Assembly (NCBI RefSeq): GCF_000166775.1
Contig: NC_014720.1
Location: forward strand, 1,172,501-1,236,500
Length of the DNA: 64,000 bases
From: Caldicellulosiruptor kronotskyensis 2002
GTDB taxonomy: Bacteria > Bacillota > Thermoanaerobacteria > Caldicellulosiruptorales > Caldicellulosiruptoraceae
Direction of reading: 5' to 3'
In this document: positions 1 through 64,000 of the stretch, piece after piece
Layout of the letters: each line of letters starts with the position of its first letter
How positions within the stretch are numbered: the first letter of the stretch is position 1
Translations under genes and position numbers: made by a program
The notes under the pieces: model-generated
Database searches by the model: none
Seen by the model: only the letters and a program-made list of their open reading frames with translations
What the model was told of the DNA's origin: nothing

Positions 1-2452
<2,452 letters not shown>

Positions 2453-2526
2453 AAAGAGGAGCTTTCTCCCTATTCACTTGCGAGGCTGCTTAGAAAGCTG
2501 CTGAAGAAAATGAATAAGCTGACAAA

Positions 2527-2643
<117 letters not shown>

Positions 2644-2650
2644 TTTTTAT

Positions 2651-2880
2651 TTTGTTTAGTATCGTTAATCTTTTAACAATAAAATGAATACCAATCGTTT
2701 TGATAACTTAGAAAAAGTCAATAAAGAAAGCTGATTTGAAAGAAAAACTTTAAATTGCAATATTACAAGTATAATTTTATCTGTAATAAATTGTTTTAAA
2801 GCAAAAATGACTATCCGATTATTTTTGGGACAGTTCTTTAAACAGAAAAAATTTTTGTTGTTTTGCAAATAATAAAAAAT
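2651..2880. other. AT-rich intergenic region, no gene recognised
   Basis: This is very AT-rich sequence between the rRNA operon and the 3' end of the convergent ABC permease gene. A minus-strand frame of 67 codons (2665-2868) is open, but it has low-complexity composition, no ribosome-binding site and no family resemblance, so it is not called. It probably holds the transcription ends of both converging units. Confidence 0.5.
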
Positions 2881-3636
2881 TCAAATTACTTCCAAGTTAT
2901 TGAATTGAACAATAGTTATAAGCAAAAACAAAATGGTTAAAAGAATAGAAATAATAATTGTTTCTGTTGCATTTTGCAGATTATCATTATTTGTGAGTAA
3001 GATTAAATTGTATGGACTGAATTTTTTAAGTTTTTCAAACTGAGAAATAAGTGCTGTGGAATACGCAAATGTGCATGCTAAAATTCCTGCTGTAATATTT
3101 TTCTTTGTGAGGCTGCTAAAAAACAATGTAAGTGAAATTACAAACAAATAATAAATACACAAAAGATAAAAAACACAAATTATATGTGAAAAAGATAGTT
3201 TTTGCCCTTCAAATAAAAGGTTAGCATAATATTGATTGAGTGTTAGACCGATAAACAGAAAAAAGCAGATTGCAATTGCAGTATTAAAATACTTTGCAAG
3301 TACAATTTGAATTTTATTTGCCCCTTTTGAGAAGGGTAAAACAATTTTTTGAGAATAGATTTCTTCATTTATACTGCCAGCGTTAGAGAATATTATAAAC
3401 AGCGTACTTATCTGAAAGAGATCTTTAATATAGTTTGCCAAAGCATCTCTTGGGTTAAATTTGAATAGCTGATTTATTAAATTGTTGGGAATTTTGTTAC
3501 TAATAAAAGATGGAAGAAGTTTTAGCATTATTGGATCTAAAATGGCAAACAATATTATACCTATTGCGAAAATGAGATATCTGTACTGCCTTATTCCTTC
3601 AATAAATTCTTTTCTAAAATACGCTTTAAATGTCAC
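2881..3636 (-). CDS. ABC-2 type transporter permease, YxlG-like
   Basis: This 251-residue protein is very hydrophobic, with about six predicted membrane segments (near residues 20-40, 95-115, 130-160, 170-185, 195-215 and 228-245). That is the layout of an ABC-2 permease, the membrane subunit of a drug or bacteriocin-type exporter. It starts with GTG, 11 nt inside the end of the upstream ATPase gene, so the two are translationally coupled. Its place at the end of a sigY-like operon matches yxlG of B. subtilis. The substrate is unknown. Assignment as an ABC permease is firm; the Yxl link rests on gene order. Confidence 0.8.
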   Translation of the reverse strand: MTFKAYFRKEFIEGIRQYRYLIFAIGIILFAILDPIMLKLLPSFISNKIPNNLINQLFKFNPRDALANYIKDLFQISTLFIIFSNAGSINEEIYSQKIVLPFSKGANKIQIVLAKYFNTAIAICFFLFIGLTLNQYYANLLFEGQKLSFSHIICVFYLLCIYYLFVISLTLFFSSLTKKNITAGILACTFAYSTALISQFEKLKKFSPYNLILLTNNDNLQNATETIIISILLTILFLLITIVQFNNLEVI

Positions 3637-4561
3637 TTTTATCTACCACCTTTATAAATATGTCTTCCAGTGAAGGCTTTCTCAAATAAAAAGACAAAAT
3701 AGGTGTTTCAAACTGTGATAAAATTTTAATTAAATCTATTTTAGCATATTCAATATTGTTAACGAAAATAGAAACCTTTCCATAATTATCAATATCAATC
3801 TTTTGAATATAAGAAACTTTAGATAATCTATCTTTAAAATTTTCGGGAATACTTTCAAACTCAACACAAAAAATGGGTTGAATGTATCGTTTTTGGAGGT
3901 TTTCTAAACTACTACTTACAATTACTTTGCCTTCATGTAATATAGTGACATAGTCGCATATTCTCTCTACATCGCTCAATATATGTGTTGAGAAGAAGAC
4001 AGTGATTCCTTCTTCTTTCAAAGATTTTATATGTTCTAACACTTCAGCTCTTCCTTCTGGGTCTAAAGAAGCGGTTGGTTCATCAAGAAGCAATAGTTTT
4101 GGTTTATTAAATATTGCGACAGCTATTCCAAGTCTTTGAAGCATTCCACTCGAAAAAGTTGAGATTTTTCTTTTAGAAACGTTTGAAAGTTTTACAATCT
4201 CAAGAACTTCTTCAATCCTCTTTTTAATAGCTCTAATTTCAAAATTGCAAATTTGTCCTATTAAGTTTAAATACTCAACTGGTGTGAGATAACCGTAGAA
4301 TACAGGATTTTGAGGAAGGAATCCAATTTGTTTCACTATGGCATTTTTGTTTGTCTTATAATTAAGATTCTCAAATAAGATTGATCCTTCATCAAAATTA
4401 ATTAGTCCAGAAAGAATTTTCATTGTGGTTGTCTTACCTGCTCCATTTGGTCCAAGAAAACCATGAACAGTAGCAGGTTGTACTTCAAATGATATGCCTT
4501 TTAAAGCTTTTACCTTTCCAAAGCTTTTGTGAAGATTTATTACTTTCAACAAACTAATCAC
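3626..4561 (-). CDS. ABC transporter ATP-binding protein, YxlF-like
   Basis: The 311-residue protein carries an ABC ATPase domain in its first 220 residues. Walker A is GPNGAGKTT (about 36-44), the signature is FSSGMLQRLGIAV (about 136-148), and Walker B is LLLLDEPTASLDP (about 156-168) followed by the switch histidine in FFSTH. The C-terminal ~90 residues are the usual accessory domain of exporter ATPases. It energises the downstream permease. The start is GTG with GGAAGAG upstream, overlapping the end of the YxlE-like gene by 8 nt. It corresponds in position to yxlF of the B. subtilis sigY operon. Confidence 0.88.
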   Translation of the reverse strand: MISLLKVINLHKSFGKVKALKGISFEVQPATVHGFLGPNGAGKTTTMKILSGLINFDEGSILFENLNYKTNKNAIVKQIGFLPQNPVFYGYLTPVEYLNLIGQICNFEIRAIKKRIEEVLEIVKLSNVSKRKISTFSSGMLQRLGIAVAIFNKPKLLLLDEPTASLDPEGRAEVLEHIKSLKEEGITVFFSTHILSDVERICDYVTILHEGKVIVSSSLENLQKRYIQPIFCVEFESIPENFKDRLSKVSYIQKIDIDNYGKVSIFVNNIEYAKIDLIKILSQFETPILSFYLRKPSLEDIFIKVVDKSDI

Positions 4562-4760
4562 GCTCTCTTCCGAGTAGCAGGTAAACTATAGGACCTACAA
4601 AGTTGAAAATAATTATTATTAGTGCCCATGCCCATTTTGGAAGGTATTTTACTTTGTCATTTTTCAACTTAACAAGACAGAAAATCATAAGAACAAACTG
4701 CAGAACAATTACAGGTGCAATTAATTTTAGCATTTCTTCCATATCCATATTTCCGAGCAT
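4554..4760 (-). CDS. Small PLDc_N-domain membrane protein, YxlE-like
   Basis: This 68-residue protein has two transmembrane helices (about 12-30 and 44-62). The tail PKWAWALIIIIFNFVGPIVYLLLGR is typical of the phospholipase D N-terminal (PLDc_N) membrane domain. In B. subtilis a protein of this kind, YxlE, is encoded between the SigY regulators and the ABC exporter and contributes to negative control of SigY. The same position here suggests the same role. AAAGGAG stands 9 nt before the ATG. Confidence 0.75.
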   Translation of the reverse strand: MLGNMDMEEMLKLIAPVIVLQFVLMIFCLVKLKNDKVKYLPKWAWALIIIIFNFVGPIVYLLLGRERD

Positions 4761-4776
4761 TCCAAAACACTCCTTT

Positions 4777-5073
4777 TCAGTAAGTTTTTCTATTTTTATC
4801 TTTTAAAATTACCCTCGTGATAAGAAGATATATTATAAGACTGCTGGGGAAGTTCAGAAGTCCAAATAGTCCCCAGAGAAAATAGTATTTTTCGCCTCTG
4901 TTTTTAGCATCGAAGAATATATACACAGCCTGAGCCATCAGTAAGGAGAATAAAATTAACAGAAGACCAAGTGGTATTTTCTCATCAGAAAATTGCTGAA
5001 CTAAAAAAAGCAAAAAGCTCAAGCAAGCGATAGCAGTTATGCAAAAAAATGTAAATGTTTTATTAACCTTCAT
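4777..5073 (-). CDS. Small membrane protein, YxlD-like position
   Basis: The product has 98 residues with three hydrophobic segments (about 7-26, 34-53 and 64-90) and a short charged linker (DAKNRGEKYY). No catalytic motif is visible. AAAGGTG lies 7 nt upstream of the ATG. It sits between the YxlC-like and YxlE-like genes, where yxlD lies in B. subtilis. A membrane-bound accessory anti-sigma role is inferred from position only, since the protein is longer than B. subtilis YxlD. Confidence 0.6.
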   Translation of the reverse strand: MKVNKTFTFFCITAIACLSFLLFLVQQFSDEKIPLGLLLILFSLLMAQAVYIFFDAKNRGEKYYFLWGLFGLLNFPSSLIIYLLITRVILKDKNRKTY

Positions 5074-5077
5074 GTTC

Positions 5078-5476
5078 TCACACCTTTCCTTTTGAGAATA
5101 TCAATGATGCAGGGATTAAAATCCATGGAATCAGTGTTCCGAAGAGCATCTGAAGCCTTACAAAAAATCCAAAACCATTGATGTTAATTAGTAAAATATA
5201 AATAGAAAAGACAAGAAAACTCAATAAAATGAATAATAGAAGATTAACCTTTTCCTGCTTTTTGGCTTTTGCTTCTATTGCATCTTCAATGACTTTCTGG
5301 ATATCTATCTTTACCAAAGGAGATTCATTCATAGGTTCAAGTTTGTTTTTTAAAAGTATTAGCTTTTCAAGCAAAGCACTATTAAAATCTAATTTTTCTA
5401 AAGCTTCATTTTCTAATTCTTCATAGTATTTATCAATAGTTAAATCTTGAATTTTCTCATTCTTTTTTGCTTTCAC
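5078..5476 (-). CDS. Membrane-anchored probable anti-sigma factor, YxlC-like
   Basis: About 132 residues: a charged cytoplasmic N-terminal part (roughly 1-75) rich in Lys and Glu with coiled-coil character, then two transmembrane helices (about 80-100 and 108-128). This is the layout of a small anti-sigma factor that holds an ECF sigma factor at the membrane. The GTG at 5476 is preferred because AAAGGAG lies 9 nt upstream; an ATG at 5500 is also open. It overlaps the end of the sigma gene by 20 nt, typical of a sigma/anti-sigma pair. YxlC identity is inferred from order. Confidence 0.65.
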   Translation of the reverse strand: MKAKKNEKIQDLTIDKYYEELENEALEKLDFNSALLEKLILLKNKLEPMNESPLVKIDIQKVIEDAIEAKAKKQEKVNLLLFILLSFLVFSIYILLININGFGFFVRLQMLFGTLIPWILIPASLIFSKGKV

Positions 5477-6008
5477 TCTCCAGCACTCCTTTCTTTTCAA
5501 GCTCTTTTATCAGAAATTTTATGGCAAAATGGAGCCTTGACCTTACTGTCCCGACAGGACAGTTCAAAATTTTAGCAATTTCTTTATATTTATATCCATA
5601 AAAATGTTTTAGAATAAAAACAGCCCTGAATTTATAATCAAGCGACAAAATAGAGCTACAGATGTCCTTGTATTCACTGTTTGATATGGCAACATGTTCT
5701 ACGTCCTGCATATAATCTTTGTATGACTCATCTAAATAGATATATCTCTTATTTTTTCTTAAAAAGTCCTTGTACACATTTATAGAGATTTTTATAAGCC
5801 ATGTCGAAAACTTTGCATCTGGCGAGAACTTATCAATGTTCATGATAGCTCGCAAAAGTGTTTCCTGAACAACATCCTGAGCAAAATGATAATCTTGAGC
5901 CATCTTCGTCACAAAACCTGAGAGAATATTTAAGTTATTTTCAATAAGCTTGTAGAGAGCTTCTTTGTTTCCTTTCTTTGCCTCTTCTATTAACCTTTTT
6001 TCATCCAC
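5457..6008 (-). CDS. sigY: ECF-type RNA polymerase sigma factor, SigY-like
   Basis: 183 residues with sigma region 2 (about 25-90, including QDVVQETLLRAIMNIDKF and the -10-recognition stretch STWLIKISINVYKDFLRK) and region 4 (about 120-170, FGYKYKEIAKILNCPVGTVRSRLHFA-type helix-turn-helix). Regions 1 and 3 are absent, as in ECF sigmas. The start is GTG with GGAG upstream. The gene leads a six-gene unit whose order matches sigY-yxlC-yxlD-yxlE-yxlF-yxlG of B. subtilis. A possible autoregulatory promoter lies just upstream. Confidence 0.8.
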   Translation of the reverse strand: MDEKRLIEEAKKGNKEALYKLIENNLNILSGFVTKMAQDYHFAQDVVQETLLRAIMNIDKFSPDAKFSTWLIKISINVYKDFLRKNKRYIYLDESYKDYMQDVEHVAISNSEYKDICSSILSLDYKFRAVFILKHFYGYKYKEIAKILNCPVGTVRSRLHFAIKFLIKELEKKGVLESESKKE

Positions 6009-6033
6009 TACCTATCACTCCTGCTATAAGTTA

Positions 6034-6058
6034 AACGCTATTGATTGCAAAAAAGTTC
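6034..6058 (-). promoter_or_regulatory. Putative ECF-type autoregulated promoter of the sigY-like operon
   Basis: On the minus strand GAAC (6058-6055) is followed after 17 nt by CGTT (6037-6034), about 26 nt before the GTG start. Bacillus ECF sigmas generally recognise a GAAC-type -35 and a CGT-type -10 at 16-17 nt spacing, and their operons are usually autoregulated. The match is short, so this is a suggestion only. Confidence 0.4.
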
Positions 6059-6183
6059 GAAGTGATTTGGATTACAAAAATATTAAAAAATCTTGTAAAT
6101 TTGCTTATTAGTATTGATACCCCTTTTTTGATGGAGTATGATTATAATTAGAAGGACAGATATTATGTAAAGGATGAATAAGA

Positions 6184-7032
6184 ATGCTCAAAAGAATGAT
6201 AGCAAAAGCTTTGATATTACTTATAATTCCATTAATAATAGCCCTTATTATCGAAAGCTTGTTTATGGCAGCAAGTGCTAAAAATTTAAACAAGTTGCCG
6301 GCTTCAGGTCAAAAAACTTCAAAATCTGCAAAACAAAATATCCAGAGAGAATTGGTTTTCCAGCAGCAGATTGATTTGAACTCAGATGCGCAGATAGATA
6401 CAGTAAGTATTTGGCTTGATAAAAACCAGAAAAAATATGTGCTGAGTGTAAACAATGTGCTTTATCAACCAAAAGAAAACATTTTGCAGGTAATTGGAAC
6501 TGAGATTGTAGATATTGACAGCAGTGATGGATACAAGGAGATCTTGCTACATTACAGATCAAACAAGGTTGAAAAGTATGTTATATTAGAATATAACGGT
6601 AAAGTTTTAAAAGAACTTCTTAATACTGATTCAAAACCAATCATCGATGGGAATAAAGAGGTCATTATTGAAAGGAATATGGATTTCTGGGTGAAAAAAG
6701 AAAGATACATTTTGGATCAGAATGCATCTGGCGTGCGAACTTTAAAACTTTCTCCGCAAGAGCTTTACTATGTTGGGGTGTTTGCATATGTTAAAAGACC
6801 TTTCGTGTTATATTCGTACAGGGAACAGAAAACTAAGCTCACCACAACAAAAAAGGGTGAAAAAATAGAGATAGTACAATGTGATCCTTCAAACTGGTTT
6901 AAGGACCAATCAAAGAAGAACAATAAGATGTACGATTGGTATATGATAAAGACCGAAAAAGATTTGCTTGGATGGGCAATGTTGAAAGATTTTATAAACT
7001 GCATTGACATTGTAAAAGCCCAGGGACAGTAA
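6184..7032 (+). CDS. Exported or membrane-anchored protein of unknown function
   Basis: 282 residues. A hydrophobic segment (about 5-32) forms a signal peptide or membrane anchor. The region around 55-130 has a calcium-binding-like DLNSDAQIDT motif as in VCBS/FG-GAP-type extracytoplasmic repeats. The C-terminal third (about 195-282), with KTKLTTTKKGEKIEI and WYMIKTEKDLLGWAM, resembles bacterial SH3-like cell-wall domains. The gene is monocistronic between the divergent sigY operon and a terminator at 7056. A cell-envelope role is likely; the specific function is unknown. Confidence 0.65.
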   Translation: MLKRMIAKALILLIIPLIIALIIESLFMAASAKNLNKLPASGQKTSKSAKQNIQRELVFQQQIDLNSDAQIDTVSIWLDKNQKKYVLSVNNVLYQPKENILQVIGTEIVDIDSSDGYKEILLHYRSNKVEKYVILEYNGKVLKELLNTDSKPIIDGNKEVIIERNMDFWVKKERYILDQNASGVRTLKLSPQELYYVGVFAYVKRPFVLYSYREQKTKLTTTKKGEKIEIVQCDPSNWFKDQSKKNNKMYDWYMIKTEKDLLGWAMLKDFINCIDIVKAQGQ

Positions 7033-7055
7033 AATTAAAAGTTAATAACCAAAAA

Positions 7056-7080
7056 GGCCATTCATGAGAATGGTCTTTTA
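7056..7080 (+). terminator. Rho-independent terminator after the 6184-7032 gene
   Basis: GGCCATTC (7056-7063), loop ATGA, GAATGGTC (7068-7075) form an 8-bp stem with one G-U pair, followed by a T-rich tract. Confidence 0.85.
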
Positions 7081-7102
7081 TTTTTTCAATGGCAAAAATT
7101 TA

Positions 7103-7111
7103 TGATATAAT
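7103..7111 (+). promoter_or_regulatory. Extended -10 promoter for the aroK operon
   Basis: TGATATAAT is a perfect extended -10 element (TGnTATAAT), 50 nt before the aroK start and just after a terminator. The -35 region is poor, as often seen with extended -10 promoters. Confidence 0.55.
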
Positions 7112-7161
7112 AGATACAAACTCTTACCCTATAATTCGTACAAAAAAGGAAAGGTATTCAC

Positions 7162-7680
7162 ATGAAAAATATTGTGCTTACAGGTTTTATGGGATGTGGT
7201 AAAACAACCATTGGGAAATTAATTGCCGAAAAACTCGATATAGAGCTTATTGACACAGACTCAGAGGTAATAAAAGAGTTTGGTATGACAATTGACAAGA
7301 TATTTGAAGTGCACGGTGAGAAAAAATTCAGAGAGGTCGAAACAAGGGTAATTGAGAGAGTTTCAAAGCTTGAAAATGTTGTTATCTCAACAGGTGGAGG
7401 AGTTGTTTTAAATCCCGAAAATGTAAAGCTTTTGCGAGAAAACGGGGTAATATATTTTTTGTATGCCTCAGCCGAAAGTATTCTCAAAAGGCTAAAAGAC
7501 GATGATACAAGACCTCTTTTGAAAAATGGTGATAAGCTCAGCAACATCATCAGGCTTTTGAACATGAGAATGCCATTTTATAAAAACTGCGATTTTGAAA
7601 TAAACACAGACATACTCACTCCAGAGCTTGCAGCAGAAAAGATAATTTCAATTCACTTAGCAAAGGAGAGTAAAAGATGA
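7162..7680 (+). CDS. aroK: Shikimate kinase
   Basis: This enzyme phosphorylates shikimate at O3 with ATP, a late step of chorismate synthesis. The 172-residue length is normal. Walker A GFMGCGKT is at 8-15, the shikimate-binding aspartate in DTDSEV at 31-36, the arginine motif FREVETRV at 57-63 and the glycine triplet GGG at 78-80. The lid arginine lies in DDTRPLL. It heads a unit with a TIM-barrel protein, aroQ and a peptidase, next to the trp operon that consumes chorismate. The stop overlaps the next start by 4 nt (ATGA). Confidence 0.93.
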   Translation: MKNIVLTGFMGCGKTTIGKLIAEKLDIELIDTDSEVIKEFGMTIDKIFEVHGEKKFREVETRVIERVSKLENVVISTGGGVVLNPENVKLLRENGVIYFLYASAESILKRLKDDDTRPLLKNGDKLSNIIRLLNMRMPFYKNCDFEINTDILTPELAAEKIISIHLAKESKR

Positions 7681-8537
7681 TAAGATTCGGTCCTGCAGGA
7701 AACTCTCAGAGTTTTTACGATGCCGGTTATAAATCAAGCGTTGATGCGCCAAAGTGGCTAAAATCAATAGGTCTTTCTGCTTATGAGTACCAGTGCAACA
7801 AAGGGGTAAACATTTCAAAAGAAAAGGCAAGACAGATTGGGCAGGAAGCGCAAAAGTACGATATACTTGTCTCCATTCATGCACCTTACTATATAAACTT
7901 TGGCAGCCAGGAAGAAGAAAAGTTGCAAAGGTCAAAAGAGTACATCTATGAATGCGTAGAAGTTGCAAAGGAGATGAAAGCGCAAAGAATTGTATTTCAT
8001 CCCGGTTCGTGCGCAAAGGTAGAAAGAAGCTTGGCTTTTGAAACAGCCAAAAAGGCAATATTGGAAGTTGTAAATGTGGTAAAAGAAATGCATGTAGATG
8101 GAATTTTTTTGTGTCCGGAAACAATGGGAAAGAAAAACAATCTTGGCAGTAGCGATGAGATAATAGAGATTTGCAAAATGGACGAGATGCTGCTTCCAAC
8201 CATTGATTTTGGGCACATAAATGCTTTCGAAGGCGGCAGCTTGAAGACAGAAGAGGATTTTGAAAATTTACTCAAGAAATTTATTGACCAGCTTGGATAT
8301 GAGAGGATGAAATGCTTTCACAGCCATTTTAGCAGGATAGAATACACATCACAGGGTGAGAAAAAACACTGGAACTATGAAGACAAACAGTTTGAGCCTG
8401 ACTTTGAACCACTGGCAGAGGCTCTTTACAAGCTAAAGCTCGAACCAGTGATAATCTGCGAATCAAAAGACTATATGGCAGAGGATGCTCTTGTTCTAAA
8501 AAAAATATATCAAGAGACTTTGGAAAAGAGGATGTGA
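7677..8537 (+). CDS. Endonuclease IV-like TIM-barrel protein (AP endonuclease family 2)
   Basis: 286 residues with the motif series of the zinc-dependent AP_endonuc_2 TIM barrel: SIHAPYYIN (about 62-70), VFHPG (about 105-109), CPETMGK (about 141-147), DFGHINA (about 176-182), HSHFSRIEY (about 216-224) and ICESKD (near 262). These supply the His/Glu/Asp metal ligands of endonuclease IV (Nfo), which cleaves DNA at abasic sites. It is coupled to aroK by an ATGA overlap. A sugar-isomerase-like function in the same fold cannot be excluded, but the motifs favour Nfo. Confidence 0.8.
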   Translation: MIRFGPAGNSQSFYDAGYKSSVDAPKWLKSIGLSAYEYQCNKGVNISKEKARQIGQEAQKYDILVSIHAPYYINFGSQEEEKLQRSKEYIYECVEVAKEMKAQRIVFHPGSCAKVERSLAFETAKKAILEVVNVVKEMHVDGIFLCPETMGKKNNLGSSDEIIEICKMDEMLLPTIDFGHINAFEGGSLKTEEDFENLLKKFIDQLGYERMKCFHSHFSRIEYTSQGEKKHWNYEDKQFEPDFEPLAEALYKLKLEPVIICESKDYMAEDALVLKKIYQETLEKRM

Positions 8538-8546
8538 ATATTTACC

Positions 8547-8984
8547 ATGAAAAAGGTCTTGGTCATAAACGGTCCAAATCTTAATCTTCTTGGAATAAGA
8601 GAAAAAAATATATATGGCAGCGTATCATACGAAGATGTCCTCAAATCTATTTCACAAAAAGCACAGGAACTTGGGTTTGAAGTGGAGTTTTTTCAATCAA
8701 ACCATGAAGGAGAAATAATAGATAAAATTCACAGCGCATATTTTGAAAAGGTTGATGCTATTATAATAAACCCAGGTGCTTATACTCATTATAGCTATGC
8801 AATCCATGATGCAATAAAAGCTGTAAACATTCCCGCGATTGAAGTACACATTTCCAACATTCATGCAAGAGAAGAGTTCAGACGCAAAAGTGTGATTGCA
8901 CCTGCCTGCACAGGTCAAATCTCAGGTTTTGGCATTAAAAGCTATATAATAGCACTTTATGCTTTGAAAGAGATTTTAGAGTAG
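8547..8984 (+). CDS. aroQ: 3-Dehydroquinate dehydratase, type II
   Basis: 145 residues, the usual size for the dodecameric type II enzyme that converts 3-dehydroquinate to 3-dehydroshikimate. The N-terminal signature NGPNLNLLGIRE (8-19) is followed by the Tyr/Arg lid (EKNIYG), QSNHEGEIID (near 51), NPGAYTHYSYAIHDAI (near 75) and EVHISNIHAREEFR (near 99) containing the catalytic His. It is the second shikimate-pathway gene in this unit, 9 nt after the endonuclease IV-like gene. Confidence 0.93.
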   Translation: MKKVLVINGPNLNLLGIREKNIYGSVSYEDVLKSISQKAQELGFEVEFFQSNHEGEIIDKIHSAYFEKVDAIIINPGAYTHYSYAIHDAIKAVNIPAIEVHISNIHAREEFRRKSVIAPACTGQISGFGIKSYIIALYALKEILE

Positions 8985-8998
8985 AAAGGAGCAAAGCT

Positions 8999-10069
8999 TT
9001 GGCAATGGTTAGCAAAAGAATTGCGAAAATATTCAAAAGAGATGAGACCATCGAAGCAGTTTTTGTGTCCAAAAAAGAAAACGTCAGATACCTTAGCAAT
9101 TTCAAAGGCGATGAAAGCTTTCTATTTATTACAAGAGAAGGAACAAAATATCTTTTAACAGACTTTAGGTATACCGAGCAGGCAAAGAAAGAAGCAACTG
9201 AATTTGAAATTGTTGACTACAAAGGAAAACTTTATGATGCTATAAAAGACTTGATGGTATCGCATAACATTTCAAAGCTTTTTATTGAAGGGTATCATCT
9301 GCCGTTTTCTGTTGTCAGTGAGATGAAAGAAAAGCTTGAAGGCAGGGTATGTGCACTTTCGTTTTCTTTGGATGAAATAAGAGCTGTTAAAGATGATGAA
9401 GAGATAGAGAAAATAAAAAAAGCTGTTGAGATTGCTGACAGAGCATTTGATCACATCTTGAAGTTCATAAAGCCGGGTGTTTCCGAAAATGACGTGGTTG
9501 CAGAGCTCAACTACTTTATACTGAAAAACGGTGCAAAAGGCTTTTCATTTGAACCTATAGTTGCCTCTGGTAAAAGAAGTTCTTTACCACACGGTGTTGC
9601 AACAGACAAGAAAATTGCAGCTGGCGATACTGTTACAATTGATTTTGGATGCAACTTTGACGGCTACATGTCTGATATGACAAGGACGGTATTTGTAGGG
9701 AAAGTGGAAAATCAGATGGTAAAGATATACCATATAGTAATGGAAGCTCAGCAAAAGGCAGAAGAGTTTATAAAAGAAGGTTTAAAAGCAAACGAAGTTG
9801 ACAAAATTGCCCGTGACTATATAGGCTCTTTTGGTTATATGGAAAAGTTTGGACACTCTTTGGGACATGGTGTTGGACTTGAAATTCACGAACTTCCAAG
9901 GCTTTCACCAAAGTCTGAGATGGTCTTAGAAGAAAATATGGTTGTAACGATAGAGCCAGGCATTTATATTGAGGATTTTGGAGGTGTGAGAATAGAAGAT
10001 ATAGTTGTTGTAAAAAGTGGTGGATGTGAAATTTTGACAAAGTCGACAAAGGAGCTGATTGTAATTTAG
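8999..10069 (+). CDS. pepP: Xaa-Pro aminopeptidase/dipeptidase (M24 family)
   Basis: 356 residues in two parts: a creatinase-type N-terminal domain (about 1-125) and a pita-bread M24 catalytic domain. Dinuclear metal ligands are visible in DFGCNFDGYMSDMTRTV (about 220-236), GHSLGHGVGLEIHE (His), VTIEPGIY (Glu) and GGVRIEDIV (Glu). It removes residues N-terminal to proline in peptides. The TTG at 8999 is chosen because AGAAAGGAG stands 7 nt upstream; the ATG at 9005 is the alternative. In many Firmicutes this gene lies next to aroQ and efp. Confidence 0.88.
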   Translation: MAMVSKRIAKIFKRDETIEAVFVSKKENVRYLSNFKGDESFLFITREGTKYLLTDFRYTEQAKKEATEFEIVDYKGKLYDAIKDLMVSHNISKLFIEGYHLPFSVVSEMKEKLEGRVCALSFSLDEIRAVKDDEEIEKIKKAVEIADRAFDHILKFIKPGVSENDVVAELNYFILKNGAKGFSFEPIVASGKRSSLPHGVATDKKIAAGDTVTIDFGCNFDGYMSDMTRTVFVGKVENQMVKIYHIVMEAQQKAEEFIKEGLKANEVDKIARDYIGSFGYMEKFGHSLGHGVGLEIHELPRLSPKSEMVLEENMVVTIEPGIYIEDFGGVRIEDIVVVKSGGCEILTKSTKELIVI

Positions 10070-10079
10070 AAATTTGGTA

Positions 10080-10108
10080 TTGCCAGATGAGAAGTTTTCT
10101 GATATACT
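10080..10108 (+). promoter_or_regulatory. Sigma-A promoter of the trp operon
   Basis: TTGCCA (10080-10085), a 17-nt spacer, then TATACT (10103-10108). Transcription should start near 10115, giving a leader of about 160 nt before the attenuator terminator. It lies only 10 nt after the pepP stop. Confidence 0.75.
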
Positions 10109-10171
10109 TAAAAATAGGAATAGCTTTAGGCTTTAGAGAGCTTAGAAAGATCATTTTTTTAAGCTTGTAAA

Positions 10172-10224
10172 AAGCTTAGAAGAGATGAGAAAAGAAGAGA
10201 ATAGAAGAGATGAGAGGAGATGAG
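10172..10224 (+). promoter_or_regulatory. TRAP-type binding site: eleven NAG triplets at exact 5-nt period
   Basis: Triplets begin at 10172, 10177, 10182, 10187, 10192, 10197, 10202, 10207, 10212, 10217 and 10222. They read AAG, UAG, GAG, GAG, AAG, GAG, UAG, GAG, GAG, GAG, GAG, each separated by two bases. TRAP (MtrB) is an 11-subunit ring that binds eleven (G/U)AG triplets spaced by 2-3 nt when loaded with tryptophan. The count, spacing and location before trpE all match. The last triplets overlap the antiterminator and the trpE Shine-Dalgarno. No mtrB gene lies in this window. Confidence 0.85.
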
Positions 10225-10280
10225 CTGTAAAATGAAAAAGGTGGCAAACGTGCGCCCCGATAGCTCATCGGGGCTTTTTT
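10219..10280 (+). terminator. trp attenuator: antiterminator/terminator switch
   Basis: The terminator has an 8-bp stem GCCCCGAT (10254-10261)/ATCGGGGC (10267-10274), loop AGCTC, and six T (10275-10280). The competing helix pairs GATGAGCTGT (10219-10228) with ATAGCTCATC (10260-10269) and would destroy the terminator. Its 5' arm contains the last TRAP triplet. With TRAP bound the arm is sequestered and the terminator forms; without tryptophan the antiterminator allows read-through. The logic is that of the B. subtilis trp leader. Confidence 0.85.
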
Positions 10281-11605
10281 GTTATCATGATATTAGAAAT
10301 AGTATACCTTTCTTTGAAGAATATTCAAACTATTCAATTGACCTATCAAATATAGATTTTGATTCAATCGTAGAGGATTTCTTTTTCTTTGAAAATTCCC
10401 AGATGGTAGCATTTTGCCTTGATAGGCTTTTGTGTGTTACAGTTTACCGTGACAGGATCGAGATTGATTTTGAAGGAACTAAAGATGTTTTCTTTGAGGA
10501 TATTCCTGCAATGCTTGATAGTATATTGGAAATCTTAATTCGAAAGAATGCTTATATCACCTGTCAGTTTAACTACCATGCGGTAAATCTGTTAGAAGAC
10601 ATATATTTAACTGACAGTCCTTATATAGTTTTAAATGTTTACAGAAAAAATGTGTTTGTTGACAAACTTACAGGCAAGAAAACTCTTTTGGTAAGTAGCA
10701 AAGAATTTGAAAAAGCTGCTGCAATAAATTTAAAGAAGTATCAAAGAACTTTGTTTGATATAAAAAGCAATGTGGTCTTTTCGACTCCAAAAGAGTACTT
10801 TATCAGCACTGTCAAGCAGGCAAAAGAGGATATCAGAAATGGTGAGATTTTTCAGATTGTTCTGTCTCAAATAATAATGGTCAAAAGCAATATATCGACA
10901 AACCATCTTTTTTACACAATGAAAGAGAGAAATCCTTCAGAGTACAGCATTGTGATAAACAATGAAGAAAGCCAAATAATTTGTTTTTCGCCAGAGACTC
11001 TTATAAAGAAAAAAGGAAACACAGTAAAGACATTTCCAATTGCAGGAACGTACAGGATAAACGAAGGCGATGATATTGCCCAGAAAAAGATTGAGATACT
11101 GAAAGACAAAAAAGAGATAAGTGAACATGTCATGCTTGTTGACCTTGCGCGAAATGACCTTGGCAGGATTTCAAAACCCGGGACTGTAAAAGTAGAAGAG
11201 TACTTGAGAATAAAAAGGCTTTATAATCTCATTCATATATATTCAGTTGTAACAGGTGAACTTGAAGAAAAGAGCCTCACAAAAACGATACTATCTGTTT
11301 TTCCGGCCGGGACGCTGACCGGCGCACCAAAGATAAGAGCTATGCAGCTAATTGAAAAGTACGAAAGGCAGAGAAGAGATCTTTACGGAGGAGCAATTGG
11401 ATATATCTACAAAGACCAGTTTGACCTTGCCATAGCTATAAGAATGGCTGTGAAGGACAAAAAGGAAAGCATTATCAAGCTTCAAAGTGGTGCGGGAATT
11501 GTAAATTTGTCAGTGCCAGAGAATGAGTATCAGGAGTGTTTGACCAAGCTCAGAGCGTTTTTGAGGATAATGGAGGTGAACGAGGATGATATTGTTAATA
11601 GATAA
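10232..11605 (+). CDS. trpE: Anthranilate synthase component I
   Basis: About 457 residues. It makes anthranilate from chorismate using ammonia delivered by TrpG. The chorismate-binding C-terminal half shows IFQIVLSQ, SPETLIK, FPIAGTYR, VDLARNDLGR, AGTLTGAPKIRAMQLI, YGGAIGYI and QSGAGIV. The N-terminal domain is divergent and short. No ATG, GTG or TTG follows the attenuator in frame before about codon 50, and there is no ribosome-binding site there, so translation must start at 10232 (GGAG 12 nt upstream) or at 10220. The attenuator hairpin is therefore inside the coding region. Confidence 0.9.
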   Translation: MKKVANVRPDSSSGLFCYHDIRNSIPFFEEYSNYSIDLSNIDFDSIVEDFFFFENSQMVAFCLDRLLCVTVYRDRIEIDFEGTKDVFFEDIPAMLDSILEILIRKNAYITCQFNYHAVNLLEDIYLTDSPYIVLNVYRKNVFVDKLTGKKTLLVSSKEFEKAAAINLKKYQRTLFDIKSNVVFSTPKEYFISTVKQAKEDIRNGEIFQIVLSQIIMVKSNISTNHLFYTMKERNPSEYSIVINNEESQIICFSPETLIKKKGNTVKTFPIAGTYRINEGDDIAQKKIEILKDKKEISEHVMLVDLARNDLGRISKPGTVKVEEYLRIKRLYNLIHIYSVVTGELEEKSLTKTILSVFPAGTLTGAPKIRAMQLIEKYERQRRDLYGGAIGYIYKDQFDLAIAIRMAVKDKKESIIKLQSGAGIVNLSVPENEYQECLTKLRAFLRIMEVNEDDIVNR

Positions 11606-12197
11606 CTATGACTCTTTTACGTTTAATCTTTACCAGATGATTGCAAGTAAAGCAAAGGTTTTGGTGTTCAGAAACGACAAGGTTACAGTTGATACAATAA
11701 AAAAGTTAAATCCGGCTGGTATAATAATTTCTCCGGGTCCTGGCAGTCCAAAAGATGCGGGTGTGAGCAAAGAGGTTGTAAATACATTTGCGGGTAGTAT
11801 TCCAATCTTGGGTGTGTGCCTTGGTCATCAGGTGATTGGAGAATGTTTTGGAGCACGAGTAATTCATGCAAAGACAATTTACCATGGAATGAGATCGAGG
11901 GTTGACCTGCTTGAAAGCGGGAAAAGAAGCAGACTTTTTAAAGGTGTGCCAGAGAGATTTTTTGCAGGAAGGTACCATTCACTTGTGGTTGAGAAATCTT
12001 CGTCTTTAAAACAGCTTGAGATAGCTGCTGTGAGTGAAGATGATGAGGTCATGTCCTTGGTAAATGATAACTTGAGAGTCTATGGGATTCAGTTTCATCC
12101 TGAGTCAATCCTGACTCCTGATGGCGAGACAATTATTCAAAACTTTTTAGAAATATGCTATGATGGGGTGGAAAAAGATGCTCATCGATGTGCTTGA
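11586..12197 (+). CDS. trpG: Anthranilate synthase component II (glutamine amidotransferase)
   Basis: 203 residues, class I amidotransferase that feeds ammonia to TrpE. The oxyanion motif is [11 protein letters not shown] (49-59). The nucleophile Cys78 lies in GVCLGHQ, and the catalytic His171 and Glu173 in QFHPESI. It overlaps trpE by 20 nt, so the two subunits are translationally coupled. The short length and lack of a PabA-specific partner in the operon support a dedicated tryptophan role. Confidence 0.95.
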
Positions 12198-13188
12198 GCT
12201 TGTGACAAACAAAAAGGATTTGGAATATGACCAGGTAAAAAATCTTCTTGACAATATCTTGGAAGGAGAACTTGATGAGATAAAGTTTGGTGCATTTTTG
12301 GCAGCGCTAAAAACAAAGGGTGAAACAGAAAAAGAAATTTCGGCATTTGTTGATGCCTTTTATGACAAGGCAAAAAAACTCAACTTTGACCATCAAGCTA
12401 CAATTGATACATGTGGAACAGGTGGCGATGGAAAAGGCACATTTAACATCTCAACAGCTGCAGCTATTGTCCTTAGCTGTTTTGACGTAAAAGTAGCAAA
12501 ACATGGTAACAGAAGCATTACAAGCAACTCAGGCTCAGCTGATATCTTAGAAAAACTTGGAATTGATATTCAAGCTGAGGAAGATAAAATTTTAGAAGGG
12601 CTTGAGAAACTCAACTTTGCGTTTTTATTTGCACCACTGTATCATCCTGCTATGAAAAAGGTTGCAAATTTAAGAAGATCACTTGGTATCAGAACTGTTT
12701 TTAACATCTTAGGTCCGCTTTTGAACCCTGTACCACTTAAATATCAGGTTGTTGGGACATTCAGCTTTGATGCGCAGGATAAAGTGGCTTCTGTGTTAAG
12801 AGGCAAGAGAAAAAAAGCTGCTGTCATACATAGTCTTGACGGGCTTGACGAGATTTCCATTTCTCAAAAGACAAGGGTGCTTGAGATACAAGACAAGAAT
12901 CTCAGAGAATATTATATTGACCCAAAAGACTATGGAATTGAATTTGATACAAGCTCAATTAGAGGCTTTTCGCCTGAAGAAAATGCAAGGATTTTGATAA
13001 GTGTGCTTGAGGGAGAAAAATCGCCTTATTTTTGGGCTGTTGTTTTAAATTGTGGATTTGCACTTTACATTTGTGAGGTTGCAAAAGATGTTGAAGAAGG
13101 AATTAAGCTTTCCTCAAAAGCAATCGAGAGCAAAGAAGCTTATTTAAAGCTCAAAGACTTGCAGCAGTTTTATAAATCGGGAGTGTAA
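12178..13188 (+). CDS. trpD: Anthranilate phosphoribosyltransferase
   Basis: Transfers phosphoribosyl from PRPP to anthranilate. 336 residues from the ATG at 12178, which has GGGGTGG upstream and gives the same 20-nt overlap with trpG that trpG has with trpE; an in-frame ATG at 12160 is less likely. Conserved motifs are [16 protein letters not shown] (PRPP diphosphate loop), [21 protein letters not shown] and NILGPLLNP. Third gene of the operon. Confidence 0.94.
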
Positions 13189-13194
13189 TTAAAA

Positions 13195-13977
13195 ATGAGT
13201 GTGCTTGAGCGTATCTTGAGCTATAAAAAGGAAGAGGTTGAAAAGTGCAAAAATCTCATACCTGTTGAGAAAATGAAGAAACTTGCAGTTGAGAAGATTA
13301 AAGGTGGCTATTCGGAAAACAGGTTCAAAAGAATATTCAAAAAAGATAAATTCTGTATAATTGGTGAAATAAAAAGAGCATCACCATCGGAGGGTGTAAT
13401 ATCAGAGGATGCTAATGCAAAAGCAATAGCAAAGATGTATGAAGATTTAGGGTTTTTTGCCATATCAGTTTTGACAGAAAGATTTTTTTTCAAGGGTTCA
13501 GAACAAGATTTGATGGAAGTAAAAAAAGTGGTATCTCTGCCTGTGCTAAGAAAAGACTTTATCATTGATATCTGGCAGCTTTACCAGACAAAGATGATAG
13601 GCGCAGACGCAGCTTTGCTTATCACAAAAGCTTTGTCAGAGAAGCAGCTTGCAATATTTATTAAGATTTTGGAAATTCTTGACATAGTACCGCTTGTTGA
13701 GGTTGAAAATGAATATGAAATTGAAAAAGCTTTGAAGTGTGGTGCAAAACTCATAGGAATCAACAACAGAAACTTAGATGATTTGTCCATCGACATAACA
13801 AAGACAGAAAGGCTTTTGAAGTATATTCCAAAGGAAGTCGCTGTGATAAGCGAAAGTGGAATTAAGACAAAAGAGGATTTTGACTATATTCTCTCGCTCG
13901 GTGTTGATGGATGTTTGATAGGGACATCTTTTATGAAATCGCAAAATCCGCTTGAAATAATTGGTGATAGGATATGA
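13195..13977 (+). CDS. trpC: Indole-3-glycerol-phosphate synthase
   Basis: 260-residue TIM barrel that closes the indole ring from CdRP. Motifs: IGEIKRASPSEG (catalytic Lys), VLTERFFFKGS, VLRKDFIID (catalytic Lys), LVEVENEYE, IGINNRNL, ISESGI and GCLIGTSFM (phosphate binding). A run of eight T (13483-13490) lies inside the gene and the frame is intact, useful when judging frameshifts elsewhere in the window. It overlaps trpF by 4 nt. Confidence 0.95.
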   Translation: MSVLERILSYKKEEVEKCKNLIPVEKMKKLAVEKIKGGYSENRFKRIFKKDKFCIIGEIKRASPSEGVISEDANAKAIAKMYEDLGFFAISVLTERFFFKGSEQDLMEVKKVVSLPVLRKDFIIDIWQLYQTKMIGADAALLITKALSEKQLAIFIKILEILDIVPLVEVENEYEIEKALKCGAKLIGINNRNLDDLSIDITKTERLLKYIPKEVAVISESGIKTKEDFDYILSLGVDGCLIGTSFMKSQNPLEIIGDRI

Positions 13978-14588
13978 TAGTAAAGTTTTGCGGGCTAAAG
14001 AGGCTTGTTGACATTGAGATGTGCAATAAACTTCAGCCTGATATGATAGGCTTAATATTTGCTCAAAGTCCGAGAAAGGTTGAAAAAGACCTTGCAAAAG
14101 ATATTGTTTTAGCTAAAAGTCCTTCAATAAAATCAGTTGGAGTTTTCAAGGACCAAAACATATCAGAGGTTATAAAAATAGCGACTTATCTTCAACTTGA
14201 CTTTGTGCAGCTGCACGGCAAAGAAAATTATGAATATATAAAGCATTTGAAAGACCTTGGATTTAGGGTCATAAAGGCTATTGAAGTTGAAAGACAACAA
14301 GATTTAATAGAAGCTAAACGCTATACAGAAATAGCTGACTTTGTGCTTCTTGACAGACCAAAAGGCAGTAGTTTGGATATCACAGAGGTTGCAAAACTTG
14401 CTGACTTTGGTTATATCATTGCAGGTGGAATAACACCTGAAAATATAGATAAATACCTAAATCTAAATCCAATTGGGATTGACATCAGCTCAGGAATTGA
14501 GACAAATGGTTTCAAAGATTTTACAAAGATGAAAAAGATTATTGAAAAAGTAAATAAACACAAGGTTGGTGAAACAAAAAATGGATAG
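13974..14588 (+). CDS. trpF: Phosphoribosylanthranilate isomerase
   Basis: 204-residue TIM barrel that isomerises PRA to CdRP, the step before TrpC. Catalytic Cys lies in KFCGLKR (about 4-10), followed by VGVFKDQ, VQLHGKE, the catalytic Asp region LLDRPKGSS, and the phosphate-binding [10 protein letters not shown] and [12 protein letters not shown]. It is separate from trpC here, unlike in enterobacteria. The start overlaps trpC by 4 nt and its end overlaps trpB by 8 nt. Confidence 0.95.
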
Positions 14589-15762
14589 GTATTTTGGAAG
14601 GTTTGGTGGAATGTATGCCCCAGAAACTCTTATGCCAGCTCTTTTAGAGATAGAAGAAGAGTTTTGCAAGCTTGTGAATGACGAAAAATTCAATCAAGAG
14701 TATGAGTACTATCTCAAAAACTATGTTGGAAGACCATCGCCACTTTACTTTGCCAAAAACTTGAGCGATCATCTTGGAGTTAAAATATATCTCAAAAGAG
14801 AAGACCTGAACCACACCGGTGCACACAAGATAAACAACTGCATTGGTCAGGCACTTTTGGCAAAGCATATGGGTAAAAAAAGACTTATTGCCGAGACAGG
14901 AGCTGGTCAGCACGGTGTTGCGACGGCTACAGTTGCTGCTCTTTTTGGGATGGAATGTGAGATATTTATGGGTGAAGAGGATGCAAAAAGGCAGTTTCAT
15001 AACGTGCAGAGGATGAAAATGCTTGGCAGTAAGGTAAGAGTAGTTAGTAAGGGAAGCAAGACATTAAAAGATGCAATAAACGAGGCAATGCGTGACTGGA
15101 GCGAGACCTTTGAATATACCTTTTACCTTTTTGGTACAGCTGCAGGACCTCATCCGTTCCCAACAATTGTAAAATACTTTCAAAGTGTGATTGGGAAAGA
15201 GACAAAAGATCAGATAATAAAGCTTGAAGGAAAACTTCCAGACTATATCTTTGCATGTGTAGGTGGTGGTTCTAATGCAATTGGTATCTTCTCAGCATTT
15301 TTGGAAGATCATGAGGTAAAGCTTATCGGTGTTGAGGGTGCAGGAGAGGGGATACATACAGGTAAAACGGCTGCGACGCTATGTAGCGGGTCTGTCGGAA
15401 TCTTGCACGGTGCTAAAACGTATATTTTACAGGATGAGGAAGGGCAAATTCTAAACACACATTCGATCTCAGCAGGACTTGACTACCCTGGTGTTGGACC
15501 TGAACATGCGTATTTGAAAGAGACAGGAAGAGTTGAGTATGTGGGGGCTACTGATAAAGAAGCTGTGGATGCATTTTTGCTGCTCACAAGGCTTGAAGGG
15601 ATAATTCCGGCGCTGGAGTCAAGTCATGCTCTTGCAGAGGTTATTAAAAGGGCGAAAATGGGACTGTTTAAAACCAGTGACATTGTTGTTGTGAACCTTT
15701 CTGGAAGAGGTGATAAGGATATAAACACAGTACTTGAGCTTTGGAAGGATGATGAGATATGA
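14581..15762 (+). CDS. trpB: Tryptophan synthase beta chain
   Basis: 393 residues, PLP enzyme that joins indole and serine. N-terminal [19 protein letters not shown] lysine Lys83 in [21 protein letters not shown]; phosphate-binding GGGSNAIG; C-terminal LSGRGDKD. This is the TrpB1 type that pairs with TrpA. The ATG at 14581 (AAGGTTGGTG upstream) is preferred to the in-frame ATG at 14566 because homologues begin at this point. It overlaps trpF by 8 nt and trpA by 4 nt. Confidence 0.95.
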
Positions 15763-16529
15763 ATTTAATAGATGAAAGATTTGAAAAGCTAAAAAAAGAG
15801 GGAAAAAAAGCTTTCATAGGCTATGTTACGTTTGGGTATCCAACTTTTGAAGAAACACTTTGGTTTATAAAGCTTGTATATTCATATGTAGACATTTTAG
15901 AGATTGGTTTTCCTTTTTCTGACCCTATTGCAGATGGAGAAATTATTCAAAAAGCTTCTATAAAAGCTCTCAGTGAAGGTGTCAAATTGAGCCACCTTTT
16001 TGAAAGCATTGAAAAGTTTAAAAAAGATAAGCCGGTTGTGCTAATGTTGTATGCAAACACAGTTTACAAAAAGGGAATTGATAGGTTTTTTGAAAGTTGC
16101 AAAGCTTGCGGTGTGGATGGCGTGATAATCCCAGATGTTTCGTTTGAAGAGAGCTTTGAGTTTAAAGAATCAGCTGAAAAGTTTGGTGTTACTTATATTG
16201 ACCTTGTATCAATATCTTCTCTTGAGAGAGCAAAAATGATAGGTAGGCAGAGCCGCGGTTTTTTGTATTGTGTTTCAAGAAAAGGCGTGACAGGTTTCAA
16301 AGGGCAGATTGATGATAGAATCTTTACTTTTCTAAAAGAACTGAAAACCGTTACATCAACACCTTTGGCAGTTGGATTTGGTATAAAGAGTAAAGAAGAT
16401 GTTCAGAAGTTCAAAGACCTTGCAGATGGTATTGTCATTGGAAGCGCAATAATCACAAAGATAGATGAAGGAAAAGACAAGCTTGAAGATTTTTTGAAAG
16501 AAATCTCTGAAAGTCTAAAACACAAATAA
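15759..16529 (+). CDS. trpA: Tryptophan synthase alpha chain
   Basis: 256-residue TIM barrel that releases indole from indole-3-glycerol phosphate. The catalytic pair is Glu48 ([12 protein letters not shown]) and Asp59 (IADG). Phosphate-binding elements are GVTGFKG and VGFGI...GSAI. Last gene of the seven-gene trp operon; a strong terminator follows within 10 nt. Confidence 0.95.
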
Positions 16530-16535
16530 ATTTAA

Positions 16536-16561
16536 GGGGATGCTAAAAACATCCCCTTTTT
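16536..16561 (+). terminator. trp operon terminator
   Basis: GGGGATG (16536-16542), loop, CATCCCC (16550-16556), then five T. The A residues before the 5' arm could let it also serve the small minus-strand gene that ends at 16591. Confidence 0.9.
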
Positions 16562-16590
16562 ATATTTTCGCCTTCCTGCCGTGCTACCCT

Positions 16591-16770
16591 TCAATTTACA
16601 GGAACCTCCGTATTTTCACTTTCTTTCAAAAGTCGACTGATTTTCTTTGGTGTCTCCTCAATTTTTGAAAACTCTTCTGCTTCAAGATTCTCAAGTTCAA
16701 CTGGCAAGTTGAATTCTTTTAAATTTATCAAGTTGTAATCAAAATAGATGTCACACCTTGGAGCAAACAT
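16591..16770 (-). CDS. Small protein of 59 residues, unknown function
   Basis: An open frame of 59 codons with ATG at 16770 and a very strong ribosome-binding site (GGAAGGGGGGA, 7-8 nt upstream). The protein starts MFAPRCDIYFDYNLINLK and ends with an acidic/lysine-rich stretch; there is no membrane segment and no recognised motif. It fills the only long gap between trpA and ecfA1. Strong translation signals and gene-like codon use argue that it is real. Confidence 0.6.
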   Translation of the reverse strand: MFAPRCDIYFDYNLINLKEFNLPVELENLEAEEFSKIEETPKKISRLLKESENTEVPVN

Positions 16771-16876
16771 TTCAAATCCCCCCTTCCAATATATATTATA
16801 CCCTCTTTTTCGTTAATATGTTTGATGTATGCAGGGATACTTCAAAAATACATGTATATTTAAGGCCAAAAATTTT

Positions 16877-16885
16877 TGCTATAAT
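16877..16885 (+). promoter_or_regulatory. Extended -10 promoter for the ecf-truA operon
   Basis: TGCTATAAT (16877-16885) is a perfect extended -10 element, 33 nt before the ecfA1 ATG; AAGGAG (16904-16909) serves as ribosome-binding site. Confidence 0.55.
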
Positions 16886-16918
16886 AGAATGTAGTTTGGC
16901 AAAAAGGAGAAAAGAAAA

Positions 16919-17755
16919 ATGAGCGCTTTTATAGAGTTTAAAAATGTCAGCTTTTCATATGTAAGCTCTGATGGGACAAGAACACCAGCTTTGATTGATA
17001 TAAATCTTAAGATTGAAAGAGGAGAATTTGTTGCGATATTGGGGCTAAATGGTTCTGGTAAATCAACCCTTGCAAAACTAATAAACGGTCTTTTAATACC
17101 AGAAAAAGGCGATGTAATTGTAGATGGTATGAATACAAAAGATGTAGAAAAAGTCTGGGATATAAGAAGAAAGTGTGGATATATATTTCAAAACCCTGAC
17201 AACCAGCTTGTTGCATCAATTGTTGAAGAAGATGTTGCATTTGGACCTGAAAACTTAGGAATGCCGAGAGAAAAGATAAGAAAAGCTGTTGACAGCGCAC
17301 TTTTGGCTGTGGAGATGATGGAATATAAAAACTATGCCACGTACAAACTGTCTGGTGGGCAAAAACAGAGGGTTGCAATTGCTGGTGTTCTGGCGATGAA
17401 ACCAGAGTGCATCATATTGGATGAGCCAACCTCTATGCTTGACCCAAAAGGAAGAAAAGAGGTTATAGCTACTATACAAAGACTTAATAAGGAAGAGAGA
17501 AAGACCATTGTTTTGGTCACACACAATATCGACGAGATGATCTTGAGCCAAAGAAGCATTGTGCTGGATAAAGGACATATAAAGTTTGATGGTTCTTTTC
17601 TTGAGCTATTAAAGCTTGACTGGTTTTATGAGATGGGCTTTGACATGCCACAAATTTTGAAGCTCTCAATTGAACTTAAAAAAAGAGGTGTAAAGATTAA
17701 TAAAGAAATCTGGTCGGTTGACGAAATGGAGAGATTTTTATGTTCATTGAAATGA
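16919..17755 (+). CDS. ecfA1: Energy-coupling factor transporter ATPase EcfA1
   Basis: 278 residues. ABC ATPase of an ECF vitamin/metal transporter. Walker A GLNGSGKS at 42-49, Q-loop IFQNPDNQLVA, signature KLSGGQKQRVAIAG, Walker B CIILDEPTSMLDP, switch VTHNIDE. The Q-loop form FQNPDNQ is typical of EcfA1 (CbiO) proteins. It pairs with the next ATPase and EcfT; no substrate-binding S component is in the window, so this is probably a shared group II module. It overlaps ecfA2 by 16 nt. Confidence 0.92.
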   Translation: MSAFIEFKNVSFSYVSSDGTRTPALIDINLKIERGEFVAILGLNGSGKSTLAKLINGLLIPEKGDVIVDGMNTKDVEKVWDIRRKCGYIFQNPDNQLVASIVEEDVAFGPENLGMPREKIRKAVDSALLAVEMMEYKNYATYKLSGGQKQRVAIAGVLAMKPECIILDEPTSMLDPKGRKEVIATIQRLNKEERKTIVLVTHNIDEMILSQRSIVLDKGHIKFDGSFLELLKLDWFYEMGFDMPQILKLSIELKKRGVKINKEIWSVDEMERFLCSLK

Positions 17756-18606
17756 AAAATGTAGACTTCATATATGGCTACAAAACACCATTTGAAAAAA
17801 AGGCGCTTGAAAATATAAACCTATCAATAACAAAGGGAGAGTTTATTGGAATTATTGGCAAAACTGGTTCGGGCAAATCTACTTTGGTTCAGCTGATGAA
17901 CGGGCTTTTGGTGCCGCAGATAGGTGATGTTATTGTTGATGGTATAAATACAAAGGATAAAAAGCGGGCAAAGGAAATTCGAAAAAGAGTTGGGCTTGTG
18001 TTTCAATACCCTGAATATCAGCTATTTGAGGAGACAGTTTACAAAGACATAGCTTTTGGTCCTCAAAACCTTGGATTTTCTGAAGATGAAGTAAAAAGAA
18101 GGGTAGAAGAGGTATGTGAGCTTTTAGAGATACCCAAAGAACTTTTAGGAAAATCGCCGTTTGAACTTTCGGGTGGTCAAAAACGAAGGGTTGCAATTGC
18201 AGGAATACTTGCAATGGACCCAGATTGTATAATTCTTGATGAACCAACAGCCGGGCTTGATATGCGTGGTCGAAAAAGGATTTTTAATATCATAGAAAGA
18301 CTTCACAAAGAAGCAAAAAAGACAATAATTTTGATTTCACACAGCTTAGAAGATGTTGCAGTGCTCTGTGAGAGGGTTATTATTCTGAGCAAAGGCAAAG
18401 TTCATTTCGATGGTCCTAAACATCAGGCTTTTGAGAATATAGAACTTCTTGAAAAAAGTGGACTTTTGCCACCTGACATTCTTTATCTCCAACACAGATT
18501 AAAACTTAAGGGTTTTAAGATTGACAGGTTTGAATACAGTATTGAAAATGTTGCTGATATGATTGTGAAAAATCTTGCATTCAAAAGAGAAGGTGAAATG
18601 CTATAA
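17740..18606 (+). CDS. ecfA2: Energy-coupling factor transporter ATPase EcfA2
   Basis: 288 residues. Second ABC ATPase of the ECF module: Walker A GKTGSGKS at 40-47, Q-loop VFQYPEYQLFEETVYKDIAFG (EcfA2 type), signature ELSGGQKRRVAIAG, Walker B CIILDEPTAGLDM, switch ISHSLED. It would form a heterodimer with EcfA1 on the cytoplasmic face of EcfT. Its last base is the first base of the ecfT start (TAATGG). Confidence 0.92.
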   Translation: MFIEMKNVDFIYGYKTPFEKKALENINLSITKGEFIGIIGKTGSGKSTLVQLMNGLLVPQIGDVIVDGINTKDKKRAKEIRKRVGLVFQYPEYQLFEETVYKDIAFGPQNLGFSEDEVKRRVEEVCELLEIPKELLGKSPFELSGGQKRRVAIAGILAMDPDCIILDEPTAGLDMRGRKRIFNIIERLHKEAKKTIILISHSLEDVAVLCERVIILSKGKVHFDGPKHQAFENIELLEKSGLLPPDILYLQHRLKLKGFKIDRFEYSIENVADMIVKNLAFKREGEML

Positions 18607-19394
18607 TGGTTGACTTTGTGATTGGTCAGTATATAAAAAAAGATTCATTTGTGCACAGGCTTGATCCAAGGACAAAGATAATAGTTCTATTCTTTTTTTG
18701 TATCTCGATATTTGTGGTAAATAACTTTTATGGATATACATTTTTGTTTGCCTTAATACTTCTATGGATTTTGCTCTCAAAAGTAAACCCGCTTATACTT
18801 TTGCGCGGAACAAAACCTGTATTTATATTAATCCTTATAACAGTAGTTTTTAATCTTTTTATGACTCAAGGAAAACCTGTGATAAAGATATTAGGGCTTG
18901 TTATAACCGACAGAGGTATTGTTCTTTCTGTCTTTTTAGTAATTCGACTTTTACTGCTCATTTTTGCCACAAGCCTTCTTACTCTCACAACATCGCCAAT
19001 TGAAATAACAGATGCCCTGGAAGTATTATTAAAGCCCCTAAAAAAGGTAAAATTTCCTGTTCATGAAATCTCTATGATGATGTCAATTGCATTAAGGTTT
19101 ATACCAACCATCTACGAAGAGGCTGACAAGATTATGAAGGCTCAAATGTCAAGAGGTGCTGATTTTGAAACAGGGGGATTAATAAAAAAAGCAAAATCAC
19201 TTTTGCCGCTTTTGATTCCACTTTTTATTTCAGCTTTCAAAAGAGCAGATGAACTTGCAATTGCGATGGAAGCGCGCTGCTACAGAGGCTCAGAAGGTCG
19301 TACAAAGCTCAAAAAACTTGAGTTTGGACTTTCTGACTATATTTCGTTTGTTATATGTGGGATTTTAATCATACTTGCGATTGTTGTGAGGTGA
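18606..19394 (+). CDS. ecfT: Energy-coupling factor transporter transmembrane protein EcfT
   Basis: 262 residues with several transmembrane helices (about 25-60, 70-90, 100-130 and 240-260) and the two cytoplasmic coupling motifs with Ala/Ser-Arg-Gly: AQMSRGADF (near 180) and AMEARCYRG (near 220), which dock the two ATPases. Conserved in Firmicutes as ecfA1-ecfA2-ecfT-truA, the exact order seen here. Confidence 0.92.
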   Translation: MVDFVIGQYIKKDSFVHRLDPRTKIIVLFFFCISIFVVNNFYGYTFLFALILLWILLSKVNPLILLRGTKPVFILILITVVFNLFMTQGKPVIKILGLVITDRGIVLSVFLVIRLLLLIFATSLLTLTTSPIEITDALEVLLKPLKKVKFPVHEISMMMSIALRFIPTIYEEADKIMKAQMSRGADFETGGLIKKAKSLLPLLIPLFISAFKRADELAIAMEARCYRGSEGRTKLKKLEFGLSDYISFVICGILIILAIVVR

Positions 19395-19399
19395 AAAAC

Positions 19400-20134
19400 T
19401 TGAGAAATATTCTCTTGACCATAGAATATGATGGCACAGGATATTTTGGGTGGCAAAAACAGCCAAATAAAAAAACTATTCAGGGAACAATTGAAGAAGC
19501 TATAAAAAAGTTGACAGGCGAAGAGGTAAACTTGATTGGTTCTGGAAGAACAGACAGAGGTGTTCATGCTTTAAATCAAAAAGCTAATTTCAAAACAAGC
19601 AGCAAAATTCCAACAGACAAGTTTCCGCTTGCCTTAAATTCTGTCCTGCCTGGCGATATATCTATAAAAGACGCAATTGAGGTGCCTTTAGATTTTTCTG
19701 CGCGATACAGTGCAAGGCAGAAGACTTATAAGTATCTTATTTATAACAAAAAAAGCCGTCCTGCGCTTTTGAGAAACTATGCGTATTATTATCCATACCA
19801 GCTTGATGTTGATGCCATGCAAAGAACATGTGAATACTTTATAGGGGAGTATGACTTTAAAAGTTTTTGTTCTGCTGATTCTGAAGCAAAGACAACCATA
19901 AGGCGTGTATACAATGCATATTTGACCTTTGAAAATGAGTGCATTGCAATATATATAACAGCCAATGGCTTTCTTTACAACATGGCAAGGATTATCGCAG
20001 GAACAATCTTGGATGTGGGAGCAGGAAAATTAAAACCAATGGATATTCCGCTTATAATAGAAAGCAAAGACAGAACAAAGGCAGGAAAGACCTTGCCACC
20101 ATGGGGGCTTTACCTTGTTGATGTTGTTTACTGA
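19400..20134 (+). CDS. truA: tRNA pseudouridine(38-40) synthase TruA
   Basis: About 244 residues. Makes pseudouridine at positions 38-40 of tRNA anticodon stems. Catalytic Asp52 lies in GSGRTDRGVHAL; other landmarks are EYDGTGYFGWQKQP, FSARYSARQKTYKY and NGFLYNMARIIAG. The TTG at 19400 is preferred because GAGGTG lies 6 nt upstream and homologues begin RNILLTIEYDG; the frame is open upstream to 19355. It follows ecfT in the usual Firmicute order. Confidence 0.93.
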   Translation: MRNILLTIEYDGTGYFGWQKQPNKKTIQGTIEEAIKKLTGEEVNLIGSGRTDRGVHALNQKANFKTSSKIPTDKFPLALNSVLPGDISIKDAIEVPLDFSARYSARQKTYKYLIYNKKSRPALLRNYAYYYPYQLDVDAMQRTCEYFIGEYDFKSFCSADSEAKTTIRRVYNAYLTFENECIAIYITANGFLYNMARIIAGTILDVGAGKLKPMDIPLIIESKDRTKAGKTLPPWGLYLVDVVY

Positions 20135-20144
20135 CAAAAATAAA

Positions 20145-20221
<77 letters not shown>

Positions 20222-20346
20222 ACCAGTTAGCTATTTACTTTTTGCAGTATGTATTATAACATATATTTTGTAAAATGCAAATATCAAATGAAGGCTGCAA
20301 TTGAACATAAAAGAAAATTTGAAGAATGTAACAGGGAGTACTTTAA

Positions 20347-20934
20347 ATGAGAAGGTTTTTAAAAATTTTGCTTTGCACATTGGTTATTGTGATTTTGATA
20401 TTTGCAGTGACAGAAGCATCAATAATTATTTTTGGCATTTCTGCAAAGCCTAAAAAATCAGACTGTATAATTGTTTTGGGCTGTGCAGTTTATGGTGATT
20501 TTCCAAGTCCGTTTTTTCGAGAAAGGCTTAACAGAGCTTTTGAACTTTATAAAAAAGGCTATGCAAGATACATAGTTGTCTGTGGTGCAAAAGGGCCGGG
20601 TGAAAACATATCTGAAGCTGAGGCAGGCAAAAGGTATCTTGTAGAAATGGGAGTTTTGCCAAAGTTTGTTTTGAAGGAAGATAAATCTTTTTCGACATAT
20701 GAAAATCTTCTCCATGCAAAAAGGGTTATGAACAAGAAAGGTTTCAAAAGCGCTATAATTGTTTCAAATATGTTTCACTTAGAAAGAGCACATTTGATTG
20801 CTAAAAAATTAAAAATAAATTCTTCTTTTTCAGGTGTATATGTAAAACAATATTTGCATGAAGAATACTATGGTTTTATGCGCGAAAGTGTAGCTGTTTG
20901 GTATGAGATTCTCAAAACTCTTTCATCTTTCTGA
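20347..20934 (+). CDS. DUF218/YdcF-SanA family membrane protein
   Basis: 195 residues: one N-terminal transmembrane segment (about 5-30) followed by a DUF218 domain. Visible motifs are DCIIVLGCAVYGDFPSPFFRERLNRAFELY, VVCGAKGPGENISEAEAG, EDKSFSTYENL and IVSNMFHLERA. Members such as SanA and ElyC affect envelope integrity and vancomycin sensitivity, but the substrate is unknown. Starts with ATG, CAGGGAG upstream. It lies between the two tRNA genes. Confidence 0.8.
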   Translation: MRRFLKILLCTLVIVILIFAVTEASIIIFGISAKPKKSDCIIVLGCAVYGDFPSPFFRERLNRAFELYKKGYARYIVVCGAKGPGENISEAEAGKRYLVEMGVLPKFVLKEDKSFSTYENLLHAKRVMNKKGFKSAIIVSNMFHLERAHLIAKKLKINSSFSGVYVKQYLHEEYYGFMRESVAVWYEILKTLSSF

Positions 20935-20955
20935 TTTTTCCCGCCCAAATACCTA

Positions 20956-20984
20956 TTGACAACATTAAGATAAGGTATTATAAT
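20956..20984 (+). promoter_or_regulatory. Consensus sigma-A promoter of tRNA-Gly
   Basis: TTGACA (20956-20961), 17-nt spacer, TATAAT (20979-20984): a perfect consensus at optimal spacing, 26 nt upstream of the tRNA. Confidence 0.9.
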
Positions 20985-21010
20985 ATTCAATGTGCAAGGG
21001 GAAAAAACGA

Positions 21011-21084
21011 GCGGGTGTAGTTCAATGGTAGAACACCAGCCTTCCAAGCTGGCAGCGTGGGTTCGATTCCCATCACCCGCTCCA
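21011..21084 (+). tRNA. tRNA-Gly (TCC anticodon)
   Basis: Acceptor stem GCGGGTG/CATCCGC-type pairing with CACCCGC, D arm TTCAATGGTAGAA, anticodon stem CCAGC/GCTGG with loop CTTCCAA (anticodon TCC), T arm GGGTTCGATTCCC, encoded CCA at 21082-21084. It has its own promoter and terminator. Confidence 0.96.
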
Positions 21085-21101
21085 GAAAAAGAATATAACT
21101 C

Positions 21102-21136
21102 CCCTCAGCAGCGTATTAGCTGTTGAGGGTTTTTTG
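21102..21136 (+). terminator. Terminator of tRNA-Gly
   Basis: CCCTCAGCAGC (21102-21112) pairs with GCTGTTGAGGG (21119-21129), 11 bp with one G-U, then six T. Confidence 0.92.
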
Positions 21137-21254
21137 TTTTCTATTTAAAAACAAAATATTCTATTTCGACAAAATATTACATTAAATACTGAAGGGTTTT
21201 TTAGGGTAATATAGAATTAGAAATAATATAACTTTCAAATCGAGGTGCAATAAA

Positions 21255-21584
21255 ATGGATTTTGAAGCAATCATTATGGAGGGAATACTGATTTTAAAGA
21301 TAAAAGGCGAGCTTGACCAGTACAATGCAGATAAATATAGACTCAGATTTGATATGAAAATTGTAAGTCCAGAAGTTCAAAAAGTTGTGATAGACATTTC
21401 AGAGCTTTCGTTTATGGACTCATCAGGTGTTGGCTTTCTTGTAGGAAGGTTTAGAACAGCAAAAGCATTTGCCAAAGAACTTGTCCTGGTTTGCAACTCA
21501 AACTATATCAACAAGCTTCTTTCAACTTGTGGAATAGAAAAACTAATAAAAAAATATACAACTATTGAAGAGGCATTGAGTTAA
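21255..21584 (+). CDS. spoIIAA: Anti-sigma F factor antagonist (STAS domain)
   Basis: 109-residue STAS-domain protein. The regulatory phosphorylatable serine is in [16 protein letters not shown] (about 49-64). It would release SigF by displacing it from SpoIIAB when dephosphorylated. It is the first gene of a three-gene set in the canonical spoIIAA-spoIIAB-sigF order. An RsbV-type general-stress role is the alternative; the SigF-like third gene favours SpoIIAA. Confidence 0.85.
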
Positions 21585-21612
21585 ATTAAAAGAATTGAAA
21601 GGGTGTGAATTT

Positions 21613-22071
21613 TTGAAGATGAAGGTTTTAAATTATATGGAACTGAAAATTCCCTCAAAAGCCCAAAACGAAGCATTTGCAAGGGTTGCTGTTGCTGCGT
21701 TTGTTGCTCAGCTTGATCCTACTTTAGATGAAGTTACTGAAATAAAAACTGCTGTATCTGAAGCTGTAACAAATTCAATAATTCATGCATATGAGGATAA
21801 AATTGGGGAAATAATAATAAAAGGAAAGATTTATGAAAATTATGTTGTTGAGATTGAAGTAATTGACTTTGGTAAAGGAATTGAAGATGTTGAGCTTGCT
21901 CGGCAACCACTCTTTACAACAAAACCTGACCAGGAGCGCTCTGGTATGGGATTTACTGTAATGGAAACATTCATGGATAAGCTTGACGTTACATCAGAGG
22001 TTGGTAAAGGCACATGTGTTAAGATGCTTAAAGCTATTAAAAAACGAAAGAGCGAGGGTGCAGAAAATTGA
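21613..22071 (+). CDS. spoIIAB: Anti-sigma F factor, serine kinase
   Basis: About 152 residues, GHKL ATPase fold. It binds SigF and phosphorylates SpoIIAA. N box [21 protein letters not shown]1 box IDFGKGI, G2 box [15 protein letters not shown]. The block [22 protein letters not shown] is strongly SpoIIAB-like rather than RsbW-like. The TTG at 21613 has GAAAGGGTGTG upstream; an ATG at 21619 is also possible. It overlaps sigF by 4 nt. Confidence 0.88.
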
Positions 22072-22790
22072 GCAAGGCTTCCCATGAGGAATTGATAAGT
22101 AGGGCTAAAAATGGTGATAAACTTGCACGCCAACAGCTGATAGAAAGTAATCTTGCGCTTGTGTGGAGTGTTGTAAAAAAGTTTGCTGCAAAAGGAGTAG
22201 AGCTTGAGGATCTATTCCAAATAGGCTCAATAGGGCTTATAAAGGCTGTTGACAGGTTTGACCCGTCGTTTAATGTCAGGTTTTCAACATATGCTGTTCC
22301 TATGATAATTGGTGAGATAAAAAGGTATCTGCGTGATGATGGCAAGATAAAGGTTTCACGAAAGATAAAAGAAAATCAGGGTAAAATAAAAAAACTAAGA
22401 AACCAGTTTGTATCAAACCATGGAAGAGAACCCACAATCTCAGAGATTTCGCAGTTGACAGGGCTTTCTAACGATGAGATTTTGCTTTGCTTGGATGCGT
22501 CATCTGAGGTTGCATCGCTGAGTGAAGTTATAAATCAGGAAGAGGGAAAACCTATCACGCTGATGGACATAGCATCTGATGAAGAAGATTATTCGACAAA
22601 ACTTTTGGATTTGATGGCATTAAAAGAAGGGCTTAAAAAATTAAAAGGACGGGAACGCTACATAATATTTATGCGCTACTTCAAAAACAAAACACAATCT
22701 GAGATTGCAAAACAGCTCAATATCTCCCAGGTGCATGTATCAAGGATTGAAAAAAGAGCTTTGGAGAGGATAAAGAGGGAGTTTGTTTGA
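22068..22790 (+). CDS. sigF: RNA polymerase sigma-F factor
   Basis: 240 residues of the SigB/F/G group: region 2 ([53 protein letters not shown]), region 3 ([20 protein letters not shown]) and region 4 ([33 protein letters not shown]). The start is TTG, overlapping spoIIAB. In spore formers it acts in the forespore. Caldicellulosiruptor species are usually described as non-sporulating, so the role here may differ. Confidence 0.88.
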
Positions 22791-22820
22791 CACGCTGTGA
22801 TTGAGAAAGCGTGTCTTTTT
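22789..22820 (+). terminator. Terminator after sigF
   Basis: GACACGCT (22789-22796) and AGCGTGTC (22808-22815) form an 8-bp stem, followed by five T. The 5' arm overlaps the sigF stop codon. Confidence 0.88.
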
Positions 22821-22895
22821 ATTTTTATATAGAAATTTTTTTACCTTTGTGATTTAATATAAATAAAATTACCTGTTCAGTTTTTAAAAATTTCA

Positions 22896-23591
22896 ATGGA
22901 AAAACTAATTGAATTTTTCTTTCCGCCGCGGTGTGCATTTTGTGGCAGGCTTGGCAAAAGCCCGTGCGATGATTGCAAGAAAAATATAAGATTTATTTCA
23001 GGCAATACGTGCCAAAAATGCGGAATACCTATTGGTGATAGTGATTTGCCGGTTTGCTCATCTTGCTTGAGAGAAAACTTTGCATTTGAAAAAGTCTTTC
23101 CAGTATTCTACTATGAAGGGGTAGTTCGAAGAGGTGTTCATCTTTTTAAGTACAGAGGTTTTTATCAAAATGCAATAACCTTCTCAAGGCTTATGGTTAA
23201 AAAGATTCTTGATGCTGGTATCAATGCTGATATAATAACCTTTGTGCCAACAAGCTATGAAAGGTATTTGCAAAGAGGTTTTAATCATTCTTATCTGCTT
23301 GCCAAAAATATTGGGAAGATACTTAAAATTCCCACAGTTGACATTCTTACAAGAGTAGGTTTTACAAAACCTTTTTATAACCTCTCACGCCACGAAAGAC
23401 AAAGTGAAATAAAAGGTAAAATTAAGCTTAAAAAAGGGTATGAAAATATTATAAAAGGCAAAAAAGTTATTCTTGTTGACGACATCTTCACAACAGGTGC
23501 TACAGCAAATGAGTGTTCAAAAGTTTTGCTTGAAAATGGGGTAAAGTGTGTTTTTGTCTCTGTTCTTGCGATAACAAAGCTTGCAAGATAA
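22896..23591 (+). CDS. comFC: ComFC-family phosphoribosyltransferase-like protein
   Basis: 231 residues. Two N-terminal zinc-binding cysteine pairs sets (CAFC...CDDC, near 11-27; CQKC...CSSC, near 39-60) precede a type I phosphoribosyltransferase domain with the PRPP loop VILVDDIFTTGATANEC (near 191-207). ComFC/GntX proteins function in DNA uptake. In B. subtilis comFC directly precedes yvyF-flgM, the order seen here. comFA is not in the window upstream. Confidence 0.85.
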   Translation: MEKLIEFFFPPRCAFCGRLGKSPCDDCKKNIRFISGNTCQKCGIPIGDSDLPVCSSCLRENFAFEKVFPVFYYEGVVRRGVHLFKYRGFYQNAITFSRLMVKKILDAGINADIITFVPTSYERYLQRGFNHSYLLAKNIGKILKIPTVDILTRVGFTKPFYNLSRHERQSEIKGKIKLKKGYENIIKGKKVILVDDIFTTGATANECSKVLLENGVKCVFVSVLAITKLAR

Positions 23592-23629
23592 AGTACCAAT
23601 TTAAAATTTTAAAAGGGGGTTTTTAAATA

Positions 23630-24070
23630 ATGGATGTAAGAAACTGTCGAAGATGTGGTAAAATTTATCTTTATGATGGAAGTCCTATTTGTCCTCAATG
23701 CAGAAAGGAAGAAGAAGAAGATTTCAAAAAAGTAAAAGAGTATCTTTATGATCATCCCGGTGCAACCTTGCCAGAAGTATCAAACGCAACAGGTGTGTCA
23801 CCTGAAAAGATTTTGAGGTTTTTAAAAGAGGAAAGACTTGAGATTGTTGGTGAGAGCAATATCATTTTAGAATGTGAAAGATGTGGGAAGGCAATTAAAA
23901 CAGGAAGACTTTGTGATGAGTGTAAAAAAGAGGTTGGAACAAGGTTTTTGAGTTATCTTGACGACAAAAAGCTTCAAGAATCGAAAAAGAAAAATGAAGA
24001 GTTTGCAAAAAGAAAAGAAGCAGGTTACAGGTATCTTTCGAAGGAGTTAAAAGAAGATGAGAACAAGTGA
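23630..24070 (+). CDS. Flagellar-operon zinc-ribbon protein, YvyF/TIGR03826-like
   Basis: 146 residues with an N-terminal zinc ribbon (CRRCGKIYLYDGSPICPQC, about 5-23), a helix-turn-helix-like middle part (ATLPEVSNATGVSPEKILRFLKEE, about 45-70), a second C4 cluster (CERCGKAIKTGRLCDEC, about 82-98) and a lysine/glutamate-rich tail. This matches the YvyF type of protein encoded just upstream of flgM in Firmicutes. Its molecular function is not established. Confidence 0.78.
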   Translation: MDVRNCRRCGKIYLYDGSPICPQCRKEEEEDFKKVKEYLYDHPGATLPEVSNATGVSPEKILRFLKEERLEIVGESNIILECERCGKAIKTGRLCDECKKEVGTRFLSYLDDKKLQESKKKNEEFAKRKEAGYRYLSKELKEDENK

Positions 24071-24079
24071 AAAATTAAT

Positions 24080-24107
24080 TAAACTTTTTTGAATTTTCTC
24101 ACGATAA
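24080..24107 (+). promoter_or_regulatory. Sigma-28 (SigD-type) promoter of the flgM operon
   Basis: TAAA (24080-24083), 16-nt spacer, CACGATAA (24100-24107). It resembles the flagellar sigma consensus (TAAA ... GCCGATAA) with the same spacing as the promoters before fliC and flaG in this window. It lies 48 nt before flgM. Confidence 0.7.
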
Positions 24108-24154
24108 TAACTGTAGAAGAAGCTTCGAAGCTAAAGTCGAGGTAGGGATGTAAG

Positions 24155-24442
24155 ATGAGGATAGAAGACAGGATAAAGATATTTCAAATCTACACCCAAA
24201 CAGCAAAGGTAAGCAGAGTTGAAAAGAAGCAGGAAGTTGCTTCTACTGATAAGATTGAAATATCAAGTGAGGCAAGAGAATTTCAGGCAGTTTTGAATGC
24301 TATAAAGCAAACACCTGATGTTCGTGAGGATAAAGTAAATGAGATAAAAAAGAAGATTGACTCTGGCACATACAATGTATCTGGAAAAGATGTTGTTGAA
24401 AAGCTAATAAGAGAATACAAAGCTTCAAAAAAGAACGAGTAA
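24155..24442 (+). CDS. flgM: Anti-sigma-28 factor FlgM
   Basis: 95 residues. The C-terminal FlgM core is visible: DKIEISSEAREFQAVLNAIKQ, VREDKVNEIKKKIDSGTYNVSGKDVVEKLI (about 49-88). FlgM holds the flagellar sigma factor inactive until the hook is finished, then is exported. It is preceded by its own sigma-28 promoter and begins the late-flagellar unit. Confidence 0.9.
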   Translation: MRIEDRIKIFQIYTQTAKVSRVEKKQEVASTDKIEISSEAREFQAVLNAIKQTPDVREDKVNEIKKKIDSGTYNVSGKDVVEKLIREYKASKKNE

Positions 24443-24448
24443 ATTTTT

Positions 24449-24475
24449 GGCTGCTTTTAAAAATTAATAGCAGCC
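24449..24475 (+). promoter_or_regulatory. Hairpin between flgM and flgN (weak terminator or processing site)
   Basis: GGCTGCT (24449-24455) pairs perfectly with AGCAGCC (24469-24475) across a 13-nt AT loop. No T tract follows, so it may attenuate, process or stabilise the mRNA rather than terminate it. Confidence 0.45.
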
Positions 24476-24537
24476 TTAATGTTTATTTATAAACATTTGT
24501 GGTTTAATATCTAATAGAATGGGAAGGAAGCAGGAAG

Positions 24538-25023
24538 ATGAACTATGTAGAAAAAATAATCAAGCTTTTAGGAGAGGAGTATAAGATATTTGAGAGGATT
24601 TTGAACCTCAGCAATGAAAAAACAAAATACATTGTGGAAAACAATCTCTCAGCGCTAATTGAAGTATCAAATCAAGAGAAAAAAGAGACAGAAATAATCG
24701 AAAAACTTGAAAGAGAAAGGCAAGAAATCTTGAATGCTTTATCAAAAGAAAAAAATATCGTTATTGTCAATCTAAACGACCTTGTAAGTATAGCCACACC
24801 AGATGAATGGCAGAGAATAAACGATTTGAAAGTAAGACTTGGTGAAATTATTTTTAAGCTTAAAAAAACAAATGACCTTAACGCTTCATTAGTTTCAAGT
24901 GCACTTGAATATATAGATTTTATGACAAACGTAATTTCATCGTATTTTTCGGACAACACTACATATCAAAAGGATGGGCAGACAGGGTCACAAAAGAAAA
25001 ACCTTTTTGATGTTAAGCTGTAG
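24538..25023 (+). CDS. flgN: FlgN-family flagellar export chaperone
   Basis: 161 residues, almost entirely helical and coiled-coil (LEVSNQEKKETEIIEKLERERQEIL-type heptads near 43-65), with the FlgN-type C-terminal helix. FlgN keeps the hook-filament junction proteins FlgK and FlgL soluble for export, and both genes follow directly. In B. subtilis the same place is held by yvyG (flgN). GGGAAGGAAG lies upstream of the ATG. Confidence 0.85.
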   Translation: MNYVEKIIKLLGEEYKIFERILNLSNEKTKYIVENNLSALIEVSNQEKKETEIIEKLERERQEILNALSKEKNIVIVNLNDLVSIATPDEWQRINDLKVRLGEIIFKLKKTNDLNASLVSSALEYIDFMTNVISSYFSDNTTYQKDGQTGSQKKNLFDVKL

Positions 25024-25043
25024 AAAAAAGGGGTTGAAATAGA

Positions 25044-26621
25044 ATGTCGTTTTACGGGCTTGAGATTGCAAGAACAGGTATATTTGTCAACAGAAAAGGG
25101 TTAGAGGTGACATCGCACAACGTTGCCAATGCTTCAACGCCAGGGTATACAAGACAGGTTTTAAATGTAAAGTCAAATCCACCATCTGCTAAGGTTGGTT
25201 TTTATAGCCCAAAGTTTCAGGTTGGTATGGGTGCTGATGTGCAAAGCCTTGAGCAGATAAGAGATATGTTTTTAGATATTCAATATAGAAACGAATATTC
25301 GCGCCAGGGAGAGTATGAAATAAAAGCTGATAACCTGAATTTTATAGAATCCATATTCAATGAACCGAGCGACACGGGGCTGTCTTCTGTTATAGACCAA
25401 TTTTTCTCAAGCTTGCAGGAGCTTTCAAAAAATCCAGAGAGCTTAACAGTTCGTGCGCTTGTTCGCCAGAGAGCTCAAGCTTTGACTGATGCGATACATA
25501 AGATGTACAAACAGCTTGAAGATTTGCAGAGCGAGCTAAATGACCAGGTATATGATAAAATTTTAGAAATAAACAGCATAGCTTCTCAGATTGCAGATTT
25601 AAACCAGCAGATATTTGTTTTGGAGCTTCGAGGCGAAAAGGCAAATGACCTTCGTGACCAGAGAAATCTTCTTGTTGACAAACTCTCAAAAATTGTTGAC
25701 ACAACTGCTTATGAAGACAAAGATGGCAGGTTCATTGTGCAGATAGCTGGCGGCGAGACCCTTGTAAATCACTTTACAGTCTACGAGCTTGAGACAGACA
25801 AATCGAAAATTATGAGAAAAAGTGGATTTGACTCAAGTGGTCTGCCAACAGGATTCAATCCTGATGACCCGCTATCACAGCAAAACCTTTACGACGTCCC
25901 AGGACTTTTTGTTGTTATGTGGAAGGACACAGGGCAGGTTTTGAATATAAAGTCAGGTGAGCTAAAAGGACTTTTGGATATGCGAGACGGTGTTGGTGGG
26001 CTGGATGAGGATATGGTTGTAAATGGTCAGCCTGTTGATGTTCCCAATAAAAATTATTTTACAGGTATTCCTTACTATTTGAACAGACTCAATGAGTTTG
26101 CTCAAAAACTTATCGAAAAGTTCAATGAACTTCACACACAGGGCTGGTCACTCAACGGACAAAATACAAATATAAACTTTTTCGAACCACCTGTTGGCCA
26201 GACATTTTTCTATGCAAGGTATATAAAAGTCTCTGATGCTGTTATGAACGACCTTAACAACATTGCAACAACTTATGATGCAAGTAGTCTTCCAGGTGGG
26301 AATGACCTTGTTGTTGATATGCTAAAGCTAAGAAATGACAATTCAGTTTTCAAAGAAGGAAAATTTGAAGATTTTCTAAAGTCTTTGATTTCAAACCTTG
26401 GGGTTGATTCTCAGGGTGCCAAAAACTTTGCAGAAAACCAAAAGGTAATGGTCACCCAGCTTGACAACAGACGCCAGGCAGTATCAGGTGTTTCTATAGA
26501 TGAAGAGATGACAAATTTAATCAGATACCAGCACGGTTTTCAAGCCTCAGCCAGAATGATTAATGCTTTTGACGAGATGCTTGATGTGATAGTAAATCGT
26601 CTTGGTCTTGTTGGGAGATAA
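25044..26621 (+). CDS. flgK: Flagellar hook-associated protein 1
   Basis: 525 residues. Forms the first hook-filament junction ring. N-terminal rod-type signature YGLEIARTGIFVNRKGLEVTSHNVANASTPGYTRQ (about 4-37), a long middle domain, and the C-terminal D0 coiled coil with DEEMTNLIRYQHGFQASARMINAFDEMLDVI (about 487-517). Length and both terminal motifs are complete. Confidence 0.95.
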   Translation: MSFYGLEIARTGIFVNRKGLEVTSHNVANASTPGYTRQVLNVKSNPPSAKVGFYSPKFQVGMGADVQSLEQIRDMFLDIQYRNEYSRQGEYEIKADNLNFIESIFNEPSDTGLSSVIDQFFSSLQELSKNPESLTVRALVRQRAQALTDAIHKMYKQLEDLQSELNDQVYDKILEINSIASQIADLNQQIFVLELRGEKANDLRDQRNLLVDKLSKIVDTTAYEDKDGRFIVQIAGGETLVNHFTVYELETDKSKIMRKSGFDSSGLPTGFNPDDPLSQQNLYDVPGLFVVMWKDTGQVLNIKSGELKGLLDMRDGVGGLDEDMVVNGQPVDVPNKNYFTGIPYYLNRLNEFAQKLIEKFNELHTQGWSLNGQNTNINFFEPPVGQTFFYARYIKVSDAVMNDLNNIATTYDASSLPGGNDLVVDMLKLRNDNSVFKEGKFEDFLKSLISNLGVDSQGAKNFAENQKVMVTQLDNRRQAVSGVSIDEEMTNLIRYQHGFQASARMINAFDEMLDVIVNRLGLVGR

Positions 26622-26662
26622 TAAAGTTTATTACTTTCATCAATTTGTGAGGTGAAGCTTTC

Positions 26663-27610
26663 GTGAGAATTACAAACAATATGATGGTCAACAACTTTTT
26701 GATAAATCTAAACAAAAACCTAAGCAGGTTAGACGACATTCAGTATAAAATGGCAACAGGTAAGAAAATCCGTTATCCGTCAGATAACCCGGTGATTACT
26801 GCAAGGTCATTGAGACTGCGAACTGACGTTTCAGAAATAGAACAGCTTCAGAAAAATGTGGATGATGCAATATCGTGGGTTGACACAACAGAAAGTGCTC
26901 TTGCGGATATCAATGAAAGTCTTCAGAGAGTTAGAGAGCTTGCTGTGCGTGGTGCAAACGGAACAAACACAAAAGAAGATATGGCTCAGATTGCAAAAGA
27001 GGTTGCTCAAATAAAACAGCATATAATTCAAGTTGGGAATACAAACTATGCAGGAAGGTATATCTTCTCTGGTTTTAAAACAGACACAGCACCGATAAAT
27101 TCTGATGGTTCTTTTTCAGATACAAATAGTTTTGATTCAACTGGAGGGTATCCTATTGATTTGTCGACTGGTAAAAATATTATTCAGTTTGAACTTATGA
27201 AAGCGAATTATATTAGCATTAATAAGACAGCCAACCAGGTTTTTTATATTCAAGGTGAAACTGATGAAAATAAAGGCAATTTATTCAAAGTTTTGGATAA
27301 TCTTATAAATGCACTTGAAAGCGGGGATGCAACTTCAGTAAATTCTCTTTTGAGCGATATTGACAGACACATTGACAATGTTGTTGCACAGCGTGGAGAT
27401 GTGGGTGCTCTTCAGAACAGGCTTGAGCTTATTAAAAATAGGCTCAGTGACGACAATGTGAACTTTACTACTTTGCTATCAAACAACGAGGATGTTGACA
27501 TGGCAGAGATTATAATGCAGCTAAAAACCGCAGAAAATGTTTACAGGGCAGCACTTCAGACAGGTGCACAGATTCTACCACCAACACTTTTGGATTTCTT
27601 GAGGTTTTAA
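26663..27610 (+). CDS. flgL: Flagellar hook-associated protein 3
   Basis: 315 residues. Second junction protein, connecting FlgK to flagellin. N-terminal flagellin-like MRITNNMMVNNFLINLNKNLSRLD and MATGKKIRYPSDNP; C-terminal DVDMAEIIMQLKTAENVYRAALQTGAQIL. The start is GTG with GAGGTGAAG upstream. Confidence 0.94.
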   Translation: MRITNNMMVNNFLINLNKNLSRLDDIQYKMATGKKIRYPSDNPVITARSLRLRTDVSEIEQLQKNVDDAISWVDTTESALADINESLQRVRELAVRGANGTNTKEDMAQIAKEVAQIKQHIIQVGNTNYAGRYIFSGFKTDTAPINSDGSFSDTNSFDSTGGYPIDLSTGKNIIQFELMKANYISINKTANQVFYIQGETDENKGNLFKVLDNLINALESGDATSVNSLLSDIDRHIDNVVAQRGDVGALQNRLELIKNRLSDDNVNFTTLLSNNEDVDMAEIIMQLKTAENVYRAALQTGAQILPPTLLDFLRF

Positions 27611-27647
27611 ATAGTCTTTAACAAAAAAGCTTGAGGAAGTGCTAAAA

Positions 27648-28025
27648 ATGCAAATAGCAAGGATTCAAATTCACCAGGAGTTTGTAAAGGTAAAACTTTC
27701 TCAGGAGCATATAAAAGTTAGAATAAATCAAGACAGGTGCTGGGAAGAGGTAAACCTTGGTTCAACAGACTACCTTGTGCGTAGTTCTGCTCAAAGAGGT
27801 TATGAGCAGGTTTTAAGGTATATAGAAAAGACAGCAGAAAATGGCAACAGACTTGCCAGAATTGAAGATGGTGGTCAGCCTATAATTGACATATGCATAG
27901 AAGAAGCATTTCCTGAGTATGGCTATAACGTAGATGTCATCCCAAAAAGCCGCCCGCAAATTTACTTTGAAGGTGGCAAGGTGTATATAGATTTTGAGAT
28001 GGGTAAGGTTGATGTGAGGGTATGA
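27648..28025 (+). CDS. DUF6470 protein, YviE-like
   Basis: About 125 residues from the ATG at 27648 (GAGGAAG upstream; GTG at 27639 is also open). Beta-rich protein starting with MQIARIQIHQEFVKVKL and ending with an acidic strand region (FEGGKVYIDFEMGKVDVRV). It sits between flgL and fliW, where yviE lies in B. subtilis; such proteins are common in late flagellar operons but have no established role. Its stop overlaps the next start by 4 nt. Confidence 0.75.
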   Translation: MQIARIQIHQEFVKVKLSQEHIKVRINQDRCWEEVNLGSTDYLVRSSAQRGYEQVLRYIEKTAENGNRLARIEDGGQPIIDICIEEAFPEYGYNVDVIPKSRPQIYFEGGKVYIDFEMGKVDVRV

Positions 28026-28441
28026 ACGGAAGAGAGGTTATAATAGATAAGATAAGCAAAATAATGTTTAGAATGAAAAGAATAGAGAGATTTAAAAGTA
28101 TTACATTTGAAAATTTTAAAGATATTAGTAATATTCAAGATGTAGTTGCTTACAATTTATTTTTGATTGCTCAAAATCTAATAAGCCTGTGCAATCGCAT
28201 AATTGCTGAAAAACAATTTAAAGTACCTGAGAATTTTGAAGATATTCCTGAAATTTTAGCTACCGAGAAGGTTATTTCGGATGATTCTTCTGTCTTTATA
28301 AAGAAAATGATTGATTTGAGAAATACAATTGTTTATGAATATACCCAATTAGATTTAAATGTTATATATGACATTTTGAAGAATGGTTTAGATGAAATTA
28401 AGAATGTTCTTAAGGAAATTGTGGATTATTTAAAACTATAA
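28022..28441 (+). CDS. HepT-like (DUF86/HEPN) protein lacking the catalytic histidine
   Basis: 139 residues, all-helical, with the HepT/DUF86 layout: N-terminal helices ending near 60, a middle segment, and MIDLRNTIVYEYTQLD (about 98-113). In HepT toxins the signature is RN..VH.Y, an Rx4H RNase motif. Here the histidine position is Tyr. No MNT antitoxin gene is adjacent. It lies between yviE and fliW, overlapping yviE by 4 nt, so it is co-expressed with flagellar genes. An inactive or repurposed HEPN protein is inferred. Confidence 0.7.
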   Translation: MNGREVIIDKISKIMFRMKRIERFKSITFENFKDISNIQDVVAYNLFLIAQNLISLCNRIIAEKQFKVPENFEDIPEILATEKVISDDSSVFIKKMIDLRNTIVYEYTQLDLNVIYDILKNGLDEIKNVLKEIVDYLKL

Positions 28442-28458
28442 AAAAGGGAGTATAAAAA

Positions 28459-28917
28459 ATGGTAGTCCAAAAGTCAGTAGTCCAATCAAGAGTATTTGGA
28501 GAGCTTGAAGTAAATGAGGAGAATATAATAACCTTTGAAGATGGAATTCCTGCATTTGAGAATTTAAAAAAATTTGTAATTGTCAAAGAAGAAGACAGTC
28601 CCTTTTTGTGGCTACAGTCAATCGAAGATAAAGACATTGCATTTGTCATCATTAATCCATTTGACATAAAACCTGACTATGAATTTGATATAGGTGAGGA
28701 AGTTTTAAAAAAGCTTGAGATAGAATCAGAAAGCGATGTTGCAGTTTTTTGTATTGTTGTAATTCCAGAAGATGTAAAGCAAACAAGAGTAAACTTAAAA
28801 GCTCCAATTATTATAAATGTGCACAAGAGAAAGGGAATACAGTATCTTTTAGATGATGAAAGATATCCACTTCGATATTACCTTTTTGAAAATTTGAATT
28901 CAGATGAGCAGAAATGA
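28459..28917 (+). CDS. fliW: Flagellar assembly factor FliW
   Basis: 152-residue beta-barrel protein. Landmarks: FGELEVNEENIITFEDGIPAFENLKKFVIV (about 15-44), PFLWLQSIEDKDIAFVIINPF and APIIINVHKRKGIQ. FliW binds CsrA and relieves its repression of flagellin translation, and binds flagellin itself. It is followed by csrA 12 nt later; the fliC leader at 37551-37596 carries the matching CsrA sites. Confidence 0.93.
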   Translation: MVVQKSVVQSRVFGELEVNEENIITFEDGIPAFENLKKFVIVKEEDSPFLWLQSIEDKDIAFVIINPFDIKPDYEFDIGEEVLKKLEIESESDVAVFCIVVIPEDVKQTRVNLKAPIIINVHKRKGIQYLLDDERYPLRYYLFENLNSDEQK

Positions 28918-28929
28918 GGTATATAAAAG

Positions 28930-29172
28930 ATGCTTGTTCTTTCGCGAAAAGAAGGCGACCAAATTTTAATTGGAGATGATATAATAATAAAAGTCATCAG
29001 TGTAGAAAAAGACTGTGTAAAACTTGGAATAGAGGCTCCAAAAAATATCAAGGTTTTGAGATATGAGCTACTTCAAGAGGTCAAAAATGAAAACGTTGAA
29101 GCGTTGCAGGGAAGAAAGAGACTCAGCAAAATTAAAGATTTAAAAGAGATTTTGTCCGACGAGCAAGTATAA
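28930..29172 (+). CDS. csrA: Carbon storage regulator / translational repressor CsrA
   Basis: 80 residues. The RNA-binding core MLVLSRKEGDQILIGDDI...VKLGIEAPKNIKVLR(Y)EL is complete, with a C-terminal extension of about 20 residues typical of Firmicutes. It represses flagellin translation by covering the Shine-Dalgarno; FliW antagonises it. In B. subtilis hag follows directly, whereas here 8.4 kb separates csrA from fliC. Confidence 0.94.
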   Translation: MLVLSRKEGDQILIGDDIIIKVISVEKDCVKLGIEAPKNIKVLRYELLQEVKNENVEALQGRKRLSKIKDLKEILSDEQV

Positions 29173-29207
29173 AATTGCAAGAAACAAGAAGTTGGAAGGG
29201 CTTACTT

Positions 29208-29236
29208 AAAGGCAGGAACAAAACCTGCCTTTTTAT
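29208..29236 (+). terminator. Terminator of the flgM-csrA operon
   Basis: AAAGGCAGG (29208-29216) pairs with CCTGCCTTT (29224-29232), followed by T-rich sequence. It ends the late flagellar unit before the accessory block. Confidence 0.88.
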
Positions 29237-29267
29237 TTTTGGGGATAATTTTAATTAGGGTAGACTC

Positions 29268-29366
29268 AAAAATTTAAAGTATATTTTATAAAATTAGATT
29301 AAAAATTTAAAGTATACTTTATATTTTTGAGCTAAAAGTTAAAAGTATGTGTTATAATATTAAATT
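29268..29366 (+). repeat. Three tandem 33-bp repeats in the ATPase promoter region
   Basis: Similar 23-bp cores begin at 29268, 29301 and 29334, exactly 33 bp apart. Cores 1 and 2 differ at one base; core 3 is more diverged. Core 2 contains the perfect palindrome AAAGTATACTTT (29309-29320), with degenerate versions at the same place in the others. The third unit includes TGTTATAAT (29350-29358), an extended -10, and the array ends at the ribosome-binding site. An operator array is the simplest reading. Confidence 0.75.
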
Positions 29367-29380
29367 AGGAGGTGAAAAGA

Positions 29381-30814
29381 TTGACCATTACAAGCTCAGA
29401 AAACATATTAAGAATTTTATACTCTTATAATCCCTGGTGGAGAGAAGGGTATTTTCCACAAGATTTATCTAAACCTGTAAAGAGAATGGCATACTATAGA
29501 GTTTTCAGTTTGCTAAATCATCCAACTATCAGAAGATATATCATACTTTCGGGTGCACGTCGCGTAGGTAAAACAACTATATTATACCAAATAATAGAGT
29601 CGCTTTTAAAAGATAAAGTTAATCCAAAAAAGATACTATATGTTTCTTTTGATCATCCTCTGTTTAAACTCTGTTCATTTGATCAAATTTTGAGTCTTTA
29701 TGAGCTAAACATCAATCAATCAAAGGAAGCTTATGTATTTTTGGATGAAATTCAATACGCAAGCGATTGGGACAGATGGCTAAAAGTATATTATGACCTG
29801 AGGCCAAAATGGAAGGTAGTTGCAACAGGTTCTGCTTCACCTAAACTTATTGAAGGAGTAAAGGAAAGTGGTGTTGGTCGCTGGACAGTCGTTTCAGTTC
29901 CAACTCTTTCATTTTATGAATTTTGTGAAATACTTGGTGTTGAAGAAAGACCTAAGAATTTACCAAATTTAGATTTTAGAGAGCTTTCAAATTTTAATGA
30001 TCATCAGATTTCTGAACTTGTCTTTTTGCTCATGCCTTTACAAAAATATTTCAACAGATACTTGATGGTTGGGGGATTCCCTGAATTTGTATTTTCAGAA
30101 GATTGGTTTTTAATTCAGAGAATTTTAAGAGAAGATGTGGTAGATAAGGTCATCAAAAGAGATATTCCTTCACTATTTAATGTTAGAAACTTGACAGTAT
30201 TAGAGAAAGTTTTCTTGTACTTGTGTTTCAACTCTTCAAGTGTAATAAATATTTCAACCATCAGCAAACAAATTGAGAATGTATCAGTTACCACAATAGA
30301 AAATTATATTCACTTGCTCGAAAATGCAAATTTGATTTATAGGAGCCTTCCAATTGAATTGGGCGGTAAAAAAGTTTTAAAAGCAAAACCGAAAATATAT
30401 ATATCTGACCCAGCTATTAGAAATGCAGTTTTAATGATAGATAATCTCTTCACCAATAGCAAAGAACTTGGAATTACAGTTGAAGCAGCAGTTTTTAAGC
30501 ATATATACAGCTTCTACAGTGAAGAGAATGTAAAGATAGGCTATTTTAGAAAACCGACTGATAATCAAAAAGAAATTGATATAGTTGCCCAGTTTCCAAA
30601 TGGTAAGAGCCTAATTGAGGTGAAGTTTAGAGAAGATAGCACACTTCCTGAGAGTGATGCAATTGTGGAGATGTGCCAAAAAGAAAAAGATATAATCTCA
30701 GCAGTGCTTATTACAAAGAGAGCAGAAGATTATGGGAAGCTTGAGCTTTCTGCAAAGGTTCCAATAATAAAGATTCCTGCGTTTGTATTTATGTATTTGC
30801 TGGGAAAAAGATAA
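29381..30814 (+). CDS. AAA_14/DUF4143 family ATPase
   Basis: About 477 residues. AAA ATPase with Walker A GARRVGKT (58-65), Walker B AYVFLDEIQYASDW (117-130) and sensor region VVATGSASPKLI. The C-terminal DUF4143 part contains EIDIVAQFPNGKSLIEVKF, a PD-(D/E)XK-like strand pair. Such ATPases are abundant in thermophiles, often near defence genes, but their role is not settled. The TTG at 29381 is chosen since AGGAGGTG lies 7 nt upstream; GTG at 29372 overlaps that site. It stands alone between two terminators. Confidence 0.8.
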   Translation: MTITSSENILRILYSYNPWWREGYFPQDLSKPVKRMAYYRVFSLLNHPTIRRYIILSGARRVGKTTILYQIIESLLKDKVNPKKILYVSFDHPLFKLCSFDQILSLYELNINQSKEAYVFLDEIQYASDWDRWLKVYYDLRPKWKVVATGSASPKLIEGVKESGVGRWTVVSVPTLSFYEFCEILGVEERPKNLPNLDFRELSNFNDHQISELVFLLMPLQKYFNRYLMVGGFPEFVFSEDWFLIQRILREDVVDKVIKRDIPSLFNVRNLTVLEKVFLYLCFNSSSVINISTISKQIENVSVTTIENYIHLLENANLIYRSLPIELGGKKVLKAKPKIYISDPAIRNAVLMIDNLFTNSKELGITVEAAVFKHIYSFYSEENVKIGYFRKPTDNQKEIDIVAQFPNGKSLIEVKFREDSTLPESDAIVEMCQKEKDIISAVLITKRAEDYGKLELSAKVPIIKIPAFVFMYLLGKR

Positions 30815-30836
30815 TTTAAAAATATGTTTTTTAGAG

Positions 30837-30869
30837 GTTACCAGCAGCTATTTTTGCTGATAACTTTTT
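30837..30869 (+). terminator. Terminator after the DUF4143 ATPase
   Basis: GTTACCAGCA (30837-30846) pairs with TGCTGATAAC (30855-30864) with one C-A mismatch, then five T. It separates the ATPase from the next operon. Confidence 0.75.
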
Positions 30870-30993
30870 ATATTTGGCAAAATCTTATATCAAAAAAATT
30901 GCTTTTATCTTAATTAAAGTAGAACCAAGGTGGTATAAATAAATTAAAAGTAATTAATTTTGTAAAAACACTAAAGATGGGGGCAGATTAAAA

Positions 30994-31830
30994 ATGAAAC
31001 AAACTTCAGAACTTGAAGTTGTTATAAAAGAGCTCAAAGATGCTTTAAAGGTATTCAACAAAATAACAGAGATAAAACCAAATGACAAAGATGTTTTAGA
31101 AAAGTTAGAAAAATTTGTAGTTAGCGCGTCAAATCTTAGCAGTGTTTTTGAAACACTGAATGATATTATAACCAGAGCAAAAGACATAATTGCCAAAGAA
31201 AAGGAAAAAATGTCTTACAACTTTAAACTAATTGAATCTGAATTGATCATGGAACTAAAAGAAAAAGGAGTTCCTCTAAGAGAGTGCAGTGATGGTTGGA
31301 GAATAAAAAGTATCCAGTTAAAGACTAAACCTCAATCATCAACTGTTAGCATTTCTTATAATAATCAAACAATCATTGGTTGGACTAGGGTAAATTCAAA
31401 AGAAGATATTAAATCTTTGATAGAAGAGGCAGAAAAGTTACTATTTCAATTCCTTATGCCTAAGGATGAACTTATAGATATATTCTGGGATGCATATAAA
31501 TATGCAAGATTTAAAAGTGGCAGGGATGTTGTGAGTATTTTCGATTTTTATACAGAAGTTAGACTACTTCAAATAAGAAGATATTTAGAAAAAAACAAAC
31601 CTGATGCTAAGATAACAAAGTATACAGAGTTTCCTAAATGGGCGTTTTTGTATAATTTAGATATCTACAGAAGCATATGGGATGAGATACCTAAAAACAA
31701 ACGGCTTGCCTTGCAAACTGGCAGTATGCAAGAAACAATGCAGGGTAAGGGTATGTATGTAAACGGGCTTAATCCTGATGATGATTACAAGATAATGTGC
31801 TATGTGTATGAAACAAAAGAAGGTGTTTAA
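30994..31830 (+). CDS. Unknown protein, first gene of the three-ATPase/helicase operon
   Basis: 278 residues, not recognised. The N-terminal ~85 residues are helical with heptad-like spacing (possible coiled coil). The middle (about 95-135) is beta-rich with SISYNNQTIIGWTRV. The C-terminal part (about 150-278) is mixed, with aromatic-rich segments such as YTEFPKWAFLYNLDIYRSIWDE. ATG with GGGGGCA upstream. It ends 3 nt before the first ATPase gene, so it is likely a subunit or adaptor of the same system. Confidence 0.7.
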   Translation: MKQTSELEVVIKELKDALKVFNKITEIKPNDKDVLEKLEKFVVSASNLSSVFETLNDIITRAKDIIAKEKEKMSYNFKLIESELIMELKEKGVPLRECSDGWRIKSIQLKTKPQSSTVSISYNNQTIIGWTRVNSKEDIKSLIEEAEKLLFQFLMPKDELIDIFWDAYKYARFKSGRDVVSIFDFYTEVRLLQIRRYLEKNKPDAKITKYTEFPKWAFLYNLDIYRSIWDEIPKNKRLALQTGSMQETMQGKGMYVNGLNPDDDYKIMCYVYETKEGV

Positions 31831-31833
31831 AAA

Positions 31834-32988
31834 ATGCAAATGATGAGCAAGGATAGTATATTGTCTTCACTCGAAAGGATTTCCCAGCATGGGATAGATG
31901 ATGTTGAGATTGCAGATTTGATTGATGTTGGGAATCAAGATTACATGAACTATTTTGAGAACGAAGTGATTGAGAATCTTATTGCAAAAGACGGAGCAAC
32001 ATGTAAATTTATTGAAGGTGCATATGGTGCTGGGAAAACTCATCTTTTAAATCTAATTTACAAAAAAGCTTTATCGAAAGACATGCTGGTTGCATTTACA
32101 ACTTTGGACAGTGCTGTTTCATTGACTGATTGGAAGCTGGTGGTTGAGTACATCTTGGAAAACGTCGAATACAGGCATGAAGGGATAACATACAAATCAC
32201 TGCCAGAGATTCTAACGTTTGCAGGTGAAAGATTGGTAGATGACAGGCAAAAGGAGATTTTAAAGTCAGCAAAATTGCCATCAGCAAGTTTTAAAAATGC
32301 CATTTTGCTTGCTCTTAACAAAAAGAATTTGAACAATGAGGCATGGGAAGTTGTAAAAGAGTATTTGGTTGGTCGAAAAGTCAATGTTCAAACCTTTAAA
32401 AGCGTGGGGATTTATAATGTAAAGGCAAGCTTGAGTAAGTCTAACGCAGAGAATGTTTTAAAAACAGTTTTATCATCTTTACATATTTTGGGGTTTAAAG
32501 GAGTTGTATTGTTGTTTGATGAAAATGAAAGAATGCTTTCGGGTTTTGGAGAAAGAATTTCAAGGCGTAGCCAGCTTGCAGCAAACCTTATGCGCCGATT
32601 AATTGATGGCTGTTCAAGTGGTGCTTTGGAAGGGGTTTTGATAGTATTTTCGGTTTTGCCTGACTTTATTTCCCAAGTTGCAAATAGGTACGAGGCTCTG
32701 GCTCAGCGCTTGCAGATAGTTCAAGGTGAAAATAAATGCGTAGGTTGGCGCCTTCCGCTTCAGAAAGTTGACTTTGTTAACACATTGAGCGAAGACCATA
32801 AGCTTTTTATGGTTAAAATGGTTGAGGCTTATTTAAGATTGGCTCAAAATTTTGGCATATTAAATGATGATTTTAAGAAAGAAGTCATAAACAGTTGCAT
32901 AATGGTACTAAGAAGAAATGTAGGTTCAGGTTATAAACGAGAGCTGGCAAAGACTATTGCTACTATGATATTAGAAAGGATGAGATAA
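31834..32988 (+). CDS. DUF2791/BrxD-like P-loop ATPase, paralogue A
   Basis: 384 residues. Walker A EGAYGAGKTHLL (61-72), Walker B VVLLFDENER (224-233), and an arginine-rich stretch after it (RISRRSQLAANLMRRLIDG). The GxYGxGKTH form and size are those of the DUF2791 ATPases, which include BrxD of BREX systems. Sensor-like region VFSVLPDFISQ follows. First of three tandem paralogues that differ strongly in sequence, so a hetero-oligomer is plausible. One base separates its stop from the next start. Confidence 0.8.
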   Translation: MQMMSKDSILSSLERISQHGIDDVEIADLIDVGNQDYMNYFENEVIENLIAKDGATCKFIEGAYGAGKTHLLNLIYKKALSKDMLVAFTTLDSAVSLTDWKLVVEYILENVEYRHEGITYKSLPEILTFAGERLVDDRQKEILKSAKLPSASFKNAILLALNKKNLNNEAWEVVKEYLVGRKVNVQTFKSVGIYNVKASLSKSNAENVLKTVLSSLHILGFKGVVLLFDENERMLSGFGERISRRSQLAANLMRRLIDGCSSGALEGVLIVFSVLPDFISQVANRYEALAQRLQIVQGENKCVGWRLPLQKVDFVNTLSEDHKLFMVKMVEAYLRLAQNFGILNDDFKKEVINSCIMVLRRNVGSGYKRELAKTIATMILERMR

Positions 32989-32989
32989 A

Positions 32990-34213
32990 TTGGATAAGAA
33001 CTTATTTTTAAGAGCATTATATACTATGGCACAACACGGAACAGCACCAGCTGAAGGATGTAAATATTTTGGTGTGGGATATGAGAATGTGTTTGAGGCA
33101 ATTAGACAAAAATACTTTTATGAGCATTTTGGCCGAAACATTTGCGCACAAAAATTTGTTGTAGGTCCATATGGGTCAGGAAAAACACATTTTTTGCGCC
33201 ATTTAATGGAAATTGCAAGAGATGAAAACTGTGTTACTTCCGAAATTGCTCTAAATCGGGATATTGATTTTTCTGATAAACTACTGATTTATAGTGAAGT
33301 TGTACGGAATATGAAAGCACCATTACAGCAGAATGAGGGTTTAAGTGAGTTTTTAAGATATACACTTGACAATATAATAAACGATACTAAAAATTCTCAG
33401 TATTTGAAAGAAAAATTTTTAAGAGATATCAATGATGGTAGCTTTAAATCACGAGAATTCGGGAAGGTTATAAAATTAGCAATAATTTCCTACCTCAACG
33501 GGGATATTTCAACCTTTGATTCGTGCTGTGATTATTTATTAGGCAATATTTCAGACAGTAAACTTTGTAGAGAATTGGGTATATCCAAAGTGACAAAATC
33601 AGCTCAAAATAAGCGTGCAGAGGATATGCTTTTTTCTCTTTTCCAGTTTGTTTATTATATTGGTTATAGAGGAATAATTGTGGGTTTTGATGAGGCTGAA
33701 CAGAGTTTTAATGTTGATAGAAAAAAACTTGCCAAGATTTTTTCAACACTGCGTTCTTTATTAGATGCTATTGTCAACTTAAAAGATGCCTCTGCCCTAA
33801 TTGTATATGCTATGACAAATGATGTTTATGAAGAAATGAATAAATACCCAGCATTGCAGCAAAGGCTTTCAAGTCCGTATGAGAAGGATTTTTTTAGTGG
33901 AAATGTTTTAGCCCCAGTTATTAACCTTACACGACTTGATTCTATTGATTTGTCAAAGAAAATTGCTATGAAGATTTCAGATGTATTTTATGAGACTTTC
34001 AAAGACCAAATTAACATTTCAAAAGATGAGATACTAAAAAAGGCTGACGAGATATCAGGTGAAATTATAAAAAGAGGTGTTTCGAGCTCAAACAAGCGTG
34101 AAATAACAAAGGCTGTTTGCACATATTTGTTAGAAATTCTTGAAGAAAGAGAGATTAATTATGGTAATTTAGGAAAAATATATACACAAAACATATACGA
34201 AGATGAGGTTTAA
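32990..34213 (+). CDS. DUF2791/BrxD-like P-loop ATPase, paralogue B
   Basis: 407 residues from a TTG with AGAAAGGATG upstream. Walker A VGPYGSGKTHFLR (58-70), Walker B IIVGFDEAEQ (229-238). N-terminal AEGCKYFGVGYENVFEAIRQKYF resembles the helical domain of paralogue A. After Walker B come KKLAKIFSTLRSLLDAI and YPALQQRLSSPYEK, the latter matching YEALAQRLQIVQGEN of paralogue A. The shared pattern shows descent from a common ATPase. Confidence 0.8.
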   Translation: MDKNLFLRALYTMAQHGTAPAEGCKYFGVGYENVFEAIRQKYFYEHFGRNICAQKFVVGPYGSGKTHFLRHLMEIARDENCVTSEIALNRDIDFSDKLLIYSEVVRNMKAPLQQNEGLSEFLRYTLDNIINDTKNSQYLKEKFLRDINDGSFKSREFGKVIKLAIISYLNGDISTFDSCCDYLLGNISDSKLCRELGISKVTKSAQNKRAEDMLFSLFQFVYYIGYRGIIVGFDEAEQSFNVDRKKLAKIFSTLRSLLDAIVNLKDASALIVYAMTNDVYEEMNKYPALQQRLSSPYEKDFFSGNVLAPVINLTRLDSIDLSKKIAMKISDVFYETFKDQINISKDEILKKADEISGEIIKRGVSSSNKREITKAVCTYLLEILEEREINYGNLGKIYTQNIYEDEV

Positions 34214-34217
34214 AAAC

Positions 34218-35375
34218 ATGATGAGAGAAGATACCACATTTAAAAAATTAAGGGTTATAGAATCACTTAGATTTGGATTGGTGCCAGAGTATTACATAGA
34301 CCAGCTTACAATAGGTTTTGATCAGATCAAAGATGTTACAGAAAAGATACTGAGAAAATGCGAGTCTTTTTTGCCTGTTGGATTTCAAGTTTGTGGAGAA
34401 TATGGCTGTGGAAAAAGTCACACCCTATCTGTTATGAGATATATAGCACGAAAAGAAGGGTTTTTTACATTTAAAGTGGAAGTTGATGGAGAAGGCATAA
34501 GCCTTTCTAATCCATCAAAACTATTGAACATATTATTTTTAAGTATTCAAGACAATGATATATATTCAGACTACCCGTTAGTAAGTCTTTTTTTAAAGGC
34601 ATTGCTATTGAAAAACGGCAGCTTTGAAAAACTAAAAAGATTTGAAACAATCCAAAAATACCTAAATGTTATAACAGCTTTAGCTGAGGTGGGTTTATTA
34701 GATGAATATTCTTATTTTATAGAATCACTTCTTACATGCAGTGATGAGGTAAGTGCAACTGATGTAAATGAAATGCTATCAAGTGCTTTGAGATATTCTG
34801 GATATTCAAATTTAAAACTGAAAACTCTTATTAGTAGAAAAGTAGATGAACGATATTTTAATTTTATTGAGGCATTAGCAGGGATTGCCACTTTAGTAGT
34901 TGCTGCAGGTTATAAAGGCCTTATGGTTACAATAGACGAGTATGAGGTGGAAAGAATAAAAAATCCAAGCAATTATAAAATGGTTCAAGACATGTTGTAC
35001 GTAATTGGACGATATTTAAGTGGCGGGTTGAATATTCCAAGAGCTCCACTTTGTATAATATTTTCAGCAATAAATCAAGGTGGCGAAAAGGGTGATCCAG
35101 ACATCACAAGATATATTTCAAAAACACCTGAAAATATGTTTGAGGTGACAAAGTGGAGTGAATCTCAAAAAATAGAGCTTTTAAAAAAGCTGCATGTCCT
35201 TTACTGTGAGACTTATCAATTGTGGTCTGAGTTTAGCTTAAGCACAGGAGAAAATCTAACAAAACTCATAGAAAGTAAACTTCCTAACAGTGAGAGCAGG
35301 CAGATTCGTTCGATTATAAAATGGTATTTGACACTACTGGATTTGCAGTATGGACCACCAGGCATAAGAAGGTGA
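34218..35375 (+). CDS. DUF2791/BrxD-like P-loop ATPase, paralogue C
   Basis: About 385 residues from the ATG at 34218 (GAGG 9 nt upstream); an ATG at 34203 is also open and would overlap paralogue B. Walker A GEYGCGKSHTLS and Walker B LMVTIDEYEVE are complete (about 60 and 235 from this start). The most diverged of the three, with RFGLVPEYYIDQLTIGFDQIKD at the N terminus, as in BrxD-type proteins. The helicase gene follows 8 nt after the stop. Confidence 0.8.
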   Translation: MMREDTTFKKLRVIESLRFGLVPEYYIDQLTIGFDQIKDVTEKILRKCESFLPVGFQVCGEYGCGKSHTLSVMRYIARKEGFFTFKVEVDGEGISLSNPSKLLNILFLSIQDNDIYSDYPLVSLFLKALLLKNGSFEKLKRFETIQKYLNVITALAEVGLLDEYSYFIESLLTCSDEVSATDVNEMLSSALRYSGYSNLKLKTLISRKVDERYFNFIEALAGIATLVVAAGYKGLMVTIDEYEVERIKNPSNYKMVQDMLYVIGRYLSGGLNIPRAPLCIIFSAINQGGEKGDPDITRYISKTPENMFEVTKWSESQKIELLKKLHVLYCETYQLWSEFSLSTGENLTKLIESKLPNSESRQIRSIIKWYLTLLDLQYGPPGIRR

Positions 35376-35383
35376 TAAGAAAT

Positions 35384-37477
35384 ATGGATAATGGCTATTT
35401 AGAAGATCTAAATATTAAGAATCAGCTTTCTTCAACATGGGATATGTTTTTTGGAAGCTATGGTAGACTAAAAGATGTTCAAAGAAAGGCAATTCCCAAA
35501 ATACTTGAGGGAAAAGATATTTTAATATGCTCACCTACTGCAAGTGGCAAAACAGAAGCTGCATGTGCACCCTTGATTGAGAGGTTAAAGTCAAGGTTCA
35601 AGGTCTGGACAATTTTATACATTTGTCCAACAAGAGCACTAGTTAACGATATCTATGAAAGGCTTATTTCACGGCTTATCTATTATGATATTAATATTTT
35701 AAGAAAAACAGGGGATTATCAAGCCGAATTTAAAACAATTCCGAATATACTAATTACAACACCAGAGTCATTTGACAGTATGATGTGTAGAGGAAAACTT
35801 AAAAATGGTTTTGGGCATATTTTATCTTGTGTTTATGCGGTTATTTTAGATGAGGTGCATCTTTTATATGGTAGCTCAAGAGGTGAGCAAGTAAGATGGC
35901 TACTTGAAAGGTTAAGAAGGCTAAAAGCTCAAGCTTTTAAAGAAAAGTGGTGTGATGATGAAAAGATTCAGATTATTGGAATGAGTGCAACAATGAAGGA
36001 ACCTGAAAAGATATTAAAGTATTATATTCCTGATGGTGAAATAATAAAAGCTGAAGGGAAAAGAGAAATAAATCTAATATCAGATGAAATTGTTTCAATT
36101 GATGAGACAATATTCAAGTATTTTTGCAGCATTGATTTTCAAAACAGGTTTAAGAAAATTCTAATTTTTTGTAATTCAAGAAATAAAGTTGATGCTTTAG
36201 TAGCAGAGCTCAGAAGTATTTTAAAAGATTCAAACTACCAAATTGTATCTCATCATGGCAGTTTAGCAAAGTCTGAAAGAGAAGAAACTGAAGAAATTTT
36301 AAAAAGGCATGAAAGGGTTATAGCAGTTTCATCTTCTACCTTTGAAATAGGAATTGATATTGGCTCAATTGATTTGGTTGTTTTGGCAGAACCGCCGCTT
36401 GATATGAATAGCTTTCTTCAAAGAATTGGGCGTGGGAACAGAAAAAATGAGAGAATAGAGGTCCTTTTATGTGCTGAAAATGATACTCAAAGACTAATTC
36501 AAAAAGCTATGCTCCTTTGTGCACAAAATGGAATTCTTTTAAATACAGCAGTGGGGAATATTTTTCATGTTATTATCCAGCAGATAATCTCATACATATT
36601 TCAGTCAAAAGATTTTAAACGAAGCAAAGATGCACTAAAAAGCTTAATAGAATCTTGTTTAAAATATTATTTTGAAGACTTATCAGTTGCAAATGACATT
36701 ATAAACAATCTAATTTTAAGCAGCCAGCTCAAAGAAGCGGATGATGGCAAGCTAACTGTAAAGAATGATTGGTTTGATAAGTTTTCAAACGGACAAATTC
36801 ATTCAACAATTAGATTTGCAAGCGGAATGTCAATTTATGATCTTGAAAAGAATAAGGTTTTAGCAACAAATGTCCAAGATTTTCAAAACAAAAGGATTAA
36901 AATTACAGGTCAAAACAAAGAGATAATAGATATTCAAGGAAACAGTTTAATTGTGAAAAATTCATCTGAGAAGTTAGATGGTGGTCTTTTAAGTTATGCA
37001 CCATATGAAACTATATTTTTTAATACGCAGCCTTATGCAATAAGGACATATTTGGGATTAGAAGATAAAGTTTTTCCTTATATTATTAGAGATAATATGG
37101 TTTATGTCTTTCATTTAGGATCAACACAAAGGGAGTTTTTTATAAAGTTATTAATAAGGATGTTAGATTTAAAGGCTATTGAAGCTGTTAATCCGTTTTT
37201 AGTGCAATTTAATAAAAGTTATTGTAATAAAGTTATTTCATCTTTGAAAGATCTAAACTATTATTCAATGATTGAATTTATAGAAAAAGATATTGAATGG
37301 ATAGAAAAAGCTTTAAAAATCAATCCTCACAACAAACTGCTTCCAATGAAAATCAGGCTAAAAGAAATAGTTAGGATTATAAATTTGGAAAATGAAATAA
37401 AACTATTTAAAAAAGCTGAATTTCAAAATGTCACTCATACACAATTAGAAATGTACCTTGCAAAATTAATACATTAA
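35384..37477 (+). CDS. Lhr-like DEAD/DEAH-box helicase (BrxHI-like)
   Basis: About 697 residues from the ATG at 35384 (AGAAGGTGATA upstream); the frame is open into the previous gene from 35321. Superfamily 2 motifs: Q-like DVQRKAIPKIL, motif I PTASGKTE (51-58), Ia PTRALVND, II DEVH (156-159) in DEVHLLYGSSRGEQVRWLL, III SAT (201-203), V FEIGIDIGSIDLV, VI QRIGRGNR (346-353). The DEVHLLYGSSRG form is typical of Lhr/Ski2-like enzymes. The last ~300 residues are unassigned; no DUF1998 cysteine motif is seen. Confidence 0.85.
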   Translation: MDNGYLEDLNIKNQLSSTWDMFFGSYGRLKDVQRKAIPKILEGKDILICSPTASGKTEAACAPLIERLKSRFKVWTILYICPTRALVNDIYERLISRLIYYDINILRKTGDYQAEFKTIPNILITTPESFDSMMCRGKLKNGFGHILSCVYAVILDEVHLLYGSSRGEQVRWLLERLRRLKAQAFKEKWCDDEKIQIIGMSATMKEPEKILKYYIPDGEIIKAEGKREINLISDEIVSIDETIFKYFCSIDFQNRFKKILIFCNSRNKVDALVAELRSILKDSNYQIVSHHGSLAKSEREETEEILKRHERVIAVSSSTFEIGIDIGSIDLVVLAEPPLDMNSFLQRIGRGNRKNERIEVLLCAENDTQRLIQKAMLLCAQNGILLNTAVGNIFHVIIQQIISYIFQSKDFKRSKDALKSLIESCLKYYFEDLSVANDIINNLILSSQLKEADDGKLTVKNDWFDKFSNGQIHSTIRFASGMSIYDLEKNKVLATNVQDFQNKRIKITGQNKEIIDIQGNSLIVKNSSEKLDGGLLSYAPYETIFFNTQPYAIRTYLGLEDKVFPYIIRDNMVYVFHLGSTQREFFIKLLIRMLDLKAIEAVNPFLVQFNKSYCNKVISSLKDLNYYSMIEFIEKDIEWIEKALKINPHNKLLPMKIRLKEIVRIINLENEIKLFKKAEFQNVTHTQLEMYLAKLIH

Positions 37478-37502
37478 ATTCAAAAATTTTTCCCATACCC
37501 CC

Positions 37503-37530
37503 TAAATTCATAAAACCATCTTACCGATAA
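37503..37530 (+). promoter_or_regulatory. Sigma-28 (SigD-type) promoter of fliC
   Basis: TAAA (37503-37506), 16-nt spacer, ACCGATAA (37523-37530): close to the flagellar sigma consensus and identical in core and spacing to the promoter at 59106. Transcription should start near 37537. Confidence 0.85.
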
Positions 37531-37550
37531 TCTTAATGAAAACAAAATAA

Positions 37551-37597
37551 AGCTTCACAGGGACGTGAAGCTAAAAAATTAAGTTCAGGGAGGGTGT
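37551..37597 (+). promoter_or_regulatory. Two CsrA binding sites in the fliC leader
   Basis: Site 1 is a perfect 8-bp hairpin, AGCTTCAC (37551-37558)/GTGAAGCT (37565-37572), displaying AGGGAC in the loop; the core ACAGGGACGT is close to the CsrA SELEX consensus (ACARGGAUGU). Site 2 is CAGGGAGGG (37586-37594), which is also the Shine-Dalgarno 9 nt before ATG. A hairpin site plus a Shine-Dalgarno site is the arrangement known for B. subtilis hag. Confidence 0.8.
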
Positions 37598-37603
37598 TTT
37601 GGT

Positions 37604-38422
37604 ATGCGTATTAATAACAATGTTCAAGCTTTAAACACTTATAACAGGTTGACTATTAATAATGATGCTTTGGCAAAGTCACTTGAAAAACTTTCATCTG
37701 GTATGAGAATCAATAGAGCAGGCGATGATGCAGCAGGTTTAGCAATTTCAGAAAAGATGAGAGGACAAATTAGAGGTTTAAATCAAGCTATTCGAAATGC
37801 ACAGGATGGTATTTCTTTGATTCAGACAGCAGAGGGTGCTTTAAATGAGACACATTCAATTTTACAGAGAATGAGAGAACTTGCAGTTCAAGCAGCAAAC
37901 GATACAAATACTGATGCAGATAGGCAAGCACTCCAATCTGAAGTTGATCAATTGGTAAAAGAAATTGATCGTATAGCAACTACAACTCAATTTAACACGA
38001 AAGCATTATTGGATGGAACAGTTGCAACAACAGGTTTAGTATTCCATATAGGTGCTAATATTAATCAAAATATAACATTAACAATATCTGATACTCAAGC
38101 TAGTGCATTGGGATTAAGTGGAATTAGTATTTCTACGCAAGCATCAGCAAATGCAGCTATTTCCACAATTGATAGTGCTATCCAATATATTTCAGGAGTA
38201 AGAGCAAAACTTGGTGCTTATCAAAACAGGTTAGAACATACAATCAACAATTTAGGAGTATCTTCTGAAAATTTGACAGCAGCAGAAAGCAGAATTAGAG
38301 ATGTTGACATGGCAAAAGAGATGATGGCATTTACAAAGAATAATATTCTAATGCAAGCAGCAACTGCAATGCTTGCACAAGCTAATCAGTTGCCTCAAGC
38401 AGTATTACAATTATTGCGATAA
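37604..38422 (+). CDS. fliC: Flagellin
   Basis: 272 residues, filament subunit. N-terminal D0/D1 [16 protein letters not shown]...[33 protein letters not shown] and C-terminal [44 protein letters not shown] are complete. The variable middle (about 140-195) is short, as in Bacillus Hag, and rich in Ser/Thr/Ala that could be glycosylated by the enzymes encoded downstream. It has its own sigma-28 promoter and CsrA-controlled leader. Confidence 0.96.
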
Positions 38423-38454
38423 ATCGAAAAGAAATTTTATGTTTTGGCGTGAAA

Positions 38455-38488
38455 GAAGAGGAAGAGAATGTTTTTTCTCTTCCTCTTT
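38455..38488 (+). terminator. Long hairpin after fliC, possible terminator or mRNA stabiliser
   Basis: GAAGAGGAAGAGAA (38455-38468) pairs with the segment 38475-38488 over 14 bp, with a T-rich 6-nt loop. No T tract follows the 3' arm, so partial read-through into the glycosyltransferase genes is likely. Confidence 0.6.
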
Positions 38489-38505
38489 CAATTTAAAGAA
38501 GGAGA

Positions 38506-40494
38506 ATGAAATTTGAAATGATTAAAAAAGATAAAGATTTTTCTCTTGCTCTTTGTGTGATTACAAAAAATGAAGAAAATTTTATTGGTGGGTGTATAGA
38601 AAGTGTTATTGACGTTGTGGATGAAATTATTTTAGTTGATACAGGTTCGACCGATTCTACAAAAGAAATTGCGTTTAGATATGGTGCCAAAGTGATAGAA
38701 ACTGTATGGGAGGATGATTTTTCAAAAGTAAAAAATTTAGCATTAGAATATGTAAATACAGACTGGATTATTTTCTTAGATGCAGATGAAAGACTTCATC
38801 CAGAAGATAAAAATAAAATGCTGGAAACTATCTCAAAGTGTGCTGATAATACAGAAGCTATTTTAACAAAAATATTGAATTATCAAGATGTATATTGCTC
38901 AGTGACAGGAGAGATTCATTCTAATTATAGAATTTTTAAAAATAAAAAGTCTTTAAGATTTGTATATCCCATTCATGAAAATTTATTTAATATAGAAGAA
39001 AATCGTCCACCTATTACAGTTATAAGTGATATAAGGATAATTCATTTAGGATATATAAGTTTTATTGCTAATAAAAGACAAAAATCAAAAAGAAATATTT
39101 CAATTTTGAAGAGATATTTAGAAAAAAATCCAAACGACTTCTTTCAAAATTTAAATATTGCAGTGGAGTATTACAGATTAGGAGACTATGAAAAGGCATT
39201 GTTCCATTTACTACGTATTAAAGAACAATTTTCGGTTTTTAATTTAAGTGCAAGTAGATATTTAAAGTTTTTAATACTAACTTATCTGCAGTTAGGTAAA
39301 TATAAGGAAGCGTATGATATCATTATAACTGCAAAGAGGTTTTTTGCAAATGTAGGCAATTTTGACTATTATTTTTTAGAAATTTTGTGGTATTACTATC
39401 AGAACTTGTTTTTGATTTGTATAAAAAAGATTGATGAACTGATTCAATTAATTAAAAAAGGAGGGGAGAATGACAAAGATATTCATATATTTAACATTAA
39501 TTCTGTAATTGGTTTAGGAGAAAAAGAATTTAAAATTTTAAAAGCTGAATGCTATGAAAGACTAAAAAAATATAAAGAAGTGCTTAATTTGTTTTATGAG
39601 GTTGCAAAAGAGCAATCTGATATTCATTTTTTGTTTGCTAATTTAGCACAAGTTTTAGTTAGCTTGTATAAATATGATGAAATCTCAAGGTTATTGGATA
39701 GGGAATATTTGAGTGACATTGATAAAGCTGTTTTGATACATACCTATTTAGAAAATAGGACAGATAATGAGATAGAAGAACTTATTGAAAGTTTATCCAA
39801 TAATCAGTTGAAGGAGTATTTTAAATGTATAATGTTTCTGAGAAAAGGGAAATGGAATGAAGCAATAGAACTTGCTGCAAGTAGAATTAAAGATGATAGC
39901 AACACAGAAAATGAGGAATTTAAGTTTTTCTATTATATTGCTTTTTTAAAACTCGGTAATATTTCAAGTATTAGTGAAATGTTTAAAAATAATAAATCAA
40001 TTTCTGTGATAGATACATTAATAAACAAAAAGTTTATCAATCGATTAGAGAGTAATTCCATAAAAAATGTAATTACAGCATTAAAAAAATGTAATCAAAG
40101 GGATTTAATAGAGAGCATCATTAATAATCTGAAATATTACAAGGATTTAAAAGTAACAGCTGAAACAGCTCTATACTTATATGAAACTTATGACAAATTG
40201 AAGGCAATAGAACTAATGATACACATTGTAAGAGAAGGTTATTTAGATTATAGAATCTTATATATTTTAGCAGACCATCTTAAAAGAGCACATGAATATC
40301 ATGAAGCAATTAATTTGGCTGAAGCAGCATTAGCGATTAATTCTTCATATGTTCCTACTTACATATTGTTATATGAGCTTTATTCAGCTCTTTCTCTAAC
40401 TCAAAAAGTAGATTTTATAATAGATAAATTTTGTGAAACCTATACGGGAATAGATTTTAATTGGCTTATAGAAAACAGTTCCAAATACATATAA
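38506..40494 (+). CDS. Family 2 glycosyltransferase with TPR-like C-terminal region
   Basis: 662 residues. GT2 domain at about 11-230: LALCVITKNEENFIGGCIESV, VDTGSTDSTKEIA, and the nucleotide-sugar DxD in IIFLDADERLH (about 85-95). The rest is helical with TPR-like repeats (YYRLGDYEKALFHLLRI, YLQLGKYKEAYDIII, HEYHEAINLAEAALAI). Proteins of this SunS-like layout glycosylate peptides or flagellin. First gene after fliC, so flagellin is the likely target. AAGGAG sits only 2 nt before ATG 38506; ATG 38518 is an alternative start. Confidence 0.82.
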   Translation: MKFEMIKKDKDFSLALCVITKNEENFIGGCIESVIDVVDEIILVDTGSTDSTKEIAFRYGAKVIETVWEDDFSKVKNLALEYVNTDWIIFLDADERLHPEDKNKMLETISKCADNTEAILTKILNYQDVYCSVTGEIHSNYRIFKNKKSLRFVYPIHENLFNIEENRPPITVISDIRIIHLGYISFIANKRQKSKRNISILKRYLEKNPNDFFQNLNIAVEYYRLGDYEKALFHLLRIKEQFSVFNLSASRYLKFLILTYLQLGKYKEAYDIIITAKRFFANVGNFDYYFLEILWYYYQNLFLICIKKIDELIQLIKKGGENDKDIHIFNINSVIGLGEKEFKILKAECYERLKKYKEVLNLFYEVAKEQSDIHFLFANLAQVLVSLYKYDEISRLLDREYLSDIDKAVLIHTYLENRTDNEIEELIESLSNNQLKEYFKCIMFLRKGKWNEAIELAASRIKDDSNTENEEFKFFYYIAFLKLGNISSISEMFKNNKSISVIDTLINKKFINRLESNSIKNVITALKKCNQRDLIESIINNLKYYKDLKVTAETALYLYETYDKLKAIELMIHIVREGYLDYRILYILADHLKRAHEYHEAINLAEAALAINSSYVPTYILLYELYSALSLTQKVDFIIDKFCETYTGIDFNWLIENSSKYI

Positions 40495-40606
40495 ATGACA
40501 AGAATAATTTGAGGATTATATTTTATCTGGTTTAACGAAAGAAATGTCGTTCAACGGCAGCTATTAAACTGTATTTTTTGAGTATCGCTTAAATGGAGGA
40601 ATATAT

Positions 40607-43600
40607 ATGGATATTATAAAAGAGATCAAGAAATTATTATTCAATATTGATAGGGAGATAAATGTGGTAAATTCTTTAAAAGATATAGTTGAATTAATAA
40701 AGAAATTCTCTATAAGGGCGGAAGAGATAATTAAAATAGTTCTAACAGAAAAAATAAATGCTAAGGATAAAGTACTGAATGATTTAGCCGTTTATTGTTT
40801 TAACGAGGGATTGTATGATTATATTATTCCTTTTTTGAAAGCTTCATATGACATCAATAGTCAACATCTTGACACTTTATACAATTTAGGATATTTCTTA
40901 AGCTTATTAGGTGAAAAGAGGTTAGCACTTAGATATTTAGAAAGTGTGGGAGAAAGAGATGAACAAATATTGAATTTGATTAATGAGATTAAATCTTCTA
41001 TCCAAAAAATTAAAAATGATGTAATGAAATTAATTGAGGAAGGTAAAATAACGGAAGCTGAAAAAATGGCAGAAGAAAATAAAAATGCACTTGAAGATAA
41101 AGATGAATATATCATAAAAGGATTAATTGCAATTAAAAAAGGAAATCTTGATGAGGCAGAAAAAATTTTGATGGAGGGACTTCATAAACATGCAGACGAT
41201 TTTAGTTTAAATTATTATATGGGACTATTATATAAAATCAAATGCGAATATAAACTTTCTGAATATTATTATAAAAAGGGTTTAGATAAAGCTAAAAATG
41301 ATAATGAGATAGGGCGGATATATAAAGACTTGCAATATTTGTATTATGATTATGCAACATATTTAGAAAAAAAAGGCATTAAAAGTGATGCAGCTGTATA
41401 CTATGGACTATCGTGCAGATATGCTAAAGATAAGGATTTAAAAAATAAGTTGGAAAATTTATACGGCAACAATAAAACCTTGAGAAATATCTTTGATGTA
41501 GCTAAACAAGCTCAAAGGAGAAGATATATAATTTTGTCTTCGTGCGGTTGGGGCGGTATTTATCAACGTCCTCATCACATAGCTCGTTCTTTAACAAAAT
41601 TTGGTCATGAAGTGATGTATGTTACTCCAACTGTAAAAGTAAATATTTCTGATAAAGATTTTACTGTGGATGATTTGGTTAGATATACGTTTGATAACAA
41701 AATTGTTGTTGACGGAGTAAATATTTTTGTCCCTATATCAGTTGAACACAATGGGAAAGAAATCATCACCAATTATATTGAGGTAGTTCAAAAACTAATA
41801 GATTCAACAAAGATTGAATCAGAACCTGTCATTATTACTTATATGCCTTATCAAGTTAATGTTATTAAGTCTTTAAAAGGGCGTTTTATTCATATTTATG
41901 AATGTGTGGATGACCATACTGATTTGGAAAATGCATTCTGGGGGACTAAAAAGGATAGCATTTGGGAACAGGAATTAATGGATTTAGCAGATGGAATTAC
42001 TACTACTTCTCTTGCATTATATCTTGAAAGAGCTGCAATCGAAAAAAGAGAAAACGTGTTTCTTTCTCGAAATGCAGTCAATGAAGAGGATTTTCTTATT
42101 GATAACATCCATGATATTCCAGAAGACCTAAGAAATATTCCTGAACCCAGAATTGTTTATGTAGGAGCGATTTATAAGTGGTTTGATAAAGAGCTTTTTT
42201 ATGATATCATTGAAGCTAATCCTGACAAATCGTTTGTAGTTATAGGTTTTGGGGATGAGAAAATTTTAGATAAAAAATTTAATAATCTTTACTTTTTGGG
42301 TGCTAAAAAACATAGTGAGCTTAGAAATTATTTGAGATATATGCAAATAGGAATCATTCCTTTTAAGGATGATGAAAATATTGTTATTAGCTGTGATCCA
42401 ATAAAACAGTATGAATATTTAGCTTGCGGTTTGCCTGTAATTACTACGTATATGCCCGAAACGGCAATAGATAAGCCGTATACTTTTCTTGCTACTACAG
42501 CCGAGGAATTCAATAAGGCAATAAAAGAATGTCTTTATTTAAAATGTGAAGAAGAAGTTATAGACGATTTTCTCGTTGAAAATTCGTGGAATGCAAGAGC
42601 AGCATTACTTTGCAGGATAGCTGATAAAGCTATAGTGGAAGAAGAAAGGGAAAGCTTAGAAAAACACATAAAAGAAATGCTTGATAATATTGTTCAAAAA
42701 TACAAGTGGCCAATATTCCAAGCTATGAAAGCAGCTTATTTAAATTTAGAGGATGGGAAAAGATTTGAGGAAGCATCAAAAGAAGTTTATAATTTAAAAA
42801 AGACTAACTATACTGAAAGACTGTATTTGAAAGCTTTGATTCAAAATCACAATATTGCAGACTTAATGAATGTTATACTTAATTCTTCGTTTGTGAGAGA
42901 GGAGTTGAAACAAGAAATATTATATCTGCAAAAAACTAATAACCTCAAAGGAATATTTGTGATAGGGTCTATATGTATAAATGATATAAAAACAGCGCTA
43001 AAGTTAATTGGAGAGTTAGATGATGATAATCTCAAAGTTATTTATCATATCTACCTAAAAACTTTATTAGAAGAACCAGTAACTCAAAGTGAACGGAGCC
43101 TATTGTTTTCGTTTAATCATGATTCTTATATTTATAAATTTTTAAAAAGGCAAATCAGAAGAGAAGAAATAAAAAATATTTATTTCAATTTTTACAATCA
43201 ACCATTTATAAGTATAATAGTACCTACAAGAAATTCAGCAGATATTGTTGAATACACCTTAAAAACATGTATAGAACAAAATTATGACAATTATGAAATA
43301 ATAGTAAGTGATAATAGTTCACCAGAAGATGAAGATACAAGAAGAATTGTTGAAGAGCTTAACTGTGAAAAAATAAAGTATTACAGAACTAACGGGAATT
43401 TGGCGGTGATAGAAAACTATGAATTTGCATACGAAAAAGCAAACGGAGAATACATGATAATTTTAGGTTCTGATGACGGACTTTTATTACATTGTTTGGA
43501 AATTTTACCGAATTTAATCAAACAATTTGATTATCCTCTATCAATTAGTTGGGACGTTGTGGCATATGGATGGCCTAATGTTGCCATAAACAGCATTAGA

Positions 43601-44407
43601 AATGGACTTTTTATTCCATATCCAACTCAAAAAAGTAACATAAAATACAGTATATATGATGAGTCAGTTTTGAAAGCTGTTTTAAATTTTGAGATGAGAT
43701 ACAGTGTATTACCCATGTTTTACTATAATTCTGTCATTAAAAGAGACTTAGCTGAAAGAATAAAAAAGAAAGTGGGTAAAATATTTTATTGTCCACCTCC
43801 TGATGTGTATACAGGAATTGTATTTGCTTATCTGCAGAGGAAATACATATATGTGCATATGCCTATGACAATCGGGGGTTCTTCACATAGAAGTTCTGGA
43901 GTGAACGGGTTGGCTAAGTTTAACAATTTTATAGGTAATAATGTGGTTAGATATGATACTCTTGAGTTTGAAATTAAAAAGTTATATGAAATTGGTGTTC
44001 CTTACGAAAAGTTTAATGCACCATATTTTGCGGGGGAGGAAGGATCAGTTCTAATAGCTGCCCTAAAAGCAAAGGAGTTATTTTTTGCAAATGATAATAA
44101 TTTTGAAATAAACGTTAATAACTTTTTTAAAGCCTGCACAAAATATCTTTTCAATGATGAAAATCTGGAGGAAAAGAAAAAAATTTTATATGAGTGTATT
44201 TTAAGATATGGGGACGAGTCTTTGATTAAATGGTATGAAGATAATTATTTGAACAATAAATATTTTGTCGGATATGAAAATTATTTTAACAGCCCGTTAG
44301 TTCCAATGTTTATGGAAAACGGAAGGCTAATTATTGATGCAAGCAAGTTTGGTGTAACAAATGTATATGAAGCCGCTAAGCTTTACAGAAATATAGTCGG
44401 TTATTAA
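40607..44407 (+). CDS. 1,266-residue multidomain protein: TPR, GT4-like and GT2 glycosyltransferase
   Basis: Three parts. Residues 1-300 are TPR-like (LDTLYNLGYFLSLLGEKRLALRYL, LNYYMGLLYKIKCEYKLSEYYYKKGL). Residues ~303-690 look like a GT-B (GT4-like) domain starting RRYIILSSCGWGGIYQRPHH and containing GVNIFVPI, RIVYVGAIYKWFD and CDPIKQYEYLACGLPVITT. After a helical linker, residues ~866-1010 are GT2: FISIIVPTRNSADIVEYTL, SDNSSPEDEDT and the DxD-like ILGSDDGLL. Two transferases in one chain suggest sequential sugar addition, probably to flagellin. Confidence 0.78.
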   Translation: MDIIKEIKKLLFNIDREINVVNSLKDIVELIKKFSIRAEEIIKIVLTEKINAKDKVLNDLAVYCFNEGLYDYIIPFLKASYDINSQHLDTLYNLGYFLSLLGEKRLALRYLESVGERDEQILNLINEIKSSIQKIKNDVMKLIEEGKITEAEKMAEENKNALEDKDEYIIKGLIAIKKGNLDEAEKILMEGLHKHADDFSLNYYMGLLYKIKCEYKLSEYYYKKGLDKAKNDNEIGRIYKDLQYLYYDYATYLEKKGIKSDAAVYYGLSCRYAKDKDLKNKLENLYGNNKTLRNIFDVAKQAQRRRYIILSSCGWGGIYQRPHHIARSLTKFGHEVMYVTPTVKVNISDKDFTVDDLVRYTFDNKIVVDGVNIFVPISVEHNGKEIITNYIEVVQKLIDSTKIESEPVIITYMPYQVNVIKSLKGRFIHIYECVDDHTDLENAFWGTKKDSIWEQELMDLADGITTTSLALYLERAAIEKRENVFLSRNAVNEEDFLIDNIHDIPEDLRNIPEPRIVYVGAIYKWFDKELFYDIIEANPDKSFVVIGFGDEKILDKKFNNLYFLGAKKHSELRNYLRYMQIGIIPFKDDENIVISCDPIKQYEYLACGLPVITTYMPETAIDKPYTFLATTAEEFNKAIKECLYLKCEEEVIDDFLVENSWNARAALLCRIADKAIVEEERESLEKHIKEMLDNIVQKYKWPIFQAMKAAYLNLEDGKRFEEASKEVYNLKKTNYTERLYLKALIQNHNIADLMNVILNSSFVREELKQEILYLQKTNNLKGIFVIGSICINDIKTALKLIGELDDDNLKVIYHIYLKTLLEEPVTQSERSLLFSFNHDSYIYKFLKRQIRREEIKNIYFNFYNQPFISIIVPTRNSADIVEYTLKTCIEQNYDNYEIIVSDNSSPEDEDTRRIVEELNCEKIKYYRTNGNLAVIENYEFAYEKANGEYMIILGSDDGLLLHCLEILPNLIKQFDYPLSISWDVVAYGWPNVAINSIRNGLFIPYPTQKSNIKYSIYDESVLKAVLNFEMRYSVLPMFYYNSVIKRDLAERIKKKVGKIFYCPPPDVYTGIVFAYLQRKYIYVHMPMTIGGSSHRSSGVNGLAKFNNFIGNNVVRYDTLEFEIKKLYEIGVPYEKFNAPYFAGEEGSVLIAALKAKELFFANDNNFEINVNNFFKACTKYLFNDENLEEKKKILYECILRYGDESLIKWYEDNYLNNKYFVGYENYFNSPLVPMFMENGRLIIDASKFGVTNVYEAAKLYRNIVGY

Positions 44408-44456
44408 AGAATAAATTCTGAATAGTTATATAAAGATAAAGAGAGATGATATAAAA

Positions 44457-45779
44457 GTGCTTAAAATATGTCATGTTACTTCTCATATGGGCGGAGGAGT
44501 TGGCAGAGTTATTTCAGGGCTGGTGAATTTGACTGATTACAAAATACAACATAAAATAATTGTATTAGAACAACCTCTGAAATGGAATTTTATTAATTCA
44601 GCCGTTGAAGCAGGAGCTAAAGTATCAATATTTCCTGATAATTCGGAAATAGAAGATTTGCTTTCTGAAAGCGATATAGTTATAATTCACTGGTGGCATC
44701 ATCCTAAAACATCAAAGTTTTTATATTATTTACCTGAAATCCCACTGCGTATAATTATATGGACACATATAAATAATTTGACTGTTCCTGCTTTGAATCC
44801 GAACTTTCTATTAGAAGCAACAAGAGTTATTTTCACTACCGAAGCATCATATGAAGCACAGGTTTTTAAAGAAATTCCTGCAGATATTTTAAAAAGGAAG
44901 ACAGGTATTGTATATGGATGTCCGGGTTTAGATGATTTTGTAAATACAGAAAGGAAAGAACATTATGGGTTTAATGTAGGATATATAGGGTTAGTTGATT
45001 TTTCTAAATTACATCCTAATTTTGTTGAATTTTGCTCAGCTGTTGAAGTGAAGGAAGCTAAGTTTATTTTAGTTGGTGATGCACCGGCAAAGGAGTATAT
45101 TGAAAAGAGGGCTGAAGAAAAAGGATTGAAAGATAAATTTGTGTTTACTGGATATGTAGATGATGTAAAGCCGATGCTTTCAGAAATTGATGTTTTAGGG
45201 TGTCCTTTAATGCCATACCATACATGCACTACAGAAAATTCTATTATAGAAGCTATGGCAGCAGGAATTCCACCTGTTCTTCTTAATCAGTTGACAGAAA
45301 GGTATATAATTAAAGACGGTGAAACAGGAATCTTAGTTAATAGTGTAGAAGAATATGGACAGGCAATAAGGTATTTATTTTATAATCCAGATAAAAGAAA
45401 AGAAATGGGCGAAAGGGCTCGTGAATATGTTTTGAAAAAATATACATCTAAAAGTTTTGTGGAATCTTTTATTAGCAATTGCGAATCAGCTATGAATGAG
45501 CCAAAGAAATTTGTTAATTTCAGAAAGCATTTGGGGAAGACTCCTGCTGAATGGTTTATGTCTTGCTTGGGAAAGGATTATGAAGCGTTTAAAATTAGCT
45601 ATGAAGCTGGAATAGGTAATCAGACTGAAGAAATAAAAAGATTAATTAAGTCAACAAGCCCCCTGCTAAAACAAAAAAATAAATCTTCAGTATTCCATTA
45701 TAAAAGAGAATTTCCAAACGATGATTATCTTGCCTTGTGGACAAAAATATTGGGGGAAGAAAACAATGAAAGTTGTTAA
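44457..45779 (+). CDS. GT4-like glycosyltransferase
   Basis: 440 residues from a GTG (GAGAGATGAT upstream). GT-B fold: N-terminal ICHVTSHMGGGVGRVISGLVNL; C-terminal domain with VGYIGLVDFSKLHPNF, AKFILVGDAPAKEYIEKRAEEKGL, FTGYVDDVKPMLSEIDVLGCPL and the donor-site ENSIIEAMAAGIPPVLL (about 260-276). The last ~90 residues are an extra helical tail. Part of the flagellin-glycan island; it overlaps the FkbM gene by 14 nt. Confidence 0.82.
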   Translation: MLKICHVTSHMGGGVGRVISGLVNLTDYKIQHKIIVLEQPLKWNFINSAVEAGAKVSIFPDNSEIEDLLSESDIVIIHWWHHPKTSKFLYYLPEIPLRIIIWTHINNLTVPALNPNFLLEATRVIFTTEASYEAQVFKEIPADILKRKTGIVYGCPGLDDFVNTERKEHYGFNVGYIGLVDFSKLHPNFVEFCSAVEVKEAKFILVGDAPAKEYIEKRAEEKGLKDKFVFTGYVDDVKPMLSEIDVLGCPLMPYHTCTTENSIIEAMAAGIPPVLLNQLTERYIIKDGETGILVNSVEEYGQAIRYLFYNPDKRKEMGERAREYVLKKYTSKSFVESFISNCESAMNEPKKFVNFRKHLGKTPAEWFMSCLGKDYEAFKISYEAGIGNQTEEIKRLIKSTSPLLKQKNKSSVFHYKREFPNDDYLALWTKILGEENNESC

Positions 45780-46911
45780 AAATAATAGCTTTCAAAGCAA
45801 AATAAAAGATTTAATTATGTCATATAACAATAGTGAATACGGAAATAGATTTTTCAATGAAATTATTTCTTCTGATATTTTTATTTATGGAGCGGGAAAT
45901 GCTGGGAGAATGACATATGAATTATTGCAAAAATTAAATTTGGACATAGTGGGGTTTATGGATAGGAAAGCATCTGTCATAGAGAAATGTATGAATAAAC
46001 CTGTCTATAATGTTGATGATGAGAGCATAAATAAGGAAAGAGCTTTTATTATTGTTGCTTTTAGATGCAGTTATGATGAATTAAAAAGTGTTATTTTATG
46101 GCTTAACAATTTAGGTTATAAGAAAATTTGTTACTATCATGAGATTTACAATTATATTATTACGAAGGGATTATCTGAAAATAAGTTAAATGGTATCAAT
46201 GATGTTTTAAAATTATGCCAAGAAAAAATATTTGAAGTAGCTTCTTATTTGAGTGATAAAAGAAGTCAGGAGTTATTTTACAATTTTATTGAAGCAGTTT
46301 TATGCTCAAATTGGAACAAATTTTCCAAGTCGGATACTGATCTTCAGTATTTTGTTAATAATATAATGTTTAAAAAAGGATATTCAAGATTTGTCGATTG
46401 CGGAGCTTATGATGGTGATACTGCTTATATGTTAAATAAGGTTGTGGGGCAATTTGACAAGATAGCTTTATTTGAACCGGATATGGATAATTTTAAAAAA
46501 TTGTCAGATAAGATAAAAAAATATCCAATAGCTAAAGAACATTTTCTATTTCCTTGTGGTGTTTGGAGAGAAACTGCTTTGGTGAGATTTTCTGCAGGAA
46601 AGCAAAGTATTAGTGCAATTTCAGAAGATGGCAATGTTTACATCCAATGCGTAGCATTAGATGATATATTAATAGATTTTGCCCCAACCTTTATCAAGAT
46701 GGACATTGAAGGAGCTGAATATGAAGCTCTTATAGGTGCAGAAAGTATAATTAAAAAATATTCTCCTGATTTAGCCATAAGTGTTTATCACAAAATTGAG
46801 CATATATGGGAGATTCCTTATTTAATAAAAAAGATTAATCCTAATTATAAACTTTATTTGCGAACTCATGGATTATACGGAATGGAAACAGTCTTATATG
46901 CGACTTGTTAG
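45766..46911 (+). CDS. FkbM-family methyltransferase with N-terminal Rossmann-like domain
   Basis: About 381 residues from the ATG at 45766 (GGGGGAAG upstream). N-terminal part (about 25-140) has a nucleotide-binding-like IFIYGAGNAGRMTYELL...VGFMDRK. C-terminal FkbM domain: RFVDCGAYDGDTAYML (SAM motif I, about 207), IALFEPDMDNFKKL, CVALDDIL, FIKMDIEGAEYEALIGAESII and YHKIEHIWEIPYLI. FkbM enzymes methylate sugar hydroxyls or carboxylates. A role in decorating the flagellin glycan is inferred from place. Confidence 0.82.
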   Translation: MKVVKNNSFQSKIKDLIMSYNNSEYGNRFFNEIISSDIFIYGAGNAGRMTYELLQKLNLDIVGFMDRKASVIEKCMNKPVYNVDDESINKERAFIIVAFRCSYDELKSVILWLNNLGYKKICYYHEIYNYIITKGLSENKLNGINDVLKLCQEKIFEVASYLSDKRSQELFYNFIEAVLCSNWNKFSKSDTDLQYFVNNIMFKKGYSRFVDCGAYDGDTAYMLNKVVGQFDKIALFEPDMDNFKKLSDKIKKYPIAKEHFLFPCGVWRETALVRFSAGKQSISAISEDGNVYIQCVALDDILIDFAPTFIKMDIEGAEYEALIGAESIIKKYSPDLAISVYHKIEHIWEIPYLIKKINPNYKLYLRTHGLYGMETVLYATC

Positions 46912-46967
46912 TTTTTACTTTGAGATTTCATAAGTTGCATTAATAAAGAGAGAGGAAGATGATAATT

Positions 46968-48008
46968 ATGAAAGCTAAAATTAAACCAAGTTACGATACT
47001 AATCGCAAGAGACTTGCTGATATTATTCCATTATCGGCACCATTTACTATTTTCATTGAACCCACTCGGTATTGCAATTTTAAGTGTTTTTATTGTCTTC
47101 ATAGTACAAAAGATGATAAAAATGGGGCATGGAGGATGTTAGGGTATAGGATAAAACATATGCAGTTTGAAATGTATGAAAAAATACTATATGATATTAA
47201 AGAATTTCCTGAAAGACCTAAGAGGATAGTATTTTCTGGGTTAGGAGAACCGTTAATGAATCCTCAACTTCTGAGAATGATTGCAAAAGCAAAAGAATTG
47301 AACATTGCAGACAGATTAGATATTTTAACAAATGCTTCTTTGCTTACACCAGAACTTGCTGATGCTCTTATTGAATCTGGAGTTACAAGGATACAGATTT
47401 CATTGCAAGGACTTGATGCTTTAAAGTATAAAGAAGTAGCTAAGGTAGATTTGGATTTTAGCAAGTTCTATGATAATTTAAAGTATTTATATGAACATAA
47501 AGGTGACTGTACAATTTTCATAAAAATAATAGATGCACTTTTAGATAATGAAGTAGATATGAATAGATTTTATAATTTATTTGGAGATATATGCGACCAA
47601 ATATATATTGAACATTTGATAACTCTTCAACCACCTATGGGAGACCATAAGGGGTTAGCAGACAATTCACGCAACCTGCATAATGAAGAGGTAAGTTATC
47701 GACATGTATGTGCAGTTATATTTTACATGTTACAAATTGATGTTGATGGAAATGTGTATCCATGTCCTGTGAATGGTCTTCCTCAAGAACTGATAATTGG
47801 AAATATACATGTTGAAAGTTTAAATAGGATATGGAATGGGGAAAAACGTATCAATTTGATAAGGGAACATCTAAAATTTAATAGGAACAAAATTCCTGGA
47901 TGTTCTGGATGTGTTTCTATAGCATGTATTTTAGACAGCAATGAATATTTAGATGATGTTGCTGGGGAACTTTTAAAACGCTTTAATAATTTTACCAAGG
48001 AGATGTAA
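46968..48008 (+). CDS. Radical SAM/SPASM protein 1 of three
   Basis: About 346 residues. The Cx3Cx2C cluster for the radical SAM [4Fe-4S] is Cys36/40/43 (RYCNFKCFYC), followed by the GxGEP-type motif SGLGEPLMN and FxLTNxx-like DILTNAS. The C-terminal part holds a SPASM-like cysteine set (GNVYPCPVNGL ... GCSGCVSIAC). Such enzymes modify peptides or sugars. ATG 46968 has GAGAGGAAG at suitable distance; ATG 46959 is too close. Substrate unknown. Confidence 0.82.
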   Translation: MKAKIKPSYDTNRKRLADIIPLSAPFTIFIEPTRYCNFKCFYCLHSTKDDKNGAWRMLGYRIKHMQFEMYEKILYDIKEFPERPKRIVFSGLGEPLMNPQLLRMIAKAKELNIADRLDILTNASLLTPELADALIESGVTRIQISLQGLDALKYKEVAKVDLDFSKFYDNLKYLYEHKGDCTIFIKIIDALLDNEVDMNRFYNLFGDICDQIYIEHLITLQPPMGDHKGLADNSRNLHNEEVSYRHVCAVIFYMLQIDVDGNVYPCPVNGLPQELIIGNIHVESLNRIWNGEKRINLIREHLKFNRNKIPGCSGCVSIACILDSNEYLDDVAGELLKRFNNFTKEM

Positions 48009-48012
48009 TTAC

Positions 48013-49020
48013 ATGGTAGCACAAATAAAGCCAATATGCGGTCTTGATAGAGTTAAACTATCTGCGGTTATACCATTGGAAACTCCATTTAGCTTGTATG
48101 TTTTTCCGACAACTTTTTGTAATTTTAAATGCATTTACTGTGCACATTCTTTAGGGTTAAAAGAAATGAAAAAGAGGTATAATTTTGAAGCTCAGAATAT
48201 GGACATAGAAACATTTAATCTGATTGTAGAACAAGTAAAAAAATTCCCGCAAAAATTGAAACTTTTATCACTCACTGGGCAAGGAGAACCTTTGATTAAC
48301 AGGAACATTTCGAAGATGGTCGAAATTGCAAAGAAAAATGATATTGCTGAGAGAATTGAAATAATAACAAACGGCTCATTACTAAATAAAGAGGTAGCTA
48401 AAAGTTTAATAGAAGCTGGCTTAGATACTATAAGGATTTCTATTCAAGGACTTTCCGCTGAGAAGTATAAAAATATATGTAATTATCAACTAAACTTTGA
48501 TGAGTTTATTAATAATATAAGGTATTTTTTCGAAAACAAAAAACAATGCAATGTTTTTGTAAAGATAATGGATATAGCATTAGAAGAAGGAGAAAGTGAA
48601 AAGTTTTATGATATATTTTCAAAAATAAGCGATAGGATGTATATAGAGAAATGTAAACCGGTTTATGACGGTGTTAAGTATCCGGAAGAGGCTTATAACT
48701 CTATCGATCGTTATGGAAGAGCTCATATAAGAAGAAAAGTATGTCCGTTACCATTTTATATGTTAGCAATTTTTCCTAATGGTGATGTGGTGCCATGTGA
48801 TTCTATCTATAAACCTATTGTATTGGGAAATGTTCATAGAGATACTTTGTTTGATATATGGAATGGTAACAAATTAAAGGAATTTTGGTTAATGCAATTG
48901 AAAAATATGAGACAAAAAAACGAAAAATGTGCTAAGTGTTGTGCACCAGATGACGTTGCACATCCCGAAGATGAGTTGGATTCAGAAGCTGAGAATATAT
49001 TGAAAAGATTAACCAAATAA
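48013..49020 (+). CDS. Radical SAM/SPASM protein 2 of three
   Basis: 335 residues, paralogue of its neighbours. Cys36/40/43 in TFCNFKCIYC bind the radical SAM cluster; SLTGQGEPLIN is the GGE-like motif; IEIITNGSLLN and TIRISIQGLSAEKY continue the partial TIM barrel. C-terminal auxiliary-cluster cysteines are in GDVVPCDSIY and KCAKCCAPDD. AAGGAGATG upstream of the ATG. Four nt after the preceding gene, so co-translated. Confidence 0.82.
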   Translation: MVAQIKPICGLDRVKLSAVIPLETPFSLYVFPTTFCNFKCIYCAHSLGLKEMKKRYNFEAQNMDIETFNLIVEQVKKFPQKLKLLSLTGQGEPLINRNISKMVEIAKKNDIAERIEIITNGSLLNKEVAKSLIEAGLDTIRISIQGLSAEKYKNICNYQLNFDEFINNIRYFFENKKQCNVFVKIMDIALEEGESEKFYDIFSKISDRMYIEKCKPVYDGVKYPEEAYNSIDRYGRAHIRRKVCPLPFYMLAIFPNGDVVPCDSIYKPIVLGNVHRDTLFDIWNGNKLKEFWLMQLKNMRQKNEKCAKCCAPDDVAHPEDELDSEAENILKRLTK

Positions 49021-49047
49021 AAATGATCTAAGAAGAAGGTGTTTTTA

Positions 49048-50061
49048 TTGAAGGCTAAGATACTCGAAGGAACTACGCCGGGAGGAAAGAGGACAGTTTT
49101 AGCAAAATCATTGCCACTTGATACCCCTTTTTTAGTTCAGATATTTCCAATTTATGCTTGTAATCTTAGATGCAGTTATTGTATTTATTCAATTCCGAAG
49201 AGTCAACATGGTTATATTTCAAGTAAAATAGCCATGGATATGGATATTTATAAGAAATACATAGATGAAATAGCAAATTTTCCCAATAAATTAAAAATGC
49301 TGAGGTTTGCTGGTATAGGAGAGCCATTGCTTCATAAAGATATTGCCGAAATGGTCAGATATGCTAAGATGAAAAATATTGCTGAGAGTGTTGATATAGT
49401 TACAAATGGATTGCTGCTTAATCGGGAGTTGTCTTTATCTTTAATAAATGCTGGGCTTGATAGACTAAGAATTTCTATTCAAGGAGTTTCTAAAGAAAAA
49501 TATAAAAGCTTAGCGCGGATAGATATTGATTTTAATCAGTTTGTAGAAAATCTGAAGTTTTTCTATAGAAATAGAGGCAGTACAAAGGTTTACATCAAAA
49601 TTATTGATTGTGCATTAGAAAATGAAGAAGAAAAAAAGTTTTTTGAAATTTTTGGTGATATATGTGATTTTATTGCTATTGAACATTTGACTCCTGCAGT
49701 GCAAGAAATAGATTATTCAAGGTTAACAGGTAAAAAAACATTAGATATGACCCAAAATGGGACTCCTCTCTTAGAAGCTAATATTTGTCCACAACCTTTT
49801 TACATGATGCAAATTAACCCAGATGGTAATGTGGTTCCCTGCTGTTCTTTCTCGTATCCGACTATTGTGGGTAATGCAACAGTAGAATCTATCTTAGATA
49901 TTTGGAACGGTTTAAAATTTAAAGCATTTAGAAGAAGTATGTTGGATGGAGTTAAAAATGCAAGCAGTGTATGTTCAAAATGTAAAACATATAAATATGG
50001 AATTTATGAGGAAGATGTACTTGATGATTATGCAGAACAGTTGAAAAAGTTATTTGAATAG
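49048..50061 (+). CDS. Radical SAM/SPASM protein 3 of three
   Basis: About 337 residues from a TTG with AGAAGGTG upstream; a GTG at 49039 is also in frame. Cys38/42/45 in YACNLRCSYC bind the cluster; FAGIGEPLLH is the GGE-like motif; VDIVTNGLLLN and RLRISIQGVSKEKY follow. C-terminal cysteines in GNVVPCCSFSYP and SVCSKCKTY mark the SPASM-like part. Same length and architecture as the two upstream genes, clearly a tandem triplication with divergence. Confidence 0.82.
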   Translation: MKAKILEGTTPGGKRTVLAKSLPLDTPFLVQIFPIYACNLRCSYCIYSIPKSQHGYISSKIAMDMDIYKKYIDEIANFPNKLKMLRFAGIGEPLLHKDIAEMVRYAKMKNIAESVDIVTNGLLLNRELSLSLINAGLDRLRISIQGVSKEKYKSLARIDIDFNQFVENLKFFYRNRGSTKVYIKIIDCALENEEEKKFFEIFGDICDFIAIEHLTPAVQEIDYSRLTGKKTLDMTQNGTPLLEANICPQPFYMMQINPDGNVVPCCSFSYPTIVGNATVESILDIWNGLKFKAFRRSMLDGVKNASSVCSKCKTYKYGIYEEDVLDDYAEQLKKLFE

Positions 50062-50084
50062 CATGAAAGGATGAAAAGAGAAAA

Positions 50085-50858
50085 ATGAAAGCAGTGATTT
50101 TGGCAGGGGGATTTGGAACAAGGCTTAGTGAAGAAACCATAAGTAAACCTAAGCCCATGGTTGAAATAGGCGATAAACCCATTTTATGGCATATACTTAA
50201 TATATACTCTTATTGGGGAATCAATGAATTTATTATATGTTTAGGTTATAAAGGTTATATAATAAAAGAATACTTTGTAAACTATCATTTACATAATTGT
50301 GATATTACAGTTGATATAAAAAGTGGGGAAATTTACTATCACAATAATTTCAATCAAGATTGGAAAATTACATTAGTAGATACAGGACTAAATACTATGA
50401 CTGGAGGAAGAATCAAAAGAATTCAAAAATATATAAACAATGAGACTTTCATGTTGACCTATGGAGATGCAGTGGCAGATATAAATATCAACCAGCTTTA
50501 TAAATCACACATAAAATCAAATAAAATAGCTACAGTTACAGCAGTTCGGCCTCCAGGGAGATTTGGAACGTTAATAATTGATAATGAGAACAATGTAATT
50601 GAGTTTATTGAAAAACCAGCAGGAGATGGAACGTGGATTAATGGAGGATTCTTTGTTTTAGAACCAGAAATTTTTAATTATATTAAAGATGACTCTACAA
50701 TTTTTGAAAGAGAACCATTAGAAAGATTGGCAAAGGAAAATCAATTGAATGCATATAAACATTATGGGTTTTGGAAAGCAATGGATACACTAAGAGACAA
50801 AATTGAATTAGAAAATTTGTGGAATAGTGGGACTGCTCCATGGAAGTTGTGGGATTAA
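50085..50858 (+). CDS. rfbF: Glucose-1-phosphate cytidylyltransferase
   Basis: 257 residues. Converts glucose-1-phosphate and CTP to CDP-glucose. N-terminal nucleotidyltransferase signature VILAGGFGTRLSEETISKPKPMVEIGDKPILWHI (about 4-37) with the TISKPKPM form typical of RfbF. Other landmarks: CLGYKGYIIKEYF, LTYGDAVADININ, RPPGRFGTL, WINGGFFVLEPEIF and YGFWKAMDTLRDK. It is followed by the CDP-glucose dehydratase gene, confirming CDP rather than dTDP chemistry. Confidence 0.92.
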   Translation: MKAVILAGGFGTRLSEETISKPKPMVEIGDKPILWHILNIYSYWGINEFIICLGYKGYIIKEYFVNYHLHNCDITVDIKSGEIYYHNNFNQDWKITLVDTGLNTMTGGRIKRIQKYINNETFMLTYGDAVADININQLYKSHIKSNKIATVTAVRPPGRFGTLIIDNENNVIEFIEKPAGDGTWINGGFFVLEPEIFNYIKDDSTIFEREPLERLAKENQLNAYKHYGFWKAMDTLRDKIELENLWNSGTAPWKLWD

Positions 50859-50882
50859 GTATTTTCGTTGGGGGAACTGTAT

Positions 50883-51959
50883 ATGAACTTTTTAAATAGT
50901 TTTTCCAAAAAAAAAGTATTGATAACTGGTCATACTGGGTTTAAAGGTTCTTGGCTCACTATGTGGTTACTAAAAAATGGTGCAGAAGTGATTGGTTATT
51001 CGTTAAAGCCTCCAACAACGCCAAGTTTATTTGAAATTTGTAAATTAAGGGACAAGATTATTAATATTGAGGGTGATATAAGAGATTATGAAACTCTTTC
51101 TAATGTTTTCAAGCAGTATAAACCAGAGATAGTGTTCCATTTAGCAGCACAACCACTTGTAAAACGATCATATTTGGAGCCTGCTTATACTTATGAAACC
51201 AATATCATGGGTACAATTAATGTATTAGAAGCTTCGCGATTAACAGAAAGTGTAAAAGTTATAGTTATAGTAACATCTGATAAGTGTTATGAAAATAAAG
51301 AATGGGTTTATGCATACAGAGAAACTGACTCATTGGGGGGAGTGGATCCATATAGTTCAAGCAAGGCATGTGCTGAGTTAATAGTTTCAGCATATCGAGC
51401 AAGTTATTTTAAGAAAAATAAAGTAGGTGTCGCTTCAGTAAGAGCAGGCAATGTTATAGGAGGAGGAGACTGGGCTGAAGATAGGCTTGTTCCTGATATC
51501 ATTAGGGCGATAATGTATAACAAGCCTCTTCAAATAAGGAACCCCAATGCAACAAGACCTTGGCAATTTGTTTTAGAGCCATTGCTTGGATATTTAAAAT
51601 TAGCTTATCTGTTGCAAAAAGAACCTGAAAAGTATAGTGAAGCGTGGAATTTTGGACCTTTTGATTTTAAGTTGCTCAAGGTTATTGACGTTGTAAAGGA
51701 AGTAAAAAAATATTGGAGTGATTTAGAAGTTAGAATTGAAAATGAAAATAGTTTCCATGAAGCAAATGTTTTAAAGTTAGATATTAGTAAGTCAGTGGAG
51801 AAATTAAATTGGTATCCCATTTATGATATATATACAACCATTAAAGAAACTATTGAATGGTACAAAGCTTTTTATTTCAAGGAAGCTGAAGATATGTTTG
51901 AATATTCTTTAAATCAAATAAAAAGATATGAAGAGTGTGCTGAGAAATATTTGGAGTGA
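50883..51959 (+). CDS. rfbG: CDP-glucose 4,6-dehydratase
   Basis: About 358 residues, extended SDR. NAD-binding GHTGFKGSWL (about 16-25), FHLAAQPLVKRSY, TSDKCYENKEW and the active-site YSSSK (in VDPYSSSKACAELI). TGFKGSW and SDKCYENKEW are characteristic of RfbG. It yields CDP-4-keto-6-deoxyglucose. The ATG at 50883 is preferred (GGGGGA upstream); homologues start here. Confidence 0.92.
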   Translation: MNFLNSFSKKKVLITGHTGFKGSWLTMWLLKNGAEVIGYSLKPPTTPSLFEICKLRDKIINIEGDIRDYETLSNVFKQYKPEIVFHLAAQPLVKRSYLEPAYTYETNIMGTINVLEASRLTESVKVIVIVTSDKCYENKEWVYAYRETDSLGGVDPYSSSKACAELIVSAYRASYFKKNKVGVASVRAGNVIGGGDWAEDRLVPDIIRAIMYNKPLQIRNPNATRPWQFVLEPLLGYLKLAYLLQKEPEKYSEAWNFGPFDFKLLKVIDVVKEVKKYWSDLEVRIENENSFHEANVLKLDISKSVEKLNWYPIYDIYTTIKETIEWYKAFYFKEAEDMFEYSLNQIKRYEECAEKYLE

Positions 51960-51965
51960 TATCAT

Positions 51966-52877
51966 GTGTGGTATGGGAAAGTTTTTATTACAGGGATAAC
52001 GGGATATATAGGTTCTAATATAGCAAGGTATATAGTTAATAATATGAAATGCCAAGTTATAGGGATAAAAAGGGAAACAAGCAATATGGATTATGTTAGA
52101 GATATAGAAGATAAGATTAAGTTATATCAATTTGGTGGTTCATTTAAAGAAATTGATAAAATTCTATCTACCGAAAAACCAGACATAATTTTTCACTTAG
52201 CAGCACGATTTCTTCATAACCATACCCCAGATGATATAGATGACTTGATTAATAGTAATATAAAATTTGGAATGTATATTTTAGAGTCAATGGTAAGGAA
52301 TAAAGTAAAATATTTGATTAACACAGGAACTTCATGGCTACATTACAATAATGAAGAATATAATCCTGTAAATTTATATGCGGCAACTAAAAAAGCTTTT
52401 CAAGATATTTTGAAATTTTATACAGAAGCGTATAATTTAAATGTAATTACATTGGATTTGACTGATACATATGGTCCAGGAGATAAGAGAAAGAAAATTA
52501 TAAATTTATTAAAAGAAGCATATTTAAGTGGTAAAGTTTTAGACATGTCACCAGGGAAACAGGTAATGAATTTTGTATATATTGATGATGTTGTGGTGGC
52601 GTATTTACATGCTGCAGAAATTGTTTATAAAAAAAATTTCAAAAACGAATGCTTCAGTGTTGTATCTAATGAAAATTATACCTTACAAGAAATAGTTGGG
52701 ATAATAAATGAAATTACAGGAGATAGATTAAAAGTAAGATGGGGGGCTTTACCATATAGAGAAAAGGAGTTTTTTTCTCCTTGGATGAATTACAAAATTT
52801 TGCCTGATTGGCAACCAAGAGTAAAGTTAAAAGAGGGGCTGAAAATTCTTTTTAGGGAAGATGTTAAAAAATATTAA
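51966..52877 (+). CDS. NAD-dependent epimerase/dehydratase (SDR)
   Basis: 303 residues from a GTG (GGAGTG 8 nt upstream). Rossmann motif FITGITGYIGSNIA (about 7-20), IIFHLAARF, NTGTSWLHY and the catalytic YAATKKAF (Tyr-x3-Lys). It likely reduces or epimerises the CDP-4-keto-6-deoxy sugar made by RfbF/RfbG, giving the final activated sugar. Exact stereochemistry cannot be read from sequence. Confidence 0.82.
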   Translation: MWYGKVFITGITGYIGSNIARYIVNNMKCQVIGIKRETSNMDYVRDIEDKIKLYQFGGSFKEIDKILSTEKPDIIFHLAARFLHNHTPDDIDDLINSNIKFGMYILESMVRNKVKYLINTGTSWLHYNNEEYNPVNLYAATKKAFQDILKFYTEAYNLNVITLDLTDTYGPGDKRKKIINLLKEAYLSGKVLDMSPGKQVMNFVYIDDVVVAYLHAAEIVYKKNFKNECFSVVSNENYTLQEIVGIINEITGDRLKVRWGALPYREKEFFSPWMNYKILPDWQPRVKLKEGLKILFREDVKKY

Positions 52878-52908
52878 TACTTATTTCTTTATCAGGAGGA
52901 CATGTTGT

Positions 52909-53469
52909 ATGTTTAAAGAGGTAAAGAAGTCGATCATTCCTGGTTGTTTTGAATTTATCCCTGATATTAAGGAAGACCGACGGGGTGCGTTTGTAAAAGT
53001 TTATAATAGTGATTTTTATAGTAGCATTTTGCTTAACACAAGTATAAAAGAAAGCTACTTTACTATTTCTCACAAAAATGTAATAAGGGGCTTGCATTTT
53101 CAATTACCACCTTATGAAGTAGCTAAAATTGTATATTGTGTTGAGGGAGAGATAATGGATGTTGTTGTAGACTTAAGAAAAGGCTCTCCAACCTATGGTA
53201 AGTACGATATTTTTTATCTAAACGCACAAAAATCTAATATTTTATATATTCCTGAGGGATTAGCACATGGTTACTGTGTTTTGAGTGAAAAGGCAATAGT
53301 AATTTATAATGTTACAAATGTATATTCAAAAGAACATGATACTGGAATAAGATGGGATAGTGCAGGAATTCCTTGGCCAGTTGATAATCCTATACTTTCA
53401 GAAAGGGACAAAAATTTACCAGAGTTTAAATATTTCCGTACTCCTTTTAAGTATAAAGACTTGGTATAA
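52909..53469 (+). CDS. RmlC-like (dTDP-4-dehydrorhamnose 3,5-epimerase-type) cupin
   Basis: About 186 residues from the ATG at 52909 (AGGAGGA upstream; the frame is open from 52861). RmlC-type beta barrel: GCFEFIPDIKEDRRGAFVKVY, SHKNVIRGLHFQLPP (active-site His), EIMDVVVDLRKGSPTYGKY, IPEGLAHGYCVLSE and TGIRWDSAGIPWPVDNPILSERD. In this setting the substrate is probably the CDP-4-keto-6-deoxyhexose rather than dTDP-sugar. Last intact gene of the glycan island. Confidence 0.85.
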   Translation: MFKEVKKSIIPGCFEFIPDIKEDRRGAFVKVYNSDFYSSILLNTSIKESYFTISHKNVIRGLHFQLPPYEVAKIVYCVEGEIMDVVVDLRKGSPTYGKYDIFYLNAQKSNILYIPEGLAHGYCVLSEKAIVIYNVTNVYSKEHDTGIRWDSAGIPWPVDNPILSERDKNLPEFKYFRTPFKYKDLV

Positions 53470-53470
53470 T

Positions 53471-53857
53471 GCAAAAGCGGAGAATAGCCAGATTCTCTAT
53501 AACTATGAAAGAGCGTTTAATGAATATTTTGTGCCTTTTTTTAATGAACATCAGTATTATATATTTTAAAACTATGCTGTAAATCATGTATTTAAAAACC
53601 TCTTCCCTTTTGACTGTGATACACCCTTTGAAAGCTATATGCTCCTTTGCACAAATTTGGCAACAATTAAGCTTCTTATCATTGGTCTTTGCAATTATTA
53701 TAAATCTGATTTCACAGAAGATGTAGCAGTAAATCTTATTCAGTCATTTTCAAAAACCATTGAACATAATACTGTCTACCTTGCAAACTGGCTCCAAATA
53801 CTTGAGAAAAATAATGTTAATACGTTAGCATATATGGCGATTTTGATAAGGGGATAA
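53471..53857 (+). pseudogene. fliB: Remnant of flagellin lysine-N-methylase (fliB), C-terminal part only
   Basis: One frame encodes NYERAFNEYFVPFFNEHQYY, a stop (TAA 53567-53569), then NYAVNHVFKNLFPFD, YMLLCTNLATIKLLIIGL, VNLIQSFSKTIEHN and LNTLAYMAILIRG-like sequence up to 53857. This resembles the C-terminal third of FliB proteins. The N-terminal two thirds with the cysteine cluster are missing, and the stop replaces a probable Glu codon (GAA to TAA). It lies in the flagellin-modification island, where a lysine methylase would belong. Confidence 0.65.
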
Positions 53858-53898
53858 GGAAAAGATTGACATAAAAAGTCTGGGATGGTGAGAATTGT

Positions 53899-54504
53899 AT
53901 GCGAAATTATGCTGAAGAACTTGCATATTGGTATTTTCGACTTAACGGTTTTTTCGTTTTAGATAATTATGTGCTGGATAGAAATCGACAAGAGGAAAAT
54001 AAAACGTATGAAACTGATATTATTGCTATTAGGTTTCCATATGTTTATGAAGAGATTGGGGGAAGGGAAGACGATTGGGATAAAGATTTAAAAAATATGA
54101 TTCCCAAGTTTAAAGAAAATATTATAGGAGTAATTTGTGAAGTAAAGAGTGGAGAATGTGGTTATTTAGATAGGGATCTATTTATTGAATCTAAAGTAAG
54201 AAGATGTTTACAGCGATTGGGGTTTTTTAGAAATGGAAGTGATGAGTTCAAAAAATTTTATGATAAATTGTTAAACAACAGTAGCTATTATTATAAGAAT
54301 TATACAATTGTTAAAATACTTATTTCACAGAGTAGGCATACAGGAGGGAAATTTGAAAACATCTTGCTTAGTGATATTGATACCTTTATTACTAAGAGGA
54401 TAAAGAAATACAGTGAAAAATATTCTGATAGAAATTTTTTTAATTCTAATCTAATTCAATATAAAATTTGGGAAAGTAAAAAATTAATGAAAAAAGTTGA
54501 ATAG
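53899..54504 (+). CDS. PD-(D/E)XK nuclease-like protein of unknown function
   Basis: 201 residues. The N-terminal helix AEELAYWYFRLNGFFV is followed by the strand YETDIIAIRF and then VICEVKSGECG (about 79-89), which together fit the E ... D ... ExK core of PD-(D/E)XK nucleases. The rest is charged and helical. There is no strong ribosome-binding site beyond GGATGGTGAG. First gene of an accessory block with restriction and toxin-antitoxin genes; a defence role is possible but unproven. Confidence 0.6.
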   Translation: MRNYAEELAYWYFRLNGFFVLDNYVLDRNRQEENKTYETDIIAIRFPYVYEEIGGREDDWDKDLKNMIPKFKENIIGVICEVKSGECGYLDRDLFIESKVRRCLQRLGFFRNGSDEFKKFYDKLLNNSSYYYKNYTIVKILISQSRHTGGKFENILLSDIDTFITKRIKKYSEKYSDRNFFNSNLIQYKIWESKKLMKKVE

Positions 54505-54641
54505 AATTTTAACAAGTATTATAATAGGTTGTTGAATAGAAGAGATAACCATATTAGAAAGATGTTGTAATAGGTAAAAATCACACTTGTGATGTAATTT
54601 TAGTTTAGAAAACTCAAACCAACACACAAGGGGTACTTTAA

Positions 54642-55369
54642 ATGAAACTTAATTATGTGGAAAATATTTCCAATATTACATTTTATCTTGGCACTGTGTT
54701 CAATGCAGGTGCTGATGCCGTAGTCAATAAAATAAATTGCATGGGAGTTATGGGAACAGGCATAGCTTTGGAATTTAAGCTCAGATATCCCAAGATGTAT
54801 GAAGATTATGTGAATAGATGCAAAAAAAGTTAGTGAAAATAGGTGAACCTTATTTGTTTATAGCCAATGATGGGACAAAAATTATCAATTTTCCAACAAA
54901 ACATCATTGGAAATATCCTTCTAAGCTTGTATGGATCAAGAAAAGGCTTGAGTATTTTGTTCAGCATTACAAAGAGTGGAATATAAAATCTATAGCATTT
55001 CCCAAACTGGGAACAAATGCAGGGAAGTTGCCTTGGTCGCAAGTCAAAGCAGTTATGGTTGAATACCTCAAAAAGGTCGATATTTCTGTTTATATTTGTC
55101 TTGACGAATTGGAAGAAGCTGAAGGTATTGAGAGAGAGATGATAAGAATATTAAATGAAGAGGGCGATAGGTTTTTAGCTGAAATAAAATTGAGGCGCGA
55201 CCTTCGAGATGCTATTTTAAAACAAATGCCAATAAAGAGATTAAAACTTTTACAAAGTGAAAAGAAAATAAGTAATAAAACATATGAAAAATTATTTATT
55301 GAGCTTTATAACAGAGCAAAAAAATCACAGTCTAATCACTATGAGAATTTATCATTTTTTGATAGATAG
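54642..55369 (+). pseudogene. Macro-domain protein (DarG/TARG1-like) split by a frameshift
   Basis: Two overlapping frames encode one macro-domain protein. The first (54642-54833) has FNAGADAVVNKINCMGVMGTGIALEFKLRYPKMYEDY, the ADP-ribose-binding start seen in DarG/TARG1-type macro domains. The second (54818-55369) continues with IGEPYLF, IINFPTKHHWK and SIAFPKLGTNAGKLPW, then ~80 helical residues. The break lies at a run of seven A (54822-54828); one extra A restores the frame. Macro domains remove ADP-ribose; no DarT toxin gene is adjacent. Confidence 0.75.
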
Positions 55370-55528
55370 GTAGATAGGCGTAAAATACTTAGTTGTAAGT
55401 TAGAAGACACTTTTATAAAGACATTTAATTTTATTTGCTCTTTGTTATCAAGATTTGTTGCTTTTTTATATAAAAAATAGTGAGATTTCAGCACTTATCA
55501 ACAAAAATAAAAAATTAAATCTTTTTTC

Positions 55529-55558
55529 TTGATATTCGAATATAAGTTCTGATATAAT
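55529..55558 (+). promoter_or_regulatory. Promoter of the restriction-modification operon with internal palindrome
   Basis: TTGATA (55529-55534), 18-nt spacer, TATAAT (55553-55558). The perfect palindrome ATATTCGAATAT (55532-55543) overlaps the -35 and spacer and could be an operator. No separate controller (C) protein gene is seen. Confidence 0.6.
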
Positions 55559-55588
55559 ATATGCTGAAGATAGAGGGTGTTAAAAAAA

Positions 55589-56392
55589 ATGAAACTTGAA
55601 GAAATAATTGATAAAGCAAAAAGTGTAATTCCCGAACCAAAGAGTTTAAGAGCACAACTATTTGAGGACTGTAGAAAAAAGTTTGAAGAGAAAAAAGATT
55701 TTGAGTATTTGTTGCGCTTTATTGATGAACGCGGACTTGAAATATTTAGGAAGTATGAACAGAAGGCTTTTTTATTAGCTTTGCAATTGTTCTTTGAAAA
55801 TAAGTTTAAAGATAAACAAGAAACAGAAAAAGTATTGGAAAAGTGGAAAAATATTATTCAAACAAAAGGAACAACCGAATTTATTAGATTACTGTCTAAA
55901 GAACTTAATGAAGCAATTGAAATTATAAGATTATTAGAAAAAAGTATTGGACAGATGAGAAAAGCAAGAGCTGGTGTGCAGTTTCAAGAAAGTATTAAAT
56001 TTTTGCTTAGTTTGTATGGGATCAAATCGGAAATTCCAACAAATAATGAAGATAAACAAAGACTTGGTTATATTGATATTGTTGTTCCTTCTGTGGCTGA
56101 AGCTTTTACAAAACCTGACAAATGTTTTTTTATAACTTGTAAAAGAACTTTACGAGAACGTTGGCGTCAAGAAGTACCACAAGCAACAGTTAATCAAAGA
56201 TTTTATTTTGTTACATTGGATTTAGACGTTACACTTAATAAAATATGTGAATTTCAAGAAAAGAAATTAATTATTTATCTTCCAACAGAAAGTTATAATA
56301 AAATAGTTGAGGAAAGCAAAGATGGTAAAAAACCTATCAATGTGAGTTATATAAGACCCTTAGGTGAATTAGTAACTGATTTAAAAAATTAA
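55589..56392 (+). CDS. Type II restriction endonuclease (PD-(D/E)XK)
   Basis: About 267 residues from the ATG at 55589 (GAGGGTG upstream). Helical N-terminal half, then a nuclease core: RKARAGVQFQESIKFLLSLYGI (Glu134), GYIDIVVPS (Asp163) and FITCKRTLRERWRQE (Lys185). The x-C/T-K-x-TLRERWRQ block is shared by a group of type II enzymes including EcoRII relatives. It precedes a methyltransferase by 15 nt, completing a restriction-modification pair. Recognition sequence unknown. Confidence 0.8.
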   Translation: MKLEEIIDKAKSVIPEPKSLRAQLFEDCRKKFEEKKDFEYLLRFIDERGLEIFRKYEQKAFLLALQLFFENKFKDKQETEKVLEKWKNIIQTKGTTEFIRLLSKELNEAIEIIRLLEKSIGQMRKARAGVQFQESIKFLLSLYGIKSEIPTNNEDKQRLGYIDIVVPSVAEAFTKPDKCFFITCKRTLRERWRQEVPQATVNQRFYFVTLDLDVTLNKICEFQEKKLIIYLPTESYNKIVEESKDGKKPINVSYIRPLGELVTDLKN

Positions 56393-56407
56393 GCAAGGTG
56401 AAATAAA

Positions 56408-57658
56408 ATGGAAAATTTGAAATTTGATTTATTTTTAAGTAATGTAGATATCGATTTTAAAGATTACAAGATAAAAGAGTCAATTCATGGTATTCATTCT
56501 TATCCAGCAATGATGCCAGCTCCATTAGCAGAATTTTTGATTCAAAGCTTTACAAGGAGAAATGATATAGTTCTTGATCCTTTTTGTGGGTCTGGAACTG
56601 TACTTTATGAAGCTTTAAAAAATGGGCGAAATGCTATTGGCGTTGATATAAATCCTTTGGCGATATTAATTAGCAATGTTAAGATTAACATAGGGAAAAT
56701 TGAGTTATCTAAATTAGAAAAATTCTTTATAGAAATCTTTAAAGCTTACCAGCAACTTGAAGGTAAAGAGTTTGAGTTACCTAAATTTAAAAATATTGAT
56801 TTTTGGTTTAAAAAAGAAGTTCAGATAAACTTACAAAGATTAAAAACAGCTATTGAAGTAGTAGATCAAGATATATATAAACTTTTCTTTAAACTTGTAT
56901 TCGCTAAAACAGTAAGAAATGTAAGTAATACTCGTAATTCAGAATTTAAATTATACAGACTCGAAGAAGAAAAATTGAAACAACATAATCCTGATGTTTG
57001 GAAAACTTTTGAACGAGACTTTAAAGTAACAGAGGAAAAACTTTTGTACAGAGAAATTACTAATAATTCTAATTATGTAAAAATATTTCACAAAAATATT
57101 TTAGATTTGGATGAAGTAGAAAATGAAACAGTCGACTTAATATTGACCTCTCCGCCTTATGGAGATGCTAGGACAACAGTTGCTTATGGTCAATTTTCAA
57201 GACTCTCTTTGCAGTGGCTTAATTTATGGGAGTATGATGTTGATAAAGAAAGTTTAGGTGGAAAGAAAAAAATTGGAGAATTTGATCCGATTTTATTCCA
57301 ATTACCTGTTTTAAATTCTGTTTTCAATAAAATTTTACAATTGGATAGTAAAAGAGCCGAAGAAGTTCTAAGATTTTTTCATGATTATTTTTATTCAATC
57401 AAGAAGTTAGCTAAGTTAGTTAGAAAAAAAGGATATGCAGTCTATGTAGTTGCGAATAGAAAAGTTCGAGGTATAGAAATTCCTACAGATGAAATTACTA
57501 AAGAAATGTTTGAATTTTTTGGATTTGTTTGGGTTGATACATTGGAACGTAATATTATTAACAAACGAATGCCCTTAAAAAATAGTCCATCTAATATTCA
57601 AGGGCAAAAAGACAATACTATGCTAAAAGAAAAAGTAGTTATACTTAGAAAAATATAG
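56408..57658 (+). CDS. Type II DNA methyltransferase (N4-cytosine/N6-adenine type)
   Basis: 416 residues. SAM-binding motif I LDPFCGSGTVLYEAL (56-70) preceded by HSYPAMMPAPLAEFLI; IGVDINPLAI is motif II. The catalytic motif IV is TSPPYGD (247-253), the SPPY form common in N4-cytosine enzymes. Motif I comes before motif IV, unlike classical beta-class order. It protects host DNA from the nuclease encoded just upstream. Confidence 0.87.
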   Translation: MENLKFDLFLSNVDIDFKDYKIKESIHGIHSYPAMMPAPLAEFLIQSFTRRNDIVLDPFCGSGTVLYEALKNGRNAIGVDINPLAILISNVKINIGKIELSKLEKFFIEIFKAYQQLEGKEFELPKFKNIDFWFKKEVQINLQRLKTAIEVVDQDIYKLFFKLVFAKTVRNVSNTRNSEFKLYRLEEEKLKQHNPDVWKTFERDFKVTEEKLLYREITNNSNYVKIFHKNILDLDEVENETVDLILTSPPYGDARTTVAYGQFSRLSLQWLNLWEYDVDKESLGGKKKIGEFDPILFQLPVLNSVFNKILQLDSKRAEEVLRFFHDYFYSIKKLAKLVRKKGYAVYVVANRKVRGIEIPTDEITKEMFEFFGFVWVDTLERNIINKRMPLKNSPSNIQGQKDNTMLKEKVVILRKI

Positions 57659-57743
57659 CTTATTATTGGGGTTACAAAATGTACATATAAATTATATTTA
57701 AAGATATTTAAAGAATATCCAAATTAGACCAGGAGGTATTTTA

Positions 57744-58338
57744 TTGAAACTAATATATTCCATTGGCTGTTCATCAACAAGATTTGTTAATTTTTTAGAT
57801 ATATTAAAAAAAATATAAAATTTTAACACTTATAGATGTAAGGACAAATCCTTTTTCAAGGTTTGTTCCAGAGTATAGGAAGGAAAATTTAGAAAAAGCT
57901 TTAGAACTGGTAAATATAAGCTACATTTTCCTTGGAAATCTCCTTGGCGGAAAGCCAGAAAATCCTTCTTTCTATACTCCCGAGGGTTACTGGAATTACA
58001 ATGTAATAATCCAGTCAATGGAGTTTAAAGAAGGCATAAAGACTTTACTTGATCTTGCAGAAAGAGAAACAATAGCTTTGATGTGCAGTGAATTCGATCC
58101 TGCACAATGTCACAGAGCACTTATAATCGGACGATATTTATTGAGTTATCACAACAAAGCTATCAATCATTTGATGGGGAAATGGGTAAAAGTAGATCAG
58201 TGTGCATTAGAAGAGAGTCTTATTTTTGAATATTTTCCTCAAACAAATGGTCAATATTCATTTTTTAGCAATGAAGAACTTATCAATGAAGTATATGAGC
58301 TCCAGATGAAGAAAATATTTAAGGTGAAGAACAAATAA
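57744..58338 (+). pseudogene. DUF488 family protein disrupted by a frameshift
   Basis: A TTG (57744) with AGGAGG at ideal distance begins MKLIYSIGCSSTRFVNFLDILKK and stops in a run of eight A (57806-57813). Deleting one A joins it to YKILTLIDVRTNPFSRFVPEY, LLGGKPENPSFYTPEGYWNY and ALMCSEFDPAQCHRALIIGRYL, the DUF488 signature with its conserved Asp-Val-Arg and Cys/His. The distal part alone is open from 58018. DUF488 function is unknown. Confidence 0.75.
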
Positions 58339-58341
58339 GCC

Positions 58342-58662
58342 TTAACATTGTATCCTAATACCATACTCCTTAATCTCTTTTACAAAAGGATTTTCATCAG
58401 TAAAATCTTCAGGTCTAAAAGGATGGGGTTCAATCCTAAGATCGATGTCTCTTCTAAGTCGCATTAATAATAATCTATCTTCAATGCAGTCACCTTTGAA
58501 CTGGTCAGAAATTACTGCAATATCAATGTCGCTATCATTATGATAATTTCCTTTTGCATATGAACCAAATAGATATACATCAATAACATTTATTTCTTTT
58601 TTGAGTTTACTAATATACTCCATAATTGTATTTTTTACTCTTGAATCAATCTTTTTAGCCAT
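58342..58662 (-). CDS. mntA: MNT-type nucleotidyltransferase antitoxin
   Basis: 106 residues. Minimal nucleotidyltransferase with VYLFGSYAKGNYHNDSDIDIAVI (about 29-51): GSYAKG and the metal-binding DxD pair. MntA-type antitoxins neutralise partner HEPN RNase toxins by AMPylation. The start overlaps the end of the HEPN gene by 28 nt, with GGAGG 10 nt upstream of ATG. It is intact although its partner is frameshifted. Confidence 0.85.
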   Translation of the reverse strand: MAKKIDSRVKNTIMEYISKLKKEINVIDVYLFGSYAKGNYHNDSDIDIAVISDQFKGDCIEDRLLLMRLRRDIDLRIEPHPFRPEDFTDENPFVKEIKEYGIRIQC

Positions 58663-59043
58663 TCTATAACATCCTCCACTTTTTCAATTATATTTTGTGT
58701 ATATTCTCGTGTGCATTTTTTGTGAAATTCTCTTTTATAATCGGGATACCTTGTATTTATATTAAAAGTTGTAAGAAGGTCAAAAAAAATCTGCCATAGA
58801 AGTGTCCAAAGGAAGTTGTATTTTCTTTGCAAGAAACAATAAATCATGGGTTTTTGGAGGAATGGTTTCAATATTTTTGACATATAAAGCTTTTAATAAT
58901 TTCTCGACAATTATATGGCACATAAATAAACACCAAAGATAGTCCTCACTTTCAAATAAATGCTTCATGGTCTTGTAATCGTCAAGTGCCGAATCAATCC
59001 AGTACTGAATTATTTCTTCTTTTTTCAAAACGCTCACACTCAC
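58635..59043 (-). pseudogene. HEPN-domain toxin gene disrupted by a frameshift
   Basis: The 5' frame (from GTG 59043) encodes IIQYWIDSALDDYKTMKHLFESEDYLWCLFMCHIIVEKLLKALYV, a clear PF05168-type HEPN start, and stops after MADFF. The next frame continues DLLTTFNINTRYPDYKREF and ends with EKVEDVIEWLKRLIQE. The break is at a run of eight T on the coding strand (58782-58789 on the plus strand); removing one restores a ~135-residue HEPN protein. Partner of the MNT gene. Confidence 0.78.
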
Positions 59044-59105
59044 AAAATCTATAATGTTCTTACTAAATATTTTATCACAAATCTAAAGTGCAAAAAAGCA
59101 TTCAT

Positions 59106-59133
59106 TAAACTTTTCCCTTTCCACAACCGATAA
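59106..59133 (+). promoter_or_regulatory. Sigma-28 promoter of the flaG-fliD-fliS operon
   Basis: TAAA (59106-59109), 16-nt spacer, ACCGATAA (59126-59133), identical in core and spacing to the fliC promoter; 37 nt before flaG. Confidence 0.85.
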
Positions 59134-59169
59134 TATAAAGAGAAACACCAAAAAGAGAGGGAAGCGATA

Positions 59170-59568
59170 ATGGTTGTTGATGGCATTGGGATCAAAACCA
59201 TTGATATATCGAATACAGTATCAAGGATTCAAGACAACCGAACAAGACCCGAAAATATTGAAGTTAGCTTGCAAGAAGAAAAGGGTATAAATAAAGAAGA
59301 AGTTATTGATAATCTTGCAGACAAAAACAGCAGAAAAGAACTTGATGAAGATACACTCCTAAAGATGATAAACCAAGCAAACAAAGCATTTGAAGCAAAA
59401 TACACAAGGCTTGAGTTTTCTATTCACAAAGAGACACATGAAATTGTTGTCAAAGTGTATGACAAAGAGACAAATGAACTTATAAGAGAAATACCACCAG
59501 AGAAGATATTAGATATAATTGCAAAGCTTTGGGAGCTTGCAGGTATTTTTGTGGATGAGAGAAGATAA
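59170..59568 (+). CDS. flaG: FlaG protein
   Basis: 132 residues. The C-terminal FlaG domain is clear: MINQANKAFEAKYTRLEFSIHKETHEIVVKVYDKETNELIREIPPEKILDIIAKLWELAGIFVDERR. The N-terminal ~60 residues are polar and variable. FlaG affects filament length and lies upstream of fliD in many bacteria (yvyC in B. subtilis). GGGAAGCG precedes the ATG. Confidence 0.9.
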   Translation: MVVDGIGIKTIDISNTVSRIQDNRTRPENIEVSLQEEKGINKEEVIDNLADKNSRKELDEDTLLKMINQANKAFEAKYTRLEFSIHKETHEIVVKVYDKETNELIREIPPEKILDIIAKLWELAGIFVDERR

Positions 59569-59582
59569 GGTGGTGATAAAAG

Positions 59583-61157
59583 ATGAATGTTAACTCAACT
59601 AATTCGACAAGCTACACAAATCCTTATGACATGTATAAATACTACACAAGAGTAGGTGGGCTTGCAAGTGGGCTTGACACAGATTCTATTATCCAGGGAC
59701 TTATGAGTGTTGAGAAGACAAAGTATAATAAGCTGTATCAGCAAAAACAGCTTTTAGAGTGGCAAAGACAGGATTATATGGATATGGCGAGTGCTATATC
59801 AAGTTTTAAAGACTATCTATTTAATCTCAAGCTTTCAAGTAATTTTGTAAAGTTTAAAACAAGTGGAGAGGCTGTTGAGTCTGGTTATGTTTCTGTTACA
59901 GGTACAGCTAATGCTCTTGAGGGAAATTATCAAATAAAAGTGGAACAGCTTGCAACCCAGGCGAATGCTGTAGTGAATGATCTTACGGTAATTACTAAAG
60001 ATGCTCAGAATAATGTGAAACTTCAAGTTGAATTGACAGTTGGCAGTTCAACTGTCACAAAAACAATAGAGCTTACATGGAATCCAGGAGATTCTACTGC
60101 AACTTTTGGTACTAATTTGGCGAAAGAAATAAATTCGGCATTCAGCAGTGATGGTGCCTTGAAAGCCTATTACGACTCAACCTTAAATAAACTAATCATA
60201 GCTTCTCAAAAAACAGGGAGCAATGTGAGTTTTACTGTGAAAGATGTAAATAACAATTATGCTCAAATAGCAAGTGGAACAGGCGCAGATGCAAGAGTTT
60301 ATATCAAAGATAGTTTCAATAATGAATCATTTGTTCAATCATCAACAAATACAGTGAATGTATATGGTATGAGTATCACATTGAATAAAACAACATTGGA
60401 TGCCCAAGGCAGTGCGCAGTATAAATCTTTTTCTATTTCAAAAGATATTGATGCAATTGTAAACAATATCAAGGACTTTATTAACAAATATAACGAACTT
60501 GTTAGCAAGATATACAACAAAATTACAGAAAAGCGAAACAGAGACTATTTGCCTCTGACAGAAGAACAAAAAGCCCAGATGAAGGACACAGACATTCAAA
60601 AGTGGGAGGATGCAGCTAAAAAAGGGCTTTTATATGGTGATTCTGTACTTTCAAGTTTTTTGGACAATATGCGAAACTACTTATACAAACAAGTTCCAGG
60701 TCTTCCTTCTAACTTAGATACGATATCTGAAGCAGGAATAGAAACATACAGCTATTTTGAAAGCAAAGAAGGAAAAATTTATATCAAAGATGAAGCTAAG
60801 CTCAGAGATGCAATAGCAAATAATTTTGATGCATTTGTGAAGCTTTTTACAAGCAGTGGTGACGACACAAAATCTATTGATGATGATGGAATTCTCCAGA
60901 GATTTTACAGTCTTGCAAATGATACTCTAAAGAAGATATATGACAGAGCTGGCAAACCATATTTTACAAGCACATATGACCCGAACAGTTTTATAGGAAA
61001 GCAGCTAAGAAGAATTATTGACCAGATGAACGCTGAGCAAGAGAGACTGCAAAAGGTGGAAGATAGATATTACAGGCAGTTTACTCAGCTTGAGCGATTG
61101 ATTGCTCAAATGAATACTCAAAGCTCGTGGTTATCTCAACAGTTTAGTGGTAGGTAG
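59583..61157 (+). CDS. fliD: Flagellar hook-associated protein 2 (filament cap)
   Basis: 524 residues. Caps the filament and folds incoming flagellin. N-terminal RVGGLASGLDTDSIIQGLMSVEKTKYNKLYQQKQLLEWQRQDY (about 23-65) and C-terminal IGKQLRRIIDQMNAEQERLQKVEDRYYRQFTQLERLIAQMNTQSSWLSQQF are diagnostic. The variable domains lie between. AAGGTGG precedes the ATG. Confidence 0.95.
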   Translation: MNVNSTNSTSYTNPYDMYKYYTRVGGLASGLDTDSIIQGLMSVEKTKYNKLYQQKQLLEWQRQDYMDMASAISSFKDYLFNLKLSSNFVKFKTSGEAVESGYVSVTGTANALEGNYQIKVEQLATQANAVVNDLTVITKDAQNNVKLQVELTVGSSTVTKTIELTWNPGDSTATFGTNLAKEINSAFSSDGALKAYYDSTLNKLIIASQKTGSNVSFTVKDVNNNYAQIASGTGADARVYIKDSFNNESFVQSSTNTVNVYGMSITLNKTTLDAQGSAQYKSFSISKDIDAIVNNIKDFINKYNELVSKIYNKITEKRNRDYLPLTEEQKAQMKDTDIQKWEDAAKKGLLYGDSVLSSFLDNMRNYLYKQVPGLPSNLDTISEAGIETYSYFESKEGKIYIKDEAKLRDAIANNFDAFVKLFTSSGDDTKSIDDDGILQRFYSLANDTLKKIYDRAGKPYFTSTYDPNSFIGKQLRRIIDQMNAEQERLQKVEDRYYRQFTQLERLIAQMNTQSSWLSQQFSGR

Positions 61158-61249
61158 CATACTTATAGAAATTTAATAGTATAGAAATTTAGTAGTTCAG
61201 AATAACAAATTAAAATTTGAAGAATAAGAAATATGAGGAGGCAAAATTT

Positions 61250-61627
61250 ATGGATGCAGCAGCAAGATATCAAGAGGAAATGATAATGACAAAGCCACCA
61301 GAAGAATTGACTCTTATGCTTTATGATGGCTGTATAAAGTTTATAAAACTTGCAATGCAGGCAATTGATGAGAAAAAGTTTGATAAAGCAAATGAGAATA
61401 TTATCAAGGCAGAGAATATTATCACAGAACTTATGTCAACCCTTGATATGCAATATGAGATATCAAAAAATTTGATGAGCCTATATGATTTTATTTACAG
61501 ATGGCTTATTCAAGCAAATCTTAAAAAAGATAAGAAATATTTGCAAGAGGCACTTGAAATTGTGCAGGATTTGCGTAACACATGGGCAGAGGCAATAAAG
61601 ATTGCAAGACAGCAGAAGAATAAATAA
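61250..61627 (+). CDS. fliS: Flagellar export chaperone FliS
   Basis: About 125 residues from ATG 61250, preceded by AGGAGG; upstream in-frame ATG 61217 lacks a site. Helical bundle with ARYQEEMIMTKPPEELTLMLYDGCIKFIKLAMQAI and LMSLYDFIYRWLIQANLKKD. FliS binds the C terminus of flagellin before export. It overlaps nothing and is followed closely by the FliT-like gene. Confidence 0.93.
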   Translation: MDAAARYQEEMIMTKPPEELTLMLYDGCIKFIKLAMQAIDEKKFDKANENIIKAENIITELMSTLDMQYEISKNLMSLYDFIYRWLIQANLKKDKKYLQEALEIVQDLRNTWAEAIKIARQQKNK

Positions 61628-61643
61628 AAAAGGACTGGGGTTT

Positions 61644-62108
61644 ATGTATAATAAGCTTGTAAGTCTTCTTGAAGAAAAAGAAAAGCTTGTGGATAGGTTT
61701 TTGACTCTCACAAGTTTGCAGCAGGAGTATATTTTAAATGACAACTTTGATGAGCTTTCTAAGATTGTTGATGAAAAAGGGGATTTGATTGAGAGAATAA
61801 ATAGAATAGACAGTGAGTTTTTAGAAGAGTTTGAAAGTATCAAAAGACAAAAAGGAATAAAAAGTTTTGATGAAATAACAGATATTGATAAAGAGACAGG
61901 CATTTTGCTCAAAAGCCTTACATCATCTATTTTGCAAAAACTTCAAGTGATAAAGGACATAGACGAAAAGAATAATATTTTGATTCGAGCAAAATTTGAT
62001 GAGATAAAAAAGACTATAAAAAGCATGAGGTACAAAAAAGAGGCTTTGAAAGACTATTCCCAGTACAAACAAACCCAGTTTCCATCCGGCTTTGACAGAA
62101 AAGAGTAA
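61644..62108 (+). CDS. FlgN/FliT-like flagellar chaperone
   Basis: About 154 residues from ATG 61644 (AGGACTGGGG upstream). Helical and coiled-coil: LVSLLEEKEKLVDRFLTLTSLQQEYILNDNFDELSKIVDEKGDLIERI. The length and heptad pattern resemble FlgN and FliT, chaperones of hook-associated proteins. It follows fliS as fliT does in B. subtilis, which supports a FliT-like role for FliD. Sequence alone does not separate the two families. Confidence 0.72.
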   Translation: MYNKLVSLLEEKEKLVDRFLTLTSLQQEYILNDNFDELSKIVDEKGDLIERINRIDSEFLEEFESIKRQKGIKSFDEITDIDKETGILLKSLTSSILQKLQVIKDIDEKNNILIRAKFDEIKKTIKSMRYKKEALKDYSQYKQTQFPSGFDRKE

Positions 62109-62133
62109 AGGGGCTTAAAAAGCCCCTTATTTG
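62108..62133. terminator. Bidirectional terminator between fliT-like and DUF2442 genes
   Basis: AAGGGGCTT (62108-62116) pairs with AAGCCCCTT (62120-62128) around a 3-nt loop, with T-rich sequence on the plus side and A residues on the other; both genes converge on it. Confidence 0.85.
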
Positions 62134-62459
62134 TCACTCTTTTGCTTGAATTCATTTTCAATCTTTTCAAAAAGCCAAGTTGGCTCTTGAACCTCAGGGC
62201 AAGTTTCATACAGAACAAGTGGGTCTAAGTCAAGGCAGGTTGTTTCATCGTAATTTCCACTTACATCCCATGCAAGTGTTCCATTTAAAACAGTGCATCT
62301 TTCCATAAAGAATTTTTTATCTTTGAGTCTTTGAAACTCACCCTTTTCAAGCAGAGTAGAGGCATCAAATAGTTTTATGCTACCATCATCAAAGTATATA
62401 TACACCTTGTAATCCTCAGTAGGAATAACTTGGACAACCTCAGGGTAGTATTCCATCAT
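62127..62459 (-). CDS. DUF2442 protein
   Basis: 110 residues. Landmarks of DUF2442: VVQVIPTEDYKVYIYFDDGSIKLFDASTLLEKGEFQRLKD and GTLAWDVSGNYDETTCLDLDPLVLYE. These small proteins are encoded next to DUF4160 proteins in many genomes, as here, and the pair is often suspected to be a toxin-antitoxin-like module. Function not established. The last ~25 residues form a charged tail. Confidence 0.82.
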   Translation of the reverse strand: MMEYYPEVVQVIPTEDYKVYIYFDDGSIKLFDASTLLEKGEFQRLKDKKFFMERCTVLNGTLAWDVSGNYDETTCLDLDPLVLYETCPEVQEPTWLFEKIENEFKQKSDK

Positions 62460-62479
62460 ATATTAATCACCCCAAAGAT

Positions 62480-62740
62480 TTAAACTAAAGGATTAATTCT
62501 CATCAGTGGTTTGTGATCTTTTGCAAGTTCCCAGTTTTGCATAAGTTCATCTTTATGAATTTCTGCCCAAGCCAACACAAGTTTTAATTGTCTTTTAGGC
62601 AAAAAACCTTTTATAACCCTTGTATTTAATATATCAATTTCTGCCTCAAATCCAGCATAGGTTGCATGAAAATGCGGAGGATTATGGTCGTCATAGTACA
62701 TTGTTATCCTTATGCCGTAGAAAATACAAATTTCCGGCAT
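62480..62740 (-). CDS. DUF4160 protein
   Basis: About 86 residues from ATG 62740 (GAGGTGA upstream); an upstream ATG at 62764 is in frame but lacks a site. DUF4160 signature: MPEICIFYGIRITMYYDDHNPPHFHATYAGFEAEIDI, with the HNPPHFH histidine cluster, and LAWAEIHKDELMQNWELAK at the end. Partner of the DUF2442 gene 20 nt downstream. No enzymatic function is known to me. Confidence 0.85.
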   Translation of the reverse strand: MPEICIFYGIRITMYYDDHNPPHFHATYAGFEAEIDILNTRVIKGFLPKRQLKLVLAWAEIHKDELMQNWELAKDHKPLMRINPLV

Positions 62741-62832
62741 TTTTATTTTCACCTCAGTTTGCACAATAGGTTTGTTCTTAATAAAATTATACTCTAAATT
62801 TCACAAATCATATCTTAAAATTTTAAGGGTAA

Positions 62833-64000
62833 CTAACTTTCAACTTTTATCTTCCTTACAAAATACAAATTCCCAAGCGCAAAGAAAGCTGCAAGTAAGA
62901 ACACATATTCATACCCGAATTTATTCCACAGAAAACCAGATAGCATAGGAAGGCTCATTGAAACTGCATGGTCCATACTTGTGCCTGTTGAAAGAGTAGG
63001 AGTTAGGTCGTCAGGATGCTTTATAATTTTCTTTATGTATGTTGACCTTGCCATTGATGTGGCAAACATCAAGTTGTCAATGATGTAACAACCATATGCA
63101 ACCGAAAGTGCAACCCATTTTATTTTTATGTTCTCAGTTGCTGCATATCCAAGGCATATAAGAAAGATTACTAACGCGTCAAATGTAAGTATTGTCTTTT
63201 CGCCAAGTCTGTCAATGAGCCTTCCGATTATGTTTCTAAAACCAATTCCTAAAAACGAACAAATGATTCCTACAAGTGCAAAATTTGCAACAGGTTGTTT
63301 GAAAATCTTAATCAAGACCCAGGGTGCAAAGGTGATAAATATTTGTTTTCTTGCTCCAAAGAAGATTGAAAGTATATAATAAAGCCAGTAATCTTTTTTG
63401 ATGACAAACTTGAATCCTTTGTGCTGAGGTTTTCTTGGGAGTTTAACAGGTAATAAAAATAATACAGCAAATAGATACATCGCAGAAGCAATAACATATG
63501 CTGTCTTGAAAGAAAAATTCAGAAATTTAAATCCTACCATAACTATAAAATAACCTATTATAGATGCAGCTGTTGCTACTGAACTAATAAGACCTAAGGT
63601 TTTTCCGTATTCCTCTTCTTTAGAAAGCTCCATTCCAATACTTGAGCTCAAGACCATGTTCAGGTGTGTTCCTGTATTGTAAATAGCAGTCCATACAATC
63701 AATAGCAGAAAAGTTGGGGCAAAAAATCCAAGACCAATCAAGGCAAATGAACACAAAGATGTTGCAATTATACTTACCCTCAAATCACCAAGGAAATATA
63801 AAAAGCCTATTAAGAATATAAGCAAAAAACCAGGAGTTTCACGGGGGAACTCCAAAATTCCTCTTGCCATTGGAGAGATATTGTAATTTGCAGCAATGTA
63901 GTTATTAAATATTGTATCGTTTATTCCACTGCCAATTCCCATAAAAGCGTTGGCAAACACGAAAAGCATAATGCTTGAGAAAACAGTGCTTAAGCTTTTT
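62833..64000 (-). CDS. MFS transporter, 5' end outside window
   Basis: At least 388 residues, with about twelve transmembrane segments and MFS loop features (GLISSVATAASIIGYFIVM; GIGFRNIIGRLIDRLGEKTI, a motif A-like loop between helices 8 and 9). The frame stays open through the right edge of the window, so the true start is probably beyond it, although an ATG exists at 63969. It is a secondary transporter of unknown substrate. Confidence 0.8.
   Translation of the reverse strand, partial: KSLSTVFSSIMLFVFANAFMGIGSGINDTIFNNYIAANYNISPMARGILEFPRETPGFLLIFLIGFLYFLGDLRVSIIATSLCSFALIGLGFFAPTFLLLIVWTAIYNTGTHLNMVLSSSIGMELSKEEEYGKTLGLISSVATAASIIGYFIVMVGFKFLNFSFKTAYVIASAMYLFAVLFLLPVKLPRKPQHKGFKFVIKKDYWLYYILSIFFGARKQIFITFAPWVLIKIFKQPVANFALVGIICSFLGIGFRNIIGRLIDRLGEKTILTFDALVIFLICLGYAATENIKIKWVALSVAYGCYIIDNLMFATSMARSTYIKKIIKHPDDLTPTLSTGTSMDHAVSMSLPMLSGFLWNKFGYEYVFLLAAFFALGNLYFVRKIKVES

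Follow-up and report, generated by a model that had tools for sequence, protein, structure and literature searches.

The regulation of the trp operon in Gram-positive bacteria has been treated mainly in subscription papers. The B. subtilis trpEDCFBA operon is controlled by TRAP through 11 (G/U)AG triplets, and the antiterminator that TRAP excludes is mutually exclusive with the terminator (PMC4027176, PMC4347634); transcripts terminate ahead of the structural genes, and a separate leader structure sequesters the ribosome-binding site (RBS) (PMC4027176, PMC3913778). At B. subtilis trpP (yhaG) and trpG, TRAP directly covers the RBS, for which one overlapping repeat is enough (PMC4347634). In the SAM-II riboswitch of S. 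meliloti metA, a validated terminator separates two in-frame codons, AUG1 and AUG2, of which the second is the translation start (PMC9373788).

Here we analyze a window (the whole stretch of DNA under study, 64,000 nucleotides) from Caldicellulosiruptor kronotskyensis 2002 and compare it with 12 family relatives, 11 of the same genus and one of a sister genus (G012). The trp operon in the window resembles B. subtilis trpEDCFBA in its TRAP gene, its 11 triplets, a predicted TRAP-blocked antiterminator and an exclusive terminator, and differs from it in that the terminator appears to lie inside trpE, the RBS is contained in the array and anti-TRAP was not found in the 13 family genomes. As at trpP and trpG, the RBS is predicted to be covered directly by TRAP. 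The trpP (yhaG) and trpG sites are not known to have an attenuator, whereas the array in the window is proposed to do both, attenuation and RBS masking. The locus shares with metA a terminator downstream of an in-frame AUG, but its regulator is TRAP rather than a riboswitch, and no SD-bearing start codon follows close after the terminator. We read the locus as a TRAP-regulated trp operon in which a single binding site probably serves two controls and the terminator lies within trpE (probability about 0.85). It is this predicted architecture that is new; TRAP attenuation and direct RBS blocking are already established. The searched literature, which covered few subscription papers, gave no account of TRAP in Caldicellulosiruptor or of a TRAP terminator inside trpE. 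The features of the locus are as follows:

10080–10108, plus strand: predicted promoter TTGCCA-17-TATACT (10/12 consensus bases), with transcription probably starting at ~10115
10172–10224, plus strand: putative TRAP-binding array of 11 NAG triplets (sequence, shuffles, genome-wide pattern search, 13/13 family genomes)
10212–10219, plus strand: predicted ribosome-binding site GAGAGGAG, made of array triplets 9 and 10 plus the intervening bases
10219–10228, plus strand: predicted antiterminator 5′ strand, overlapping the array end and pairing with 10260–10269
10232–11605, plus strand: trpE coding sequence (frame open in 13/13; Pfam PF00425 Chorismate_bind), ATG 10232 being the likely start
10254–10280, plus strand: predicted intrinsic terminator, stem 10254–10274 and U tract 10275–10280, at a position common to 13/13
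10260–10269, plus strand: predicted antiterminator 3′ strand, also part of the terminator (alignment, predicted folding)
11586–12197, plus strand: trpG, second operon gene (PF00117; TIGR00566 above cut-off)
12160–16529, plus strand: trpD, trpC, trpF, trpB and trpA (open reading frames named by eye from translations)

The array has a strict 5-nt period with two bases after each triplet; the triplets start at 10172, 10177, 10182, 10187, 10192, 10197, 10202, 10207, 10212, 10217 and 10222 and read, in order, AAG TAG GAG GAG AAG GAG TAG GAG GAG GAG GAG. The count, the composition (7 GAG, 2 TAG, 2 AAG) and the two-base spacing are all as an earlier note on this DNA had claimed. We looked for 9–11 NAG triplets with ~2-nt spacers upstream of trpE, and the window holds 11 at period 5. 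A pattern of eleven AG at period 5 has one zero-mismatch match in the 64-kb window; when up to 3 mismatches are allowed there are 4 matches, all of them shifted readings of the same array, and the pattern was found in 0/100 dinucleotide-preserving shuffles of the window. Two looser patterns gave 5 and 5 matches in the whole genome, again all shifted readings, and the array is the sole one of its type found there. A reversed-pattern control was uninformative for these searches because the GAG-rich array matches the reversed pattern too. Rfam, at gathering thresholds, gave no match anywhere in the trp leader.

A TRAP-type array lies upstream of trpE in 13/13 family genomes, and in G012 of the sister genus it consists of 7 TAG and 3 GAG with the period still kept. 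A constant 5-nt period in relatives, which the earlier note had proposed to look for, is borne out by the 11/13 genomes in which it is unbroken and departed from in two, each with a single 6-nt step (G003 and G009, runs of 6+4). The number eleven fares less well: it is exact in the window, but among the 12 relatives a strict run of exactly eleven recurs in G007 alone. As strict runs range from 8 to 11 across 11 family genomes, with only 8 in three relatives, and stand at 6+4 in the other two, "exactly eleven" is ruled out as a constraint.

The possibility that TRAP is absent from the genome is ruled out by a profile search for mtrB, a check that the earlier note had called for: one gene is present, at G000:C1:1609250-1609453 (PF02081, E 4.2e-38). 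In 14 control genomes PF02081 matched B. subtilis alone. The protein falls in the NCBIfam equivalog NF009724 (137.4 bits vs a cut-off of 117), and its residues 9–80 match solved TRAP chains. The RNA-contacting residues of B. subtilis TRAP are Glu36, Lys37, Lys56 and Arg58 (PMC4027176), and E41, K42, K61 and R63 are identical to them in the alignment (numbering hand-counted). The neighbours of mtrB are a dnaE-like gene on one side and a small DUF2007-like gene on the other (PF09413, 23.1 bits, under the cut-off of 25.7), past which lie pfkA-like and pyk-like genes (names read from translations). mtrB is present in 13/13 family genomes and in 24/61 over the whole sample; the profile search found none in 24 other genomes of the class. 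The presence of mtrB and the uniqueness of the array in the genome, with both array and gene in 13/13 family genomes, support the earlier reading of a TRAP-controlled trp attenuator; neither of the two findings that the earlier note had said would overturn it, a genome without mtrB or a triplet period lost in close relatives, was made. That note had also seen the case as an extension of TRAP beyond Bacillus; as mtrB occurs in 199/398 sampled phylum genomes, TRAP beyond Bacillus is common in the phylum and the taxonomic extension is not news. In B. subtilis, anti-TRAP antagonises the TRAP ring (PMC4347634). The search for rtpA (anti-TRAP) that the earlier note had suggested, made with PF15777, found it in 0/13 family genomes; the same profile matched in 4/14 control genomes, B. 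subtilis among those.

In several genomes a TRAP-family gene lies close to a TRAP array. G056 has two TRAP-family matches (C7:49982-50182 and C29:85806-86000), one of them ~100 nt before the trp leader array. mtrB lies directly upstream of the array in G151 (L168:1197-1433, array 1501 onward) and G075 (L169:1192-1422, array 1501 onward), and, by coordinates, directly before a TRAP array in G347 and G405. In all four, trpE is farther downstream of the mtrB–array pair; in G151 a DAHP-synthase-like gene (read from translation) is between array and trpE, and in G075 only a 76-aa frame of such kind. In these four genomes the region that TRAP targets begins with the gene for TRAP itself.

Across the phylum, array and regulator are associated. 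Of 398 genomes, 48 contain eight G/T-AG triplets in an exact array (the genome of the window is not one of them, since the AAG triplets of its array do not fit that pattern), and mtrB is present in 45/48 of these vs 154/350 others (Fisher p 5.6e-12 from hand-counted rows, an optimistic value, as related genomes are counted separately and at least one array genome with mtrB, G139, also shows a simple repeat). The three array genomes without mtrB are G156, G385 and G419, and the matches there resemble simple repeats. Conversely, 154/199 mtrB genomes are without an exact 8-triplet array, a pattern that degenerate or spaced arrays would escape.

Outside the family we inspected 34 loci with an array, of which the 398-genome pattern scan supplied 30. 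trpE homology lies downstream in 22/34 and is absent in 12; the trpE frame opens at most 200 nt from the array in 17/22 and farther away in the other five. The TRAP leaders of G038, G053, G071 and G124 are like that of the window in having array, terminator and trpE next to one another, their terminators beginning ~14–31 nt past the array. In all 17 outside-family leaders with a close trpE, however, an in-frame start codon comes after the terminator, unlike in the window's family, where the terminator appears to lie inside trpE. An SD-like word precedes that start, according to a script in 16 leaders and on visual inspection in G064, whose terminator was missed by the last script and found in an earlier scan; G249 has two candidate hairpins, both upstream of the start. 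G158 has an extra in-frame ATG just before the terminator and could in principle be read like the family, which somewhat blurs the contrast between family and outgroups. Among the genomes examined, the embedded terminator looks family-specific, with G158 ambiguous.

Two other arrays point to further candidate targets. In G008 a second TRAP-type array (L050:1501-1542) lies immediately before the gene for an APC-family amino acid permease (ORF L050:1546-2946) and overlaps its SD region, with no terminator adjoining it by eye; it resembles a site at which TRAP would control the translation of a transporter. Such an array occurs in 1/13 family genomes, and for the permease ortholog in the rest of the family only relatives of 25–28% identity were found, in 7/12 genomes. 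In G058 a ten-triplet array (L032:1501-1542) lies in the SD/start region of a methyltransferase-like gene (read by eye), a possible TRAP target.

Upstream of the array, promoter-like sites number 4 in the region vs 1.1 in shuffles, and TTGCCA, TTGTCA or TTGCAA stands 17 nt before TATACT in 11/12 genus members. Folding predicts a stable hairpin at 10117–10176, after the promoter and before the array, with z −3.4 in this genome vs base shuffles; of the 12 genus members measured, G005 has −2.6 and G007 −2.0, and the remaining 9 have values weaker than −1.7. With the hairpin weak in most relatives, a conserved B. subtilis-like 5′ stem-loop is unsupported across the genus. Downstream, trpG is inside the operon, so the predicted TRAP switch would cover it as well; in B. 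subtilis, TRAP regulates trpG at its own RBS (PMC4347634).

The terminator stem has 8 pairs, 6 of them GC, and a loop of 5, followed by TTTTTT, and the 10-bp antiterminator (columns 80–89/121–130 of the 13-genome alignment) uses bases in common with it, so that the two are predicted to be mutually exclusive; both hairpins and their exclusion agree with the earlier description of the locus. In 12/13 family genomes the stem is followed by five or more T without a break, while the T tract of G012 is interrupted (TTTCATTT). Folding was computed from the array to the U tract in the 13 family genomes at 37 °C and at 70 °C, the latter a guess at the growth temperature. At 37 °C the antiterminator has a probability of 0.57–0.99 in the unbound RNA of 12/13 genomes (0.96 in the genome of the window) and is not favoured in G012 (0.00); when the array is constrained to stay single-stranded, mimicking bound TRAP, the terminator forms with 0.96–1.00 in 13/13. 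An antiterminator that overlaps the array and excludes the terminator is thus predicted, and is weak at 70 °C: there the terminator is favoured in the unbound RNA of 10/13 genomes (0.85 vs 0.13 for the antiterminator in the genome of the window). When only the RNA made by the time the antiterminator is complete is considered, this hairpin still folds at 70 °C in 12/13 (−3.9 kcal/mol in the genome of the window). As the 70 °C fold favours the terminator, the antiterminator would have to fold first to win, or would need help.

In the alignment, antiterminator cells are paired in 94.5% vs 24–46% in slid controls, and slid controls for the terminator have 28–51% paired cells, far fewer than the real hairpin; the outer two antiterminator pairs are often non-standard (2 and 4 of 12 sequences). 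Double changes affect two terminator pairs and one antiterminator pair, all from the single sequence of G012, in which one T/A exchange is matched on all three strands that share that base; this exchange is suggestive, short of proof. The covariation score was reached by 7/500 shuffles for the terminator and by 67 to 77/500 for the antiterminator, a modest support.

In 13/13 family genomes the trpE frame extends upstream across the terminator without a stop codon, and the stem occupies +23 to +43 from the A of the ATG 10232 equivalent in every one of them, corresponding in the window to codons 8–15 (RPDSSSGL). ATG 10232, located between array and terminator and with an equivalent in the 12 relatives, is likely the only plausible trpE start codon in the window and these relatives; a further in-frame ATG inside the array (10220) is present in 12/12 genus members and absent from G012, and whichever of the two were used, the start would precede the terminator. 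It is very unlikely, in our judgment, that we are dealing with a plain attenuator of the Bacillus kind whose terminator is untranslated, with TrpE starting downstream at ATA/ATT or a more distant ATG (in the window, codon 58) rather than as MKKVANVRPDSS. S. meliloti metA does start at an AUG past a comparable terminator (PMC9373788), codon 25 is ATA or ATT in 12/13 genomes, and ATG, GTG or TTG is shared by 9/13 at codon 67 and by 7/13 at codon 58, the best-shared later positions. A start at codon 58 or 67, however, would lose a conserved stretch that begins at codon 25 with an I-P motif in 13/13 (I-S in G006, L-P in G002); the first ATG/GTG/TTG after the terminator falls at codons 46–92, so that the stretch from the terminator to codon 46 is free of them in 13/13; and no start-like codon, standard or near-standard, common to 13/13 was found over codons 16–92. 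SD-like words between +44 and +74, able to serve codon 25, occur in 2/13 only (AAGG at +56 in G004 and G011), as opposed to the GAGGAG/AGGAG that precedes the conserved ATG in 13/13 by a rather long 12 nt (10 in G012), within a segment, 10212–10220, that is unchanged throughout the 13-genome alignment. A TrpE query from ATG 10232 aligns from residue 1 in all 12 genus members, the genome of the window included; TrpE of G012 (46% identity) aligns from query residue 9, and 24 nt upstream of that point its frame reaches an ATG. The distance from the ATG to codon 25 shows no length change across two genera, and after the terminator Y18 is kept in 13/13, H19 in 9 and D20 in 10, G012 included. At the nucleotide level the signal of translation is weak: over all pairs of the 12 genus members, substitutions at codon positions 1, 2 and 3 number 77, 21 and 103 in codons 2–7, a modest third-position excess, and 164, 143 and 173 in codons 16–24, with almost no such excess, compared with 248, 167 and 414 in codons 25–50. 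The exact conservation of frame and length across two genera nevertheless favours translation through the terminator. A terminator in an untranslated leader before the trpE start, as in B. subtilis, is in none of the 13 genomes if the conserved ATG is used, nor is there a separate RBS downstream of the terminator, as GAGGAG sits upstream, in the array. The earlier note had taken the element for a leader before trpE; in 13/13 the terminator falls within the frame of trpE, whose RBS is overlapped by the array.

TRAP might act mainly by covering the RBS, the hairpin being a passive remnant or an RNA-stability element. The overlap of SD and array, the weakness of the antiterminator at 70 °C, the interrupted U tract and weak antiterminator of G012, and the permease array of G008, which overlaps an SD with no terminator adjoining by eye, are all consistent with that account, but we consider it unlikely: the terminator hairpin keeps its position in 13/13 genomes, 12 of them with at least 5 uninterrupted T, and the base changes of G012 leave the paired core of both hairpins intact. 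That the array is a chance purine-rich repeat, or an artefact of coding sequence or of an SD in which TRAP plays no part, has next to no chance of being true. The simple-repeat look of the matches in the 3/48 array genomes without mtrB, as in G139, would suit such an origin; against it stand the array–mtrB association over 398 genomes, the G012 array, different in composition with its period intact, and the shuffles, which rule out a chance repeat, in agreement with the earlier note's view that chance was very unlikely.

For a TRAP-regulated operon with one site for two controls, we infer TRAP binding, tryptophan dependence, termination in vivo and the use of the start codon from sequence and comparison, and propose the following course of events. 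When tryptophan is high, loaded TRAP would wrap the nascent RNA at 10172–10224 as the array emerges and keep 10219–10228 off 10260–10269; the terminator at 10254–10280 would then fold, and RNA polymerase would stop after ~16 trpE codons. The same TRAP ring would cover GAGAGGAG at 10212–10219 and mask the RBS, leaving untranslated both the transcripts that escape and the terminated RNAs, which would have a start codon and no stop codon. When tryptophan is low, the array would be free; the antiterminator would form, or a ribosome would occupy the site and melt the terminator, and transcription would continue into the operon, with ribosomes starting at ATG 10232 and reading across the terminator sequence.

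A tentative extension, to which we give an outside chance, is that ribosome and TRAP compete for one stretch of nascent RNA. At high temperature, where the RNA antiterminator is weak, a ribosome that has started at ATG 10232 and advanced into codons 8–15 would serve as the antiterminator, and TRAP would restore termination by excluding it; because terminated RNAs would carry the RBS, AUG and ~16 codons with no stop, TRAP would also keep them from trapping ribosomes. If so, the locus would be a ribosome-coupled attenuator without a leader peptide, using the first codons of a structural gene.

In conclusion, if the proposed architecture is correct, the trp operon of this family would provide a natural test case for the way in which one short nascent transcript is divided among ribosomes, RNA polymerase and an RNA-binding protein ring, as well as for tryptophan control in genomes without a detected anti-TRAP. 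The terminator hairpin would double as coding sequence, constrained both as RNA and as peptide, and a TRAP switch would be compressible into the start of a structural gene, with one site governing termination as well as translation.

Follow-up and report, generated by a model that had tools for sequence, protein, structure and literature searches.

Phased tandem palindromes in the promoter of a DUF4143 ATPase gene form a conserved and probably autoregulatory operator in Bacillota

The window analysed here is the whole 64-kb stretch of Caldicellulosiruptor kronotskyensis 2002 DNA, and all positions refer to it. Three 33-bp units occupy positions 29268-29366, between csrA with its terminator and the gene of a DUF4143 ATPase. 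The features of the locus are:

28930..29172, + strand: csrA (Pfam CsrA, 1.1e-22), the upstream neighbour, outside the module
29208..29236, + strand: intrinsic terminator AAAGGCAGG...CCTGCCTTTTT between csrA and the array, read in the sequence and conserved in 12/12 genus loci
29268..29300, + strand: operator unit 1, with an 18-bp site at 29273-29290 (matrix score 16.6 bits), conserved across the genus loci
29301..29333, + strand: operator unit 2, with an 18-bp site at 29306-29323 (18.8 bits, the top score of the 64-kb window)
29334..29366, + strand: operator unit 3, its left half-site merged with the promoter, with an 18-bp site at 29339-29356 (9.0 bits)
29350..29358, + strand: extended -10 TGTTATAAT, read in the sequence
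29367..29374, + strand: ribosome-binding site AGGAGGTG, read in the sequence, directly 3' of the array
29381..30814, + strand: DUF4143 ATPase gene (Pfam, PADLOC and AlphaFold2; start from homologue alignment)

The first-pass annotation of this DNA had described three cores exactly 33 bp apart, and the sequence bears this out, with unit starts at 29268, 29301 and 29334. The units share 25/33 (1-2), 27/33 (1-3) and 23/33 (2-3) positions. The array has the top Tandem Repeats Finder score of the window (114; the runner-up scores 66), and a three-copy statistic over the intergenic region gives 48/66 matches, against a maximum of 43 in 2000 dinucleotide shuffles. The palindrome reported for the second core, with degenerate copies in the other two, is likewise present: AAAGTATACTTT lies at 29309-29320 inside unit 2, its version in unit 1, AAAGTATATTTT, carries one mismatch, and unit 3 holds the left half only, AAAGTATGTGTT, which runs into the extended -10, the overlap claimed there. 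A larger palindrome in unit 2 had been missed: AAAAATTTAAAGTATACTTTATATTTTT, at 29301-29328, is 26/28 self-complementary. The array does end at the ribosome-binding site, whose first base is the next after unit 3. The claim that bound proteins would lie on one DNA face is right in that the spacing is near three turns, but 33 bp amounts to ~3.1 helical turns, and the alignment is therefore only approximate.

The likely start codon of the ATPase is TTG at 29381, which aligns with the Met of its homologues; GTG at 29372 overlaps the ribosome-binding site, a small correction in favour of the TTG. The array lies upstream of the predicted transcription start. An Rfam search of 28900-29500 returned no match to any family, and an RNA element such as a riboswitch or attenuator was rejected on this basis.

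The ATPase gene or a remnant of it is found in 12/12 genomes of the genus, and the array is present in all 12, at the same position and downstream of the same type of terminator. The unit 2 core AAAGTATACTTT is perfect or nearly so in each of them (one has GAAGTATACTTT), the 33-bp spacing is exact across the 12 loci bar one 1-bp insertion, and in the genus locus alignment TGNTATAAT at the extended -10 is conserved in every genome that retains the gene start. The gene directly upstream varies, being either csrA or, in four other species, a HepT-like gene, which indicates that the array travels with the ATPase and not with csrA.

This association extends well beyond the genus. In Thermoanaerobacter, Caldanaerobacter and related genera, orthologues of ~80% identity are embedded in wholly unrelated flanking DNA. 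Their promoters nevertheless contain slightly varying forms of the palindrome AAAATATAAAGTATACTTTATATTTT, followed after 33 bp by a second copy that overlaps the -10. Most homologues of ~50% identity have the array upstream in degenerate form. We assembled 38 non-redundant orthologue promoters from across Bacillota (45-100% protein identity), in which a de novo motif search returned the palindrome TGTAAAGTATACTTTACA; a search without the palindrome constraint gave AAAAATnnnAAGTATAcTT, with the same core. A strong site is present in 35/38 promoters, compared with 5.9 expected from shuffled sequences. Site pairs at 31-35 bp number 25, compared with 0.23 expected, 13 of them at 33 bp and 11 at 34 bp, and 19/38 promoters contain a pair at one of these two spacings. 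From lineage to lineage the sites keep their positions with respect to the start codon, and in their outer flanks palindromy is kept though the letters differ.

Because the matrix had been trained on these same promoters, we repeated the search on half of the data and scored the held-out half. Two of the four runs found the palindrome, and in these strong sites occurred in 14/19 and 16/19 held-out promoters, against ~2 expected, with 8 pairs each at 33-34 bp, against <=0.02 expected; the other two trainings fell into A/T-rich, promoter-like optima and are not counted as support.

The region is 76% A+T, a composition in which short repeats are common, and one could read the array as a chance A/T-rich repeat conserved by common descent only. 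The shuffle tests, the exact 33/34 spacing and the controls with paralogues and other promoters described below all speak against this, as does the persistence of the sites in homologues of ~50% protein identity, a distance at which neutral DNA would have become saturated with changes. We rejected this reading on the shuffles and the comparison between species and regard it as practically out of the question. The array is a phased, palindromic control element, deeply conserved and maintained over a very long period in many bacteria.

The site is also confined to this gene. The first-pass annotation had proposed looking for the palindrome before other DUF4143 ATPases: among paralogous DUF4143 genes in the same genomes, strong sites precede 2/20 and pairs precede none. 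Upstream regions of other ORFs have a strong site in 16/151 cases, one of them with a pair. The genome-wide check consisted of pattern searches: the pattern matched 17 times in the own genome, compared with 12 for the reversed pattern, and 3/17 matches are the array itself. There was no clear excess of the site and no second tandem site in these searches. The sole other exact 12-mer in the genome is shared with other species and apparently lies in coding sequence, and the only site pairs in the window are those of the array. Across the flanks of the 38 loci, no gene family other than the ATPase is held in common. The site marks the ATPase gene only. The annotation had held that its reading would fall if orthologues lacked conserved upstream repeats and the genome contained no other copies. 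The first of these is false, given the array in 12/12 genus genomes, in other genera and, degenerate, before most ~50%-identical homologues. The second is true, and is what one would expect under autoregulation.

Other DUF4143 subfamilies were examined with a motif-free test for promoter repeats at any lag of 15-60 bp. For the orthologues the signal is highest at lags of 33-34 bp, with mean z of 1.29 and 1.14 where the null reaches at most 0.57. In 44 promoters of a paralogous subfamily, whose proteins have ~445 residues, it is highest at 32-33 bp (1.33 and 0.83, against a null maximum of 0.46), and the repeats differ in sequence, for example TTATGTGAT, AAAAAGTCG and TTCGCTGTAAAAAGTGGA. The 8 promoters of a third subfamily give their maximum at 40 bp (2.32, against at most 1.16 in the null). 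The lag test gave no repeat signal in a fourth, ~410-residue subfamily, and 110 ordinary promoters had no signal at 32-34 or 40 bp. A shared period with differing sequence would fit a period dictated by the geometry of the proteins, and it predicts the interval at which the protein repeats along DNA. We tentatively suggest, at somewhat less than even odds, that DUF4143 ATPases (PDC-S01) generally repress themselves through phased tandem operators whose period comes from oligomer geometry (32-34 bp in two subfamilies, 40 bp in the third) and whose sequence is specific to the subfamily; the generalisation is provisional because the 40-bp set is small. If it were true, DNA binding would be built into this abundant defence candidate, and its own promoter would be a ready reporter of ATPase state, for instance when invading DNA titrates or activates the protein. 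Tandem TTATGTGAT-type repeats 32 bp apart precede six genes of the 445-residue subfamily (L129, L130, L181, L182, L228 and L236), and repeats 39-40 bp apart occur in four promoters of a MIPR-type DUF4143 subfamily (L162, L165, L167 and L169).

The ATPase matches the Pfam profiles AAA_14 and DUF4143 over their full length (1.3e-33 and 1.7e-28) and is by profile a member of the PADLOC candidate PDC-S01 (2.5e-63); no NCBIfam model covers it. The predicted domain order is AAA_14, a winged helix at ~271-325 and a PD-(D/E)XK-like C-terminus. The Walker A and B residues G63, K64, T65, D122 and E123 are invariant in 17 homologues, and so are E398/D400 and E413/K415 of the PD-(D/E)XK-like motif (ExD...ExK). 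The AlphaFold2 model (mean pLDDT 86) places helices at 271-283, 291-297 and 303-315 and a strand at 319-324, an arrangement consistent with a winged helix. The N-terminal 350 residues of the model find their best structural matches in NLR, CED-4 and archaeal STAND ATPases (RPP1, CED-4; Z 15-17 over 260-286 residues), and the C-terminal domain, modelled separately, best matches McrC, of the nuclease McrBC (Foldseek E 7e-5). A sequence search against solved structures gave spurious designed-repeat matches only. The models predict a STAND-like NTPase with a winged helix and a PD-(D/E)XK nuclease domain.

PDC-S01, an ATPase fused to a PD-(D/E)XK domain, is reported to rank fourth in frequency among prokaryotic defence systems, and most candidates of this type await experimental validation (PMC12988326). 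The protein is a candidate for a role in phage defence. A mobile or phage origin of the gene was considered and rejected: homologues were absent from the phage records and viral contigs searched, and a plasmid search returned a single match, of 29.5% identity.

The conservation of the site together with the gene through changes of neighbourhood, and its confinement to the gene's own promoter, support the earlier proposal of an operator, and we regard the element as almost certainly a true one. Autoregulation, suggested alongside it, has the most support of the readings considered, since the loci have nothing but the ATPase in common; a site kept with its gene through every neighbourhood change and found nowhere else is as self-regulation predicts. 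That the ATPase itself binds the array is probable, and its self-repression through the array is the simplest reading and the best explanation as a whole, with a probability of about 0.7. Dimers or higher oligomers of the ATPase would contact the array by way of the winged helix, with one dimer on the 18-28 bp palindrome of each 33-bp unit. The unit over the extended -10 would block RNA polymerase, neighbouring units about three turns apart would stabilise binding, and the ATPase would thereby repress its own promoter. Binding, repression by occlusion of the -10 and cooperativity are the steps that we infer.

Several points weigh against the ATPase as the binder. Winged helices in STAND and NLR-like proteins are often structural and not DNA-binding; the ~410-residue subfamily lacks the repeats; and the array is kept after loss of the ATPase, as set out below. 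The divergence of the operator correlates with that of the protein domains at Spearman 0.13-0.26, with partial correlations near 0, and does not favour the winged helix over other domains.

The positions of the sites bear on the direction of control. In four orthologue promoters (L081, L094, L114 and L119) both strong sites, centred at about -100 and -66 relative to the start codon, lie upstream of the -10 and leave it uncovered. This would suit positive or dual control, in which the ATPase or another protein activates from upstream units and represses at the -10, like C proteins. In many of the paired promoters, however, the -10 region lies under one of the sites, as is usual for repression, and the extended -10 of the window promoter would probably need no activator; we judge such control quite unlikely.

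The ATPase gene has been lost repeatedly. Four species of the genus (G001, G003, G006 and G008; loci L026-L029) share a deletion of the promoter region, the start and the codons to ~327, but all retain the array with its three palindromes. Between G001 and the other three, the array differs at 3-5 of ~72 bp and the dead remnant at ~65/437 (Fisher p 0.014, 0.039 and 0.094). A second homologue was looked for in the species with the truncated ATPase and not found. Either the array has another user or the sample is too small. An array that outlives the N-terminus of the ATPase and diverges more slowly than the gene remnant is what one would see if the operator were bound by a conserved Bacillota host transcription factor instead. 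Such a regulator should have other targets, yet the site is enriched neither in the own genome nor before other ORFs, and the similar period with different sequences in paralogous DUF4143 subfamilies points to the proteins themselves. A host-factor regulon was rejected for want of a genomic excess of sites, and we consider a host factor as the binder rather unlikely.

Two other, independent deletions, to codon 267 in G012 (L050), where a single decayed unit is left, and to codon 44 in G031 (L069), where the array is intact, bring to three the separate deletions that begin in or directly after the array. Such a coincidence would be expected if the array had no regulatory role and overlapped the promoter incidentally: it might serve the ATPase-nuclease as a target or for self-recognition, or be a hot spot of recombination. 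The conserved positions of the sites relative to the start codon argue otherwise, and costly genes are commonly lost with the upstream part retained; we hold a non-regulatory array to be very improbable. Self-repression by the ATPase is the reading that we retain. G009 carries an insertion element after ATPase codon 55 (L030:1660-2780). Losses this frequent suggest that the gene is costly. Four orthologues (L086, L088, L090 and L091) have early stops or frameshifts, which suggests that this gene family is often inactivated.

Several known systems resemble the arrangement proposed here. The homing endonuclease I-TevI is a nuclease that represses itself (PMC2988022), and the present proposal likewise has a protein with a nuclease domain act on an operator over its own promoter. 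I-TevI, however, belongs to the GIY-YIG enzymes and has a single operator site, whereas the present protein is a STAND-like ATPase that carries a PD-(D/E)XK-like domain and whose gene is preceded by two or three phased palindromes. Controller (C) proteins and toxin-antitoxin repressors use repeated operators (PMC3874152). C proteins of restriction-modification systems bind such operators in their own promoter cooperatively to time a toxic nuclease, but they are separate HTH regulators, and at the present loci no separate regulator gene is common and the effector itself is the candidate. BrxR/CapW, a winged-HTH protein acting on inverted repeats, represses a defence locus (PMC9122601, PMC9122589). 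We propose a similar combination of winged-helix protein and inverted repeats, although BrxR is a wHTH-WYL protein dedicated to repression, and the present sites recur in tandem every 33-34 bp. No adjacent wHTH-WYL gene of this type was found: the flanks share no gene, and the upstream neighbours in the window are HepT-like, FliW and CsrA. Type II toxin-antitoxin systems and omega/PaaR regulate themselves cooperatively through repeated or paired palindromic sites (PMC4803016, PMC3874152); the sites are alike, while the present system is a single gene with an AAA/STAND core and no antitoxin partner seen.

The literature searched holds no description of PDC-S01/DUF4143 regulation or of an operator, and mentions DUF4143 only in passing. 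A conserved self-operator would give the family its first concrete DNA target, a simple assay (gel shift, promoter fusion) and a handle on the releasing signal, and the operator motif would help to classify its members.

The surroundings of the locus have features of their own. Between the ATPase and flagellin genes, window positions 30994-37477 encode in a row a 278-residue protein that matches no family, three ATPases like BrxC/BrxD (SngB) and a helicase like BrxH/SngC, which would make up a Shango- or BREX-like cassette in the flagellar locus. A HepT-family RNase toxin gene lies at 28022-28441, between flagellar genes and fliW, and a HepT-like sequence is found immediately upstream of the array in the four other species in which it takes the place of csrA. 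One genome (G017) carries two copies of the ATPase gene (L063 and L070) with the same bit score and identical upstream 400 bp.
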